A stretch of DNA of 64,000 nucleotides from an uncultured SAR116 cluster alpha proteobacterium (GTDB lineage: Bacteria > Pseudomonadota > Alphaproteobacteria > Puniceispirillales > Marisalimonadaceae), in the NCBI GenBank assembly GCA_902625215.1, contig CACOAO010000001.1, positions 62,001 to 126,000 of the forward strand, given 5' to 3'. Shown in pieces: positions 1 to 64,000 of the stretch. The stretch's first letter is position 1. The number at the start of each line of letters is the position of its first letter. Made by a program: the position numbers and the translations under genes. The notes under the pieces were generated by a model that did not search any database, was not told the origin of the DNA, and worked only from the letters and a program-made list of their open reading frames with translations.

Positions 1-561
1 TGCATAATTATTTAAAACTATTATTTGATTAATCATTTTTACTATTTGTCCACATCCAGATGCCCCAAAATAAGTATATTTTGAAGATATCGCTTCTAAA
101 ATAGGTTTAACATTTTTTACAACTTTTTCATCACCACCTACCATGATAGCAAGGTTGCCATTTAATGCTTTATCTGGGCCACCTGATACGGGTGCATCAA
201 TCCATGATGCTCCTGTTTGTTTATTTAGCTGATTAGCAAAATTAATTGTTTCATTTGCTAAGGTAGTAGATAAATCCAAAATAATTGTATTTTCATTAGC
301 ATTATTAACTATGCCATTTTTTCCAAAAACTACTTCTCTTACACTCTGTGTTTTATCAACACATAAAATTATTATATCATTATATTTGGATATTACAGAA
401 GCATTTTGGATTAATTTGATATTTGACATTTTTTTTAAAGGTTCAAGATTTTCTAAATTTTTATCATATGCTTCAATTTTATAATCTAAGTAAGATAGTC
501 TTTTAACTAGAGATAGTCCCATTAATCCTATACCTATAAATCCTAAATTTAGATTATTCAT
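1..561 (-). CDS. 3-hydroxyisobutyrate dehydrogenase-like oxidoreductase (3' part lost at window edge)
   Basis: This minus-strand frame starts at ATG 559-561 and runs off the left edge without a stop, giving 187 visible residues. The N-terminus carries the Rossmann signature GFIGIGLMG, typical of the beta-hydroxyacid dehydrogenase family (3-hydroxyisobutyrate dehydrogenase, tartronate semialdehyde reductase, GarR). Further on are the family blocks LDLSTT and DAPVSGG, the substrate-binding stretch, and the start of the segment carrying the catalytic lysine (GQIVKMINQ). By family it oxidises or reduces a small 3-hydroxy acid with NAD(P). The substrate cannot be set from sequence. It is divergent from the EamA transporter at 701. 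Confidence 0.85.
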   Translation of the reverse strand, partial: MNNLNLGFIGIGLMGLSLVKRLSYLDYKIEAYDKNLENLEPLKKMSNIKLIQNASVISKYNDIIILCVDKTQSVREVVFGKNGIVNNANENTIILDLSTTLANETINFANQLNKQTGASWIDAPVSGGPDKALNGNLAIMVGGDEKVVKNVKPILEAISSKYTYFGASGCGQIVKMINQIIVLNNYA

Positions 562-700
562 TTTAAACTCGTAAAAAATTGTAATTTATTTTTACATATT
601 AACCTTAAACAGGCATGTTAGTAGCATCAATTTTTAATATTTATTTTAAAATTATAAATTTTTAAACTATAAGGCAAATTTTCCTGTAACAAAGACTGCC

Positions 701-1573
701 ATGATAAATAATGTTAAACTAGGTATCTTAATTATAATTCTTTCAACACTATTTTTTGCTTCTATGGATGGTGTCTCAAGATATTTAGCTGATACTTATA
801 ATGTTTTTGTCATTAACATGATTAGAAGTTGGGTTCTAGCGTTGTTAGTGGTTTCTATTAGTCTTAGAAATAAAAATGGCATTGCAAAAGTTTTAAGAAC
901 AAAACAACCTTATATTCAGTTCATTAGAGGATTGTTACTAACAAGTGCTATTCTTATAGGAGTTTATTCATTTACTAAGCTTGGCTTAGTACAAACACAT
1001 TCGATACTTTCCTCTTTCCCATTGATTGTTGTTGCTTTCTCGGGACCAATATTAAAAGAAAAGATTGGTATTCAGCGATGTTTAGCAGTTATTTTTGGTT
1101 TTACTGGTGTTATAATTATATTGGATCCTACAAATTATATTCTCAGCTTTGATGCAATTTTACCTGTAGTTGGTGCTTTCGTTCTAGGCTTTTATTCTAT
1201 TTTAACAAGAAAAGTTTCAGAAACAGACACATCAGAAACAAGTTTTTTTTGGGTTGCCATTGTCGGTTTCGTTGTTATGACAATTGTTGGCCCATTTTAC
1301 TGGGAGCCAATCTTATTTAATGACTGGGGTTGGATGGCATTGTTATGTGTTTTGAGTACTGCTGGTCATTTTCTTTTGATCAAGGCTTACGAAAACGCAG
1401 AAGCTAGTGTCCTACAGCCTTTTACATATTTCCAGTTGTTTTTTGCATCTATTATTGGAATATTAATATTTGATGATGAAATAACTATCTCAATTCTTTT
1501 TGGAGGTAGTATAGTTGTTGCAAGTGGCATATTTGCAGCATGGAGAACACACATAAAAAGCAAAAATAATTAG
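701..1573 (+). CDS. EamA-family (DMT superfamily) membrane transporter
   Basis: The 290-residue protein is almost wholly hydrophobic and can be read as about ten membrane helices in two tandem EamA halves (roughly residues 5-135 and 148-280). The start of the first half, with FFASMDGVSRYL, and the motif PIFxxKE-like GPILKEKIG at about residue 120 fit drug/metabolite transporters. The family includes amino-acid exporters and S-adenosylmethionine importers; the cargo here is unknown. It is the first gene of a same-strand run of four metabolic genes and may export a product of them. The ribosome binding site before ATG 701 is weak. Confidence 0.85.
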   Translation: MINNVKLGILIIILSTLFFASMDGVSRYLADTYNVFVINMIRSWVLALLVVSISLRNKNGIAKVLRTKQPYIQFIRGLLLTSAILIGVYSFTKLGLVQTHSILSSFPLIVVAFSGPILKEKIGIQRCLAVIFGFTGVIIILDPTNYILSFDAILPVVGAFVLGFYSILTRKVSETDTSETSFFWVAIVGFVVMTIVGPFYWEPILFNDWGWMALLCVLSTAGHFLLIKAYENAEASVLQPFTYFQLFFASIIGILIFDDEITISILFGGSIVVASGIFAAWRTHIKSKNN

Positions 1574-1616
1574 AATTAAATTTTTATTAAATGATTAGTC
1601 AATACAGGAGGTTTAA

Positions 1617-2309
1617 TTGAATAAAACTATTTTAATTACTGGTGCCAATAGAGGTATTGGTTTGGCGCTAACAAAGCTCTGTCTTAGTAAAAATTTCTTT
1701 GTTGAAGCATGTTGTAGAAATCCTGATAATTCTGATGAACTAAATAGTTTATCAAATAATAATTCTAATCTTAATATAAATGAAATGGATGTTACTAGTA
1801 CAAAAAGTATTTTGAGTGCATCAGAAAATTTAAAAAATGAAATTGACATTATGGTCTGTAATGCAGGTGTTAATAATGGTAAAGGCGATATATTTAGTGA
1901 TGAGCACAATGAAAATGCTATTAGAGAAGTAATGATGGTAAATGTTGGTGGGCCATTCTTAACAATTCAAAATCTTTATAAAAACCTCAATAAAAAATCT
2001 ACATCTAAAATTGTTATTATTTCTTCTCTTATGGGAACCCAAACTCATCTCTCAAAAAATGCTCCTATATACAGAGCTTCTAAAGCAGCCGCCAATAATT
2101 TAATGAAAACAATATCAAATCATTTCTTAAATGATAACATTATTGTATCATCTTATCATCCTGGGTGGGTAAGGACTGATATGGGTGGAGTTAATGCTGA
2201 TATATCAACAAAAGAAAGTGCAACTGGGTTAGTAAATCACTTTTTAAATTTAAAAAAATCAGATTCTGGAAAATTTTTCAACTATGATGGAAGGCCACTT
2301 CCATTATAG
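1617..2309 (+). CDS. short-chain dehydrogenase/reductase (SDR), C-factor/sniffer-like
   Basis: This 230-residue classical SDR has the NAD(P)-binding motif TGANRGIG at residues 8-15, the CNAG block near residue 82, the catalytic serine at 136-137 and the active-site pair in YRASK (Tyr152, Lys156). The later PGWVRTDMGG segment is typical of the carbonyl reductase/C-factor branch. It should reduce or oxidise a carbonyl/alcohol in the cytoplasm; the substrate is unknown. The start is TTG at 1617, fixed by a strong GGAGG at 1607-1611. No in-frame ATG fits better. Confidence 0.88.
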   Translation: MNKTILITGANRGIGLALTKLCLSKNFFVEACCRNPDNSDELNSLSNNNSNLNINEMDVTSTKSILSASENLKNEIDIMVCNAGVNNGKGDIFSDEHNENAIREVMMVNVGGPFLTIQNLYKNLNKKSTSKIVIISSLMGTQTHLSKNAPIYRASKAAANNLMKTISNHFLNDNIIVSSYHPGWVRTDMGGVNADISTKESATGLVNHFLNLKKSDSGKFFNYDGRPLPL

Positions 2310-2349
2310 AAGTTTGTTTTACATTTTAATTTTTGGTTAATAAAAGAAC

Positions 2350-2793
2350 ATGCATAATTTTATTTTTAAGGAAGTAAGTTCAAAAGAAGAAATGGATAAA
2401 TCTTATTTAATTAGAACAAGAGTTTTCTGTGAAGAACAAAAAATATCTAAGGAAATAGAGTTTGATAATTTAGATCACCTTTGTGGTCATTTTTTAATTT
2501 TTGACGGTGTAAAAGCAATTGGAACAGCAAGAGTTCGTCAAAAAGAAAAGGATCTTCTTAAAATTGAGAGGGTGGCGGTATTAAAAGAATTTAGAAGATT
2601 AAAGGTTGGATCAATTCTAATTAAAAATGTTATTAAACATTATTTGAACTTAGATTATAATAAATCTATCATTTTACATAGCCAGGTTGCTGTTGCAGAT
2701 TTTTATAAAAGTTTAAATTTTATTTTGTATGGAAATGAGTTTTATGAAGATGGAATCCCACACATTGCAATGAAATATTTAAAAAAAAAATAA
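2350..2793 (+). CDS. GNAT-family N-acetyltransferase
   Basis: The 147-residue protein has the GNAT pattern: an N-terminal helix with IRTRVFCEEQKI, a central beta strand GTARVRQ, then the acetyl-CoA pyrophosphate-binding segment VLKEFRRLKVGS followed by a helix, and a C-terminal FYKSLNF strand. The arrangement resembles the small YjcF/ElaA-type acetyltransferases. Substrate unknown. It lies 40 bases after the SDR gene and 22 bases before a Gfo/Idh/MocA gene on the same strand, so it may be co-transcribed with them. Confidence 0.82.
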   Translation: MHNFIFKEVSSKEEMDKSYLIRTRVFCEEQKISKEIEFDNLDHLCGHFLIFDGVKAIGTARVRQKEKDLLKIERVAVLKEFRRLKVGSILIKNVIKHYLNLDYNKSIILHSQVAVADFYKSLNFILYGNEFYEDGIPHIAMKYLKKK

Positions 2794-2815
2794 TATAATT
2801 TTTTATGGAATTTTT

Positions 2816-3844
2816 ATGAAAAATAAAATTCGGATTGCAATTGTTGGAACTGGATATTTTAGTCAATTTCATTTTGATGCATGGATAAGGCTTGAAGTTA
2901 AAGTTGTTGCTATATGCTCATTATATGAAAACGATGCTATTTATTACTCTAAAAAATTCAATAATTGTCCTATTTATTCTAACTTTAAAAAAATGATAGA
3001 TGAAATAGATTTAGATTTTGTAGATATTGTCGTTCCACCAAAAGATCATCTAAAGTTAATTAAAATTGCAGCTAATAAGAATGTAAATATCATTTGTCAA
3101 AAACCTTTTACAAACTCTTATTCTGAAGCAGTGAAAGCAGTAAATATTTCAAATACAAATAATGTTCTTTTAATCGTTCACGAAAACTTTAGATTTCAAC
3201 CATGGTATCAAAAAATTAAAACAATTTTAGACAACAATACATTAGGTGAATTATATCAAGTAAGTTTTCGGATGCGACCTGGTGATGGTCAGGGGAAAGA
3301 TGCATATTTAGATAGACAACCATATTTTCAAAAAATGGAAAGATTTTTAATACATGAAACAGCTATTCATATTATAGATGTTTTTAGGTTTCTATTTGGT
3401 GAGATTGACTCAGTTTTTGCAAATTTATCAAAGCTTAATAAATTCATTAATGGGGAAGATGCAGGCTTCGTAATTTTTAAATTTAAAAATGGTGTGAGAG
3501 GAACTTTTGACGGTAATAGATTGTCTGACCATATAGCCAAAGATAGAAGGTTAACAATTGGTGAAATGTTAATTGAAGGATCTAATGGTTCATTAAGGTT
3601 GAATGGTGATGGAGAATTATTTAAAAGAAAATTTGGTAGTAACAAAGAATCAAAAATAAGTTACAATTGGGACAATAAGGGATTCGCTGGAGATTGCGTT
3701 TTTAAATGTATAAATCATATTTTGGAGCATTATACTCAAGGAAAAGTTTTATTTAATAGCGCTAGTGATTATTTAGAGAATTTAAAAATAGAAGATTATA
3801 TATATAAGTCTAATTCTGAAGGAAAAATTTTAAAAATAAAATAA
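2816..3844 (+). CDS. Gfo/Idh/MocA-family oxidoreductase
   Basis: The 342-residue protein opens with the dinucleotide-binding signature AIVGTGYFSQFH (from about residue 8). CQKPF near residue 95 corresponds to the family's EKP motif with Q in place of E. A conserved HETAIHIIDVFRF block (about residues 180-192) holds the usual catalytic histidine. The family oxidises or reduces sugars, inositols or cyclic polyols with NAD(P); the substrate here is unknown. The stop codon is only five bases from the 3' end of the oppositely oriented tRNA-Thr, leaving no room for a separate terminator. Confidence 0.87.
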   Translation: MKNKIRIAIVGTGYFSQFHFDAWIRLEVKVVAICSLYENDAIYYSKKFNNCPIYSNFKKMIDEIDLDFVDIVVPPKDHLKLIKIAANKNVNIICQKPFTNSYSEAVKAVNISNTNNVLLIVHENFRFQPWYQKIKTILDNNTLGELYQVSFRMRPGDGQGKDAYLDRQPYFQKMERFLIHETAIHIIDVFRFLFGEIDSVFANLSKLNKFINGEDAGFVIFKFKNGVRGTFDGNRLSDHIAKDRRLTIGEMLIEGSNGSLRLNGDGELFKRKFGSNKESKISYNWDNKGFAGDCVFKCINHILEHYTQGKVLFNSASDYLENLKIEDYIYKSNSEGKILKIK

Positions 3845-3849
3845 AATAG

Positions 3850-3925
<76 letters not shown>

Positions 3926-3968
3926 ACTGTCGAAAAAAATAATAGAAATTTACTTTATTAACAAGAAA

Positions 3969-4820
3969 TTATTTATTTTTTATAATATTTTTTTGTAATT
4001 GAAACATGGCTACTGATGCAGCATTTGAAACGTTTAATGAATTTGCTTCTTCATTAATCGGTATTTTAATTAAACAATCTACATTCTTTCTTGTTAATCT
4101 TCGAAGACCTCTTCCTTCAGAGCCTAATATCAAAGCAACATTACCAGTTTCATTTTCAAGTTCATTAATATTCTTTTCACCTTCGCCAGCAAGTCCATAT
4201 ATACTAAAGTTGTAGCTTTGAAGCTTTTTAATTTCTCTAGTCATATTAGATAATTCAATGATACATAGTTTTTCAATTGCACCAGATGATGCTTTTGCTA
4301 ATGCAGACGTTTCCTGAGGACTATTTCTTTGAGACAATGCTACACCATCTATCCCGAATGCTAATGCGGATCTAAATATAGCCCCAACATTTTGAGGATC
4401 AGTTACTTCATCAAGTACAATGAGTCTAATTGGGTTACTATTATTAAACTTGTCATTAGATAAAAATTCACCCATTGACAATCTTTTAAGAGGTTCTGTT
4501 ACCAAAACTGCATTTTGATGAGGCTTGTAATTATTAATTTTGTCTATCTCTTCCTTAGATCTAAGTAAAATGTCTAATTTTAATTTTAATTTGCTTACTT
4601 CTTCTGACCATTTTGAAAAGTTTTCTTTTGTTGTAATAAGATAATAAAGCTTTCTATTTTTATTTTTAAGGGCTGATAAAATAGAATGTTTCCCTGCTAT
4701 AGGTATTTGATTGATTTTTAAAAATATACTATTCAATTGAAAATTTATTTTAACTTTAGATTTTTGGTTTGTTTCAAAATTAAAATTATGTTTGTTGTGT
4801 TTTTTGGAATTTTGTCTCAT
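3969..4820 (-). CDS. rlmB: 23S rRNA 2'-O-ribose methyltransferase, TrmH/RlmB (SpoU) family
   Basis: This 283-residue SPOUT methyltransferase should methylate the 2'-OH of a guanosine in the 23S peptidyl-transferase region using S-adenosylmethionine. All three SpoU motifs are present: motif 1 with NVGAIFRSA (residues 144-152), motif 2 with ILGSEGRGLR (231-240) and motif 3 with SLNVSNAASVA (261-271). An N-terminal RNA-binding substrate domain (about 30-110) follows a basic, asparagine-rich leader. Its place beside tRNA-Thr and opposite tRNA-Tyr and tuf is a common alphaproteobacterial arrangement. The rlmB assignment rests on domain layout; another TrmH paralogue is possible. Confidence 0.88.
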   Translation of the reverse strand: MRQNSKKHNKHNFNFETNQKSKVKINFQLNSIFLKINQIPIAGKHSILSALKNKNRKLYYLITTKENFSKWSEEVSKLKLKLDILLRSKEEIDKINNYKPHQNAVLVTEPLKRLSMGEFLSNDKFNNSNPIRLIVLDEVTDPQNVGAIFRSALAFGIDGVALSQRNSPQETSALAKASSGAIEKLCIIELSNMTREIKKLQSYNFSIYGLAGEGEKNINELENETGNVALILGSEGRGLRRLTRKNVDCLIKIPINEEANSLNVSNAASVAMFQLQKNIIKNK

Positions 4821-4960
4821 GTAATTATAAAATATAAATTGTTAAATTTTTTTGATTTACTTTTAATAAAAGCTTTCATATTTAGAAAGCCTTGTGTATA
4901 TAACATAAAAAAATTGTAAATTATAGTAAGGTGAAATTTTAAAAGCATTATTTCAACGTT

Positions 4961-5045
4961 GGTGGGGTGGCCGAGTGGTTAAAGGCAGCAGACTGTAAAT
5001 CTGCCCGCATAGCGTACGTAGGTTCGAATCCTACCCCCACCACCA
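4961..5045 (+). tRNA. tRNA-Tyr (anticodon GUA)
   Basis: This class II cloverleaf of 85 bases has acceptor GGTGGGG paired with CCCCACC, anticodon loop CTGTAAA (anticodon GTA), a long variable arm, a T-arm with GGTTCGAATCC and an encoded CCA. It ends 45 bases before the first tuf start codon, so it probably belongs to the tuf transcript, as tRNA genes often do near tufB. Confidence 0.97.
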
Positions 5046-5060
5046 CAACATTAATTAGTG

Positions 5061-6300
5061 AAAATTAAAATTAAAGAAAGGTCATAAAATATGTCTAAAG
5101 AAAAATTTGATCGTAGTAAACCTCATGTAAATATTGGTACAATAGGTCACGTTGACCATGGTAAGACCACGCTAACTGCAGCAATTACAAAAGTCATGGC
5201 TGATGCTGGTCGAGCTGACTTTTCTGCTTATGACCAAATTGATAAAGCTCCTGAAGAAAGAGAAAGAGGTATAACAATTTCTACTGCGCATGTTGAGTAT
5301 GAAACCGAGAATCGTCATTATGCTCATGTTGATTGTCCAGGTCACGCAGACTATGTAAAAAATATGATTACTGGTGCGGCTCAGATGGATGGTGCTATAT
5401 TAGTTGTGAACGCTGCTGATGGTCCTATGCCACAAACTAAAGAACATATTCTATTAGCACGTCAAGTTGGTGTTCCTTCTTTAGTTGTTTATATGAATAA
5501 AGTTGACCAAGTTGACGATGAAGAATTGTTGGAATTAGTTGAGTTAGAAATTCGTGAACTATTAAGTAGTTACGAGTTTCCTGGTGATGATATTCCGATT
5601 ATTAAAGGTAGTGCGTTAGCTGCACTTGAAGGTCGTGACGAAGCTATTGGGATAAACTCAATTACAGAATTAATGGCTGCTGTAGACTCTTATATTCCTC
5701 AGCCTGAGCGTGACAAAGACAAGCCTTTCTTAATGCCTATTGAAGATGTTTTTTCTATATCAGGAAGAGGTACAGTTGTCACAGGCCGTGTTGAGCGAGG
5801 TGTTATAAAAGTTGGTGAAGAAATAGAGATAGTTGGTATCAAAGAAACAGCTAAAACAACATGTACGGGAGTTGAAATGTTCCGTAAATTACTTGATTCT
5901 GGTGAAGCTGGTGACAATGTTGGAGTACTGCTAAGGGGAACAAAAAGAGAGGAAGTTGAACGTGGTCAAGTCTTATCTGCGCCTGGTTCAATTAAGCCTT
6001 ATTCTAAATTTAAAGGTGAGGCATATATTTTAACTAAAGATGAAGGTGGAAGACACACACCATTTTTTAGTAATTATCGTCCACAATTTTATTTTAGAAC
6101 AACTGATGTGACTGGAGCTGTTGAGTTACCTTCTGGAACAGAAATGGTAATGCCGGGAGATAATATTGCAATATCTGTAGAATTAATAACTCCAATTGCA
6201 ATGGATGAAGGACTAAGGTTTGCAATAAGAGAGGGAGGAAGAACTGTAGGTGCTGGAGTAGTTTCGAGTATAGAAGCTTAATGAAAGTAAATTAATTTGA
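5061..6300 (+). repeat. direct repeat copy 1 containing tuf (1240 bp, identical to 21209-22448)
   Basis: Reading the two copies side by side shows no difference from 5061 to 6300. The identity covers the tuf gene, 30 bases upstream including the ribosome binding site, and 19 bases after the stop. It ends abruptly: base 5060 is g where the other copy has t, and 6301 is g where the other has t. Perfect identity over synonymous positions indicates recent gene conversion. Confidence 0.95.
5091..6281 (+). CDS. tuf: translation elongation factor EF-Tu (copy 1)
   Basis: EF-Tu delivers aminoacyl-tRNA to the ribosome as a GTP complex. The 396-residue protein is full length, with G1 GHVDHGKT near residue 19, the switch region RGITI, G3 DCPGHAD, and G4 NKVD. 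Domain 2 (about 210-300) and domain 3 (about 305-396) follow. The start is preceded by GAAAGG. The gene is between tRNA-Tyr and tRNA-Trp, ahead of secE-nusG. Its nucleotide sequence is identical to the second tuf at 21239. Confidence 0.98.
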
Positions 6301-6318
6301 GATAATGAGCTGTTAACT

Positions 6319-6394
6319 AGGAGTGTAGCTCAACTGGTAGAGCACCGGTCTCCAAAACCGGGGGCTGGGGGTTCGAGTCCCTCCACTCCTGCCA
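6319..6394 (+). tRNA. tRNA-Trp (anticodon CCA)
   Basis: The 76-base cloverleaf has acceptor AGGAGTG paired with CACTCCT, anticodon loop CTCCAAA (anticodon CCA), T-arm GGGTTCGAGTCCC, discriminator G and encoded CCA. It is between tuf and secE, the standard place for tRNA-Trp in many proteobacteria. Confidence 0.97.
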
Positions 6395-6424
6395 ATAAAA
6401 TTTTTAAATAAACAATTATTAGCT

Positions 6425-6453
6425 TTGACTTATAAAAAAAAAAAATGTAAATA
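6425..6453 (+). promoter_or_regulatory. possible sigma70 promoter for secE-nusG, with A12 spacer
   Basis: TTGACT at 6425-6430 matches the -35 consensus in five of six positions. The spacer contains twelve consecutive A residues (6434-6445). At 17 bases lies TAAATA (6448-6453), a poor -10 match. The A-run could act as an UP-like or curved element. Confidence is limited because the -10 is weak and read-through from tuf/tRNA-Trp is possible. Confidence 0.35.
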
Positions 6454-6484
6454 ATCATTTTTCTTCTTGCATGAAAGGCTTCTC

Positions 6485-6682
6485 ATGGCTAAAACAAATC
6501 CCGCACAATTTGTAAGACAAGTGAGACAAGAAATAAATAGAATAACTTGGGCGACAAAACGTGAGACAATGTTCGCATCTTTAAGCGTGCTTGTTATGGC
6601 ATTAATAGCGTCATTGTTCTTTTTATTAGTTGACCTGTTACTTTCTAGTATTGTTCAATTCTTATTAAATCTTGGTGGTTAA
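6485..6682 (+). CDS. secE: protein translocase subunit SecE
   Basis: SecE is the small clamp subunit of the SecYEG inner-membrane translocon. The 65-residue protein starts at ATG 6485 with MAKTNPAQFVRQVRQE, the usual alphaproteobacterial N-terminus. An amphipathic helix with the conserved ITWATKRET and one membrane segment (about residues 35-58) follow. An in-frame TTG at 6467 would add six residues. I prefer ATG 6485 because GAAAGG at 6472-6477 is properly spaced for it. The downstream partner nusG follows after 51 bases. Confidence 0.95.
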   Translation: MAKTNPAQFVRQVRQEINRITWATKRETMFASLSVLVMALIASLFFLLVDLLLSSIVQFLLNLGG

Positions 6683-6733
6683 TAATTTGTTATATTTAAA
6701 TTCTAATTCATCTTTTATTATTGGGATTCTATA

Positions 6734-7264
6734 ATGGCCAAAAAGTGGTATGTTGTTCATGTTTTTTCCGGCTCGGAAAAAAAAGTTTGTCAGAGTATTG
6801 AAGAAAAAATCATCTCTAAAGATATGGGATCATTAATAGAAGAAGTTTTAGTTCCTACTGAAGAGGTAATTGAAATAAGAAGAGGGGCAAAAGTTCAAAC
6901 TGAAAAAAAGTTTTTCCCAGGATATATTTTGATTAAAATGGAAATGACTGATGAAACCTGGCATTTAATAAAGGCACAGCCAAAGGTTACTGGTTTTCTT
7001 GGAGCGAAAGGTAAACCGGTCGCGATTAGTGAAGCTGAGGCTAATAGATTGATTGATCAAATTAGTGAAGGAATTGATCGCCCAAGATCAAGCGTAATCT
7101 ATGAAGTGGGTGAGGAAGTGAGAGTATCTGATGGCCCGTTTCAGAGCTTTAATGGCCTAGTCGAAGAAATTGATGAAGATAAATCCAGGTTAAAAGTTGC
7201 TGTATCAATTTTTGGAAGATCAACACCGGTCGACCTCGAATACAGTCAAGTTGAGAAAATATAG
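6734..7264 (+). CDS. nusG: transcription termination/antitermination factor NusG
   Basis: NusG binds the RNA polymerase clamp and links it to Rho or ribosomal protein S10. The 176-residue protein has the NGN domain ([14 protein letters not shown] near residue 4, then [12 protein letters not shown] near 62) and a C-terminal KOW domain (about residues 122-175, with [11 protein letters not shown]). Length and layout are normal. It is between secE and rplK, the standard order. Confidence 0.97.
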
Positions 7265-7302
7265 ATAGCATAATGCAACTTTAGTTTGTTGCGGAGGATA
7301 AA

Positions 7303-7731
7303 ATGGCAAAGAAAATTGAAGGTTATATTAAATTAAACATTCCAGCAGGTGCTGCTAACCCTTCTCCGCCTGTGGGTCCAGCTTTAGGACAACGTGGAGT
7401 GAATATTATGGAGTTTTGTAAGGCTTTTAATGCTTCAACTGAATCATTAGAAAAAAATATGCCAATACCAGTTGTAATAACTGTTTTTTCTGATAAAAGT
7501 TTTAGTTTTATTACAAAAACACCACCTGTTTCGTTCTATCTAAAGAAGGCGATTGGGAAAGACAAAGGTTCCAGTGAACCAGGTAGAATTTCTGGCGGTA
7601 CAATAAAAATTGAACAAATAAAAGAAATTGCTGAAAATAAAATGAGCGATTTAAATGCTTCAAATCTTGATGGAGCGATTGAGATGGTAAAAGGTTCAGC
7701 TAGATCTATGGGATTAGAAGTTTTGGAGTAG
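7303..7731 (+). CDS. rplK: 50S ribosomal protein L11
   Basis: L11 forms the GTPase-associated centre with 23S rRNA helices 43-44. The 142-residue protein has the N-terminal block [21 protein letters not shown] and the C-terminal rRNA-binding domain with [19 protein letters not shown]. It starts at ATG 7303 behind a strong GGAGG (7293-7297). A small hairpin GCAAC/GTTGC (7275-7279 with 7288-7292) lies just before this site. It forms an operon with rplA, four bases downstream. Confidence 0.98.
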
Positions 7732-7735
7732 AATT

Positions 7736-8410
7736 ATGAAAAAAGGTAAATATCTTTCTGATTTATATAAAAATATTGAAAACAAATCTCTTGATATTAG
7801 TGATGCTGTAAAGTTTATCGTGGAAAAGAAAAGAGATAAGTTTGACGAGACACTAGAGATTTCTATGAATTTAGGAATTGACCCCAGGCATGCAGATCAA
7901 ATGATTAGAGGTGTTGTTTCTTTACCTAATGGTAATGGGAAGGCTATGAAAGTTGCAGTTTTTGCAAAAGACTCAAAAGCTGAGGAAGCAAAGAAAGCAG
8001 GTGCAGACGTAGTAGGTGCAGAAGATTTGGCAGAAAATATGGAAAATGGTAACCTAGATTATGATAGAGTTATATCCACACCAGATTTGATGGGTGTAGT
8101 TGGTAGAATTGGAAAAACACTTGGTCCCAAAGGTTTAATGCCAAACCCAAAACTTGGGACTGTTACTGCAGATATTAAAACAGCAGTAGAAGCTGCTAAA
8201 TCTGGTCAAGTTCAGTATCGTGCTGAAAAAACTGGAATAGTTCAAGCTGGAATTGGAAAACTAAGCTTTGGAACTGAAAAGTTAATTGAAAATGTTAATT
8301 CTTTTATTGAAACTATTCAAAAGTCTAGGCCATCTGGAGCTAAAGGGACTTTTATAAAAAAAATTTCTATCAGCTCAACAATGGGAGTTGGTATTAATAT
8401 AAATATATAA
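7736..8410 (+). CDS. rplA: 50S ribosomal protein L1
   Basis: L1 builds the mobile stalk at the ribosomal E site and in many bacteria represses its own L11-L1 operon. The 224-residue protein shows the domain I elements DETLEISMNLGIDPRHADQ and the signature LGPKGLMPNPKLGTV (about residue 135-150), then KSGQVQYRAEK and the C-terminal GTFIKKISISSTMG. It starts four bases after the rplK stop and is about ten residues shorter than the E. coli protein. Confidence 0.97.
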   Translation: MKKGKYLSDLYKNIENKSLDISDAVKFIVEKKRDKFDETLEISMNLGIDPRHADQMIRGVVSLPNGNGKAMKVAVFAKDSKAEEAKKAGADVVGAEDLAENMENGNLDYDRVISTPDLMGVVGRIGKTLGPKGLMPNPKLGTVTADIKTAVEAAKSGQVQYRAEKTGIVQAGIGKLSFGTEKLIENVNSFIETIQKSRPSGAKGTFIKKISISSTMGVGININI

Positions 8411-8457
8411 TCTAAATTATATATTTATTAGAGGGTAATTTTTTTATTATTCTCAAT

Positions 8458-8585
8458 CAGTCTTATTAGACTGAACCTGTCCAAGACTGTAGGTGATTTA
8501 TCTTAAATATCCTACATAGACAAGCTGAGGCATTTATGTGCCTAATATTGGTAGGGCGGGCCGTGGGTAATTTATTACCTAAAAT
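8458..8585 (+). promoter_or_regulatory. L10-type leader RNA (autoregulatory element of rplJL)
   Basis: The 226-base gap between rplA and rplJ holds conserved RNA-like sequence. GTCCAAGACTGTAGG is followed after a 17-base loop by CCTACATAGACAAGCTGAGG, so TGTAGG pairs with CCTACA, flanked by the unpaired AAGA/GACAAGCTGAG parts of a kink-turn. A preceding hairpin CAGTCT/AGACTG (8458-8473) and a following GGTAA/TTACC (8566-8579) frame it. This matches the known L10 leader class, to which the L10-L7/L12 complex binds to repress translation. Exact boundaries are my estimate. Confidence 0.75.
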
Positions 8586-8636
8586 GCAACTTAAGTTTAG
8601 AATTTTTAATCTAAACAAACATGTGGAGGCATATCG

Positions 8637-9146
8637 GTGGATAGAAATCAAAAATCCGATTTAGTCAAAACTTTGCGTGGTACATTTGAGGAGTCGACAT
8701 CAGTCGTAGTCGTTCATTGTATTGGTCTAACTGTCGCGGAGAGTAATGATCTTCGAAATAAAATGCGAAACGATGACTGTTTTTTTAAAGTTACAAAAAA
8801 TAAAATTACACGTTTAGCACTGAAAGACACCAAGTACCAACATATGACAGATATGTTTAGTGGGCCAACCGCTATAGGCTCGTCTAAAGATCCTGTAATG
8901 GCTGCAAAAGTACTAGTAAATTTTGCTAAAGAAAATGAAAAAATAGTTATAATTGGAGGAGGTTTAGAAGATAAACCACTTTCAAAGAATGATGTAGTGG
9001 CTTTGGCAAAGTTGCCTAGTTTGGATGATCTTAGGGGCAAAATTGTTGGTCTTCTTCAAGCACCAGCTTCAAAAATAGTAAGGTTAACCAAAGAACCAGC
9101 TTCCAAGGTTTTAAGAACTATTTCACAAAAATCAATACAACAATAA
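8637..9146 (+). CDS. rplJ: 50S ribosomal protein L10
   Basis: L10 anchors the L7/L12 stalk to 23S rRNA. The 169-residue protein starts at GTG 8637 with MDRNQKSDLV, preceded by GGAGG at 8625-8629. The rRNA-binding N-terminal domain (about 1-130) has VVVVHCIGLTVAESNDLR and the C-terminal helix (about 135-169) binds L7/L12 dimers. It is controlled by the leader immediately upstream and followed by rplL after 17 bases. Confidence 0.97.
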   Translation: MDRNQKSDLVKTLRGTFEESTSVVVVHCIGLTVAESNDLRNKMRNDDCFFKVTKNKITRLALKDTKYQHMTDMFSGPTAIGSSKDPVMAAKVLVNFAKENEKIVIIGGGLEDKPLSKNDVVALAKLPSLDDLRGKIVGLLQAPASKIVRLTKEPASKVLRTISQKSIQQ

Positions 9147-9163
9147 TAATTTAGGAGAGAAAC

Positions 9164-9541
9164 ATGGCAAATTTAGAAAAAATGGCAGAGGACTTGAGCT
9201 CTTTAACAGTTTTAGAAGCAGCTGATTTAGCTAAGATACTGGAAGAAAAATGGGGCGTATCAGCAGCTGCACCAGTTGCTGTTGCAGCTGCTACTGGTGG
9301 AGGTGAAGCTCCAGCTTCTGCTGAAGCTAAAACAGAATTTTCTGTTTCTTTAGCATCAGTTGGTGACAAAAAAATCAATGTTATTAAAGAGGTAAGAGCA
9401 GTTACTGGTTTAGGGCTAAAAGAAGCTAAAGATTTAGTTGAAGCTGCCCCATCTTTAGTTAAAGAGGGAATACCAGAAGCAGAAGCTAACGAAATAAAAG
9501 CTAAACTTGAAGAAGCTGGTGCTTCAGTCGAGATTAAATAA
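9164..9541 (+). CDS. rplL: 50S ribosomal protein L7/L12
   Basis: L7/L12 is the multi-copy stalk protein that recruits translational GTPases. The 125-residue acidic protein has an N-terminal dimerisation part (1-35), an alanine-rich hinge (about 38-55) and the C-terminal domain with [15 protein letters not shown]. It starts at ATG 9164 after GGAGAG. It shares its transcript with rplJ, and a hairpin with a T-run follows before rpoB. Confidence 0.98.
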
Positions 9542-9567
9542 ATTTTATTTCCTTTGAAATAGATTCA

Positions 9568-9604
9568 AACAAGCTTAATTTATTAGGCTTGTTCTTGATT
9601 TTTT
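9568..9604 (+). terminator. attenuator/intrinsic terminator between rplL and rpoB
   Basis: AACAAGCTTAA (9568-9578) pairs with TTAGGCTTGTT (9583-9593) through an 11-bp stem with one G.U pair and a four-base loop. After five bases comes a run of six T (9599-9604). The position, 40 bases before the rpoB start, is where partial terminators that set the rplL:rpoB ratio are known in other bacteria. The offset T-run suggests incomplete termination. Confidence 0.7.
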
Positions 9605-9643
9605 ACGGTTGTTTAACTTTCTTATAATTAAAAGGAATCATAA

Positions 9644-12600
9644 ATGTCAGTCCCGCAAAGTACTTTATTGAATAGAAGAAGAATTAGAAGAACATTTGGT
9701 AAAATTAGCGAAGTTGCGCAAATGCCTAATTTAATTGAAGTTCAAAGAAATTCTTATGAACAATTCCTTCAAATGTATATACCAGTTGATGAAAGAATTG
9801 ATGTAGGTCTTCAGGCTGTATTCAATTCTGTTTTCCCAATTAAGGATTTTGTTGGTAGATCAATGGTTGAGTTTGTTTCCTACACCCTTGAAGAACCTAA
9901 ATATGATGTGGATGAGTGTCACCAACGTGGATTAACTTATGCTTCTCCATTGAGATTAACATTAAGGTTAATTGTGTGGGACATAGATGCTGATACCGGT
10001 GCCAAGTCTATAAGAGATATGAAAGAGCAAGATGTTTATATGGGTGATATGCCACTTATGACACCTAACGGCACCTTTGTTGTAAATGGCACTGAAAGAG
10101 TTATTGTTTCTCAGATGCATAGATCTCCTGGAGTTTTCTTTGACCATGATAAAGGAAAAACTCATGCCTCAGGTAAATTTCTTTTTGCTGCAAGAGTTAT
10201 TCCATACAGAGGATCATGGCTTGACTTTGAATTTGATCCAAAAGACGTTTTAAATGTTAGAATTGACAGAAAAAGAAAATTACCATGCACTACATTTTTG
10301 ATGGCTTTGTTGGAAGACGATGCTGAAAAATACCTTAAAGAATGTATAAAAAATAATGAAGAGCCCGACAGATCTAGGCTTTCAGGTATGTCTAGAGAAG
10401 ATATATTAACTTATTTCTACGATTATCAGATTTTTGAATTTAATTCTGACAAGTGGATCACTGACTTTGTTGCTGAAAACTATAAAGGTCAAAGATTGGA
10501 TTATGATTTAGTTGATTCCAAAAAAAGGAAGGTCGTTGCAAAGTCTGGTGATAAATTAACACAACGAAGCATAAAATTACTTATTGACAATGGTCTTAAA
10601 TCTATTGAGATCAAAGAAGATGAGTTGTTAGGTAAATTTTTGGCTGAAGATATTATTAACGAAAAGACTGGTGAAGTTTTTGCTGAAGCTGGTGATGAGA
10701 TTACGAATGAATTCTTAAAATTATTTAGGCTTAATAATCTAAGTGTACTTAAAGTTTTATCTATAGATAATTCTTCTGTTGGACCATGGATGAGAAATAC
10801 ACTTGCTCTTGATAAAAACACTTCGAGAGAAGAGGCTTTAGTTGATATATACAGAGTTATGCGTCCTGGAGAGCCTCCTGCTCACGAAACAGCAGCAATT
10901 TTATTTAATAGTCTTTTTTTTGATGAAGAGCGCTATGACCTATCAGCTGTTGGTAGAGTAAAAATGTCTGCTCGTTTGGATCTTGAGGTTGATGACTCAA
11001 TCAGAGTATTAAGAAAAGTTGATATTCTTGCTATCATTAAAGAGCTAATTTCATTAAAAGATGGTCATGGAGAAATAGATGATATTGATCATTTAGGTAA
11101 CAGACGAGTCAGATCAGTTGGAGAATTGCTAGAAAACCAATATAGAGTCGGTCTTTCAAGAATGGAAAGAGCAATAAAAGAGAGAATGAGTTCAGCTAAC
11201 GAAATCGAAAACTTAATGCCGCAAGACCTGATTAATGCAAAGCCAGCTGCAGCCTCCCTTCGAGAGTTTTTTGGATCAAGTCAATTGTCTCAATTTATGG
11301 ACCAAACTAATCCATTATCTGAAATTACACATAAAAGAAGAGTTTCAGCACTTGGTCCAGGTGGATTAACTCGTGAGAGAGCAGGGTTTGAAGTTAGAGA
11401 TGTACACCCAACCCATTATGGTAGGATATGTCCAATTGAAACACCAGAGGGACCCAACATTGGTTTAATAAATTCTTTAGCAACATTTGCTCAAATTAAT
11501 CAATACGGTTTCATAGAGACACCTTATAGAAAAGTTGAAGATGGTAAAGTTACTAATGATGTTGTCTATATTTCTGCAATCGAAGAGGGTAAGTATACTA
11601 TTGCACAAGCTAATGCAGAATTAGATAGCTCTAACAATTTTACTGGTGAATTATTGCCTGTAAGAAAAGCTGGAGACATTGGTTTAGCTAACCCGTATGA
11701 TATTAATCTTATGGATGTTTCTCCAAAACAATTAGTTTCTGTTGCATCAGCTTTAATCCCATTTTTAGAAAATGATGATGCTAACAGAGCCTTAATGGGT
11801 TCTAATATGATGAGACAAGCTGTTCCTTTAGTTAAATCAGAAAGTCCACTTGTTGGAACAGGAATTGAGGCGACGGTTGCTCAAGACTCTGGTGTAACAG
11901 TAGTTGCAAGAAGATCAGGAATTGTAGATCAAGTTGATGCAACTAGAATTGTTATTAGAGCTAACTCTGTTGATGAGGCTGATGTTAGTCCTGTAGATAT
12001 ATATTCATTATTAAAGTTTCAAAGAAGTAACCAAAATACTTGTATTAATCAAAGGCCTTTAGTTCAGGTAGGTGATTTAATTAATAATGGTGACATAATC
12101 GCTGATGGTCCTGCTACAGAAGATGGCGAACTTGCTCTTGGTAGAAATGTGCTTGTAGCATTTATGCCTTGGAATGGATATAATTTTGAAGATTCAATTC
12201 TTATATCTGAACGCATTGTAAAAGAAGATATATTTTCATCAATTCATATTGAAGAATTTGAGGTTATGGCTAGAGATACTAAATTAGGACAAGAGGAAAT
12301 AACGCGTGATATTCCAAATATTGGCGAAGAAGCTCTAAGAAATCTAGATGAAGCAGGAATGGTATATATTGGAGCCGAAGTTAAGCCGGGAGATATAATG
12401 GTTGGTAAAGTAACTCCAAAGGGTGAAAGTCCTATGACACCAGAAGAGAAATTGCTTAGAGCAATTTTTGGAGAAAAAGCTTCAGATGTCAGAGACACTT
12501 CACTGAAAGTTCCACCTGGTGTATCAGGTACAATAGTAGATGTAAGAGTATTTTCTAGAAGAGGAGTTGAAAAAGATGAGAGGGCTAGAGCTATTGAAAG

Positions 12601-13819
12601 AGCTGAAGTAGATAGATTTGCAAAGGACAGAGATGACGAAAAATTAATACTTGAGAAAGGTTACTATGGACGTCTAAAAGAGTTTCTCGTTGGGCAAAAA
12701 TTAGATAGTATATCGGATAAAAAAATAAAGAAGGGTGAAGTTTTATCTGAAGAAACACTTAATGAATTATCACGTTTAGAACTAAGGTCGATTTCAGTTA
12801 ATAACGAAAAAGTTCAAAAAAAACTTGAAAAATTATCCAATCATTTTGATGGGGTTATAAAAACATTGGAAAATAGATTCAATGACAGAGTTGATAAATT
12901 ACAAAGAGGAGATGAGTTGCTTCCAGGTGTAATGAAAATGGTGAAAGTCTTTGTTGCTGTTAAACGAAAGTTACAATCTGGAGATAAAATGGCAGGGAGG
13001 CATGGAAATAAAGGCGTGATTTCTAAAATTATACCTGCCGAAGATATGCCTTACTTAGATGACGGAACACCAGTTGATGTTGTATTAAATCCATTAGGCG
13101 TACCATCAAGAATGAATGTAGGACAAATTTTAGAAACGCATCTGGGTTGGGCTGCTTCTGGTTTAGGTAATAAAATTGGAAAAATGTTGTTAGATGATAA
13201 TGACACTAGTGGGAGAATAAGAGAGTTTCTTTCACAAATTTATGGTGAAAAACAGTCAAATTCAGATTTTTCAAAATTAGATAACAAAGATATCATTCAA
13301 CAAGCCACTAACTTACGCAGAGGTGTTCCAATGGCAACGCCCGTCTTTGATGGTGCTAGTGAACAAGATGTTAGACATATACTTAAATTAGCAGACTTAG
13401 ATGAAACCGGTCAAGTATGGTTGACAGATGGAAGAACGGGTGAAGTATTTGACAGAAAAGTTACTGTTGGATACATTTACATGTTAAAACTCCACCATTT
13501 GGTTGATGATAAAATCCATGCGAGGTCAATTGGTCCATATTCTCTTGTTACACAGCAGCCTTTAGGTGGTAAAGCTCAATTTGGAGGCCAAAGATTTGGT
13601 GAAATGGAAGTTTGGGCTCTTGAAGCATACGGTGCAGCTTATACCCTTCAAGAAATGTTGACTGTAAAATCTGATGATGTTTCAGGTAGGACAAAAGTTT
13701 ATGAATCTATTATCAGGGGTGACGACGACTTTGAAGCAGGAATTCCAGAGTCATTTAACGTTTTAATAAAAGAATTAAAATCACTAGGACTAAATGTTAA
13801 TATGGACTTAGTTGATTAA
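9644..13819 (+). CDS. rpoB: DNA-directed RNA polymerase subunit beta
   Basis: The beta subunit forms one pincer and much of the active site of RNA polymerase. The 1391-residue protein is full length for Alphaproteobacteria. It begins [20 protein letters not shown]. The rifampicin pocket around residues 545-580 reads [16 protein letters not shown] then [12 protein letters not shown], the sensitive-type sequence. Near residue 840 is the [12 protein letters not shown] active-site region, and [13 protein letters not shown] (about 1110) and [21 protein letters not shown] (about 1306) are intact in shorter parts. rpoC follows 34 bases later. Confidence 0.98.
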
Positions 13820-13841
13820 TGTATAATATTATTAACCATGA

Positions 13842-18020
<4,179 letters not shown>

Positions 18021-18060
18021 TCTAATTTATAAATATTATAAAAACTTTATATTTTTGTTC

Positions 18061-18089
18061 TTGACCATTTCATCTGTTAGGAATACAAT
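18061..18089 (+). promoter_or_regulatory. sigma70-type promoter of the str operon (rpsL)
   Basis: TTGACC (18061-18066) and TACAAT (18084-18089) match consensus at five of six positions each and are separated by exactly 17 bases. A start near 18096 would give a leader of about 100 bases before rpsL. It lies 41 bases after the rpoC stop, in the only sizeable gap between rpoC and fusA. Confidence 0.8.
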
Positions 18090-18095
18090 CTCGCG

Positions 18096-18195
18096 AAATT
18101 GAGTTCTGGTAGTAATTTTAAATTAGACGCTAGCTCAACAACGAAATTTACATCTAATGAGTATTTATATCATTAGTCTTATAAAGGAACTGTAG
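18096..18195 (+). promoter_or_regulatory. rpsL leader with a 7-bp hairpin
   Basis: The inferred leader holds a perfect hairpin CTAATGA (18154-18160) and TCATTAG (18170-18176) with a nine-base loop, just before the AAGGAA ribosome binding site. It might serve translational control by S7 or S12, but I recognise no known motif. Function is inferred only from place. Confidence 0.35.
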
Positions 18196-18567
18196 ATGCC
18201 TACAATTAATCAGCTAATAAGGCATGGTCGTGAAAGACCAATAAATAAAACAAAGGTACCTGCAATGCAGTCATGCCCACAAAAACGTGGTGTATGTACA
18301 CGTGTATATACCACAACACCAAAAAAACCTAACTCTGCCCTTAGAAAAGTTGCAAGAATTAGGCTTACTAATGGCTTCGAGGTTACCTCTTACATACCGG
18401 GAGAAGGTCATAATCTTCAGGAACACTCAGTAGTAATGATAAGGGGTGGGAGAGTTAAAGATTTACCTGGTGTTAGGTATCATGTTATACGCGGAACTTT
18501 AGATACTCAAGGTGTTGCAGATAGACGGCAAAGAAGATCTAAATATGGTGCTAAGCGGCCTAAATAA
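18196..18567 (+). CDS. rpsL: 30S ribosomal protein S12
   Basis: S12 is at the decoding centre and affects tRNA selection accuracy. The 123-residue protein has the near-invariant [17 protein letters not shown] and [13 protein letters not shown]. Both lysines whose change gives streptomycin resistance (in PKKPNS and RVKDLP) are wild type, so sensitivity is expected at this site. ATG 18196 follows AAGGAAC. It heads the str operon, rpsL-rpsG-fusA-tuf. Confidence 0.98.
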
Positions 18568-18581
18568 TAAAGGATAAATTT

Positions 18582-19052
18582 ATGTCAAGAAGAAGAAAAG
18601 CTATCAAAAGACAAGTGATGCCGGATCCAAAGTTTAATGATAAGGTAGTATCAAAATTTACAGCCTGTCTAATGTATGATGGAAAAAGGTCAACTGCAGA
18701 GAAAATAGTTTATGGAGCATTTGATGTAATTCAAAAAAAAGTGGGTACAGAACCAATAAAAATTTTTCATGACGCCCTAGAGAATGTCCAACCTCAATTA
18801 GAAGTGAGGTCAAGAAGGGTTGGTGGTGCCACTTACCAAGTTCCAGTTGAGGTCCGGTCTGACAGAGCTCTTGCGCTTGCAATTAGATGGTTAATAAATA
18901 GTAGTAGAAACAGATCTGAAAATTCAATGACTGAAAGACTCAGTGGAGAATTGATTGATGCCTCTTCGAATAGAGGTGCTTCAGTTAAGAAGAAAGAAGA
19001 TACACACAAAATGGCAGAAGCTAATAAAGCTTTCTCTCATTACCGTTGGTAG
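18582..19052 (+). CDS. rpsG: 30S ribosomal protein S7
   Basis: S7 nucleates assembly of the 30S head and contacts E-site tRNA. The 156-residue protein begins [18 protein letters not shown] and contains [20 protein letters not shown] and the C-terminal [15 protein letters not shown]. It starts 14 bases after rpsL and ends 19 bases before fusA. S7 is the known autorepressor of the str operon in E. coli. Confidence 0.98.
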
Positions 19053-19071
19053 TAATTAAATAGGTGTTAAA

Positions 19072-21210
19072 ATGGCTCGTGGATATAGCTTAAATAGATA
19101 TAGAAATTTTGGTATAATAGCGCATATTGATGCAGGTAAAACTACAACTTCAGAAAGAGTTTTATATTATACTGGTAGATCACACAAAATTGGAGAAGTT
19201 CATGATGGTAATGCAACCATGGACTGGATGGAGCAAGAACAGGAGCGTGGGATAACAATAACTTCTGCTGCAACAACCTGTTTTTGGACTAGGACAGAGG
19301 ATGGTAAAAGTTTTGATAAATCTTATGGCTCTTCAGAAAATGAAGCTAAATTTCGGTTCAATATTATAGACACACCAGGTCATGTTGATTTTACAATAGA
19401 AGTCGAAAGGTCTCTAGCGGTACTTGACGGAGCTGTAGTTGTTTTAGATGCTAATGCAGGTATTGAGCCTCAAACCGAAACTGTATGGCGTCAAGCAGAT
19501 AGGTATAAAGTACCTAGAATTGTTTTCGTCAATAAGATGGATAAAATTGGTGCGGATTTCTTTAAATGTGTAAGCATGGTAAAAGATCGTACTGGTGCAA
19601 CACCATTGCCTATTAATTTACCAATTGGTGCTGAAAATGAATTTTTAGGACTAGTCGACTTGGTTTCTATGAAAGAGTGGGTTTGGGATTCTGAAGATTT
19701 AGGTGCTTCTTGGACAATACGCGAAATAAGAGATGACCTTATAGAAAAATCTAAAGCTATGAGAGCGGATTTAATAGAGTTAGCAGTTGAACAAGATGAT
19801 GAGTGGATGGAAAAATACTTAGAAGGTGAAGAGCCTGACGAAATTTCATTAAGAAAATTAATAAGAAAAGGAACATTAGCAATGAATTTTGTTCCCATAT
19901 TATGTGGCTCAGCATTTAAAAATAAGGGTGTTCAAACAATGCTAAACTCCGTAATTGACTATCTTCCTGATCCTCTTGATGTGCCTGCTTACCTCGGGTT
20001 TCTTCCTGGAGACAAATCTGAAACTCGAAATATTGAAAGAAAAGCTAGTGATATAGAGCCTTTTTCTGGTTTGGCGTTTAAGATCATGAACGATCCTTTT
20101 GTTGGCTCACTTACTTTTTTAAGAATTTATTCTGGTTCAATTAAGAAAGGTGACTCTCTGCTTAATTCTACTAAAGGCAAAAAAGAGCGTGTAGGTAGAA
20201 TGATGATGATGCATTCTAATAATAGAGAGGAGATTGATGAGGCATTTGCAGGTGACATTGTTGCATTAGCTGGTATGAAAGAAACAACTACAGGTGATAC
20301 TTTATGTGATCCATTAAAGTCAGTTGTTTTAGAGACAATGTCTTTCCCCAACCCAGTTATAGAAATTGCTGTTGAGCCAAAGTCAAAAAATGACCAAGAA
20401 AAAATGTCAACAGGTCTAGCAAGATTAGCTGCTGAAGATCCTTCTTTCCAGGTTTCAACGGATCTAGAATCTGGTCAAACAATTATGAAAGGTATGGGTG
20501 AGCTACATTTAGATATTTTGATTGATCGGCTCAAACGAGAATTTAAAGTTGAGGCTAATATAGGGGCCCCTCAGGTGGCTTACAGAGAGACTATTACAAA
20601 GGAAGTCGAAGTCGATTATACTCATAAAAAACAATCTGGTGGATCTGGCCAGTTTGCTAGAGTTAAAATGACATTTTCACCTAATCCAGATCAGGATTTT
20701 GAATTTGTAAATTCTATAAAAGGAGGAAATATACCTACGGAATATATTCCTGGGGTAGAGAAAGGTTTAATTCAAGCTAAAGAATCTGGTATTATCGCTG
20801 GATTTCCAGCGATAGACTTTAAGGTAAATCTTCATGATGGTGCCTTTCACGATGTTGATTCATCTGTTATGGCATTTGAAATTGCAGCTAGAGCTGCATT
20901 TAGAGAGGGAATGAATAAAGCATCTCCCGTTTTGCTTGAGCCAATTATGAAAGTTGAGTGTGTTACTCCTGAAGAATATATGGGAGACATTATTGGAGAC
21001 TTAAACAGTAGGCGTGGACAGGTTAATGGCATGGATGCCAGAGGAAATGCACAAGTGATTAATGCCATGGTGCCATTAGCTAATATGTTTGGTTACGTAA
21101 ATAATTTACGATCAATGAGTCAAGGTAGAGCTCAGTATACAATGATTTTTGATCATTATGATCAAGTTCCACAAGCAGTTGCCGATGAAGTAAAAGCGAA
21201 GTTGGCTTAA
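19072..21210 (+). CDS. fusA: translation elongation factor EF-G
   Basis: EF-G drives translocation and, with RRF, ribosome recycling. The 712-residue protein has G1 [12 protein letters not shown], switch I with [12 protein letters not shown]3 DTPGHVDF, G4 NKMD, and domains II-V with the domain IV loop region. Between the conserved CFW and NIIDTPGH lies a longer than usual segment, about a dozen residues more than in E. coli ([20 protein letters not shown]). Its TAA stop (21208-21210) overlaps the first bases of tuf repeat copy 2. Confidence 0.97.
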
Positions 21211-22448
21211 AATTAAAATTAAAGAAAGGTCATAAAATATGTCTAAAGAAAAATTTGATCGTAGTAAACCTCATGTAAATATTGGTACAATAGGTCACGT
21301 TGACCATGGTAAGACCACGCTAACTGCAGCAATTACAAAAGTCATGGCTGATGCTGGTCGAGCTGACTTTTCTGCTTATGACCAAATTGATAAAGCTCCT
21401 GAAGAAAGAGAAAGAGGTATAACAATTTCTACTGCGCATGTTGAGTATGAAACCGAGAATCGTCATTATGCTCATGTTGATTGTCCAGGTCACGCAGACT
21501 ATGTAAAAAATATGATTACTGGTGCGGCTCAGATGGATGGTGCTATATTAGTTGTGAACGCTGCTGATGGTCCTATGCCACAAACTAAAGAACATATTCT
21601 ATTAGCACGTCAAGTTGGTGTTCCTTCTTTAGTTGTTTATATGAATAAAGTTGACCAAGTTGACGATGAAGAATTGTTGGAATTAGTTGAGTTAGAAATT
21701 CGTGAACTATTAAGTAGTTACGAGTTTCCTGGTGATGATATTCCGATTATTAAAGGTAGTGCGTTAGCTGCACTTGAAGGTCGTGACGAAGCTATTGGGA
21801 TAAACTCAATTACAGAATTAATGGCTGCTGTAGACTCTTATATTCCTCAGCCTGAGCGTGACAAAGACAAGCCTTTCTTAATGCCTATTGAAGATGTTTT
21901 TTCTATATCAGGAAGAGGTACAGTTGTCACAGGCCGTGTTGAGCGAGGTGTTATAAAAGTTGGTGAAGAAATAGAGATAGTTGGTATCAAAGAAACAGCT
22001 AAAACAACATGTACGGGAGTTGAAATGTTCCGTAAATTACTTGATTCTGGTGAAGCTGGTGACAATGTTGGAGTACTGCTAAGGGGAACAAAAAGAGAGG
22101 AAGTTGAACGTGGTCAAGTCTTATCTGCGCCTGGTTCAATTAAGCCTTATTCTAAATTTAAAGGTGAGGCATATATTTTAACTAAAGATGAAGGTGGAAG
22201 ACACACACCATTTTTTAGTAATTATCGTCCACAATTTTATTTTAGAACAACTGATGTGACTGGAGCTGTTGAGTTACCTTCTGGAACAGAAATGGTAATG
22301 CCGGGAGATAATATTGCAATATCTGTAGAATTAATAACTCCAATTGCAATGGATGAAGGACTAAGGTTTGCAATAAGAGAGGGAGGAAGAACTGTAGGTG
22401 CTGGAGTAGTTTCGAGTATAGAAGCTTAATGAAAGTAAATTAATTTGA
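21209..22448 (+). repeat. direct repeat copy 2 containing tuf (identical to 5061-6300)
   Basis: This is the second member of the 1240-bp perfect direct repeat, 16,148 bases downstream of the first. The left edge falls inside the fusA stop codon, and the right edge is 19 bases after the tuf stop, 18 bases before rpsJ. The abrupt ends in non-coding sequence suit gene conversion limited to the gene and its flanks. Confidence 0.95.
21239..22429 (+). CDS. tuf: translation elongation factor EF-Tu (copy 2)
   Basis: This copy encodes the same 396 residues as the gene at 5091 with no nucleotide difference. It is in the canonical tufA place at the end of the str operon, 28 bases behind fusA, and runs into the S10 operon (rpsJ after 37 bases). 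No separate S10 promoter is visible in that gap, so transcription probably continues from str into S10. Confidence 0.98.
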
Positions 22449-22466
22449 TAAAGTAAAGAGGATTTA

Positions 22467-22775
22467 ATGGATAGTCAAAATATTAGAATTAGGTTAAAGG
22501 CTTTTGATCATAGGATACTTGACCAATCCACTTCGGAGATAGTGAACACTGCTAGAAGAACAGGTGCTAAAATTCGTGGTCCTATACCTTTACCAACGTC
22601 ATTAAATAGGTTTACGGTGCTAAGAGGTCCTCACGTTGATAAAAAAAGTCGTGAACAATTCGAGATGAGAACACACAAGCGCGTGCTCGATATTGTTGAG
22701 CCTACACCCCAAACAGTCGATGCTCTTATGAAGTTAGATTTAGCTTCAGGCGTTGATGTTGAAATAAAATTATAG
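22467..22775 (+). CDS. rpsJ: 30S ribosomal protein S10
   Basis: S10 (NusE) is a 30S head protein and also binds NusB and NusG in antitermination. The 102-residue protein contains [16 protein letters not shown] and the block [14 protein letters not shown], then [16 protein letters not shown]. It starts after AAAGAGG and opens the S10 operon. rplC follows after seven bases. Confidence 0.98.
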
Positions 22776-22782
22776 GATTAAA

Positions 22783-23559
22783 ATGATGCGTTGCGGTCTA
22801 ATTGCTAGGAAGTTGGGTATGTCACGAGTATTTGATGACAATGGCGAACACATCCCGGTAACCATTTTAAGAATTGAAGATTTAGAAGTTTTATCAATTA
22901 AATCAGCTGATAAAGAAGGATATAATGCAGTTCAATTAGGATTTTGCAATAAAAAATCTAAAAATATATCTAAGCCTTTAAAAGGTCATTTTTCTAAAGC
23001 TAAATCTGAGCCAAAAGAAAAAATCGCTGAGTTTAGAGTTAGTGAAGATGCCGTTTTAGAAGTTGGGGATAAGTTAGGTGTAAATCATTTTTTTGTAGGT
23101 CAAAAAGTTGATGTAATTGGTACATCACAAGGTAAAGGGTTTTCAGGTGCTATGAAAAGACATAATTTTGGTGGAATGCAAGCATCTCATGGTGTTTCTA
23201 TCAGTCATAGATCTCATGGATCAACTGGAAACAGTCAAGATCCAGGTAGAACTTGGAAGGGTAAAAAAATGGCTGGTCAATACGGCAATGTGAAAATAAC
23301 AACCCAAAACTTAAAAGTAGTTAAATTACTAGAAGATGACAATTTAATATTAATTCAAGGTTCTGTTCCAGGCTCAAAAAATGGTATTGTCATTTTGAGA
23401 GATGCTATTAAGCACAAAACTCCAAATGAAGTTCCTTTCCCAGCAGGTTTGCGTAATGAAAATAAAGTTGATAATCAGAATGTTTCTGTGCCAGATGTTG
23501 AAAATGAAAAACAAAAAGAAAATTCTGCAGACGTAGATGGAGCTGAAGTTGAAAATTAA
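22783..23559 (+). CDS. rplC: 50S ribosomal protein L3
   Basis: L3 is an early assembly protein near the peptidyl-transferase centre. The 258-residue protein begins MMRCGLIARKLGMSRVF and holds GTSQGKGFSGAMKRHNFGG and the HGSTGNSQDPGRTWKGKKM segment. After the ribosomal fold (about residue 215) comes an acidic, asparagine- and glutamate-rich tail of about 40 residues, longer than in E. coli. ATG 22786 is an alternative start one codon later. The 3' end overlaps the start of rplD. Confidence 0.96.
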   Translation: MMRCGLIARKLGMSRVFDDNGEHIPVTILRIEDLEVLSIKSADKEGYNAVQLGFCNKKSKNISKPLKGHFSKAKSEPKEKIAEFRVSEDAVLEVGDKLGVNHFFVGQKVDVIGTSQGKGFSGAMKRHNFGGMQASHGVSISHRSHGSTGNSQDPGRTWKGKKMAGQYGNVKITTQNLKVVKLLEDDNLILIQGSVPGSKNGIVILRDAIKHKTPNEVPFPAGLRNENKVDNQNVSVPDVENEKQKENSADVDGAEVEN

Positions 23560-24166
23560 ATCATTGAGTATCAATAATAAATCAGGCAAAGAAATAAACC
23601 TTAACGAGCAAGTTTTTGGAATAAAACCTAGGGTTGATATTATTGCAAGAGTAATAAGGTGGCAATTAGCAAAGAGACGATTAGGAAATCATTCTGTTCA
23701 AACTCGTAGTAACGTAAAAATGACAACAGCTAAAATGTATAAACAAAAAGGTACAGGTAAAGCTAGGCATGGTTCTGGTTCTGTTTCTCAATTTAGGGGG
23801 GGGGGAATGGCACATGGGCCAGTCATTCATTCTCATTACCATAGCTTAAACAAAAAAGTAAGAAAATTAGGTTTAAAATCTGCTTTGTCCAATAAATTTA
23901 AGTCAGGCAAATTATTTATTTTAGAAACATTTAAAAGTGATGGTAAGACTTCTTCATTAAAGAAAAAATTAAATAAAATTGGAGTGGACAACGTCCTTAT
24001 AATTTCTGGAAATAATCTTGACGATAAATTTATTAAAGCTGCTGCTAATATTAGAAATTTAGATATTCTCTCACATCATGGTTTGAATGTTTATGATGTA
24101 GTTAAAAAAGACAATTTAATTATTATGGATGATGCTTTGCAACTTGTTGAGGAGCGATTGTTATGA
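23549..24166 (+). CDS. rplD: 50S ribosomal protein L4
   Basis: L4 lines the exit tunnel and in many bacteria represses the S10 operon. I choose TTG 23549 ([10 protein letters not shown], 205 residues), because GGAG at 23539-23542 is well spaced. An in-frame ATG at 23537 would add four residues. Either way the gene overlaps rplC. The conserved region [16 protein letters not shown] and [10 protein letters not shown] is present, the latter coded by an unbroken run of ten G (23796-23805). The TGA stop overlaps the rplW start. Confidence 0.93.
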
Positions 24167-24492
24167 GTGTAAGACCAAGAAAAAAAGAAAACACTAAAGT
24201 AAGTTTAAATAAGGCTTATCAAGTTATTTTAAGTCCATTAGTTACAGAAAAATCTACACAGCAATCAGAATACAACAAAATGGTTTTTTCTGTGCCAATA
24301 AATGCAACAAAGCCAGAAATTAAGTTATCTATTGAATCAATTTTTTCTGTAAAAGTCAAAGCAGTTCATACAATTTTAACTAAAGGAAAGTTAAAAAGAT
24401 TTAAGGGTATTTTAGGCAAAAGACAAGACAGAAAAAAAGCAATAGTTACACTTGCTCCAGGCAATAATATTGACTTATCGGTAGGAGTTTAA
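24163..24492 (+). CDS. rplW: 50S ribosomal protein L23
   Basis: L23 sits at the tunnel exit and docks trigger factor and SRP. The 109-residue protein has [16 protein letters not shown] and the segment [16 protein letters not shown], with a basic N-terminal extension of about 15 residues. Its ATG overlaps the rplD stop by four bases, implying translational coupling. rplB begins two bases after its stop. Confidence 0.97.
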
Positions 24493-24493
24493 A

Positions 24494-25318
24494 ATGGCAT
24501 TAAAACAGTTCAAACCGAATACGCCTGGGCAAAGAGGCTTAGTTTTAATTGATAAGTCTGATCTTTTTAAAGGTAAGCCTATAAAAAAGTTAACTGAAGG
24601 CCTAAACAAATCAGGTGGTAGGAATAATTCTGGTAAAATAACTATGTGGCAACGTGGAGGAGGTCATAAAAGGCGTTATAGAATTATAGATTTCAAAAGA
24701 ACAAAAATAGATGTTGTTGGTTCAGTAGAACGTATAGAATATGATCCAAATAGATCAGCTTACATAGCTTTAATAAAATATGAAGATAATGAGTTAAGGT
24801 ATATTATCGCTCCGCAAAGGTTGAAATTAGGTGATAGAGTAGTATCAGCAAAAAAAGCCGATATTAAACCCGGAAACTGTATGCCACTTTCGGCGGTACC
24901 AGTAGGTACCTTAGTTCATAATGTTGAATTAAAACCTGGAAAGGGAGGTCAAATTGCGCGATCAGCTGGTTCATATGTGCAAATAATTGGAAAAGATTTG
25001 TCATATTCAATTTTAAGATTAACTTCTGGCGAAGTACGGCTGGTTTTATCTTCTTGTTTATGTACTATTGGTGCTGTTTCAAATCAAGATAATCAAAATA
25101 TAAATTTAGGAAAGGCTGGTCGAAATAGATGGTTAGGAAAAAGACCTTCAGTTAGAGGCGTTGCAATGAACCCTGTTGATCATCCACATGGTGGTGGAGA
25201 AGGTAGAACTTCAGGTGGTAGACACCCGGTCACTCCTTGGGGAAAACCAACAAAAGGTTATAGGACAAGGAATAACAAGAGAACTGACAAATTCATAATA
25301 AGAAGAAGAAAAGTATAG
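24494..25318 (+). CDS. rplB: 50S ribosomal protein L2
   Basis: L2 is needed for subunit joining and peptidyl-transferase assembly. The 274-residue protein contains [20 protein letters not shown] and, near the C-terminus, [20 protein letters not shown] with the histidine implicated in activity, then the basic tail [12 protein letters not shown]. Length and start are standard for the family. Confidence 0.98.
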
Positions 25319-25328
25319 GGTAAACATT

Positions 25329-25604
25329 ATGTCAAGATCTATATGGAAAGGTCCATTTGTGGATGGTTATTTGCTAAAGAAAGCAGAAGTCGCCAGAAAT
25401 TCTGGTAGAAATGATGTTATAAAAACATGGTCAAGGAGATCAACTGTAATGCCACAATTTGTTGGTCTTACATTTGGTGTTTACAACGGAAAAAAATTTA
25501 TACCCGTTACAATAACTGAAGCTATGGTGGGGCATAAATTAGGTGAATTTTCACCTACTAGAACATATTATGGTCATACTGCAGACAAAAAGTCTAAGCG
25601 ATAG
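25329..25604 (+). CDS. rpsS: 30S ribosomal protein S19
   Basis: S19 lies in the 30S head near the A site. The 91-residue protein shows [35 protein letters not shown] and [16 protein letters not shown], the family signature. It is ten bases after rplB and eight before rplV, in the conserved S10 order. Confidence 0.98.
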
Positions 25605-25612
25605 GAGTTAAA

Positions 25613-25990
25613 ATGGGTAGAGAAAAAAATAAGCGCAGAGAATTAGACAATGAGGCAAAAGTTGTGATTAAAAATATAAGAGTGAGCCCGCAGAAACTAA
25701 ATCTTGTGGCACAAATGATAAGAAAAGAATCTGCATCTAAAGCTATATCTATTTTACAATTTTCAAGAAGAAGAATTTCTGAGGTTGTTGAAAAAGCCCT
25801 GAGATCAGCAATTGCAAATGCTGAAAATAATCATTCATTGGACATAGATAAACTAGTTGTTAAAGAAGCTTATGTTGGTAAAGGTTTAGTCATGAAGCGT
25901 TTTCATGCTCGTGCTAGAGGACGTGGTGCCAAAATTATCAAACCATTTTCTCATTTAACTATTCTATTATCTGAACAGGAAGGTAGCTAA
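25613..25990 (+). CDS. rplV: 50S ribosomal protein L22
   Basis: L22 contacts all 23S domains and its loop lines the exit tunnel. The 125-residue protein has [32 protein letters not shown] and the basic hairpin [14 protein letters not shown]. The start follows TAGGAG. rpsC starts one base after its stop. Confidence 0.98.
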
Positions 25991-25991
25991 A

Positions 25992-26690
25992 ATGGGTCAA
26001 AAAACACAACCAATAGGCTTTAGACTCGGTATCAATAGGACCTGGGATTCGAGATGGTTTGGTGGAAAATCATATGGAGATTTACTTCATCAAGATATTG
26101 AGTTAAGAAAATATTTATTTGAAAAGCTTAAGGCCGCGGCTGTTAGTAAAATCGTCATTGAGAGGCCAGCTGGTAGAGCAAGAATTTCTATTTATGCTGG
26201 AAGACCTGGCTTAGTAATAGGAAAAAAAGGTCAAGATATTGAAACCCTTAAAAATACATTAAGCAAAAGAATAAATGCTGAAGTTAGTCTTAACATTATC
26301 GAAATAAGAAAACCAGAACTTGACGCAAAGTTAGTAGCTGATGGTATTGCTCAGCAGCTTGAACGAAGAGTTGCTTTCAGAAGAGCTATGAAAAGAGCTG
26401 TGCAAGCCGCGATTAGATTAGGAGCTGAAGGTGTAAGAATTAATTGTGCAGGCAGACTCGGAGGCGCTGAGATAGCTAGAACAGAGTGGTATAGAGAAGG
26501 AAGGGTGCCACTACATACTTTAAGAGCAGATGTTGATTATGGTGAAGCAACTGCATTTACTACGTATGGTGCTACTGGAATAAAAGTATGGATTTTTAAA
26601 GGAGAAGTTATGGAGCATGATCCTATGGCACAAGATAAAAAAATGGGAAATGCTAAAGGTTCCAACATGAAAACATTGGACCAGGGGTAA
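25992..26690 (+). CDS. rpsC: 30S ribosomal protein S3
   Basis: S3 is part of the mRNA entry channel. The 232-residue protein begins [20 protein letters not shown], has a KH domain with [15 protein letters not shown] (about residues 75-90) and the C-terminal [21 protein letters not shown] short lysine- and methionine-containing tail ends it. rplP follows three bases later. Confidence 0.98.
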
Positions 26691-26693
26691 ATT

Positions 26694-27107
26694 ATGTTAC
26701 AGCCAAAAAGAACAAAATTTAGAAAAGCTCATAAAGGTAGGATACATGGATTAGCTAAAGGTGGAACTAAGCTTAATTTTGGTTCGTTTGGATTAAAAGC
26801 TATACAACCAGAAAGGGTTACAGCTAGACAAATTGAGGCTGCTAGAAGAGCTATAACAAGACATCTCCGTCGAGCTGGTAGAGTTTGGATTAGAGTATTT
26901 CCTGATGTTCCTGTCTCTAGTAAACCGGCGGAAGTAAGGATGGGTAAGGGTAAAGGTTCTCCTGAATATTGGATATGTAGGGTTAAACCTGGAAAAATAA
27001 TGTTTGAACTTGATGGTGTTTCTGAAACAGCAGCTAATGAGGCTCTAAGCTTAGCTGCTGCTAAATTACCAATGCATACTAAAGTCGTTAAAAGATTAGG
27101 TGAATAA
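26694..27107 (+). CDS. rplP: 50S ribosomal protein L16
   Basis: L16 helps position A-site tRNA. The 137-residue protein has [16 protein letters not shown], then [18 protein letters not shown] and the block [20 protein letters not shown]. All are standard. It is three bases downstream of rpsC and 14 upstream of rpmC. Confidence 0.98.
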
Positions 27108-27121
27108 TCGGAGATATTTAA

Positions 27122-27316
27122 ATGGCAAAATATAAGCCCAAAGATTTGATAACAAAAACTACTGATGAGTTGAAAGATCAGTTAAAGCTCCTAAGGAAGG
27201 AACAGTTTAATCTTAGGTTTCAAATTAGTAACGGTCAAAACGAAAATCCTGCAAGATTTAAACTTATTAGAAGAGAAATAGCTTGTATTAAAACAATTTT
27301 GAACAATGTTGTTTGA
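27122..27316 (+). CDS. rpmC: 50S ribosomal protein L29
   Basis: L29 is a small helical protein at the tunnel exit. The 64-residue frame contains TTDELKDQLKLLRKEQFNLRF and the ARFKLIRREIACIKT helix typical of L29. The ribosome binding site is GGAGAT. rpsQ follows after 26 bases, in conserved order. Confidence 0.95.
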   Translation: MAKYKPKDLITKTTDELKDQLKLLRKEQFNLRFQISNGQNENPARFKLIRREIACIKTILNNVV

Positions 27317-27342
27317 AAATAAATTAAAGGAAATTAAATATT

Positions 27343-27570
27343 ATGCCAAAAAGAATCCTAACAGGAAAAGTTACAAGTAACAAGGCTGACAAAACTATTA
27401 CAGTATTAGTTGAAAGAAAAATAATGCATCCGATGTATAGAAAATTTGTGACAAAATCAAAAAAATTTGCAGCTCATGATAATGAAAACAAATTTAAGGT
27501 TGGAGATATTGTGAATATAAGAGAATGCACCCCTATTTCAAAAAATAAGCGTTTTGAAGTTATATACTAA
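27343..27570 (+). CDS. rpsQ: 30S ribosomal protein S17
   Basis: S17 is an OB-fold primary 16S-binding protein. The 75-residue protein contains [38 protein letters not shown] and [18 protein letters not shown], an unambiguous family match. Confidence 0.97.
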
Positions 27571-27590
27571 ATAATTGCTGGAGACATAAT

Positions 27591-27959
27591 ATGATACAAA
27601 TGCAAAGCAATCTTGATGTGGCAGACAATTCAGGTGCTAGAAGAGTTCAATGCATCAAAGTTTTAGGTGGATCTGGTAGAAAAACTGCTGCGGTAGGTGA
27701 TGTAATTGTTGTTTCTATTAAAGAGGCAATACCGAGAGGTCGAGTTAAAAAAGGTGATGTTCACAGAGCTGTAATTGTTAGAACCTCTAAAGAGGTAAGA
27801 AGAAATGACGGCACCTGTATAAGATTTGATAAAAATGCAGCTGTTTTAGTTAATAAAAGTAATGAACCTATCGGAACCCGAATATTTGGCCCAGTTACAC
27901 GTGAACTTCGAAGTAGAAAATTTATGAAAATTGTATCACTTGCACCGGAGGTCTTGTAA
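27591..27959 (+). CDS. rplN: 50S ribosomal protein L14
   Basis: L14 takes part in intersubunit bridges. The 122-residue protein begins [20 protein letters not shown] and contains [15 protein letters not shown] and the C-terminal REL(R)[15 protein letters not shown] region. It heads the spc gene group. Its TAA stop shares one base with the rplX start codon. Confidence 0.98.
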
Positions 27960-28279
27960 TGAATAAGAAATTTAAAATAAAAACTGGTGATACAGTAATC
28001 GTAATTGCCGGAAAAGATAAAGGTAAAACTGGTAATGTTACCTCTATAATAAAATCCAAAGATAGAGTGATAATTGATGGTATTAATATTGTTAAACGAC
28101 ATAAAAAAGCTACTCAAGAAAGTCCTGGTAAAATTGAAGAAAGAGAAGCATCGATTCATATTTCTAATGTTGCCCACATTGACCCTGAGAATGGAAAAGC
28201 TACTAGAGTTAAATATGAATTTAAAGACGATGTTAAAAGAAGATTATCAGTTGTATCTGGATCATTGTTAGATAAGTAA
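27959..28279 (+). CDS. rplX: 50S ribosomal protein L24
   Basis: L24 initiates 50S assembly. The 106-residue protein carries a KOW motif ([18 protein letters not shown], residues 7-24 approximately) and the [12 protein letters not shown] segment. Its ATG overlaps the rplN stop by one base, so translation is probably coupled. Confidence 0.97.
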
Positions 28280-28292
28280 TTTGGAGCTTAAA

Positions 28293-28835
28293 ATGAAAGT
28301 AAGGTTACAGGAAAAATATAAAAATGAAATTACAGCTAAACTAAAAGATAAGTTTAAATATAAAAATGACCTTGAAGTACCTAAGCTTGAAAAGGTTATA
28401 ATAAATATGGGGGTTGGTGAAGCTGTTAAAGATGGTAAAAAGATAGATATAGCTGTTAATGAATTAGCTGCAATTTCAGGTCAAAAGCCTGTTATAACAA
28501 AATCAAAGAAAGCCAATGCAAGTTTCAAACTTAGAGTAGGCATGCCAATAGGTGTAAAAGTAACCCTTAGAAAAAATAAAATGTATGAATTTGTAGATAG
28601 GTTTGTAAATATTGCTCTACCCAGAGTAAGAGATTTTAGGGGCGTGAATCCAAAAAGTTTCGATGGTAATGGTAATTACGCACTTGGATTAAAAGAGCAG
28701 TTTGTGTTTCCAGAAATTGAATATGACAATGTAGATTCAGTCAGAGGAATGGACATAATATTTGTAACTTCTGCTAAAACAGATGAAGAAGCTAAGGAGT
28801 TGTTAAACGGGTTTGATTTCCCTTTCAACAGATAA
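28293..28835 (+). CDS. rplE: 50S ribosomal protein L5
   Basis: L5 binds 5S rRNA and the P-site tRNA elbow. From ATG 28293 it has 180 residues: [13 protein letters not shown], then [13 protein letters not shown], the [18 protein letters not shown] block and [15 protein letters not shown] at the end. A frame-extended TTG at 28281 is rejected because it contains the GGAG ribosome binding site of the real start. Confidence 0.97.
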
Positions 28836-28856
28836 TAATTTAATAAGGAGATATAG

Positions 28857-29162
28857 ATGGCAAAAAAAAGTGCTATCCAAAAAAACTTAAATAAAGAAAA
28901 GCAAGTTAAAAAAAATAAATTGAGAAGAGATCGTTTAAAAGCTATATGCTGTGATAGATCCCTACCTATAGAACAGCGCTTTGAAGCTCAACTAAAACTC
29001 TCTGAAATGCCACGAAATGGCGCTAAAGTTAGATTAAGAAACAGATGTTTAATTACTGGTAGACCACGTGGATATTACAGAAAAGTAAAAATGTCACGAA
29101 TAGCTCTAAGAGAACTAGCTTTATCTGGTCAAATACCAGGTATGGTAAAATCAAGTTGGTAG
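28857..29162 (+). CDS. rpsN: 30S ribosomal protein S14 (zinc-independent form)
   Basis: S14 lies in the 30S head. The 101-residue length and the lack of paired CxxC motifs identify the long, zinc-free form. It has the conserved LPRNGAK-like [26 protein letters not shown] and the C-terminal [11 protein letters not shown]. The start follows AAGGAGA. Confidence 0.97.
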
Positions 29163-29175
29163 AAAGGTATTAATT

Positions 29176-29574
29176 ATGTCAATGAGTGATACACTTGGAG
29201 ATATGTTGACGAGAATTAGAAATGGTCAGTCAGCTAATAAATCTGTTGTTGAAGCGCCTGCTTCAAGGTTTAGAGCAAATGTGTTAGACGTGCTAAAAAG
29301 GGAAGGTTATATTAGAAATTTTTCCAAATTTGAAAAGCGTCCCGGTATACATGAATTTAAAATTGAACTAAAATATTACGAAGGTAAACCAGTAATAAGT
29401 GAAATTAAAAGAGTATCGACCCCTGGAAGACGAGTATACTCTGGAATTAATAATTTACCTAGGACTTATAATGGTCTTGGTATATCAATTCTTTCAACTC
29501 CAAGAGGTGTTATGAGCGATAATGAAGCCAGGGCAGCTCATGTTGGTGGTGAAGTTCTTTTTCAAGTATTTTAG
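29176..29574 (+). CDS. rpsH: 30S ribosomal protein S8
   Basis: S8 binds the central domain of 16S rRNA and in E. coli represses the spc operon. The 132-residue protein contains [25 protein letters not shown] and the C-terminal block [25 protein letters not shown] allows a second start at 29182. I keep 29176, eight bases after AGG. Confidence 0.97.
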
Positions 29575-29584
29575 GAGTATATTA

Positions 29585-30121
29585 ATGTCAAGAGTTGGCC
29601 AATCCGTTATTAAAATCCCTGATGGTGTTGAAGTAAAAAGAGAGGATAATAAATTCATAGTTAAAGGATCTAAGGGCGAATTAACAGCTCCACTACTAGA
29701 TCATATAATAGAAGTTAAAATTGATCAAAAAGAAATCAAATTAGACCTTACAGACAAAAATTCCCGAAATAAGGCGATTTGGGGTACGACTAGAGCACTG
29801 ATTAATAATGCTATCCAGGGTGTTAGTTCTGGCTTTGAAAAAGAGATGGAGATTGTTGGAGTTGGTTATAGAGGGTCTCTTCAAGGAAAGAAATTAACCC
29901 TTAACCTTGGTTTAAGTCATCCAGTCGAAATTGAGGTGCCAGATTACATTAGCATTAAGATGGATGGCAATACAAAATTTACTATATCAAGTGCGGACAA
30001 ACAAAAATTAGGAGAGTTTGCTGCAATGGTTAGATCGAAGAGACCCCCAGAACCATTTAAGGGTAAAGGAATACGCTACAGTAAAGAATTTATTTTAAGA
30101 AAAGAAGGTAAAAAGAAATAG
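29585..30121 (+). CDS. rplF: 50S ribosomal protein L6
   Basis: L6 lies near the factor-binding site. Starting at ATG 29585, the 178-residue protein reads [17 protein letters not shown] and contains two L6 repeats and the C-terminal signature [20 protein letters not shown] at 29574-29577 supports this start. An upstream in-frame ATG at 29522 lies deep inside rpsH and would add 21 unrelated residues. Confidence 0.97.
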
Positions 30122-30129
30122 AGGTTATA

Positions 30130-30492
30130 ATGGGCAAATTGATATCTTTACATAATAAGAGAAAGCAAAGAAATAGAAAAGCTTTGAAAAGCAAATCTAA
30201 TGGTAAATTGAGATTATCAGTTTTTAGATCTAGCAAGCACATTTATGGACAGATAATAGATGATCTGAATGGAGTTACTGTAACATCTGCTTCTAGTTTG
30301 GAAACTAATATTAAAAAACAATACAAGAATTGTGGTACTAAAGAAGTTGCAACTATCGTTGGAAAGTTAATAGCAGAAAAAGCCATAAAAAAAGGTATTA
30401 AGAATGTAATTTTCGATAGAGGAGGATACATTTATCATGGAAGGATCAAGAACTTAGCCGAAGCAGCTAGAGATGGTGGCTTAATATTTTAG
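30130..30492 (+). CDS. rplR: 50S ribosomal protein L18
   Basis: L18 binds 5S rRNA with L5 and L25. The 120-residue protein has [19 protein letters not shown], the [14 protein letters not shown] helix and [22 protein letters not shown] in parts, an unmistakable match. It is eight bases after rplF and nine before rpsE. Confidence 0.97.
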
Positions 30493-30501
30493 GGGTAAAT
30501 A

Positions 30502-31050
30502 ATGTCAAGAATTGAAAAACAGGATAAAAAAAATAACAAAGATGATACGGAATTAATTGATAAGTTAGTTGGTATCAACAGAGTTGCAAAAGTTGTAAAG
30601 GGTGGAAGACGATTCGGTTTTGCTGCACTTGTTGTTGTTGGAGACCAAAGAGGTAAAGTCGGTTTTGGAACGGGTAAAGCAAAAGAAGTACCAGAAGCTA
30701 TAAAAAAAGCTACTGATGATGCAAAAAAAAACATGGTAAAAGTTCCTCTGAAAGAAGGAAGAACATTGCATCATGATATGAAAGGACATTTTGGTGCTGG
30801 TAAGGTAGTGCTTAGGACTGCTCCTTCTGGAACGGGTATTATTGCAGGTGGTCCAATGAGAGCTGTTTTTGAGACATTAGGTGTGCAAGATGTTGTAGCA
30901 AAATCTATTGGCACATCTAATCCTCATAATATGATAAAAGCAACTTTTGATGCTTTTTCGTCAATGAATTCGCCAAGAAATATAGCAAATAAGAGAGGTA
31001 GAAAAGTTGCTGAAATTTTTGGAAAAAAACTAATATCAGATACAGCTTAA
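30502..31050 (+). CDS. rpsE: 30S ribosomal protein S5
   Basis: S5 is part of the mRNA entry and fidelity centre. The 182-residue protein has the double-stranded-RNA-like N-terminal domain [20 protein letters not shown] and the C-terminal [16 protein letters not shown] with [17 protein letters not shown]. It is slightly longer than in E. coli owing to a lysine-rich N-terminal extension of about 18 residues. Confidence 0.97.
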
Positions 31051-31076
31051 AATAATAATTTAAGTTAGGAATTAAA

Positions 31077-31262
31077 ATGTCAAATAAAAAAATAATTGTT
31101 GTAACGCAAATGAAAAGCCCAATTGGGAGACAATCATATCAGAGAAAAACATTGATTGGTCTAGGTTTAAATAAAATAGGTCGAAGTAGTAAATTAGAGG
31201 ATACACCCTCGATAAGGGGTATGATAAATAAGGTTAAACATCTGGTTGAAGTAAATTATTAG
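31077..31262 (+). CDS. rpmD: 50S ribosomal protein L30
   Basis: The 61-residue protein shows the L30 ferredoxin-like fold pattern: [20 protein letters not shown] followed by [20 protein letters not shown] and the final [11 protein letters not shown] strand. L30 is a peripheral 50S protein. It is in its normal place between rpsE and rplO. Confidence 0.95.
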
Positions 31263-31288
31263 ATTTGTTTGCTAGGTAGGAGAATGTA

Positions 31289-31789
31289 ATGAGACTCAAT
31301 GAAATTAGAGACAATAAGGGTTCAACTAAACCTCGTAAAAGAATTGGTAGAGGTATTGGATCCGGAACTGGTAAAACCTCTGGAAAAGGTCATAAAGGTC
31401 AAAAATCAAGATCAGGTGTATCTATAAAAGGTTTTGAAGGTGGCCAAATGCCAATTCATAGACGCTTACCAAAAAGAGGCTTTACAAATATAAATCGTGT
31501 AAATTACATCGAATTAAATTTAGAAAAGATACAGAATCTAATTGATAGTAAGAAGATTGATCCCAAAAAAGCTATAAACCATAAAGTTCTACAAAGTTTA
31601 GGATTAATTAGATCTAAACAAGGAAAAATAAAACTTTTAGGAAAAGGAAGCATTAAAAGTAAAATAGACATAGAAGTTTCAGCTTCTTCTAAAACAGCAA
31701 AAGATAGTGTTGAAAAAATTGGTGGTTCAGTAGTAATTCTTGAAAAAAACAAAAGAACTACAAATCAAGATAATAAAACCGAGGTTTAA
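31289..31789 (+). CDS. rplO: 50S ribosomal protein L15
   Basis: L15 is a late assembly protein. The 166-residue protein starts [20 protein letters not shown], followed by the glycine- and lysine-rich [20 protein letters not shown] and [17 protein letters not shown]. The C-terminal tail is lysine- and asparagine-rich. secY starts three bases after its stop. Confidence 0.97.
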
Positions 31790-31792
31790 CTT

Positions 31793-33121
31793 ATGGCTAA
31801 TGAAAGTATGTTTGGTGTATTGGGTCAAGCTACCGAACTACGACAAAGAATATTATTTACACTTGGTGCTTTAATTGTATACAGGTTAGGTACTTACATA
31901 CCTGTACCTGGCATAAATGCAACTGCATTATCTGAAATAGTTAGTAATGCGAATAGTGGTGTTTTAGGTATGTTTAATATGTTTTCTGGGGGTGCTTTGG
32001 GCAGAATGACAATATTTGCTCTTACAATACTTCCATACATTTCAGCTGCAATTATCATGCAATTAATGACATCAATTTCTCCGCAAATGTCTCAACTTAA
32101 AAAAGAAGGTGAATCTGGAAGAAAGACTATAAACCAATACACAAGATATTTAACGGTTTTGCTTGCTACTATTCAAGCCTTTGGTTTCGCGGTTGCGTTA
32201 GAAGGAACATCAGGTCCGTCAGGGTCACTTGTAAATAATCCAGGTATATTTTTTAAAGTCACCACTGTGGTTACTTTGGTTGGTTCTGTAATGTTTTTAC
32301 TGTGGTTAGGAGAACAAATTACATCTAGAGGAATAGGTAATGGAGTATCTTTAATAATTTTTGCTGGTATTGTAGCCGAATTACCAAGAGCCTTAGCACA
32401 AATTTTGGAACAAGGAAGAACAGGTTCAATATCAACATTTCTTATAATTACGATTTTATTTCTTGCTATTGCAGTTATAATTTTCATTGTATTTATTGAG
32501 CGTTCACAAAGAAAAATAATTGTACAATATCCAAAAAGACAGATGGGAAACAAGATGTTTTCTGGTGATTCTTCACATTTACCTCTGAAAATAAATGTGC
32601 CTGGAGTTATACCCCCCATATTTGCTTCCGCTTTATTATTGTTGCCTACATCATTATCGTCTTTTTCTGGTTTAGATGGGAATAGTTCTGAATGGGTTTT
32701 AACACTAAATTCATACTTTGGGAGGGGTCAACCATTATATCTTGCAATTTACATAAGTCTTATAGTATTCTTTGCTTTTTTTTATACAGCTATAGTGTTT
32801 AACCCAGATGAAACGGCAGATAACCTTAAAAAAAATGGTGGTTATGTTCCGGGTATAAGACCAGGTCCTCCAACAGCAGATTACCTTGATTTTGTTTTGA
32901 CCAGACTAACGGCTATAGGCGCTACATATCTGGCTGCAGTTTGTATTTTGCCCGAGATTTTAATATCCAAATATTCTATTCCTTTTTATTTAGGTGGTAC
33001 GAGTTTATTAATTGTAGTTACAGTATCTATGGATACGGTATCGCAAGCTCAATCGCATTTAATTGCTCATAGATACTCAGGTTTAATTAAAAAAACAAAA
33101 TTACGGGGTGGAAGACGTTAA
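31793..33121 (+). CDS. secY: protein translocase subunit SecY
   Basis: SecY is the channel of the Sec translocon, acting with SecE (6485) and SecA. The 442-residue protein has ten predicted membrane helices, the N-terminal LGTYIPVPGI plug region, the signature FALTILPYISAAIIMQL, and cytoplasmic loops with RGIGNGVSLIIFAGI and GYVPGIRPGPPTADYL that contact SecA and ribosome. The stop TAA ends at 33121, directly before the adk ATG. Confidence 0.98.
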   Translation: MANESMFGVLGQATELRQRILFTLGALIVYRLGTYIPVPGINATALSEIVSNANSGVLGMFNMFSGGALGRMTIFALTILPYISAAIIMQLMTSISPQMSQLKKEGESGRKTINQYTRYLTVLLATIQAFGFAVALEGTSGPSGSLVNNPGIFFKVTTVVTLVGSVMFLLWLGEQITSRGIGNGVSLIIFAGIVAELPRALAQILEQGRTGSISTFLIITILFLAIAVIIFIVFIERSQRKIIVQYPKRQMGNKMFSGDSSHLPLKINVPGVIPPIFASALLLLPTSLSSFSGLDGNSSEWVLTLNSYFGRGQPLYLAIYISLIVFFAFFYTAIVFNPDETADNLKKNGGYVPGIRPGPPTADYLDFVLTRLTAIGATYLAAVCILPEILISKYSIPFYLGGTSLLIVVTVSMDTVSQAQSHLIAHRYSGLIKKTKLRGGRR

Positions 33122-33700
33122 ATGAAATTAATACTTTTCGGTCCACCAGGTGCAGGTAAGGGCACACAAGCAAAAATTATAATTAAGAAATATAATATTG
33201 TTCAAATTTCAACAGGAGATATGTTAAGGGAAGAAGTTAAATTAGAGACTGATCTTGGTTTAGCTGCGAAAGTCATTATGGACAAAGGTGATTTAGTTTC
33301 AGATGAAATTATAATGTCAATGATTGAAAAAAGAATTAAAAAACCCGATTGTAATAATGGTTTCATTCTTGATGGATTTCCAAGAACGTTAAAGCAAGCA
33401 GTTCATTTAGATGAGATATTAGATAGATTAAAAATAAAAATTGATACAGTTATCGAAATTAATGTTAATGAAGAACTTCTTTTAAAAAGAATAAAAAAAA
33501 GAGCTGCAGAGAGCGATGATTTAAGGGGTGATGACAATTCTAAAATTTTAAATAACAGAATTTCTGTATATAAAAAAGATACATTACCAGTTTTAGAATA
33601 TTATAAAAATTCAAATAAATTACATACTATAGATGGGATGCAAAATATAGAGCAAGTATCGAGGGATATTTTAAAAATATTGAGTTATTATAAAAGTTGA
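33122..33700 (+). CDS. adk: adenylate kinase, short-LID form
   Basis: Adenylate kinase interconverts ATP + AMP and two ADP. The 192-residue protein has the P-loop FGPPGAGKGTQA (residues 5-16), the AMP-binding ISTGDMLREEV and the DGFPRT motif (about residue 82). The LID is the short, zinc-free type, which accounts for the length. It begins immediately after secY with no gap, the order common in Alphaproteobacteria. Confidence 0.97.
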   Translation: MKLILFGPPGAGKGTQAKIIIKKYNIVQISTGDMLREEVKLETDLGLAAKVIMDKGDLVSDEIIMSMIEKRIKKPDCNNGFILDGFPRTLKQAVHLDEILDRLKIKIDTVIEINVNEELLLKRIKKRAAESDDLRGDDNSKILNNRISVYKKDTLPVLEYYKNSNKLHTIDGMQNIEQVSRDILKILSYYKS

Positions 33701-33724
33701 CTGTTATTCTTTTAACATTATAAT
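33697..33724 (+). promoter_or_regulatory. sigma70-type promoter of the alpha operon (rpsM)
   Basis: TTGACT (33697-33702) and a perfect TATAAT (33719-33724) are 16 bases apart, overlapping the adk stop codon. A start near 33731 would leave a leader of about 50 bases before rpsM. This is the largest gap inside the spc-alpha stretch, consistent with a new transcription unit. Confidence 0.75.
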
Positions 33725-33779
33725 TCTCGATCTGATTAAATATCAAATGGATCTAATTAAACTAAAAAAGGAGAAATAA

Positions 33780-34148
33780 GTGGCACGTATTGCAGGTGTT
33801 AATGTACCAACTAATAAGAGAGTGCTAGTCGCTCTGACATATGTCCATGGTATCGGTTTAACAAGTTCCAAAAGTATATGTAAAAAAGTTGGAGTTTCTG
33901 AAGATAAAAGGGTAAATAATTTGTCTGAGGATGAGCTTACAAAAATTAGAGACCTAATAGATACAGACTATATTGTAGAAGGTGATTTAAGAAGAAAAAC
34001 TTCAATGGATGTAAAAAGATATTTAGATCTTGGTTGTTTGAGAGGTTTAAGACACAGAAAAAATCTTCCTGTGAGGGGTCAAAGAACACATACAAATGCA
34101 AGAACTAGGAAGGGTCCTGCAAAAGCAATTGCAGGAAAAAAGAAATAA
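33780..34148 (+). CDS. rpsM: 30S ribosomal protein S13
   Basis: S13 makes intersubunit bridges in the 30S head. The 122-residue protein starts at GTG 33780 ([15 protein letters not shown]), with AAGGAG seven bases upstream. It contains [18 protein letters not shown] and the C-terminal [20 protein letters not shown] followed by [10 protein letters not shown]. It is first in the alpha operon; no rpmJ lies between secY and this gene. Confidence 0.97.
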
Positions 34149-34173
34149 TAGTTTTTAAGGAGAGCTTTATATA

Positions 34174-34569
34174 ATGGTTAAACAACCTAATCAAACAAGA
34201 ATACGTCGCAAAGAAAAAAAGAACGTTACTAATGCAGTTGCTCATGTTAATTCATCATTTAATAATACCGTTGTAACTATAACAGATATTCAAGGTAATG
34301 CTATTTCCTGGTCATCATCAGGTACAATGGGCTTTAAAGGTTCTAGAAAATCAACCCCATATGCCGCACAACTTGCCGCTGAAGATGCAGGTAAAAAAGC
34401 TTCAGAGCATGGTGTAAAAACTGTTGATATTCAAGTTCAAGGTCCAGGTTCAGGAAGAGAGTCAGCTTTAAGAGCGTTACAAACAATTGGTTTTCAGGTT
34501 AATTCTATAAGAGACGTTACACCTATTCCTCATAATGGGTGTAGACCTAAGAAACGTCGAAGAGTTTAG
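34174..34569 (+). CDS. rpsK: 30S ribosomal protein S11
   Basis: S11 is a platform protein near the E site. The 131-residue protein has [39 protein letters not shown] and the C-terminal [18 protein letters not shown], identifying it clearly. It is between rpsM and rpoA. Confidence 0.98.
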
Positions 34570-34616
34570 TAAACTATTTAGAATTAATAACCATTTATTA
34601 TTTATAGAGAGCAATC

Positions 34617-35633
34617 ATGATTGAAAAAAATTGGAAAGAAATAATTAAACCATCTAAACTAGAAGTTAAAGATGATAACAATTCAGAAAACACCTCCATA
34701 ATAATTGCAGAACCTTTAGAAAGAGGTTATGGCGTCACAATTGGCAATGCTCTGAGAAGAATTTTACTTTCATCACTTCAGGGCTCGGCAATTACTTCTT
34801 TGCAAGTTCAGGGTGTTCTTCACGAATTCTCTTCGATACCAGGTGTTAAAGAAGACCTTACAGATATTATTTTAAATGTTAAGGGTATCAAAGTAAAAAT
34901 GGATTACGATGGCGTTAAAAAAGTTCAACTTAATGTTGATGGGCCAGCAACTGTAACAGCTGGGATGATAGAATGCCCAGCAGAGATAGAGATTATGAAT
35001 AAAGATCACGAAATATGTTCTCTAGACAACGGAGCAAAGCTTTCTGTCGAGTTTACCATAGAAAATGGTAAAGGGTACGTATCCTCTACAAGTAATAGAA
35101 AAGAAGATTTAGCTATCGGAGTAATCCCAATAGATGCGATATATAGTCCAGTTGTGCAAGTTTCATACAATGTAGACAATGCTCGCGTTGGCCAACAAAC
35201 TGACTATGATAAATTGTCATTAGTGGTTACAACGGACGGTTCAGTTTCACCAGAAGACGCAGTAGCATTTTCTGCTAGAATTATGCAAGACCAATTAAAC
35301 AACTTTATAAATTTTGAAGAGCCAGAAGAGGAAGAAGTTACTGAGGTTTTAGAAGATCTTCCATTCAACAAAAATCTTCTTAGAAAAGTTGATGAATTAG
35401 AGTTGTCTGTAAGATCAGCTAATTGTTTGAAAAATGATAATATTGTATATATTGGTGATTTGGTTCAAAGATCAGAGCCAGAAATGTTACGTACACCTAA
35501 TTTTGGTAGAAAAAGCTTGAATGAAATTAGAGAAGTTTTAAAAGTAATGGGTTTAGAGTTAGGGATGGACGTAGAAAACTGGCCACCAGAAAATATAGAA
35601 GAGTTAGTCAAAAGAATAGAAGAACCTTTCTAA
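34617..35633 (+). CDS. rpoA: DNA-directed RNA polymerase subunit alpha
   Basis: Alpha dimerises to begin RNA polymerase assembly. The 338-residue protein has the N-terminal domain (about 1-235; [20 protein letters not shown] is the dimer signature), an acidic linker [13 protein letters not shown], and the C-terminal domain (about 255-330) with [14 protein letters not shown] and [16 protein letters not shown] for UP-element and activator contacts. Normal length and place. Confidence 0.98.
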
Positions 35634-35661
35634 TTCAATATAAAAGATTTAGGAGTAAATA

Positions 35662-36102
35662 ATGAAACATAGGATTAAGGGTAAAAAATTAAACAGAAGT
35701 TCTTCTCATAGAAAATCGCTGTTTAAAAATATGGCTCAGGCTTTAATAAAGCACGAGCAAATAATAACAACATTACCGAAGGCTAAAACTATGAAACCCA
35801 TAATAGATAAATTAATTACCTTGGGTAAAAAAGGCAACTTGCACGCTAGAAGACAAGCGTTTTCTAAGCTTAGGGATAATAACATGGTATCAAAATTGTT
35901 TGATGTTCTTGCAAAAAGATATGCAGGAAGACAAGGAGGATATTCAAGGGTTCTAAAAGCAGGTTATAGATATGGAGACGCCGCTGCAATGGCTGTTCTT
36001 GAGTTAGTAGATAGAAATGAAGATGCAAGAGGTCAAGATAGTGGTCCAGTGCAAATAAATAACACAAGTGAAGATGAACAAAAAGAAGCTGTTTCTGGGT
36101 AA
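35662..36102 (+). CDS. rplQ: 50S ribosomal protein L17
   Basis: L17 is at the tunnel exit. The 146-residue protein has [18 protein letters not shown], the block [20 protein letters not shown] and the [19 protein letters not shown] end of the fold. The last 25 residues are an acidic tail, longer than in E. coli. It closes the alpha operon and is followed by an intrinsic terminator. Confidence 0.97.
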
Positions 36103-36123
36103 CTTTCGTACTTAACGAATTTT

Positions 36124-36157
36124 AAAACCGTTCAAATAACGTGAACGGTTTTTTTTT
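36124..36157 (+). terminator. intrinsic terminator of the ribosomal super-cluster
   Basis: AAAACCGTTCA (36124-36134) pairs perfectly with TGAACGGTTTT (36142-36152) around a seven-base loop, and the T-run continues to 36157. It is 21 bases beyond the rplQ stop and is the clearest Rho-independent terminator in the window. Confidence 0.92.
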
Positions 36158-36166
36158 GAGTGAAAA

Positions 36167-37024
36167 ATGTATTTTGATAAATTTATAGGAATAGATTGGT
36201 CTGGTGACAAAAATACTTTTCAAAAAGGAATTAGTGTCGCAGAATGTCCTAGAGGTAATAAAGTTCCTCAAATAGTAAAACCGTCGCATAATAAATATTG
36301 GACAAGGTCATCCTTAATAGAATGGCTTTATAAAGAAATAAAATTGCAAAGAAACTTAATTGGATTTGACTTTGCATTCTCATACCCTTTTTATGATAGA
36401 TGTTGTTATTTTCCAGGCATAAAAGATAGTCCCATTAATTCAGAAAAATTATGGAAGTTGATAGAAGATTCCAATATAAAAGCAAAAAATTTTTATGGTG
36501 GAGAGATATGGGTCAATAAAACGTATGGTAAATTTTTTAATTCACCAAAACTTAAAGGTTCACTTTTTTCCAGTAGAAGAAGATATACTGAGATATTAGC
36601 TAAGAAAAAAATACTTTCTCCAAGTCCAACTTTTAACTGTGTTGGACCTGGTGCTGTTGGTACAGGTACTCTAGCGGGAATGAGAATTCTTAATTCGTTA
36701 AAAAACAAAGCAAAAATTTGGCCTTTTGATAAGATTAATTTCTCGACTAAAACTGTTGTTGTTGAAATCTTTCCCTCTTATTATTTTAGACTTTCTAAAA
36801 TTAAACCTGAAAAAAAAGTGGGTTATGCAATAGAAAATATTAATAAATCATTAGAATTTTATAATTCAAAACCTCTTAAAAAAAACTATATTATTGGTGG
36901 TCCAGATCAAGATGATGCTGATTCGATAATTTCATCAGCGGCATTAAGGTTTTTATCAGCTGACGAAAAAAATTGGAATGTTCCAAATTCATCCAAGAAA
37001 GAGGGTTGGATTTTTGGAGTATAG
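36167..37024 (+). CDS. DUF429-like protein of the RNase H fold
   Basis: I do not recognise a characterised function. The 285-residue protein has the spaced acidic motifs of DUF429-type RNase H-fold proteins: IGIDWSG at residues 7-13, GFDFAFSYP near 66, VVEIFPS near 200 and a C-terminal GGPDQDDADSIISSAAL near 245. In this fold the acidic residues would form a metal site. A long loop (about 85-165) separates the core strands. It begins ten bases after the terminator of the ribosomal cluster and 29 bases before rluC, so it may be first in the next operon. Confidence 0.6.
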   Translation: MYFDKFIGIDWSGDKNTFQKGISVAECPRGNKVPQIVKPSHNKYWTRSSLIEWLYKEIKLQRNLIGFDFAFSYPFYDRCCYFPGIKDSPINSEKLWKLIEDSNIKAKNFYGGEIWVNKTYGKFFNSPKLKGSLFSSRRRYTEILAKKKILSPSPTFNCVGPGAVGTGTLAGMRILNSLKNKAKIWPFDKINFSTKTVVVEIFPSYYFRLSKIKPEKKVGYAIENINKSLEFYNSKPLKKNYIIGGPDQDDADSIISSAALRFLSADEKNWNVPNSSKKEGWIFGV

Positions 37025-37053
37025 AAAAATATAACTTAAAATAGAAATTTGTG

Positions 37054-38046
37054 ATGTTAAATATTAAAATACCTGAAAAAGAACATGGAACTAGACTTGA
37101 TAAATGTGTCAGAAGATTATTAGGACAGATAAACCAATCACTTTTAGAGAAGTTTTTAAGATCTGGAATGATTATGTTAGATGCAAAAAAAGCTAAGTCA
37201 TCAACTAAGGTATCTTACGGTCAAGAACTGAACTATTCACAAAAAATAAGTTTTGATGAACATTATAAATCAAAAAAAATGAATGAATATAATGAAACGT
37301 ATTATAAAAAATTATTTAAGAAAATATTTATAAAAGAAACAAGTGAATATATAGCGATAAATAAACCTAGTGGTCTTGCTGTGCAGGGAGGCAGTAAGCA
37401 AAAGTACCATGTTGACGACATGCTAAAATGTATTTCAACTGACAACATCCCACTAAAACTTATCCATAGAATTGATAAAGATACATCTGGTTTATTGTTG
37501 CTAGCAAAAGAAAACAAGTCTGCAAAAAAATTCACGTCCTTTTTTAAAGATCGAAAAATTGTTAAAACATATTTGGCTATTGTTTCTCCATGTCCAAATG
37601 ATGAAATAGGTACTATTGATTTGCCATTATCAAAATCTGGTACTAAAGGCTATCAAAGAATGTCAGTTGACCATGATATTGGTAAAAGAGCTATAACTGA
37701 ATATAAAGTCCTAGACAAGGTTGGATTACGTGTAGCTTTAGTTGCACTTTACCCAAAAACAGGTCGCACGCATCAATTAAGAGTTCATCTAGAATATATA
37801 AATGCCCCCATAGTTGGAGATAATAAATATCAAGGGTTATCAGAAGTTTATAAGTCCTCTCACAATTTACCAAAACATAAGAAACTGTCTCAGATTAAAT
37901 GGATACCAAATAATATAAAGAATTTACAATTACACGCTTATTCAATTACAATACCACAAAGTGAAACTATTACAGCAAAAGTCTCAGAAGATTTTAAGCA
38001 AAACCTAAAATTCTTAGGGTTAAAATTACCAAAAAACTTTACGTGA
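37054..38046 (+). CDS. rluC: RluC-type 23S rRNA pseudouridine synthase
   Basis: This RluA/RluC-family enzyme isomerises uridines in 23S rRNA. From ATG 37054 the 330-residue protein has an N-terminal S4 RNA-binding domain (TRLDKCVRRLLGQ, about residues 15-75) and the catalytic motif HRIDKDTSGLLLLA with Asp141, then KTGRTHQLRVH near residue 235. A GTG directly before (37051) is an alternative start. The order RluC - HAD - ATP12 is recurrent in Alphaproteobacteria, which supports the RluC assignment over RluD. Confidence 0.88.
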   Translation: MLNIKIPEKEHGTRLDKCVRRLLGQINQSLLEKFLRSGMIMLDAKKAKSSTKVSYGQELNYSQKISFDEHYKSKKMNEYNETYYKKLFKKIFIKETSEYIAINKPSGLAVQGGSKQKYHVDDMLKCISTDNIPLKLIHRIDKDTSGLLLLAKENKSAKKFTSFFKDRKIVKTYLAIVSPCPNDEIGTIDLPLSKSGTKGYQRMSVDHDIGKRAITEYKVLDKVGLRVALVALYPKTGRTHQLRVHLEYINAPIVGDNKYQGLSEVYKSSHNLPKHKKLSQIKWIPNNIKNLQLHAYSITIPQSETITAKVSEDFKQNLKFLGLKLPKNFT

Positions 38047-38076
38047 TATTTTTATTTAATTGTTGGAGAGTATAAA

Positions 38077-38748
38077 TTGTCAGAAGATCTAAAATTAGCT
38101 TTATTTGATTATGATGGAACAATAGTCGACTCTGCAATAATGATTGTCCAAGGTGCTATTGAAGCTTTTAGAATGTGTGGTTTGCCGGACCCTGATCCAA
38201 AAAAAGTTAGAGAAAATATTGGTAAACCACTCGCAATTGCTCTTGATGAATATATGCCCCCAGGTTTTAATGTAACACCAGAACAAATTTCAGATGCTTA
38301 TAGATCATGGTATGCAGAACAAGGAAGATTAGGTTTACAAAATGAACCATTATACCCTGGATTAGTTGAATTATTGAATGAACTTAAAGAAAGTAATTGG
38401 TTAATTGGTATTGCAACTAACAAGTCAAGAATTGGATTAACAAATGGTTTGGCAAAACATAATTTATCAAAAATTTTTGATATAACAATGAGCACAGATG
38501 AAAATATACCCAAACCTAATCCAGCAATGGCAATTAAAGCAATGAATGATTTAGGTGTGCAAAAGGAACGTTGTGTAATGATTGGTGATACAATCAATGA
38601 CATTGGGTTAGGAGTAAACGCAGGTATCATTAGTATAGGAGTTACATGGGGTTATAACAGTAGGGAATTGTTATCCTCAGCTGGAGCAAGCTATTTAGTA
38701 AGTGATTCCATTGAGTTGAGTAAATTAATGAAAACTATATATTCCTAA
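38077..38748 (+). CDS. HAD-superfamily hydrolase, phosphoglycolate phosphatase-like
   Basis: The 223-residue protein is a HAD-IA phosphatase: motif I LFDYDGTIVDS (nucleophile Asp near residue 10), motif II GIATNKS (about 109), a motif III lysine in PKPNP (about 147) and motif IV MIGDTINDIGLGVNAG (about 168). A helical cap lies between motifs I and II. The substrate is unknown. The start is TTG 38077, six bases after GGAGAG. It is between rluC and the ATP12 gene. Confidence 0.87.
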   Translation: MSEDLKLALFDYDGTIVDSAIMIVQGAIEAFRMCGLPDPDPKKVRENIGKPLAIALDEYMPPGFNVTPEQISDAYRSWYAEQGRLGLQNEPLYPGLVELLNELKESNWLIGIATNKSRIGLTNGLAKHNLSKIFDITMSTDENIPKPNPAMAIKAMNDLGVQKERCVMIGDTINDIGLGVNAGIISIGVTWGYNSRELLSSAGASYLVSDSIELSKLMKTIYS

Positions 38749-38749
38749 A

Positions 38750-39445
38750 ATGAAAAAATCTTGGAAAAAAGTCAGTATAAACAAAATATCACCTAACTCT
38801 TTTCAAATTATGTTAGATGAAAGAATTCTACAAACCCCTCTTAAAAGAGAATTAGTGCTTCCAAACTTGAATTTAACACAAGAGATAGTAAAAGAATGGG
38901 ATCAAGATTCAAAAAATATAAATACTGAAACAATGATTTTTTACGGTCTTATGTCAACGTCTTTAGATAAAATAATAGATAATAGAAATTTGTATATTAA
39001 TGATATTCTTGATTATATTGATACAGATTTAATTTGTTATCGCGCTGAAAATCCAAAAGAATTAGTCGAACTACAAAAAAATAAATGGGATCCAATAATA
39101 TTACTTATTGAAAAATATATCAGCACTAAAGTTCAAGTCTTTCAAGGTATTGTACCTAAAAAACAGCACGCTAATGTACATCGTAAATTGAATAATTTAG
39201 TTAATCAGTTCAATATTTTTGAGATTTCAGCGTTACATAGAATTACAAATATTACAGGTTCCATATTATTATCATTATGTGTTTTAAAAAAAGATATTTC
39301 AACTAATGAAGTCTTTAAGTTGTCGTTTTTAGACGAATTGTGGCAAGAAAAAAATTGGGGCTTTGATAAAGAAACTTCACAAAAAAGAAAAGAAATATCT
39401 ATTGAATTAAATAAATCTGTATTTTTTTCAGATTGTCTAAAATGA
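38750..39445 (+). CDS. ATP12-family F1 ATP synthase assembly chaperone
   Basis: ATP12 proteins protect the alpha subunit of F1 during ATP synthase assembly and occur in Alphaproteobacteria and mitochondria. The 231-residue protein shows the N-terminal QIMLDERILQTPLKRELVLP strand region, the EWDQDSKNIN block, the DTDLICYRAENPKEL signature and the C-terminal FLDELWQEKNWGFDKET segment. It starts one base after the HAD gene stop, so the two are probably coupled. Confidence 0.9.
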   Translation: MKKSWKKVSINKISPNSFQIMLDERILQTPLKRELVLPNLNLTQEIVKEWDQDSKNINTETMIFYGLMSTSLDKIIDNRNLYINDILDYIDTDLICYRAENPKELVELQKNKWDPIILLIEKYISTKVQVFQGIVPKKQHANVHRKLNNLVNQFNIFEISALHRITNITGSILLSLCVLKKDISTNEVFKLSFLDELWQEKNWGFDKETSQKRKEISIELNKSVFFSDCLK

Positions 39446-39448
39446 AAA

Positions 39449-39829
39449 ATGTTTTTTAATATGACAAAAAATATGAAAGAAGATTTCATAAAGCAATTAA
39501 ATCCTCAAGCCAAAGTGTTATTTCAAGAGTACAATATTGCATTTGAAAATAAAATGTGGGCTTCAGTAGTGATATTATCCCTTACGATAATTGATAATAT
39601 TTTGAATGACAAAGATAATTTAGATTATGTTGATGGATTAGATATAAATCATTTTAAAAGCTCAAAAGACTTTCATTGGTTAAGAATTAGACGTAATCAA
39701 ATATTACATTTTGAAAAAACTATAGAAGGATTTTTTGGAAATAAAGATAGCGATAAAACTTTAAAATTAGATGCTGTTCGCGCTAACAAGACTTTAAAAG
39801 AATGTTTTTACATTCTGTTTAAGAAATAA
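39449..39829 (+). CDS. small uncharacterised protein with HEPN-like R-x4-H motif
   Basis: I recognise no named family. The 126-residue protein appears all-helical and contains R82-N-Q-I-L-H87, matching the R-x4-6-H active-site pattern of HEPN RNases and toxins. Before it is an amphipathic helix (about 28-52), as in HEPN bundles. Downstream an Arg111-containing helix ends the protein. It lies three bases after ATP12 on the same strand and ends three bases from lipB, which points the other way. ATG 39461 is an alternative start. No MNT-type antitoxin gene lies beside it. Confidence 0.6.
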   Translation: MFFNMTKNMKEDFIKQLNPQAKVLFQEYNIAFENKMWASVVILSLTIIDNILNDKDNLDYVDGLDINHFKSSKDFHWLRIRRNQILHFEKTIEGFFGNKDSDKTLKLDAVRANKTLKECFYILFKK

Positions 39830-39832
39830 TGA

Positions 39833-40510
39833 TTATTTTAGTTTAAATAACCCTTTATTACCAAAAACTTTGTTAAAATTTTTCTTTAAACTAATATCTA
39901 ATTCTTTAAGAGATATCTTTTTACCTAACTTGTAAAAACTAGTTACACCAGAATTCGTTATCCCACACGGTACAATATTATTAAATTCATCTAGATTTGG
40001 ATTAACATTTATAGATATTCCATGAAAAGTTATCCAACTTGATATTCTAATACCTAATGCAGCAATTTTATCACATCCATTATCATCTTTTACCCATACG
40101 CCAGGTTGGCCACTAATCCTTACTCCATAGATATAGAAATCTTTTAAAGTAAGAATTATTAATTCTTCTAGTGCATATACGTACGCTTTAACATCCTGTG
40201 ACCTTTTTTTTAAATTTAACATTAAGTAAACAACTCTTTGACCAGGCCCATGCCAAGTCCACTGTCCACCTCTACCAGTATATTGAAAATTTATATTATT
40301 ATTTTTTAAATCCTCTAGTTTTGCAGATGTTCCAGCTGTAAAAATAGAACTATGCTCTAAAAGCCAGATCATTTCGCAAGCACAATTTCTTTTAATTTTT
40401 AAAACACGTCTTTTCATTTCTGAAACTGCAAAATTATATTCTACAGGATTATTTGATGTTTTCCATTCTATTTCATTAATCAAAATAACTACTTTCGTTA
40501 AATTACACAC
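39833..40510 (-). CDS. lipB: lipoyl(octanoyl) transferase LipB
   Basis: LipB moves octanoyl from acyl carrier protein to lipoyl domains before LipA inserts sulfur. The 225-residue frame contains GRGGQWTWHGPGQ (79-91), KIAALGIRISSWITFHG with Lys148, and PCGI with Cys182, the acyl-thioester residue. The first codon is GTG 40508-40510. A TTG nine codons inside is also possible, as the family's homology begins at about EIEW. It is convergent with the HEPN-like gene and divergent from tRNA-Leu. Confidence 0.93.
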   Translation of the reverse strand: MCNLTKVVILINEIEWKTSNNPVEYNFAVSEMKRRVLKIKRNCACEMIWLLEHSSIFTAGTSAKLEDLKNNNINFQYTGRGGQWTWHGPGQRVVYLMLNLKKRSQDVKAYVYALEELIILTLKDFYIYGVRISGQPGVWVKDDNGCDKIAALGIRISSWITFHGISINVNPNLDEFNNIVPCGITNSGVTSFYKLGKKISLKELDISLKKNFNKVFGNKGLFKLK

Positions 40511-40527
40511 ATAATATATTATTTATC

Positions 40528-40556
40528 TTGCAATAATTATATCATTTTGTTATCGC
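40528..40556 (+). promoter_or_regulatory. possible promoter for tRNA-Leu
   Basis: TTGCAA (40528-40533) lies 17 bases before TATCGC (40551-40556), and the tRNA begins 18 bases later. The -35 is fair and the -10 is poor, so this is tentative. Confidence 0.3.
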
Positions 40557-40573
40557 AGAAGAGTATTTTTATT

Positions 40574-40660
40574 GCGGCTGTGGCGGAACCGGTAGACGCG
40601 CAGCGTTGAGGTCGCTGTGGGATAAAACCCGTGGAAGTTCGAGTCTTCTCAGCCGCACCA
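40574..40660 (+). tRNA. tRNA-Leu (anticodon GAG)
   Basis: The 87-base class II cloverleaf has acceptor GCGGCTG paired with CAGCCGC, anticodon stem CAGCG/CGCTG around loop TTGAGGT (anticodon GAG), a long variable arm TGGGATAAAACCCG, T-loop TTCGAGT and encoded CCA. It stands alone between lipB and a small minus-strand gene. Confidence 0.97.
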
Positions 40661-40793
40661 TCAACTCTAAATATAAATTTTTTTAAATGAAATAACTTAA
40701 TTTTAATTAGAAGTTAATCGATCTTAATTATGTAATTTCACACAACTATTCTAATTATAATAGATTATTAAGAAATAAGCTGTTTAAACAAAA

Positions 40794-40817
40794 AAAGTGA
40801 ATAATTTAGTTCACTTT
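40794..40817. terminator. bidirectional hairpin terminator
   Basis: AAAGTGAA (40794-40801) pairs with TTCACTTT (40810-40817). It is flanked by an A-run on the left and GTTTTTT on the right, so it could terminate tRNA-Leu on the plus strand and the 82-residue gene on the minus strand. The loop contains the stop codon of that minus-strand gene. The rest of the gap 40661-40793 shows no gene or motif that I can identify. Confidence 0.6.
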
Positions 40818-41054
40818 GTTTTTTGAAATTTTAGATTCTTTTTTGATCTTTTGTTCTAAGTGATCAATCATTATCCGTCTCATATACTCAGCTCTTGCTA
40901 AATTTGTAAATGAATATTCACGAATGTCATCATGGTTTATTCTTATAGAAAAATTATAGAAAGCACCACTTTTCTTAATACTAGATGCACTGCCTGCAGC
41001 GATTTTACTAGTATTCACTAATGTACCAAATTTAGTTTCGATTATGTTTGACAT
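40806..41054 (-). CDS. small uncharacterised protein, 82 residues
   Basis: I do not recognise this protein. It starts at ATG 41052-41054 behind a GGAGAT-type site (revcomp of atctcc) and ends inside a terminator hairpin. The N-terminal half is mixed beta-like (FGTLVNTSKIAAGSAS, FYNFSIRIN) and the C-terminal half is a predicted helix with many charged residues (ARAEYMRRIMIDHLEQKIKK), ending in a basic tail. No membrane segment or signal peptide is seen. The good ribosome binding site, own terminator and balanced composition argue that it is real. Confidence 0.6.
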   Translation of the reverse strand: MSNIIETKFGTLVNTSKIAAGSASSIKKSGAFYNFSIRINHDDIREYSFTNLARAEYMRRIMIDHLEQKIKKESKISKNKVN

Positions 41055-41146
41055 ATTTAATCTCCATAAAATTAAGTATTTTGAATATTATGATATCAAA
41101 ATTTAAAATATGTCAAAATAAAATTTTATTTTTGTTAAATTAAAAT

Positions 41147-41491
41147 TTAGCAATATTCATACAGAAAATGTGATCTGTCATAAGTATGTTGCCTTATCTG
41201 TGTGCTCCATCTTCCTTTTTCAACAGCAATTGCCCAATCTTTACTATTAATAACTTCTGGATTATCAATTTCATACATAGCCACAAATTTCTGTTTGGGT
41301 GAATTCATTGATTTTGTTTCACCACCTATAGAAAAGTTAAAAGGTATTCCTTTGCCCCTAGTTACTTTATTAACTCCTGGAACATTAAGCAAATGTGGTA
41401 CATGTTCTTCGTCATATACCTCATTAAATAAATCCTCATATTCTTTTTTTACATTCATAGAGACTATAAAAACAAATTTAGAAATACTCAT
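41147..41491 (-). CDS. EthD/dimeric alpha-beta barrel-like protein
   Basis: The 114-residue protein has a beta strand KFVFIVSMNV, then YDEEHVPHLLNVPGVNKVTRG (shown in parts: YDEEHVPHLL and NVPGVNKV), the pattern of EthD-like dimeric ferredoxin-fold proteins, in which H-x-P precedes a loop with PG. A second half begins KFVAMYEID and has the AIAVEKGRW helix. Function is unknown; relatives include small monooxygenases and degradative accessory proteins. It overlaps the GIY-YIG gene by one base (TAATG), so the two are translationally coupled. Confidence 0.65.
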   Translation of the reverse strand: MSISKFVFIVSMNVKKEYEDLFNEVYDEEHVPHLLNVPGVNKVTRGKGIPFNFSIGGETKSMNSPKQKFVAMYEIDNPEVINSKDWAIAVEKGRWSTQIRQHTYDRSHFLYEYC

Positions 41492-41751
41492 TATAACTCC
41501 TTTTTTGTGTGTAATTCGACTAATAATTCTTTATTTTTTTTATCAAGTTTTTTTATTTCTATTTCTCTTTTTGTAGCTTTGTTTCTGCTTTGGCAATCCT
41601 CAGTGTAAATTAATTTAAAAGGTAATCTTGCTCTAACATATTTTGAACCATTACCTTTTTTATGAGTGTCTAATCTTTTTTTTAAATTATTTGATATTCC
41701 AGTATAAATAGAACTATCTTTACATTTCACCATATAAACAACCCAGTTCAT
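41491..41751 (-). CDS. GIY-YIG domain protein, YhbQ/UPF0213-like
   Basis: The 86-residue protein is a single GIY-YIG nuclease-like domain: VYMVKCKDSSIYTGIS supplies the two tyrosine elements (Y6 and Y17 region), and the arginine in NLKKRLDTH and the glutamate in KREIEIKKL match the catalytic R and E. Stand-alone proteins of this size are widespread and poorly defined; a DNA repair or nuclease role is inferred from the fold. It follows the ABC ATPase gene after 13 bases. Confidence 0.82.
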   Translation of the reverse strand: MNWVVYMVKCKDSSIYTGISNNLKKRLDTHKKGNGSKYVRARLPFKLIYTEDCQSRNKATKREIEIKKLDKKNKELLVELHTKKEL

Positions 41752-41764
41752 TATATTATTTCAT

Positions 41765-42721
41765 CTAATTATCTTTGATCAAATTAACAAAAACTTCTTC
41801 AAGGCTTACGCTTGTAGTAGATAAATCTAATATCTTTAAATCTGTTTTATAAATTATTTCTATAATTCTATCCATGGATGTATATTTGGGGTCGAAGTAA
41901 ATTTCAATTTTATTTTTACAAATTTTAACATTACCAATATTTTTAATACAATCTTTATCTTTTTTAGTAATCTTGTCATCAGTCAATGTAATAAATATTA
42001 CTTTTTGATTTGACTTTGAAAGTAAGGATTTTTTAGTTTCATTAGCAACAATTTTGCCCTTATTGATTATGGCAATATGATCACATAAAAATTCAGCCTC
42101 TTCCAAATAATGCGTGGTTAATATTATAGTAACACCCAATTCATTTAATTTTTTAAAATAGTTCCATAGCTTTTGTCTTAATTCAACATCCACTCCTGCC
42201 GTTGGTTCATCTAATATAACAATAGGTGGTGAATGAACCATCGCTTTCGCTACCAATAGTCTTCGTCTCATGCCGCCAGATAACTTTCGGCTATATGTTT
42301 CAGCATTGTCAGTCAAACCCATTAACTGTAAAAGCTCATCTGTTCGCCAATTTTTTTTTGGAACATTAAACATTCCAGAATGAAAATTAAGGGTTTCTTT
42401 TGGTGTGAAAAAAGCATCTATATTAAGTTCTTGTGGTACAACACCAACAGCAAGTTTAGATTGTTTTCTATATTTATCTATATCTAAACCCCATACACAT
42501 ACTCTTCCAGAAGTTTTTATAACTGCTCCAGAAATAATGTTGATTAAAGTTGATTTTCCGGCACCATTAGGTCCAAGTAAACCAAATATACTTCCAACAG
42601 GGACATTTAAGGAAATATCATTTAAGGCAATATTATTAACTTTACCATTATAAATTTTAGATAACTTTTCAATTTGTAATGCTAATTGATTGTGTGGAAT
42701 TTCCCAATATTTCTCTGTCAC
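41765..42721 (-). CDS. ABC transporter ATP-binding protein (ABC-2/YadG type), orphan
   Basis: The 318-residue ATPase has Walker A GLLGPNGAGKST (about residues 48-59), the signature LSGGMRRRLLVAKA, Walker B IVILDEPTAGVD and the H-loop TTHYLEEAE. About 85 C-terminal residues form the extra domain seen in YadG/CcmA-like exporters. The start is GTG 42719-42721. No ABC-2 permease lies next to it; the genes downstream are GIY-YIG and EthD-like. The partner must be encoded elsewhere or is absent. Confidence 0.88.
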   Translation of the reverse strand: MTEKYWEIPHNQLALQIEKLSKIYNGKVNNIALNDISLNVPVGSIFGLLGPNGAGKSTLINIISGAVIKTSGRVCVWGLDIDKYRKQSKLAVGVVPQELNIDAFFTPKETLNFHSGMFNVPKKNWRTDELLQLMGLTDNAETYSRKLSGGMRRRLLVAKAMVHSPPIVILDEPTAGVDVELRQKLWNYFKKLNELGVTIILTTHYLEEAEFLCDHIAIINKGKIVANETKKSLLSKSNQKVIFITLTDDKITKKDKDCIKNIGNVKICKNKIEIYFDPKYTSMDRIIEIIYKTDLKILDLSTTSVSLEEVFVNLIKDN

Positions 42722-42900
42722 TCAAGCTCTTTCTTTTTTAAAATATAATATTTTATAAAATGACTTTAATTATGATTTAATGACAACTCTCTAATAATTA
42801 ATTATAGTAATACTGATAATAAATAGGTTGCAAGGTAGTTTTTCAATGCAATTACTTTTAAAACGAAAATTAATTAAAAAAATTAAATTCTGCAAATTAA

Positions 42901-45750
42901 ATGAATAAACCGATTGAAAATAATGCAAGACCTAATCTTAAACTGAATGATCCAAACAATTTATTTTTAATTGATGGATCTGGATATATTTTTAGAGCTT
43001 TTTATGGCCTACCTTCTATGACCAATAGTAATGGAGTTCCAGTTAATGCAGTATTTGGTTACACTAAAATGCTTCTAAAGCTCATTGATGATTTTAAACC
43101 AATTTATTTAGCAGTTATTTTTGATGTTGCTAGAAAAACTTTCAGAAATGATCTATATGAATTTTATAAAGCAAATAGATCTGATCCTCCTGATGAATTA
43201 ATTCCTCAATTTTCAATTATACGAGATGCTACTAACGCGATTGGATTACCTGTTGTAGAAATGGAAGGATATGAAGCTGATGACTTAATTGCTACATATT
43301 CAGATATAGCGTCAAAAATGAATAAAAATGTTATAATCGTATCTAGTGATAAAGATTTGATGCAACTAGTTGATCAAAACACAACGTTATTCGATCCTAT
43401 GAAACAATTTTGGATTAATGATAATAGAGTTTTTGAAAAATTTGGAGTTTACCCTAGTAAAGTAATTGATGTTCAATCTCTTGCCGGTGATACTAGCGAT
43501 AACATACCTGGCGTACCTGGAATTGGTATTAAAACAGCAGCAGAATTGATTAACCAATATGGAGACCTTGATCAATTATTAAGTAGAGCTTCTGAAATAA
43601 AACAAAATAAAAAAAGAGAAAATTTAATAGAGTTCGCAGATCAGGCAGTATTGTCTAGATCATTAGTTACTTTAAAAAAAGACGTTCCTATTAAGTCTCA
43701 GATAGAAGAATTTAAAATAAGTACTGAATTGGAGTTAAATAAATTAATTCCTTTTTTAAAGACACATGGTTTTAAAAGCTTATTAAATAAATATGAAAAT
43801 AGTGGAGAACCACAAACTAATACACTTAAATCTGAGATAAACGTTAATCCTACATATGATATAAATGAACATAGTTATATTTCCAAAAAATACGAATTAA
43901 TTGAAAATAAAGATCAATTAATAAAATTTTTAGAGCATTGTTATAGTAAATCAGTAATTTCATTTGATTGTGAAACTAATTCTCTAAATGCAAAAACTGC
44001 AGATTTAGTTGGGATTTCTATATCTTATGAAGAAGGTTTAGCTTGTTATATACCATTAAGACACGGATACAAACTAGTTGATGATCAATCAGACTTTAAT
44101 TTTGATGACATAAAATCTTTTAATCAAGTCAACTTTGAAGATGCAATTGAACTACTTAAACCTATTTTAGAAGACAAATCCATTCTAAAAATTGGTCATA
44201 ATATTAAATTTGATGCACTGGTAATTAAACAAACTCATAATGGTAATATAAATATTGATCCAATCGGAGACACTATGTGCCTTTCTTATGTTGTTGATTC
44301 AGGTAGAGTAGATAGCCACAAATTAGATTCTATAGCTTTACGTGAATTAAATCACAATACAATCAAATACGAAGACGTTTGTGGAAAAGGAAAAAATAAA
44401 ATTTTATTTCATCAATTATCACCATCTGATGCACTGGATTATGCGGCTGAAGACGCAGACGTAACTTTAGCAATATATAATAGAATTTTACCGAGAATAT
44501 TTAATGATAAAAAATTTTCTGTTTATAAAAGATTAGAGAATCCGCTAATTAATGTATTAAAAGAAATGGAAAATACTGGAGTAATAATAAATGCTCAAAA
44601 ACTCTCAGAAATTTCAAAAAATTTATCTAATGAAATTATAAAATTAGAAAAAAAAATCTTTGATTATAGTGGTAAAACTTTCAATGTTGGTTCTCCAAAG
44701 CAATTGGGAGAAATTTTGTTTGACGAAATGAAGATTGAGGGTGGAAAACGCTCCAAAAATGGATTTTGGCAAACCAGTGTTGAGGTTCTTGAAAACCTAT
44801 CAGATTCAGGACATGAAATTGCACAACTTATTTTAAATTGGAGACATTTTTCTAAGTTAAAGAGTACTTATACTGATGCACTAGTTGAACAAATAAATCC
44901 AAAAACTAATAGAGTTCATACTAATTATTCAATGGTGGGTGCTAGTACTGGCAGATTATCATCTTCAAATCCTAATTTACAGAATATACCTATAAAAACG
45001 GAAGAAGGAAGATTAATTAGGACAGCGTTTGTGTCAAAGCCAGGTTTTAAATTAGTATCTATGGACTATTCACAAATTGAATTAAGATTAATAGCGCACA
45101 TAGCTGACGAGATAAAAATGTTGGATGCTTTTAATAATGATTTAGACATCCATTCTGACACTGCATCCAAAGTTTTTGGGGTTCACATAAATGAAATTAC
45201 GCCAGATTTGAGAAGGAAAGCTAAAGCTATAAACTTCGGAATTATCTATGGTATTTCTGCTTACGGTCTTGCAAAACAATTGAAGTGCTCTGCAAATGAA
45301 GCTAAAGAATTTATAGATTCATATTTCAAAAGATTTCCAAGAATAAGAGATTATATGGAAGAGATTAAATCTAATTTAGAAGAAAATGGCTTCGTAGAAA
45401 CTCTTTTTAAAAGACGCATTTATATAAATGATAGTAATGGTAAAAATCAAAGGTTAAGAGGATTTGCTGAAAGGCAGGCGATCAATGCTCCTATTCAAGG
45501 ATCTGCTGCAGATATAATTAAACTAGCAATGGTAAAAATACACAAAAATCTTTTTAATTATAAAAATGATTTTTCAATGCTAATGCAAGTTCATGATGAG
45601 CTTATATTTGAGATAAGAGAAAATAGCATTGATAAATATTCAAAGATTGTCCAAGAAATTATGGAGCACGCTAATTTACCAAAAGTTTCGTTAAATGTTA
45701 ACTTAAAAGTGGATACTGGTTTTGGAGATAATTGGGCTGAGGCTCATTAG
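42901..45750 (+). CDS. polA: DNA polymerase I
   Basis: Pol I fills gaps and removes RNA primers. The 949-residue protein holds all three domains. The 5' nuclease (about 20-310) has LFLIDGSGYIFRAFYGLP and EGYEADDLIATY. The 3'-5' exonuclease (about 345-545) has intact FDCETNS, NIKFDAL and YAAEDADVTLA residues. The polymerase (about 600-949) has motif A SMDYSQIELRLIAHI, motif B RRKAKAINFGIIYGIS and motif C MQVHDELIFE. The phenylalanine of motif B is the wild type for dNTP discrimination. The 179-base divergent gap upstream shows no strong promoter. Confidence 0.97.
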   Translation: MNKPIENNARPNLKLNDPNNLFLIDGSGYIFRAFYGLPSMTNSNGVPVNAVFGYTKMLLKLIDDFKPIYLAVIFDVARKTFRNDLYEFYKANRSDPPDELIPQFSIIRDATNAIGLPVVEMEGYEADDLIATYSDIASKMNKNVIIVSSDKDLMQLVDQNTTLFDPMKQFWINDNRVFEKFGVYPSKVIDVQSLAGDTSDNIPGVPGIGIKTAAELINQYGDLDQLLSRASEIKQNKKRENLIEFADQAVLSRSLVTLKKDVPIKSQIEEFKISTELELNKLIPFLKTHGFKSLLNKYENSGEPQTNTLKSEINVNPTYDINEHSYISKKYELIENKDQLIKFLEHCYSKSVISFDCETNSLNAKTADLVGISISYEEGLACYIPLRHGYKLVDDQSDFNFDDIKSFNQVNFEDAIELLKPILEDKSILKIGHNIKFDALVIKQTHNGNINIDPIGDTMCLSYVVDSGRVDSHKLDSIALRELNHNTIKYEDVCGKGKNKILFHQLSPSDALDYAAEDADVTLAIYNRILPRIFNDKKFSVYKRLENPLINVLKEMENTGVIINAQKLSEISKNLSNEIIKLEKKIFDYSGKTFNVGSPKQLGEILFDEMKIEGGKRSKNGFWQTSVEVLENLSDSGHEIAQLILNWRHFSKLKSTYTDALVEQINPKTNRVHTNYSMVGASTGRLSSSNPNLQNIPIKTEEGRLIRTAFVSKPGFKLVSMDYSQIELRLIAHIADEIKMLDAFNNDLDIHSDTASKVFGVHINEITPDLRRKAKAINFGIIYGISAYGLAKQLKCSANEAKEFIDSYFKRFPRIRDYMEEIKSNLEENGFVETLFKRRIYINDSNGKNQRLRGFAERQAINAPIQGSAADIIKLAMVKIHKNLFNYKNDFSMLMQVHDELIFEIRENSIDKYSKIVQEIMEHANLPKVSLNVNLKVDTGFGDNWAEAH

Positions 45751-45851
45751 ACATTATGAACATAAATTAACTTAATTTAGCCTTGAATAAACCTAAATTT
45801 TCTTCTCAAACTATCAAATGATTAAATTTTAATAAAAACACAGGCAAAAGA

Positions 45852-46541
45852 ATGAGCGAAAAAATAATTCTTATTGATGATGATAATAATATTTTAACAT
45901 CAGTTTCGGTAGCTTTAAAAGCTGAAGGCTGGGTCATTGAAACTTTTAATGATAGTGAACAAGGTCTAATAGCGCTTCAAAGGAATACACCTGATATAGC
46001 AATACTGGATATTAAAATGCCAAAACTTGACGGCATGGAAGTTTTAAAAAAACTTAGAGAAACAAATGACGTTCCTGTTATTTTTTTAACAAGTAAAGAC
46101 GATGAAATTGACGAAGCAATTGGACTTAGAATGGGAGCTGATGATTATATTACTAAGCCATTTTCCCAAAAGCTTTTGATTGAAAGAATAAGAGCTGTAC
46201 TAAGAAGAAGTTCATATAAAAATAATGACGTATCAGATAGGTTGATTCAAAGAAATGATCTATCACTTGATCCTGATAGACATCTTTGTAAGTGGAAAGG
46301 TGAAGAAATAAGACTTACAGTCACTGAATTCTTAATTCTTTATTCTTTGGCTCAAAGACCTGGATTAGTTAAAAATAGAGATCAACTCATTGATACAGCA
46401 TATGGTGAAACTATATATGTAGATGACAGAACAATTGACAGTCATATCAAAAGAATGAGAAGGAAGTTTAGAGTTTTTGATAGAGCTTTTGACCATATTG
46501 AGACTTTGTATGGCGTGGGTTATAGGTATAGAGATTCATAA
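45852..46541 (+). CDS. chvI: response regulator ChvI (OmpR family)
   Basis: The 229-residue regulator has a receiver domain with acidic pocket IDDDNN (9-13), phospho-acceptor Asp53 in AILDIKMP, and lysine in YITKPFS near 104. The winged-helix output domain (about 130-228) has [17 protein letters not shown] and [14 protein letters not shown]. It matches ChvI, which in Alphaproteobacteria governs cell-envelope and acid-stress genes. The kinase gene starts three bases after its stop. Confidence 0.92.
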
Positions 46542-46544
46542 AAA

Positions 46545-48149
46545 TTGAAATTTGTTTTTAAAAAACTGGAAAAGCTATATTTTCCTCTAAAAATGAGAAT
46601 ATTATTTATAATATTATTACCAGTTATATTATACCCAATCATTTTAATTTATTTTAATAAATATCAAGATATTCTAATTAGATCAGAATTTGCTGCTATT
46701 GAAAGACAAGGTTTAACTCTGACTAAAGCGCTTGCATTGGCAGAAAATCAGTATGGCTTAATCCAGAATAATCAAATATCTAGTCCAGCTTTACAAAGTC
46801 TTATTCCAAAAGTTGAATATGGCTCTAACATACGAGCAAGATTGTTTAATGTGTATGGAAATTTAATAGCAGATACAAAAATAAGTATGAAGTATAGCCC
46901 ACTTGTTGAAGTAAGCCCATTACCAGCTGTTGACAATAGTTTTTCCGTAAAAAATAATTTAACAAAATTTGTTTCTTTATTTTCAAATATAATATCAAAG
47001 CCTCTTAATTTACCTTTGTATAGAGATAATACAATCTTTTCATTCGAAGATTTCCCAGAAGTTATAATGGCTTTAAAAGGGAGAACTAAAAAAATCTTAA
47101 GACAAGATAGCAAAGGTAAACTTTATTTGTCTGTAGCTATACCAATTAAAAACATTCGTATGGTTAAGGGAGCAGTACTGCTTTCTGTATCTGGAAAAAA
47201 AATTGAACAAGAATTAGTTGACTTGGAAACTGAACTTTTTAAAGCTTTTGGTCTTATCCTATTAGCAACAGTTGCTCTTGCTATTTATTTTGGCAGATCA
47301 ATTACAAATCCAATAGTGAGATTGTCTAATGAGGCAGACAAAATTGCAGAGGATAAAACACTAAAAACTTTTAACCTTGATAAATTTAGAAATAGGAAAG
47401 ATGAAATAGGTAATTTAGCACAATCTTTTTTTAAAATGACTAATGAGTTGCAAAAAAGAATAGATCATATTGCAGAATTTGCTGCTGATGTAGCGCACGA
47501 GTTAAAAAATCCAATAACCTCCGTTAGGTCAGCTTCTGAAACAATTATAAAAGTTAGAAGCTTAGATGAACAAAAAAAATTGATTAAAGTAATACAAAAT
47601 GACGTAGAAAGAATAGATAGATTGATTAATGATATTTCTGCCGCCTCTAGGTTAGATGCAGAGTTGTCAAGAATAGAAATTAAAAAAATTAATATTTCTA
47701 ATATTCTTGAAACTTTAGTTGATATAAGATCATCAACAATAAATTCAAAAATTAATTTTTTAAAGCATACTGTAGATGTTCATATCTTAGGTGATGCAAA
47801 TAAAATTGCTCAAGTTTTTGACAATTTGATCCAAAACGCCGCTTCATTTTCAAAGAAAAATAACTTTATAAGTATTAGAATAGAAAAAAATTTTCAGAAT
47901 GTAACAGTTATGGTTGAAGATAATGGTCCAGGGTTTTCAAAGGGGTCGTTGAAGAAGGTTTTTGATAGATTTTATACAGACAGACCTAAAAATGAAAAGT
48001 TTGGTAATCATTCAGGTTTGGGATTGTCTATTTCTAAACAGATTGTTGAAGCGCATGGTGGATCAATAGAGGCTTTAAATCGTTTCAATCAACAGAATGA
48101 ATGCCTTGGAGGTTGCGTTAAAGTCACTTTTCCAGAAATTAAAACATAA
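46545..48149 (+). CDS. chvG: sensor histidine kinase ChvG
   Basis: The 534-residue kinase has two membrane helices (about 17-37 and 228-248) enclosing a periplasmic sensor domain of about 190 residues. A HAMP linker (about 250-305), a HisKA box AADVAHELKNPITSVRSA with phospho-accepting His318, and the HATPase boxes (NLIQNAAS, DNGPGFS, GLGLSISKQIVEAHGG) follow. The start is TTG 46545, three bases after chvI. ATG at MRILFI, 16 codons inside, is possible. Confidence 0.92.
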   Translation: MKFVFKKLEKLYFPLKMRILFIILLPVILYPIILIYFNKYQDILIRSEFAAIERQGLTLTKALALAENQYGLIQNNQISSPALQSLIPKVEYGSNIRARLFNVYGNLIADTKISMKYSPLVEVSPLPAVDNSFSVKNNLTKFVSLFSNIISKPLNLPLYRDNTIFSFEDFPEVIMALKGRTKKILRQDSKGKLYLSVAIPIKNIRMVKGAVLLSVSGKKIEQELVDLETELFKAFGLILLATVALAIYFGRSITNPIVRLSNEADKIAEDKTLKTFNLDKFRNRKDEIGNLAQSFFKMTNELQKRIDHIAEFAADVAHELKNPITSVRSASETIIKVRSLDEQKKLIKVIQNDVERIDRLINDISAASRLDAELSRIEIKKINISNILETLVDIRSSTINSKINFLKHTVDVHILGDANKIAQVFDNLIQNAASFSKKNNFISIRIEKNFQNVTVMVEDNGPGFSKGSLKKVFDRFYTDRPKNEKFGNHSGLGLSISKQIVEAHGGSIEALNRFNQQNECLGGCVKVTFPEIKT

Positions 48150-48227
48150 TTATTTAAATATTTTAATTCGAGCTTTAAATGGGTAATTTTAAATGTTATA
48201 GAATTACAAAAACTTAAAAGGATTGTT

Positions 48228-49619
48228 ATGAAAGATTATTCAATAACAGATATAAATCTTGCCGAATGGGGTAGGAGAGAAATCTCAATTGCTGAGACTG
48301 AAATGCCAGGATTAATGGCATGCAGAGAATTGTTTTCTAAGGATAAGCCATTAAGAGGAACAAGGATTGCAGGTTGCCTTCACATGACAATTCAAACAGC
48401 AGTTCTTATAGAAACCTTAATCAGCCTTGGAGCAAATGTGAGGTGGGCTAGCTGTAACATTTTCTCAACTCAAGATCACGCAGCAGCAGCAATTGCAAAA
48501 CTAGATATTCCCGTTTTTGCAAAAAAAGGAGAAACTTTAAAAGAATACTGGAATTATGTAGATCAAATATTTACTTGGTCGGATGATACAGTTGCGAATA
48601 TGATATTAGATGATGGGGGTGATGCAACTTTATATATTATACTAGGCGCTAAAGCTGAAAATGGTGAGCAAATTTTACCTAACCCTGCTAATGAAGAAGA
48701 AGAAGCTCTTAAGGCACAAATTTTATCCAGACTTCAAAGCTCTCCAGGATGGTTCACTAAAGTTAAAAATAGTATAAAAGGTGTTACTGAAGAAACAACT
48801 ACAGGGGTTCTTAGATTATATCAAATGGCAGAAAAAGGTGACCTTCCTTTTCCAGCAATTAATGTGAACGATTCAGTTACAAAATCTAAATTTGATAACC
48901 TTTATGGATGTAGAGAGTCTCTTGTCGATGGCATAAGAAGAGCCACTGACGTGATGTTATCAGGTAAAGTAGCTGTTGTTGCAGGTTATGGTGACGTTGG
49001 CAAAGGATCTGCTGCTTCACTTCGTCAAGGTGGAGCTAGAGTAATTGTAACTGAAATTGACCCAATATGTGCATTGCAAGCTGCAATGGAAGGATACGAA
49101 GTATGTTCTATGGAAGAAGCATGCTCCAGAGGTGATATATTTGTAACAGCAACTGGAAATAAAGATGTTATCACTGTGGATCACATGAGGGAAATGAAAG
49201 ACAGAGCAGTCGTGTGTAACATTGGTCATTTTGACTCAGAAATACAAGTTGAATCACTTCAAAATATGAAATGGTCGGAAGTTAAACCACAAGTGGATGA
49301 GGTGGAGTTTCAAGATGGTAAACGTCTAATTGTTCTAGCAAAAGGAAGATTGGTGAATTTAGGGTGTGCTACTGGACACCCTAGTTTTGTAATGAGTGCT
49401 TCTTTTACTAATCAGGTTCTTGCCCAGATAGAGCTGTGGGAAAAGCCAGATAATTATGAAAATAAGGTATATACGTTACCAAGACATTTAGATGAAAAAG
49501 TTGCTAAATTGCATCTTGATAAAGTTGGTGCTACTTTAAGTAAGCTCTCAAATGAACAAGCGGAATATATTGGTGTCCCTGTACAAGGGCCGTTTAAATC
49601 AGACAATTATAGATACTAG
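48228..49619 (+). CDS. ahcY: adenosylhomocysteinase (SAH hydrolase)
   Basis: AhcY splits S-adenosylhomocysteine into adenosine and homocysteine, relieving inhibition of methyltransferases. The 463-residue tetramer-forming enzyme carries [32 protein letters not shown] with the substrate lysine, the NAD-binding [25 protein letters not shown] and the C-terminal dimer segment ending FKSDNYRY. The ribosome binding site is AAAGGA. The 78-base gap upstream lacks a recognisable SAH riboswitch. It follows chvG as in many alphaproteobacteria, but the usual HPrK/PTS genes between them are absent. Confidence 0.97.
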
Positions 49620-49622
49620 TTT

Positions 49623-50107
49623 ATGAAATTGTTATTTGAAATAACGATTAAATCAAAATCTGAAATGCATGAATTTGGCATAAAATTAGCAAATTTATTT
49701 TCACCTAATGATTTGATTACATTTAATGGCGATTTAGGTGTTGGCAAAACTTTTCTATGTAAGTCGATAATTAATTATTTATCAAAAATTAACGAAATTG
49801 TAAGTCCTACATTTAATATTGTTCAAACATATCCGTTATATAAAGATAAAGAAATATGGCATTGTGATTTTTATAGGATTAACAGTTATGAAGAGGTGAG
49901 AGAGATTGGTGTTTTTGAAGAGATAAAAAAAAAATTATTCTTCTTGAATGGCCAAAGTTTGAACTTGAATTAAATCAATTTAATCCTTTAAGTGTTGATA
50001 TTGCAATTCTAGAGAGTAATCACAGTAATTTATCTGAACGAAGAAAAATTTCTTTATCTGGTTCAAAAAAATGGGATAATAAAATTAAAAATTTACATAA
50101 TTTTTAG
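49623..50107 (+). CDS. tsaE: TsaE, t6A tRNA-modification ATPase, reading frame broken by -1 shift at an A10 run
   Basis: TsaE works with TsaB/TsaD in making t6A37 of tRNA and is nearly universal. The first frame (49623-49973, 116 residues) has the P-loop FNGDLGVGKTFL and IWHCDFYRI but then runs into an unrelated end. At 49925-49934 lies A10. In the -1 frame after it the sequence reads IILLEWPKFE, the expected conserved EWP motif, and continues to a TAG at 50105-50107 (ending KIKNLHNF). A shift at A10 restores a 161-residue protein of normal length. The start is three bases after ahcY. Options: sequencing error, transcriptional slippage or -1 frameshifting, or a dying gene. Confidence 0.85.
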
Positions 50108-50125
50108 CTATGTGAGGTCAAAAAT

Positions 50126-51535
50126 TTGAATTTCGTCTTCTATGACTTAGAAACTACAGGAAAAAATTCTGCTTGGGATCAAATTATTCAAGTGGCCGCT
50201 ATTCTTACAGACGATAAATTTAATATTATTGACAAATATGAAGAGAGATGTCGATTAAAAAAAGGTTTAGTACCTTACCCTGAAGCATTAATTGTAAATA
50301 AAACATCAGTTAAAATTTTAAAAAATACAAATTTGTCCCATTATGAGTTAATAAAAAAAATAGAAACAACATTTAAAAAATGGTCACCTGCATTTTTTAT
50401 CGGATATAATTCAATAAACTTCGATGAAGAGTTTATTAGAAAAACTTTTTTTAAAAATCTTTTTGAACCCTATTTAACACAATTTAATGGTAACAAAAGA
50501 GCTGATGTGATTGGCATGACTAGAGCTTCTAAATTTTATTATCCTGATTTTTTAAAAGTCGGAATTAATGAAAAAGGGAATCAGATTTTTAAATTAGATG
50601 CCTTAACTGAACTTAATAATATTGCTCACAATGCTCATGATGCTATGGGCGATGTAGACGCAACGATACAAATTGCCAAAATTTTGAATAAAAGTGCTAA
50701 GGAAGTTTGGAATGCTGGGCTTCAAAATAATCATAAAATTGATGTGGATAACTTCTTAATCCAAAATAATATTGTTTGTATGGATGAATATCTTTTTGGT
50801 AAATTTAATGTTCACGCTGTTACCTATGTGTGCAAAAATCAATTTAATTATCCTCAATGTTTCGATTTAATGCATGACCCTTTGGATTATATTGATATGT
50901 CTATTAAAGATTTAAAAGTTAGAGTAAAACAAAAACCTAAGTTAATTAAAGAAATTAAAAATAATAAAAATCCCATCTTATTAGATTCAAGCTTTGTTGA
51001 AAAAATACCAATGTATGAAACGATTGGAATAGAAGTTTTAACTCGTAGAGCAGAAATTATTAAAAATAGCCCTGATTTTAAAAGTAAGATCCAATCAATT
51101 CTTTATGAAGAGTACGAAGCAAAACAGTTGTCTAATTCACAAGTTGACATATTGCCTGAAGAAAGTATTTATTCTGCTGGGTTTCCGGACAATTACGAAA
51201 AATCTAAAATGGTTGATTTTCACAATGCTGATTGGGAAGAAAGATTTTATATTGCAAATCAGTTCAAAGATGAACGATATAAATACTTTGCTTATATGTT
51301 AATTTATGAAGAGATGCCTCATGTGCTACCAAAATCTGACTATGAAAAAATTCATAAAATTATTGCGAATCAGATTTTAAGTACTGATAATGAAAAGTGG
51401 AATACAATTCCTAAGGCTTACCATGAACTAGATAATTTGCGTGAAAAATATGAAAAACAAGGTAATGACGAAAAGTTACTGTTCTTAGCAGATTGGGATC
51501 ATTATCTACAAGATCTTGAAAAACAGTATCAATAA
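50126..51535 (+). CDS. sbcB: exodeoxyribonuclease I (SbcB/ExoI)
   Basis: ExoI degrades single-stranded DNA 3' to 5' in mismatch repair and recombination. The 469-residue protein, close to the E. coli length, has an N-terminal DEDDh exonuclease domain: FYDLETTGK (Asp7, Glu9), GYNSINFDEEF, and AHDAMGDVDAT with the histidine and final aspartate. Then follow the SH3-like and helical C-terminal parts, ending LFLADWDHYLQDLEKQ. The start is TTG 50126 with GAGG at 50114-50117. Confidence 0.9.
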   Translation: MNFVFYDLETTGKNSAWDQIIQVAAILTDDKFNIIDKYEERCRLKKGLVPYPEALIVNKTSVKILKNTNLSHYELIKKIETTFKKWSPAFFIGYNSINFDEEFIRKTFFKNLFEPYLTQFNGNKRADVIGMTRASKFYYPDFLKVGINEKGNQIFKLDALTELNNIAHNAHDAMGDVDATIQIAKILNKSAKEVWNAGLQNNHKIDVDNFLIQNNIVCMDEYLFGKFNVHAVTYVCKNQFNYPQCFDLMHDPLDYIDMSIKDLKVRVKQKPKLIKEIKNNKNPILLDSSFVEKIPMYETIGIEVLTRRAEIIKNSPDFKSKIQSILYEEYEAKQLSNSQVDILPEESIYSAGFPDNYEKSKMVDFHNADWEERFYIANQFKDERYKYFAYMLIYEEMPHVLPKSDYEKIHKIIANQILSTDNEKWNTIPKAYHELDNLREKYEKQGNDEKLLFLADWDHYLQDLEKQYQ

Positions 51536-51568
51536 ATTTTAAATTTTTTTAACTAAGGAGAGATTAAA

Positions 51569-51889
51569 ATGGCAACAAATAAAACAAATGACCAAAACTT
51601 TAAAATAGATGTATTAGATTCTAAGGAACCTGTATTAGTAGACTTTTGGGCAGAATGGTGTGGACCTTGTAAAGCAATTGCACCTTCTTTAGAAGAATTA
51701 TCTGAAGAAATGAGTAATAAATTAAAAGTTGTCAAAATTAATGTTGATGAAAATCCGTCAACATCCCAAGCTTATAGTATAAGAAGTATTCCTGCTTTAA
51801 TGATATTTAAGGACGGTGAAAAAATCTCTGAGAAGATGGGAGCTCTTCCAAAATCAGCTCTTGAAACATGGATTAATGATACAATCTAA
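51569..51889 (+). CDS. trxA: thioredoxin
   Basis: The 106-residue protein reduces protein disulfides. It has VDFWAEWCGPCKAIAP with the redox pair in WCGPC (about residues 31-35) and the cis-proline segment SIRSIPALMIFKDG. The start follows AAGGAGA. Its TAA overlaps the end of folC, which comes from the opposite strand, by four bases. Confidence 0.97.
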   Translation: MATNKTNDQNFKIDVLDSKEPVLVDFWAEWCGPCKAIAPSLEELSEEMSNKLKVVKINVDENPSTSQAYSIRSIPALMIFKDGEKISEKMGALPKSALETWINDTI

Positions 51890-53121
51890 TCAATAATTGT
51901 TTCGTTAAATTTTAACGCATGACCCGCTAAATATAAAGATCCAGTAATTAACAATGGAATTCTATTGTCGGCTTTTTTAAGAGCACTTTCAAAATTGTTT
52001 GAGGTTTTTGTATTAAAGCCCAAACTGTCCAATTTATTTTTTATATCCAGTACTGACAGCGAATTTGTTGCGTCTGGAACAGTTATAGCATAAATTTGAT
52101 TGATGTGGTTTTTAAAGATTTTAACGAAATCTTTTACATCTCTGTTATTTAACATACCAATAATTAGGTTCCATTTACCTAATGATTGTTTACTTAAATA
52201 ATGATCAAGAACAATTGCCCCATCTTGATTATGCGATCCATCAACTATGGTAATGTTGTTTCTGATATTAAAAATTTTTCCATCATTTAATATTTGGATT
52301 CTTCCTGACCAGAAAGTTCTTGCAAGTCCTTGCTTCATTTTTGGTACGGAAATTGATGGTAAAATAAATTTAGCAGCTGTAAAAGCTGTTGCTGCATTTT
52401 CGTATTGAAAGTCACCAACCAATCCTAGTTTTGTATTTTCTGAAAGATTTTCAATATTTATAATTTCACTACCTAGTTTTTTTGCAATATTAACTATAGT
52501 TTCAAGAGCTTTAATTTTATTTTGTTTTGCTATTATGACTGGAACTTTTTTTCTCAATATCCCTGCTTTTTCCTTAGCTATATTTTCAATCTTTTTTCCA
52601 AGAAATTCTTCATGATCAAAACCAATTTTAGTTATTATAGTAAGCTTTTTATTTTCTATTATATTCGTTGCATCTAATCTTCCGCCCAGCCCAGTCTCAA
52701 TTATATTAACATCACTAGGAAATTGTTTAAATGCAAGAAAAGCAGCTGCTGTTGTAATTTCAAAAAATGTTATTGGTTTATAATTATTTTTAATTTCAAC
52801 TTCTTCTAATATTCTTGATAAATTATCGTCTGAAATTAATTTTTTCTTAATTCTAATACGTTCATTAAAATTTATTAAATGAGGAGAAGTATATATATTT
52901 ACTGACAGACCATGGGCCTCAAAAATTTCCTTAAGAAAAGCTGCAGTAGATCCTTTACCATTAGTTCCTGCAATATGAATTACGTTGTTTAATGAGTTTT
53001 GAGGATTATCTAATTTATTCATTAAGAATTTTAATCTGTTTAGATTAAAATCTATCAGTTTTGGATGTAAATCAAACAACCCTTTTAAAGTTGAAGATAA
53101 TGTTTTTTTTCTTTTATCCAA
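51886..53121 (-). CDS. folC: folylpolyglutamate synthase/dihydrofolate synthase FolC
   Basis: FolC ligates glutamate to dihydropteroate and folates using ATP. The 411-residue Mur-ligase-like protein has the P-loop HIAGTNGKGSTAAF (about 47-60), the loop YTSPHLINFNERI, the EITTAAAFLAF block, ETGLGGRLDATN, and DGSHNQDGA in the C-terminal domain. The start is TTG 53119-53121; no closer ATG retains the LHPKLIDFNLNRL segment typical of the N-terminus. It is 23 bases downstream of accD. Confidence 0.93.
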   Translation of the reverse strand: MDKRKKTLSSTLKGLFDLHPKLIDFNLNRLKFLMNKLDNPQNSLNNVIHIAGTNGKGSTAAFLKEIFEAHGLSVNIYTSPHLINFNERIRIKKKLISDDNLSRILEEVEIKNNYKPITFFEITTAAAFLAFKQFPSDVNIIETGLGGRLDATNIIENKKLTIITKIGFDHEEFLGKKIENIAKEKAGILRKKVPVIIAKQNKIKALETIVNIAKKLGSEIINIENLSENTKLGLVGDFQYENAATAFTAAKFILPSISVPKMKQGLARTFWSGRIQILNDGKIFNIRNNITIVDGSHNQDGAIVLDHYLSKQSLGKWNLIIGMLNNRDVKDFVKIFKNHINQIYAITVPDATNSLSVLDIKNKLDSLGFNTKTSNNFESALKKADNRIPLLITGSLYLAGHALKFNETIID

Positions 53122-53144
53122 TTTTAATGAATAAATTTGTCATA

Positions 53145-53999
53145 TTAATTTAAATAAAAAGTCAAAGATTTTAATAGACTAGAAATTTTTTCTCTGTGTT
53201 CAGATCGTGGAATAACTATATCTATCATACCATGAGACTTCAAATATTCAGCAGTTTGAAAGTCTTCAGGTAATTTTTCTTTAACAGTTTCTTCAATGAC
53301 TCTTCTTCCAGCAAAACCGATAATTGCTCCTGGTTCTGCAATATGAATGTCGCCAAGCATACCAAAACTTGCAGTTACCCCTCCAGTTGTTGGATTAGCT
53401 AGCAAAACTATATATGGTAATTTTGCTTTTTTAACTTTATTGATTGCAATTGTTGATCTTGGCATTTGCATCAAGGAAAATATACCTTCCTGCATTCTTG
53501 CTCCCCCAGAAGATGGAACTACAATAAGTGGACATTTTCTCTTAATGGCTTGTTCAGACGCCAAAATTAATCCATCCCCTACATATCTTCCCATTGAGCC
53601 AGCCATGAACGAAAAGTCAAAACACGCCAAGATTGCAGGAATTTTATTAATAAGTCCGTAACTAACTAATAAAGCATCATCAAGTTTCGTTTTTGTTTGA
53701 GCATCTTTTATTCTATCAGTATATTTTTTCTTATCTTTAAAATTAAGTGGATCTAACTTTGGATTTGGAATTGAAATATTTTCTATAGTGTCTTTATCGA
53801 AGAGAAAATCAATTCTTTCTTTTGCAGATAGATGATCATGGAAACCGCATGTTTTGCAAACATTGTAATTAGAAGAAAATTCTTTGTGAAAAATCATTTG
53901 AGAGCAAGATTTACATTTTACCCATAATATCTCTTCCTGTTCTTTGATTTTAACAAAAGCTTTAAATTTCGGTAAAACTGTTTCTTTAATCCAATTCAA
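53145..53999 (-). CDS. accD: acetyl-CoA carboxylase carboxyltransferase subunit beta
   Basis: AccD and AccA transfer carboxyl from biotin to acetyl-CoA, the first step of fatty acid synthesis. The 284-residue protein has the N-terminal zinc ribbon with Cys29, Cys32, Cys48 and Cys51, then the crotonase-like core with PSSGGARMQEG (about 170) and LANPTTGGVTASFGMLGD. The start codon is TTG (53997-53999) preceded by AAGGAA. It is 41 bases downstream of trpA, the usual alphaproteobacterial order. Confidence 0.96.
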   Translation of the reverse strand: MNWIKETVLPKFKAFVKIKEQEEILWVKCKSCSQMIFHKEFSSNYNVCKTCGFHDHLSAKERIDFLFDKDTIENISIPNPKLDPLNFKDKKKYTDRIKDAQTKTKLDDALLVSYGLINKIPAILACFDFSFMAGSMGRYVGDGLILASEQAIKRKCPLIVVPSSGGARMQEGIFSLMQMPRSTIAINKVKKAKLPYIVLLANPTTGGVTASFGMLGDIHIAEPGAIIGFAGRRVIEETVKEKLPEDFQTAEYLKSHGMIDIVIPRSEHREKISSLLKSLTFYLN

Positions 54000-54040
54000 T
54001 TCTTATTCCTTTTTTATAAATTATACCTAACAAATAAGGT

Positions 54041-54859
54041 TTAATTATGTTTTATTCTCTTTGATATTTCTTTAGTAAAATCTAAACACGAAATCAAGTC
54101 TTTACTGTTTGAATTGCCGTTATCATCTAAAGTTTTTTTAATTAAATCAACTACAGCAGATCCTATAACAATACCATCACATGTTTTTGACATTAAATCT
54201 GCTTGGGTTGGTGACCGAATGCCAAAACCAATAACAATTGGTAAGTCTGTTACCTGTCTAACCTTTTTTATATTTTTCTCTACTTTTTTAATATCAGGGG
54301 CCTGGGTGCCAGTAATACCTGTTATTGAAACATAATATACAAATCCAGTAGCATTTAATAAAATCTTTTGAAGTCTTTTTTCATCCGTAGTAGGAGTAAC
54401 TAATCTTATCATTGACAGATTATTTTTTTCAGCTTCAAAATAGAACTCATCATCTTCTTCAGGCGGCAAGTCTACAATGATAAGAGCATCGACACCAAAT
54501 TTTATACAATTCTTGATGAATTTTTCTTTACCAAATTTATAAATTGGGTTGTAGTACCCCATTAATATAATAGGAGTATAGTTATTTTTTTCTCTGAAAA
54601 TTTTAATTAGTGATAAACATTTTTCTATGTTCATACCTGACTTGAGAGCTCTTTGGCTTGACAATTGAATAGATGGTCCATCTGCCATTGGATCTGAAAA
54701 AGGCATACCTATTTCTATAAAATCAACACCACAGTCGGGAAAGTTTATAATTAGTTCTAATGAATTTTTAAAATCAGGATCACCAGCAGTTACAAAAATT
54801 CCTAGTGCTTTTTTTTTATCTCTATCTAATTTTTCAAATGTTTTTTTTATTCGATTCAT
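54041..54859 (-). CDS. trpA: tryptophan synthase alpha subunit
   Basis: TrpA cleaves indole-3-glycerol phosphate to indole and glyceraldehyde 3-phosphate. The 272-residue TIM barrel has catalytic Glu49 in FIEIGMPFSDP and Asp60 in MADGPSIQ, the same numbers as in E. coli. It also has the phosphate-binding GFGIRSPTQ and GIVIGSAVV. It lies nine bases after trpB, with which it forms the channelled complex. Confidence 0.97.
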   Translation of the reverse strand: MNRIKKTFEKLDRDKKKALGIFVTAGDPDFKNSLELIINFPDCGVDFIEIGMPFSDPMADGPSIQLSSQRALKSGMNIEKCLSLIKIFREKNNYTPIILMGYYNPIYKFGKEKFIKNCIKFGVDALIIVDLPPEEDDEFYFEAEKNNLSMIRLVTPTTDEKRLQKILLNATGFVYYVSITGITGTQAPDIKKVEKNIKKVRQVTDLPIVIGFGIRSPTQADLMSKTCDGIVIGSAVVDLIKKTLDDNGNSNSKDLISCLDFTKEISKRIKHN

Positions 54860-54868
54860 GATTATATA

Positions 54869-56086
54869 TTAAATATCATCTTTAACTATTAAAGGTAACA
54901 CTACTGACAAATCTTTGTCTCCTCTACCACACATATTCATGATTATAATTTGTCCTTTTCTTTCAGAGGCAAGCTTTCCTGTAACATGAAGAGCATGAGC
55001 TGGTTCGAGTGCTGGGATTATACCTTCTAAACTACTACATAATTTAAATGCAGCTAAACTCTGTTCATCTGTAGTTGATAAGTATTTAATTCTACCAATA
55101 TCGTGAAGCCATGAATGTTCAGGTCCAATACCAGGATAATCTAAGCCTGCAGATATTGAGTGAGCGTCAATTATTTGTCCATCATTATCTTGAAGCAAGT
55201 AAGTTCGATTTCCGTGAAGCACACCTGGAGAACCAGCAGTCAATGAAGCAGCATGAAGATTGGTATTAAGTCCCTTACCTGCAGCTTCTACACCAAAAAT
55301 TTCTACCTCTTTATCATCAAGAAAAGGATGAAACAGACCAAGTGCATTTGAGCCTCCACCAATGCAAGCAACTAAAGCATTTGGTAGTCTATTTTCTTTT
55401 TCTAAAATCTGTTTTTTTGCTTCTTCGCCAATAATAGATTGAAAGTCTCTCACCATTTTTGGATATGGATGCGGTCCAGCTGCTGTTCCAATAATATAAA
55501 AATGAGTATTTGCATTTGTTACCCAAAATCTTAAGGCATCATTCATTGCGTCTTTTAATGTTCCTGTACCAGAAGTAACTGGGTTGATTTTTGCTCCTAA
55601 CAATTGCATTCTTTGAACATTTGGTTTTTGACGCTCAATATCTTTTGCACCCATAAAGACTTGGCACTCAAAACCAAATAAGGCACATGCAGTTGCAGTA
55701 GCAACTCCATGTTGACCCGCTCCAGTTTCAGCAATAATTTTATTTTTACCCATTTTTTTTGCCAATAATATTTGACCAATGACATTATTAATTTTATGTG
55801 CTCCAGTGTGATTGAGCTCATCTCTTTTTAAATAAATTTTAGCTCCACCAAAGTGTTCTGTCAGTCTTTCTGCCAAATATAAAGGACTAGGTCTTCCAAT
55901 ATAATCTCTTCTATACATATCTAATTCATCTAAAAAAGATTGGTCTTTTATTGCTTTTTCATATGCATTTTCTACGTCTAAAATTAATGGCATTAAAGTT
56001 TCAGCAACAAATCTTCCACCATGAATGCCAAATTTACCTTGTGCATCTGGAGCAGTTTTTAAGCTATTTAAATACATTTCTGTCAT
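54869..56086 (-). CDS. trpB: tryptophan synthase beta subunit
   Basis: TrpB condenses indole with serine using pyridoxal phosphate. From ATG 56084-56086 the 405-residue protein has [15 protein letters not shown], the PLP lysine at Lys98 in HTGAHKINN, the phosphate loop [12 protein letters not shown] and the C-terminal MCGRGDKD. An in-frame TTG two codons upstream (56092) is possible, but GGAT is better spaced for the ATG. It is ten bases after trpF. Confidence 0.96.
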
Positions 56087-56096
56087 AAGCAATCCA

Positions 56097-56738
56097 TTAT
56101 AAATTTTTACATTTAATTATAAAATCTTCAATTAATTTAGGGTCTTTTATACCTTTTTTGATTTCTAGACCAGAGGATATGTCTATTGCAGGTGCTTTGG
56201 TGACATCAATTGCCATTTTAATGTTATTTATATTTAATCCACCTGCAAGCATCCATTTTTTCTTAAAATTAAAATCCTTCAGAATATCCCAATCAAATTT
56301 TTTACCATTTCCACCTGGCAACGTTTCAGAGGGTGCATCTAAAAGTAATATATCACAAACATCTTCAAAATGTTTAGTTGAACGGATTAGGTCAACTTTA
56401 TTTTTAACATTGATACCTTTTATCAAAGGAATATTAAATTTTTGTTTAATTTCAAAACATCTGCTTGGATTTTCTTCTCCATGAAGTTGTAAATAGTCAG
56501 GATTAACAACTTTCTTTATTTCATATAAAAAATCATCCTCTGGATTTACTGTTAGTGCAACAATTTTAGAGGTTTTATTTCTTAGATTAAGTAAATTTCT
56601 ACAAATATTAATTGAGACGTTTCTTGGTGAATTTTGGTAGAAAACTAATCCGATGTAATCAACTTTGCAATTAATTACTGTATTCATAGATATTTCATCA
56701 TTTATTCCACAAACTTTGATTTCAAATAAATTATTCAT
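56097..56738 (-). CDS. trpF: phosphoribosylanthranilate isomerase
   Basis: TrpF performs the Amadori rearrangement in tryptophan synthesis. The 213-residue TIM-barrel protein has the catalytic cysteine in IKVCGIND, then [37 protein letters not shown] with the catalytic aspartate, AGGLNINN and IDISSGLE. It opens the trpFBA group. trpC, trpD, trpE and trpG are not in the window. Confidence 0.95.
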
Positions 56739-56784
56739 TTTAAATAAGTATCATTTTTATGGAACAAAGGATATTTGAATAAAG

Positions 56785-57066
56785 TTATTTATTCAAACGG
56801 TCTTTCATACCTTTGCCCATTCTGAAATATGGAACATTTTTAGCAGGTACAGCGACTGCAGCACCATTTTTTGGGTTTCTCGCAATACGTGCCTCTCTTT
56901 TTTTAACATCAAATACTCCAAAACCACGTAGTTCAACTCTTTCATTTTTGGAAAGAGCTTTAGTTATTGTCTCAAAAAATACATTCACGATCTTAGTAGC
57001 ATCTTTTTGGTAAATGCTTGGATTTAGATTAGCAATTTTTAATATTAGATCTGATTTATTCAACAT
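56785..57066 (-). CDS. ihfB: integration host factor beta subunit
   Basis: IHF bends DNA strongly and acts in replication, recombination and transcription. The 93-residue HU/IHF protein contains RVELRGFGVFDVKKREARIARNPKNG in short blocks, with the DNA-intercalating proline in ARNPKNG. IhfB rather than HU is inferred from VELRGFG and from its place nine bases after rpsA, its usual neighbour. Confidence 0.93.
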   Translation of the reverse strand: MLNKSDLILKIANLNPSIYQKDATKIVNVFFETITKALSKNERVELRGFGVFDVKKREARIARNPKNGAAVAVPAKNVPYFRMGKGMKDRLNK

Positions 57067-57075
57067 ATCACCTTT

Positions 57076-58785
57076 TTAAGAGGAATCCTCATCTTTTTTA
57101 GCAAGTGCAGCTCCCAAAATGTCACCTAAACTCGCTCCACTATCTGATGATCCGTACTCTGCCATTGCTTTCTTTTCTTCCTCAATTTCTTTAGCTTTAA
57201 TAGAAAGAGAAATTTTTCTTGTTTTTTTATCAATATTTGTAACTGTAGCGTCAACTTTATCACCAACACCGTAACGATCTGTTTTTTGATCAGATCTTTC
57301 TCGTGACAAGTCATTTTTCTTAATAAATCCTTTTAAATTATCACCCACAGTAACTTCTAAACCATTATCTGTTATTTCAGCTATTGTACAAGTAACAGTG
57401 GAGCCTTTTCGTATATTGTCGATTTCAGTAGCAGTTACATCTTCTTTTAGTTGTTTAATACCAAGAGAAATTCTTTCTTTTTCAACGTCAATATCTAATA
57501 TTTTAGCTTGTATTGAAGAACCTTTATTGTAATTTTTAATTAGCTCGTCTCCGTTACCATCCCAGCTTAAATCGGAAAGATGAACCAATCCATCTATATC
57601 TTCATTAAGGCCTATAAAAAGACCGAATTCTGTTATATTTCTTATTTCACCGTCTATAACGTCTCCAATATTATTAGATTTTTTGTATTTTTCCCAAGGA
57701 TTCTCAATACATTGCTTTATTCCCAGTGAAATACGTCTTTTTTGAACATCGATTTCAAGAACCATCACTTCAACTTTTTCAGATGTAGATACAATTTTAC
57801 CTGGATGTACATTTTTTTTTGTCCAGCTCATTTCGGAAACATGAACTAAACCTTCAATACCATCCTCTAATTCTACAAATGAACCATAGTCTGTTATGTT
57901 TGTGACGATACCTGACATTTTTGCTCCAACCGGAAATCTATCAAATACTTTTAGCCACGGATCCTCAGTAAGTTGTTTAATGCCAAGCGATATTCTTTGA
58001 GTTTCGTCATTAAACTTAATAACTTTAACTTGAACAGACTCACCAACTTGTAAAGCTTCCGATGGATGATTGATTCTTTTCCAAGAAATATCAGTCACAT
58101 GCAATAAGCCATCAACACCTCCTAAATCAACAAATGCCCCATAGTCTGTAATATTTTTTATAACTCCTTGTAATACCTGTCCTTCTTGTAAATTAGCAAC
58201 AAGTTCTGTTCTAGCTTCAGCTCTACTATCTTCTAAAACCGCTCTTCTTGAAACTACAATATTTCCTCTTCTTCTATCCATCTTCAATATTTGAAAAGGT
58301 TGAGGAGTTCCCATCAACACACCAAGATCTTTAATAGGCCTAATATCAACTTGACTACCTGGTAAAAAAGCTGTCGCTCCTTCTAAGTCTACAGTAAACC
58401 CCCCCTTGACTTTTCCAAAGATTATACCGTTAACTCTTTGTTGTTTTTCAAGAGCCACTTCTAAATTTACCCAAGCTTCTTCGCGCCTAGCTTTTTCTCT
58501 ACTTAAAATTGCTTGACCGTTTATATCTTCCAGTCTTTCTATATATACTTCTACAATGTCACCAACGTTTATCTTTGTTTCTTCTTCACTGTTACCAAAT
58601 TCTCTTAAGGGAACTCGGCCTTCACATTTCAAACCAACATCAATTAAAATCATATCTTTTTCTATTGAAATTACAGTACCAGATACTACTGAACCTTCAA
58701 TGCTTGTCATTTCTTGAAAGCTTTGGTTTAATAAATCAGCGAAGCTTTCTTTTGAAGGGGTTGCAGTTGTTTGAGTTTGTGTCAA
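57076..58785 (-). CDS. rpsA: 30S ribosomal protein S1
   Basis: S1 binds mRNA and helps load structured leaders. The 569-residue protein has six S1 (OB) repeats, easily seen as repeated G-x-V-x-x-I-T-D-Y-G-x-F-V-x-L patterns (for example GVIKNITDYGAFVDLG and GIVTNITDYGSFVELE), with RISLGIKQ closing several repeats. The start is TTG 58783-58785, eight bases after AGGAGA. It forms an operon with cmk upstream and ihfB downstream. Confidence 0.97.
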   Translation of the reverse strand: MTQTQTTATPSKESFADLLNQSFQEMTSIEGSVVSGTVISIEKDMILIDVGLKCEGRVPLREFGNSEEETKINVGDIVEVYIERLEDINGQAILSREKARREEAWVNLEVALEKQQRVNGIIFGKVKGGFTVDLEGATAFLPGSQVDIRPIKDLGVLMGTPQPFQILKMDRRRGNIVVSRRAVLEDSRAEARTELVANLQEGQVLQGVIKNITDYGAFVDLGGVDGLLHVTDISWKRINHPSEALQVGESVQVKVIKFNDETQRISLGIKQLTEDPWLKVFDRFPVGAKMSGIVTNITDYGSFVELEDGIEGLVHVSEMSWTKKNVHPGKIVSTSEKVEVMVLEIDVQKRRISLGIKQCIENPWEKYKKSNNIGDVIDGEIRNITEFGLFIGLNEDIDGLVHLSDLSWDGNGDELIKNYNKGSSIQAKILDIDVEKERISLGIKQLKEDVTATEIDNIRKGSTVTCTIAEITDNGLEVTVGDNLKGFIKKNDLSRERSDQKTDRYGVGDKVDATVTNIDKKTRKISLSIKAKEIEEEKKAMAEYGSSDSGASLGDILGAALAKKDEDSS

Positions 58786-58877
58786 TATTTTCTCCTATTT
58801 ATAAATATGCAAAAGCATCTAGTTGTTGTTATAGTTATGAAGGGTCAAGAAATCAATCTATATATTTAGACTTGAAT

Positions 58878-59531
58878 TTAAGTTCTTTCAATTATTTTTG
58901 ACACCTTTTCTAATAATTCATTAGCGTTGATTTTACTTGTGTCGATTATGTAAGCTCCTTTAGCAGGAACAAGTGGTGAATCCAACCTAGTCCTATCTAG
59001 CCTGTCCCTGTCATTCATATCATTAATTAAGGATTGCAACATACACTTTTCGTCATTTTCATGCAAGAAAGTTATGTTTTTTTCTAATAATCTCCTTTTT
59101 GCTCTTATCTCAATAGATGCATTAATAAAGAACTTAAAATCAGCATTAGGAAGAATTTTTGTGCCGATATCTCTTCCATCAAGGATACAACCGCCGAATT
59201 TCTTTTTATTATTTTCAACAAATTGTTTTTGTTTAAAGTCCATAATTTCACGTAATTTATTGTTTGTAGCGATAATAGATGCTAGGTTTGAAACTTCTTC
59301 TGATCTTAAATTCTCACTCTTAAAATCAAGAAAATTTAAATTTCTTGCAATTTTGCAACTTTCATAATTAATATTTTTAATGGTATTTTTGTTTTGAATC
59401 ATTATTTCATAAGCTACTTTTCTGTATAAAAGACCTGTGTCTAAATGTGCATATCCGTACTTTTCAGCTAATTTTCTAGCTAATGTACCCTTGCCAGAGG
59501 CCGCAGTTCCGTCTATTGCAATTTCTATCAT
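58878..59531 (-). CDS. cmk: cytidylate kinase
   Basis: Cmk phosphorylates CMP and dCMP. The 217-residue protein has the P-loop AIDGTAASGKGTLARKLA (about residues 5-22), HLDTGLLYRKVA, CILDGRDIGTKILP, and NDRDRLDRTRLDSPLVPA near the C-terminus. It is 40 bases after aroA and 92 before rpsA, a conserved triplet. Confidence 0.95.
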   Translation of the reverse strand: MIEIAIDGTAASGKGTLARKLAEKYGYAHLDTGLLYRKVAYEIMIQNKNTIKNINYESCKIARNLNFLDFKSENLRSEEVSNLASIIATNNKLREIMDFKQKQFVENNKKKFGGCILDGRDIGTKILPNADFKFFINASIEIRAKRRLLEKNITFLHENDEKCMLQSLINDMNDRDRLDRTRLDSPLVPAKGAYIIDTSKINANELLEKVSKIIERT

Positions 59532-59571
59532 TAATAAATTTCTCTAGATTCAGACAAAGATTAAATAAAGT

Positions 59572-60903
59572 TCATGCATATTTTAATCTAGCACCAATTT
59601 TTTTCATTATTTCAAAAAATGAAGGGAAAGAAGAATTAATAGTATCAGTATCTTCAACCTTAATACTCTCTTCAGTTATTAATCCCATACACAAAAATGA
59701 CATAGCAATTCTATGATCTAATTTTGAATTAATTGTTAAATTACCTTTTATTAAACTATCAGGACCTTTCCCATGGATTACCATACTATCTTTATTTTCA
59801 TCTATTTTAATACCCATTAAACTTAAGCCTTCACTCATAGCAGCAATTCTGTCGGTCTCTTTATACCTAAGCTCTTCAATTCCTTCCATAACAGTTGAAC
59901 CTTTTGCTTTAACAGCAGCAATACAAAGTATTGGATACTCATCAATCATAGATGGTACCCTTGATTTAGGAATTTTTGTTCCTTTTAACAGACTATAGCT
60001 TGCAGTAATATCTGCGATTAGTTCACCATTTAATTCTCTTTTGTTGGAAAATGAGATATTAGCCCCCATATCAATCAAGCTTTTATATAGACCAATTCTT
60101 AAATCGTTTATGCACACATTCAAAACTTTAATTTTACTATTTGGAGTTATTATTGATGCAACAATAGGAAATGCTGCACTTGATGGGTCTGAGGGAATTT
60201 CAATATCAAATGCATTAAGCTTAGGCAATCCTTCAAGGGTAATCTTCCAAGTAGCATCCGACAACTGAGTTGTTAAAATCTTAGCACCAAAATATTTCAA
60301 CATTCTTTCGGTATGGTCCCTCGATAATTTAGGCTCAATTATACTTGTGTTTCCAGTTGATGACAATCCAGTTAGTAGAATACAAGATTTAATTTGAGCA
60401 GATGCGACAGGACTTAAGTACTCAATAGGTAAAGGTATTTTGGTTCCTCTAATTCTTATAGGTAAGTTGTCATTATTTGGATCGTCAAAAATAGCACCAG
60501 TTTCAAGTAATGGTTTAATTATTCTTTTCATAGGTCTTTTGGATAGTGATTCATCTCCTAGTATTGTTGCTTCCACATCAGAACCACCTATCAGTCCCAT
60601 AATTAATCTAGAACCTGTCCCAGAATTACCCATGTCTAACCTAAAATTTGAGCCAGTTAAATTTCCAATTCCATTCCCAAAAACTTCCCAAATATTATTT
60701 TTTTTATTTATATTTATACCTAATGATTTGAGCGCTTCTGCAGTTGCGATTACATCTTCGCTTTCAAGTAAGTTTTTTATTTTAATTTTTCCAGTTAATA
60801 ATGATCCTATTATAAGTGCTCTATGTGAAATTGATTTGTCACCTGGTACAGTTATTTTACCTGATAAGTTAGAAGATTTATTTGAATACATAGAATTTGT
60901 CAA
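59572..60903 (-). CDS. aroA: 3-phosphoshikimate 1-carboxyvinyltransferase (EPSP synthase)
   Basis: AroA joins phosphoenolpyruvate to shikimate 3-phosphate in aromatic amino acid synthesis. The 443-residue protein has VPGDKSISHRALIIGSLL, GNSGTGSRLIMG, SPVASAQIKSCILL, RDHTERMLKYFG, DPSSAAFPIV, DEYPILCIAA and RYKETDRIAAMSEGL. The GNSGTG loop has the glycine that in some resistant enzymes is alanine. The spacing resembles alphaproteobacterial class II enzymes. The start is TTG 60901-60903 after AAGGAA. It feeds the trp genes in the same block. Confidence 0.95.
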   Translation of the reverse strand: MTNSMYSNKSSNLSGKITVPGDKSISHRALIIGSLLTGKIKIKNLLESEDVIATAEALKSLGININKKNNIWEVFGNGIGNLTGSNFRLDMGNSGTGSRLIMGLIGGSDVEATILGDESLSKRPMKRIIKPLLETGAIFDDPNNDNLPIRIRGTKIPLPIEYLSPVASAQIKSCILLTGLSSTGNTSIIEPKLSRDHTERMLKYFGAKILTTQLSDATWKITLEGLPKLNAFDIEIPSDPSSAAFPIVASIITPNSKIKVLNVCINDLRIGLYKSLIDMGANISFSNKRELNGELIADITASYSLLKGTKIPKSRVPSMIDEYPILCIAAVKAKGSTVMEGIEELRYKETDRIAAMSEGLSLMGIKIDENKDSMVIHGKGPDSLIKGNLTINSKLDHRIAMSFLCMGLITEESIKVEDTDTINSSFPSFFEIMKKIGARLKYA

Positions 60904-60980
60904 AAATCATTTCCTTCTTTATTGAAAGGCTAAATATATATTTAATTTTACAAAAGTTAACATAATTCTTAAAAAATCTT

Positions 60981-61018
60981 TTGACAGATTGAATATTTTA
61001 AGTCTAATCCCTTAATAT
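60981..61018 (+). promoter_or_regulatory. possible sigma70 promoter for the TIGR02300 gene and tRNA-Ala
   Basis: A perfect TTGACA is at 60981-60986, with TAATCC 18 bases on (61005-61010). An overlapping choice is TTGAAT (60989-60994) with TAATAT (61013-61018), also 18 apart. Either would start transcription just before the GGAG site at 61033. Confidence 0.5.
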
Positions 61019-61043
61019 AACTATTTTTTTGTGGAGATTGGTA

Positions 61044-61481
61044 ATGGCAAAACCTGAATGGGGGATAAAAAGAACCTGCCACTTTTGTGGAAAAAAATAT
61101 TATGATCTTAATAAATCCTCAATTATTTGTCCTTCCTGTGGAACTGAATTTGATCCTGACTATTATCTGAAAACAAAAAAAGGCAGGAGCGTATCTTCAA
61201 AAAATTCATCAGGAAATGATGGTTCACTAACAAATGATATTGAAAACCTAGATGATATTGAAAATATAGATAATATTGAAAATATAGATAATATAGAAAT
61301 TGATTCTGACAGTGAAGTTGTAAGTGATGATGATCCATTAATGGAAATAAACAAAGAAGATCAAACTGTTATAGAGGATGATGATATCGGTATAGATGAT
61401 GATATTTCTTTTATTGAAGATGATGAAGTTTCAGATGATAATAGTGTTAATATAGAAACAAACGAAGAAGATAAAAATTAA
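61044..61481 (+). CDS. TIGR02300 (FYDLN acid) family zinc-ribbon protein
   Basis: This family is found across Alphaproteobacteria and has no assigned function. The 145-residue protein starts at ATG 61044 with MAKPEWGIKRTCHFCGKKYY, a zinc ribbon with Cys12, Cys15, Cys30 and Cys33 and the family's YDLN motif. After residue 45 it is a low-complexity acidic tail (D, E, N, I). Three 18-base repeats encode DIEN(L/I)D. GGAG at 61033-61036 sets the start; an upstream in-frame codon at 61029 is less likely. tRNA-Ala begins seven bases after its stop. Confidence 0.88.
   Translation: MAKPEWGIKRTCHFCGKKYYDLNKSSIICPSCGTEFDPDYYLKTKKGRSVSSKNSSGNDGSLTNDIENLDDIENIDNIENIDNIEIDSDSEVVSDDDPLMEINKEDQTVIEDDDIGIDDDISFIEDDEVSDDNSVNIETNEEDKN
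61236..61304 (+). repeat. 18-bp in-frame tandem repeat in the TIGR02300 gene
   Basis: Units GATATTGAAAACCTAGAT (61236-61253), GATATTGAAAATATAGAT (61254-61271) and AATATTGAAAATATAGAT (61272-61289) differ at few bases, and a partial fourth runs to 61304. Each encodes six acidic residues, so copy changes keep the frame. Confidence 0.9.
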
Positions 61482-61488
61482 TTTTATT

Positions 61489-61564
61489 GGGGCTATAGCT
61501 CAGCTGGGAGAGCGCTACACTGGCAGTGTAGAGGTCAGGGGTTCGAACCCCCTTAGCTCCACCA
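61489..61564 (+). tRNA. tRNA-Ala (anticodon GGC)
   Basis: The 76-base cloverleaf has acceptor GGGGCTA paired with TAGCTCC (one G.U), D-arm GCTC..GAGC, anticodon stem CTACA/TGTAG around CTGGCAG (anticodon GGC), T-arm GGGGTTCGAACCCCC and encoded CCA. It lies seven bases after the TIGR02300 stop and is probably processed from that transcript. Confidence 0.97.
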
Positions 61565-61629
61565 TTACTAAGGAGTTTTAGAATATATACTAGTCAGTTA
61601 ATCCAGATATGTGATGTTGCTTATTAACA

Positions 61630-62568
61630 ATGCCAGTTGTAGCTTTTTATAGTAAAGATAGTAACTTTGAACTTCAGAATGAGTGGGAAAATAGATTAAA
61701 GATATATTACCCGTCTATTAATTTGGTCCCTTTATTGTCTGATCAAGCTGAGAAAGCAATCACAGCTCTACTATGGAAAGCCCCTCTGCAAAGGGTAAAA
61801 AAATTAAATAACTTGAAAGCTCTAATTTCTCTTGGTCAGGGTGTTGACCATATTTTAAGAGATAACATAATAGACGATGATATTCCTGTAGTAAAAATTG
61901 TTGATCCGTTTATGGCAAAGTCAATGAGTCATTGGGTTATTATGTCAGTCTTGAATTTTATAAGAGACACGTTTGGATACTATGATCAACAAAAAAATAA
62001 AGTATACAAGCCTAGAAAGGAAATCAACTTTACGACTTTTAAGATTGCTATTTATGGCATTGGATCAATAGGAAGTGTGGTAGCCAAGGATCTAAAGCAG
62101 TTAGGTTTCAAAGTAGAAGGATGGGCTAGGACACAAAAACAGATTTCCGGTATAAATTGTCATTACGGTAAAAATAAGTTTAAATACCTGCTAAATGCTT
62201 GTGATATTCATGTGTGCCTTTTACCGTTAACATCTGAAACAAATAATATTTTTAATAACTCTTCATTTCAAATGATGAAATATGGCTCATGTTTTATCAA
62301 TGCTGGAAGAGGAGAACAAGTGGTTGAAGAGCATTTGATAAAATACTGCAAATCAGGTCATATAACTTCAGCAATATTAGATGTTTATCGAACAGAACCT
62401 TTACCTGCAAATAGTAATCTTTGGGAACAAAAAAATATCAATATTTGGCCACATGTTGCTGCTGAAACAAATCCCGAGACCGCTGCTAAACAAATTTCAA
62501 ATGCTATTAAATTTATTGAAAATGGAAAAACTCCTCCAAACACAATAGAAAGAAAACTTGGTTATTAA
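61630..62568 (+). CDS. D-2-hydroxyacid dehydrogenase, glyoxylate/hydroxypyruvate reductase A-like
   Basis: The 312-residue protein has the catalytic-domain strand ALISLGQGVDHI, the NAD(P) motif IYGIGSIGSVVAKDL (about residues 141-155), HVCLLPLTSETNN, FINAGRGEQV with the catalytic arginine, DVYRTEPLP with the glutamate, and WPHVAAETNPETA with the histidine. The short C-terminal order resembles GhrA, which reduces glyoxylate or hydroxypyruvate; the substrate here is unproven. It is 24 bases upstream of an aldolase gene. Confidence 0.87.
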   Translation: MPVVAFYSKDSNFELQNEWENRLKIYYPSINLVPLLSDQAEKAITALLWKAPLQRVKKLNNLKALISLGQGVDHILRDNIIDDDIPVVKIVDPFMAKSMSHWVIMSVLNFIRDTFGYYDQQKNKVYKPRKEINFTTFKIAIYGIGSIGSVVAKDLKQLGFKVEGWARTQKQISGINCHYGKNKFKYLLNACDIHVCLLPLTSETNNIFNNSSFQMMKYGSCFINAGRGEQVVEEHLIKYCKSGHITSAILDVYRTEPLPANSNLWEQKNINIWPHVAAETNPETAAKQISNAIKFIENGKTPPNTIERKLGY

Positions 62569-62592
62569 TTTTAGAGTTAAAGGAGATTTTAG

Positions 62593-63339
62593 TTGGATAT
62601 AAAAAATAAGGTTTCATCCCAAGATAATGTGCGTGGTGCAATGATTTTTGAATTTTTTAGCCCTGGAATACCAATAATACTTAAAAACTCTGGATGCGAA
62701 TTTATAATTTTTGACATGGAGCATGGAGGACTATCATTAGAGCAATTTAAAACTCTTGCTTTAATATCTAAAGCTCATCAAATAGCACCATTAATTAGAA
62801 TTCCTGAAGTGAGTTACAATTATATAGCTAGAGCTTTAGATTTAGGTGCTGCTGGCATTATGACACCAATGGTAAATACACCTGACGATGTATTAAGAAT
62901 TGTTCAATCATCTAAATATCCTCCACTAGGCAAACGTGGTGCAGGTTTTGGTTTTGCACATGATGATTATATCAATAAAGATCCTTTGTTATATATTAAA
63001 AAAGCAAATGAAACTCTAATTAACATAATTCAAATAGAGTCAAAAATAGCTCTTGAAAATGTCAGAGAAATAGCATCAATAGATGGTGTGGACTGTTTAT
63101 GGGTTGGACATTTCGATTTGACTAATTTTCTAGGTATTCCAGGAGATTTTAATTCAAAAATCTATTTAGAAGCAATAAATGAGATTGTTGTTGCTGCAAA
63201 ATCTAATAATAAAAGCCTTGGAATAATGGTTAATAATAAAGAAGAATTATTAACTTATTCAAAACTTGGTTTTAATATGATCGCAGTTGGAACAGAAATG
63301 AATATTTTATCTAGATCAATTGCTCAAATTTTAAAATAA
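62593..63339 (+). CDS. HpcH/HpaI-family aldolase
   Basis: The 248-residue TIM-barrel protein matches class II pyruvate aldolases that cleave 2-keto-3-deoxy acids. It has FIIFDMEHGGLSLEQ, PLIRIPEVSYNYIARALDLGA and GIMTPMVNTPDD, then QIESKIALENV with the metal-binding glutamate and DCLWVGHFDLTNFLG with the metal-binding aspartate. The start is TTG 62593 after AGGAG (62581-62585). Flanked by two 2-hydroxyacid dehydrogenases, it suggests a sugar-acid or hydroxyacid breakdown operon. Confidence 0.9.
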   Translation: MDIKNKVSSQDNVRGAMIFEFFSPGIPIILKNSGCEFIIFDMEHGGLSLEQFKTLALISKAHQIAPLIRIPEVSYNYIARALDLGAAGIMTPMVNTPDDVLRIVQSSKYPPLGKRGAGFGFAHDDYINKDPLLYIKKANETLINIIQIESKIALENVREIASIDGVDCLWVGHFDLTNFLGIPGDFNSKIYLEAINEIVVAAKSNNKSLGIMVNNKEELLTYSKLGFNMIAVGTEMNILSRSIAQILK

Positions 63340-63370
63340 ATTTGATCATGGAAATTATGGGAGTTAAATT

Positions 63371-64000
63371 ATGTTTAAAGTTGGTATTTCAGGAGATTTA
63401 TTAAATAGTGATGATGAACCATGCTTTGGTAAAGGACCATTAAATCTTTTAAATGAAAGAAAAGATGTTGAAATAACTTGGATGGATAAATCAATACTTG
63501 AATTAAATCCTGAAATGACTTCAAAATTCGATGCAATCCTTTTAAATTTACCAAAAGCAAATGCAAATTGTGTTTCACAATCAAATTGTAGATTAAAACT
63601 GATTTCTAGATTTGGAGTAGGCTTTGATTCTGTTGATATTGAATTCATGAAAAGCAAAAATATTATAGTAACAAATACCCCAAATGCAGTTCGAAGACCT
63701 GTTGCCGTAGCCGCTCTTACAATGATATTTGCTGCTGCAGGGAAATTATTACAAAAAAATTACCTTGTAAGAAATGATATTTGGAACGAAAGAACAAATT
63801 ATATGGGTATTGGTTTAGCAAAAAAAACATTAGGCGTTATAGGAGTTGGAAATATTGGTGCTGAAACAATAAAGTTGTCTAAGCCTTTTTTTAATAATAT
63901 TTTAGCTTATGATCCTTATAAATCTAAAACCCAACTATCCAAAATAGGTGCGATTAAGGTTAATCTAATTGAATTAGCAAGTAAAAGTGATTTTATTGTG
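63371..64000 (+). CDS. D-isomer-specific 2-hydroxyacid dehydrogenase (3' end beyond window)
   Basis: The frame begins at ATG 63371 and is open for 210 codons to the last base. The N-terminal domain has LKLISRFGVGFDSVDIE and NIIVTNTPNAVRRPVA, as in phosphoglycerate dehydrogenase-like enzymes. The nucleotide-binding domain has LGVIGVGNIGAETI (about residues 155-168) followed by AYDPYKS, implying NAD preference. The catalytic histidine part is beyond the edge. It is 31 bases after the aldolase gene on the same strand. Confidence 0.87.
   Translation, partial: MFKVGISGDLLNSDDEPCFGKGPLNLLNERKDVEITWMDKSILELNPEMTSKFDAILLNLPKANANCVSQSNCRLKLISRFGVGFDSVDIEFMKSKNIIVTNTPNAVRRPVAVAALTMIFAAAGKLLQKNYLVRNDIWNERTNYMGIGLAKKTLGVIGVGNIGAETIKLSKPFFNNILAYDPYKSKTQLSKIGAIKVNLIELASKSDFIV

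Follow-up and report, generated by a model that had tools for sequence, protein, structure and literature searches.

In two genera of the SAR116 cluster an exact run of ten adenines (A10) keeps tsaE out of frame, and the full-length protein, which takes part in t6A synthesis, is probably produced by slippage at this run. In 25 of the 28 genomes of these neighbouring genera the run breaks the gene at an identical codon phase, and both the head and the tail of tsaE are under purifying selection. As judged from sequence comparison, RNA-polymerase slippage is the most likely route to full TsaE, and a -1 slip of the ribosome is a possible one.

The gene was found in a 64,000-nt stretch (the window) of an assembly comprising 2.0 Mb in 66 contigs with a completeness of 88.8% (Table 1). 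Frame 0 starts with an ATG, crosses the run as ATA AAA AAA AAA TTA, and ends after 116 codons. It matches the Pfam TsaE profile from position 2 to 95 of 128, and the head proper covers the profile only up to positions 90-95. Past the run the reading resumes one frame back, where the DNA reads IILLEWPKFELELNQ... until the stop at 50105-50107 and encodes IILLEWPKF...HNF. The head (104 residues) and the tail together make 161 residues, and the corresponding sums ranged from 161 to 167 across the 25 broken genomes. The preliminary description of this locus had placed the break exactly at the A10, with a first frame derailing behind a P-loop and an HCDFYR motif and a -1 frame reading IILLEWP to a stop that completes 161 residues; on rereading of the sequence, its coordinates and all these features proved correct.

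Table 1. Features of the tsaE locus in the window
Feature	Coordinates	Strand	Evidence or remark
ahcY, S-adenosylhomocysteine hydrolase; conserved gene upstream of tsaE, basis of the tree	48228..49619	+	
tsaE, first part, with P-loop GDLGVGKT and HCDFYR, through the A10	49623..49934	+	PF02367, E 2.2e-25
A10, proposed slip site	49925..49934	+	Same codon phase in 25/28 clade genomes
Frame-0 stop TAA at codon 117, with the full-length stop 134 nt further on	49971..49973	+	
tsaE, second part, -1 frame, IILLEWP tail, 57 aa, stop TAG	49934..50107	+	Median dN/dS 0.456
Exonuclease I-like gene	50126..51535	+	PF08411, PF00929

A Pfam search with the tail alone gave no match. The tail aligned with the tails of three unbroken relatives, whose full proteins span the TsaE profile from position 2 to 120-126 of 128; the TsaE of an unbroken relative also matched TsaE chains in the PDB (9zw5, 1htw, 5mvr, 6nak, and others). 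The TsaE motifs (P-loop, HxDxYR, and EWP) were present over the full profile, and the protein belongs to the TsaE/YjeE family (PF02367). Genes for the partner proteins TsaB, TsaC, and TsaD were identified in the same genome without inner stops: PF00814 was found twice, in open frames of 372 aa (taken as TsaD) and 244 aa (taken as TsaB), and PF01300 once. The TsaC/Sua5 protein (contig 10, L167:643-2424) consists of 593 aa, with an inositol-monophosphatase-like domain fused to its N-terminal side (PF00459, PF01300, and PF03481).

Comparison of the run in related genomes, which had been proposed in the preliminary description, proved to be the deciding test. Among the named genomes, the close relatives belong to the SAR116 cluster of alphaproteobacteria; record names beginning with AG- or SCGC AAA536- are presumably single-cell names, although many of the titles say MAG. 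The first 24 loci of the genus (the source genome and 23 relatives, with the contig-edge piece G029 left out) comprised 21 with an exact A10 and the tail one frame back and 3 in frame. Four further loci added from named genomes (L038, L049, L057, and L058) were all broken at A10, and their contig places agree with those of G087, G094, G062, and G061 in a survey of the order; L056-L058 come from metagenome bins. Of the three in-frame genomes of the clade, two have A11 and one has an extra T before the A10, so that the run is A10 or A11 in all 28. No tsaE match was obtained for 12 of 36 same-genus relatives, nor for G075 in the order survey; since the 12 genomes are 53-80% complete, the absence may reflect assembly gaps, with gene loss as a further possibility.

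The order survey gave a match in 95 of 121 genomes, including a weak one in G018 that lies elsewhere and is not tsaE-like. Matches reaching the site were short (108-117 aa) in the genera g1 and g11, except for three of g1 with 165 aa, and G029 of g1 appeared as a contig-edge piece. Genera g12 and g13 of the same family had open frames, as did the other families, apart from the contig-edge pieces G088 and G106. Both outgroups used for the tree (L060 and L063) are in frame through A7. Elsewhere in the class, tsaE was matched in 286 of 289 genomes, and each of the matches listed had an open frame, none shorter than 138 aa. Two bins titled Paracoccaceae and Rhodobacteraceae (L065 with A10 and L068 with A8) have an A-run at another place of tsaE, at offset 160 from the match start, and in frame.

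A DNA tree of ahcY was built for the 28 clade genomes and the two outgroups. Three changes of frame state are needed on this tree, and three are forced by its starred branches; the count by itself cannot tell gain from loss. The simplest history would be one gain of the break on the 100/100 branch at the base of the 28 genomes, followed by two reversions (one in L042 and one in L044 with L059).

A wrong base call, suggested earlier as one way to account for the break, can be set aside, since an identical error would have to have occurred in many independent assemblies to give this A10 in 25 of 28 genomes. Homopolymers are error-prone, and breaks confined to single genomes do exist in this group (the CoA-transferase-like gene of G021 and an A7 break of G013, see below), but the accessions come from several projects, and two relatives have A11 assembled at exactly this position. 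In addition, 855 kb of the same assembly contained 66 in-frame runs of at least nine A within genes (71 by looser criteria); such runs do get assembled in frame. A run of A12 in the window (6434-6445), which has no long frame on both sides, indicates that runs longer than ten are assembled here as well.

Nor does the gene look like a decaying pseudogene. The heads of 24 genomes were aligned, and 38 of 101 columns were invariant. Among the 300 pairs of the 25 broken genomes, the head had a median dN/dS of 0.215 (192 pairs usable) and a pN/pS of 0.310 (all pairs), and the tail in its own frame a median dN/dS from 224 usable pairs as given in Table 1 and a pN/pS of 0.575 (all pairs). The tail evolves faster than the head (0.456 versus 0.215), and the values bear out the earlier impression of selection on both halves. 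Read in frame 0, the first 35 codons of the tail DNA contain two to four stops in each of the 25 broken genomes. Only one tsaE hit above the family cut-off was found in the source assembly; a candidate second copy on contig 6 fell below it, and its frame appeared ABC-transporter-ATPase-like from the sequence. Altogether, an artefact or a pseudogene is extremely improbable. With base-call error and pseudogene rejected, slippage or -1 frameshifting is left, the pair of mechanisms already named in the preliminary description.

The run itself is conserved. Its lysine codons are AAA in 75 of 75 cases in the broken genomes, and the base preceding them is A in 25 of 25. This tenth A, which closes a Leu or Ile codon, is present in every broken genome, which is beyond the need of a ribosomal heptamer. 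For comparison, ahcY has 19 columns that are Lys throughout, and only 3 of them are AAA throughout in 24 broken genomes; on the tree (27 rows) these columns show 2.4 third-base changes each, and 16 of the 19 change at least once. At this rate about seven changes would be expected in the three codons of the run, and none was seen. The head of tsaE has only two invariant Lys columns, neither of them all AAA. Part of the AAA constancy could be due to the need for lysines.

The persistence of ordinary runs was assessed by following the in-frame runs of at least nine A of the source genome (G000) and of G013 into the sampled parts of other genomes. They were still at least nine A long at 7 of 19, 3 of 21, 3 of 14, and 7 of 23 orthologous places. 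None of the followed runs is A10 or longer, a zero that makes an unfair comparison with the tsaE run because most runs began as A9 and there were 14-23 places per pair.

Two features of programmed transcriptional slippage were found at this site, namely a frame change located at a homopolymer of at least nine A (A10 in all 25 broken genomes) and conservation of the run and the frame change between species with selection on both frames. Runs of nine A or T are reported to cause efficient transcriptional slippage in bacteria in vivo, and 12-50% of transcripts were reported to be corrected at poly(A) tracts in endosymbionts (PMC5009743). Selection against such runs is described as becoming visible from length nine in many genomes (PMC1088944). 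While copying the A10, RNA polymerase would add one A, or omit two, on part of the transcripts. The corrected fraction of the mRNA would yield full TsaE of 161-167 aa, and the uncorrected remainder would end after 104-116 aa, without the EWP motif.

The same site could also be served by the ribosome. On a uniform A10 message, two tRNA-Lys could slip back by one base on A-AAA-AAA, and ribosomes have been reported to slide on consecutive AAA codons in vitro (PMC9207662). The phase and the direction of the frame change fit such a slip, with an X-XXY-YYZ heptamer in the right phase and perfect re-pairing, and the three Lys codons offer several slip positions. In L056-L058 the run is followed immediately by the frame-0 stop, which in the other broken genomes comes 3 or 12 codons later. 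In 23 of 25 genomes, Shine-Dalgarno-like pairing (-5 kcal/mol or better) was found within the 25 nt upstream; for L034, L039, and L041 (GAGGAG, about -10) and for L058 it is stronger than in any background stretch of the gene, but elsewhere up to 37% of background stretches match it. The pairing is weak, and its place varies (-25 to -10) and falls mostly over Gly codons that are conserved in TsaE anyway. Moreover, the length conserved is ten A and not seven, and it takes in an A outside the heptamer; no conserved RNA structure was found downstream that could act as a stimulator (pseudoknot-free folds of 25 genomes; mean z -0.40, consensus -0.4 kcal/mol). Programmed -1 ribosomal frameshifting is possible but rather unlikely as the explanation of the break, although a ribosomal slip may contribute to the output of the gene. 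Sequence comparison cannot separate polymerase from ribosomal slippage, and the polymerase step is stated as a preference only, since A10 and the upstream Shine-Dalgarno-like pairing also suit a ribosomal slip.

An unbroken frame is only one indel away and is present in two lineages, yet it is rare, which suggests that selection favours the out-of-frame state. The simplest form of such selection would be dosage control, with full-length TsaE being made from a fraction of the transcripts. Bacteria normally need tsaE, but, as a point against this reading, it has been reported as non-essential in Escherichia coli without oxygen and as missing from a Serratia symbiotica (PMC5013485).

Selection for the out-of-frame state would also be explained if the short form of 104-116 aa were itself functional, for example as a competitor for TsaD-TsaB, and slippage set the ratio of the two products; dnaX is described as making two useful products from one slip site. 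However, the frame-0 stop falls at codon 105, 107, 108, or 117 depending on the lineage, and the short product is unlikely to be a selected one because its end differs in this way. It also lacks the EWP strand, and two lineages are in frame. Overall, a two-product gene appears improbable.

The downstream exonuclease I-like gene offers another conceivable target of selection, if only ribosomes that have changed frame reach its start and the slip couples and tunes its expression. In the window the start candidate lies 18 nt past the full-length tsaE stop, making translational coupling of the two genes possible. A start candidate occurs -4 to +25 nt from this stop in all 30 loci, and in the 25 broken loci the frame-0 stop is situated 134-185 nt upstream of it. 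Slippage in spa13 is reported to affect spa32 strongly in Shigella (PMC5009743). Nevertheless, the same spacing is seen in the unbroken outgroups and in the revertants, and coupling thus needs no frame shift; selection acting through the exonuclease is very improbable. The start candidate is TTG (or GTG) in the subclade of the window and ATG in the other loci (window 50126, L033-L063).

Other A-runs were inspected in samples of three genomes (0.86, 0.40, and 0.80 Mb), which cover less than half of each genome and all hold tsaE, in the window or, for G021, in a stretch fetched for this gene. No further shared intragenic break at a run of at least nine A was recognised by eye in these samples. 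The 855 kb of the source genome contained five frame-change candidates at such runs, of which tsaE alone was judged intragenic by eye, and most of the cross-genome candidates listed looked like conserved boundaries between neighbouring genes. A shared candidate at an A9 (window 36149-36157, minus strand, and contig 2 of G013) proved to be an antisense reading over a terminator-like hairpin. The other candidates of G021 at runs of at least nine A were gene junctions or gene ends, as judged by eye. Within the window, a second A10 at 2781 lies at the end of a gene, and the A9 runs at 30723, 42351, 44648, and 57812 are located within frames open on both sides.

Shorter runs gave breaks of a different kind. 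A CoA-transferase-like gene on contig 2 of G021 (L154:17388-17395) is broken at A8 in this genome only; a search of 22 relatives of the genus and the source genome found the frame open (240 aa) in the 15 other matching genomes of the genus, and the break is best read as a recent mutation or an error. A break at A7 was found only in G013 (contig 1, about 137255-137261, L131), and its halves are in one frame in G000 and G021. An A7 on contig 3 of G000 marks a variable gene end.

Genes with A-runs rescued by slippage are a known kind, with dnaX and genes of Blochmannia as examples, while tsaE and SAR116 are unreported as far as found. A GeneTack study lists nine two-ORF dnaX genes with ten A's (PMC3711429), and the dnaX of Thermus thermophilus has nine T in the template. 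In these genes polymerase slippage is described as yielding the full or second product, as proposed here for tsaE, and the halves of the two-ORF dnaX are out of frame, as in tsaE; in T. thermophilus, unlike tsaE, the long product is encoded in one frame. Both dnaX products are DNA-polymerase subunits, whereas tsaE encodes a tRNA-modification ATPase whose short form has no conserved end. In Blochmannia and Buchnera, frameshifts at poly(A) tracts are reported to be rescued by transcription (PMC3017870). These cases resemble that of SAR116 in that the genomes are AT-rich and important genes are broken at A-runs, with some breaks conserved between species. Their frames are described as being rescued on part of the transcripts, as is proposed for tsaE. 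Blochmannia and Buchnera are, in contrast, endosymbionts restricted to their hosts, and a genome contains several genes of this type (eight in B. vafer). The SAR116 genomes belong to ocean bacteria and measure about 2 Mb; 0.86 Mb yielded one recognised gene of this type, and the exact A10 is found in 25 of 28 genomes. Among the titles and abstract openings surveyed, no tsaE frameshift, no slippage in SAR116, and no clade-wide exact A10 break in a free-living group was found.

TsaE is described as needed for t6A37 on ANN-reading tRNAs (PMC9654439), and by analogy the A10 might act as a feedback sensor of t6A, comparable to a prfB-like loop for tRNA modification. When t6A falls, poorly modified tRNA-Lys would slip more on the AAA run, more ribosomes would reach the EWP half, and TsaE would be restored. 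The identity of the gene is consistent with such a loop, as is a slip site of invariant AAA codons that are read by a t6A-bearing tRNA (tRNA-Lys), and the sampled genomes showed no other recognised shared intragenic break at a run of this length. Loss of t6A genes in yeast is also reported to raise both +1 and -1 frameshifts (PMC4717488). On the other side, slippage of the polymerase would not respond to t6A. The title of a cited paper states that modifications altering +1 frameshifting generally fail to affect -1. No tRNA-Lys gene was present in the stretches scanned. The autoregulatory +1 frameshift of prfB (release factor 2; PMC3711429), in which a frame change within a translation gene responds to the activity of the gene's own product, serves as an analogy for this feedback only, because direction, site, and mechanism differ from those of tsaE. 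A sensor of t6A is an unlikely proposal, since a polymerase mechanism would not sense the modification.

Homopolymer breaks of this sort are normally annotated as errors or pseudogenes, and here one keeps an ordinary housekeeping gene out of frame in a group of marine bacteria. Should the slip respond to t6A, the site would constitute a self-correcting circuit for a universal tRNA modification. Why selection keeps a gene that probably depends on slippage is now directly testable, with the natural in-frame relatives as controls.
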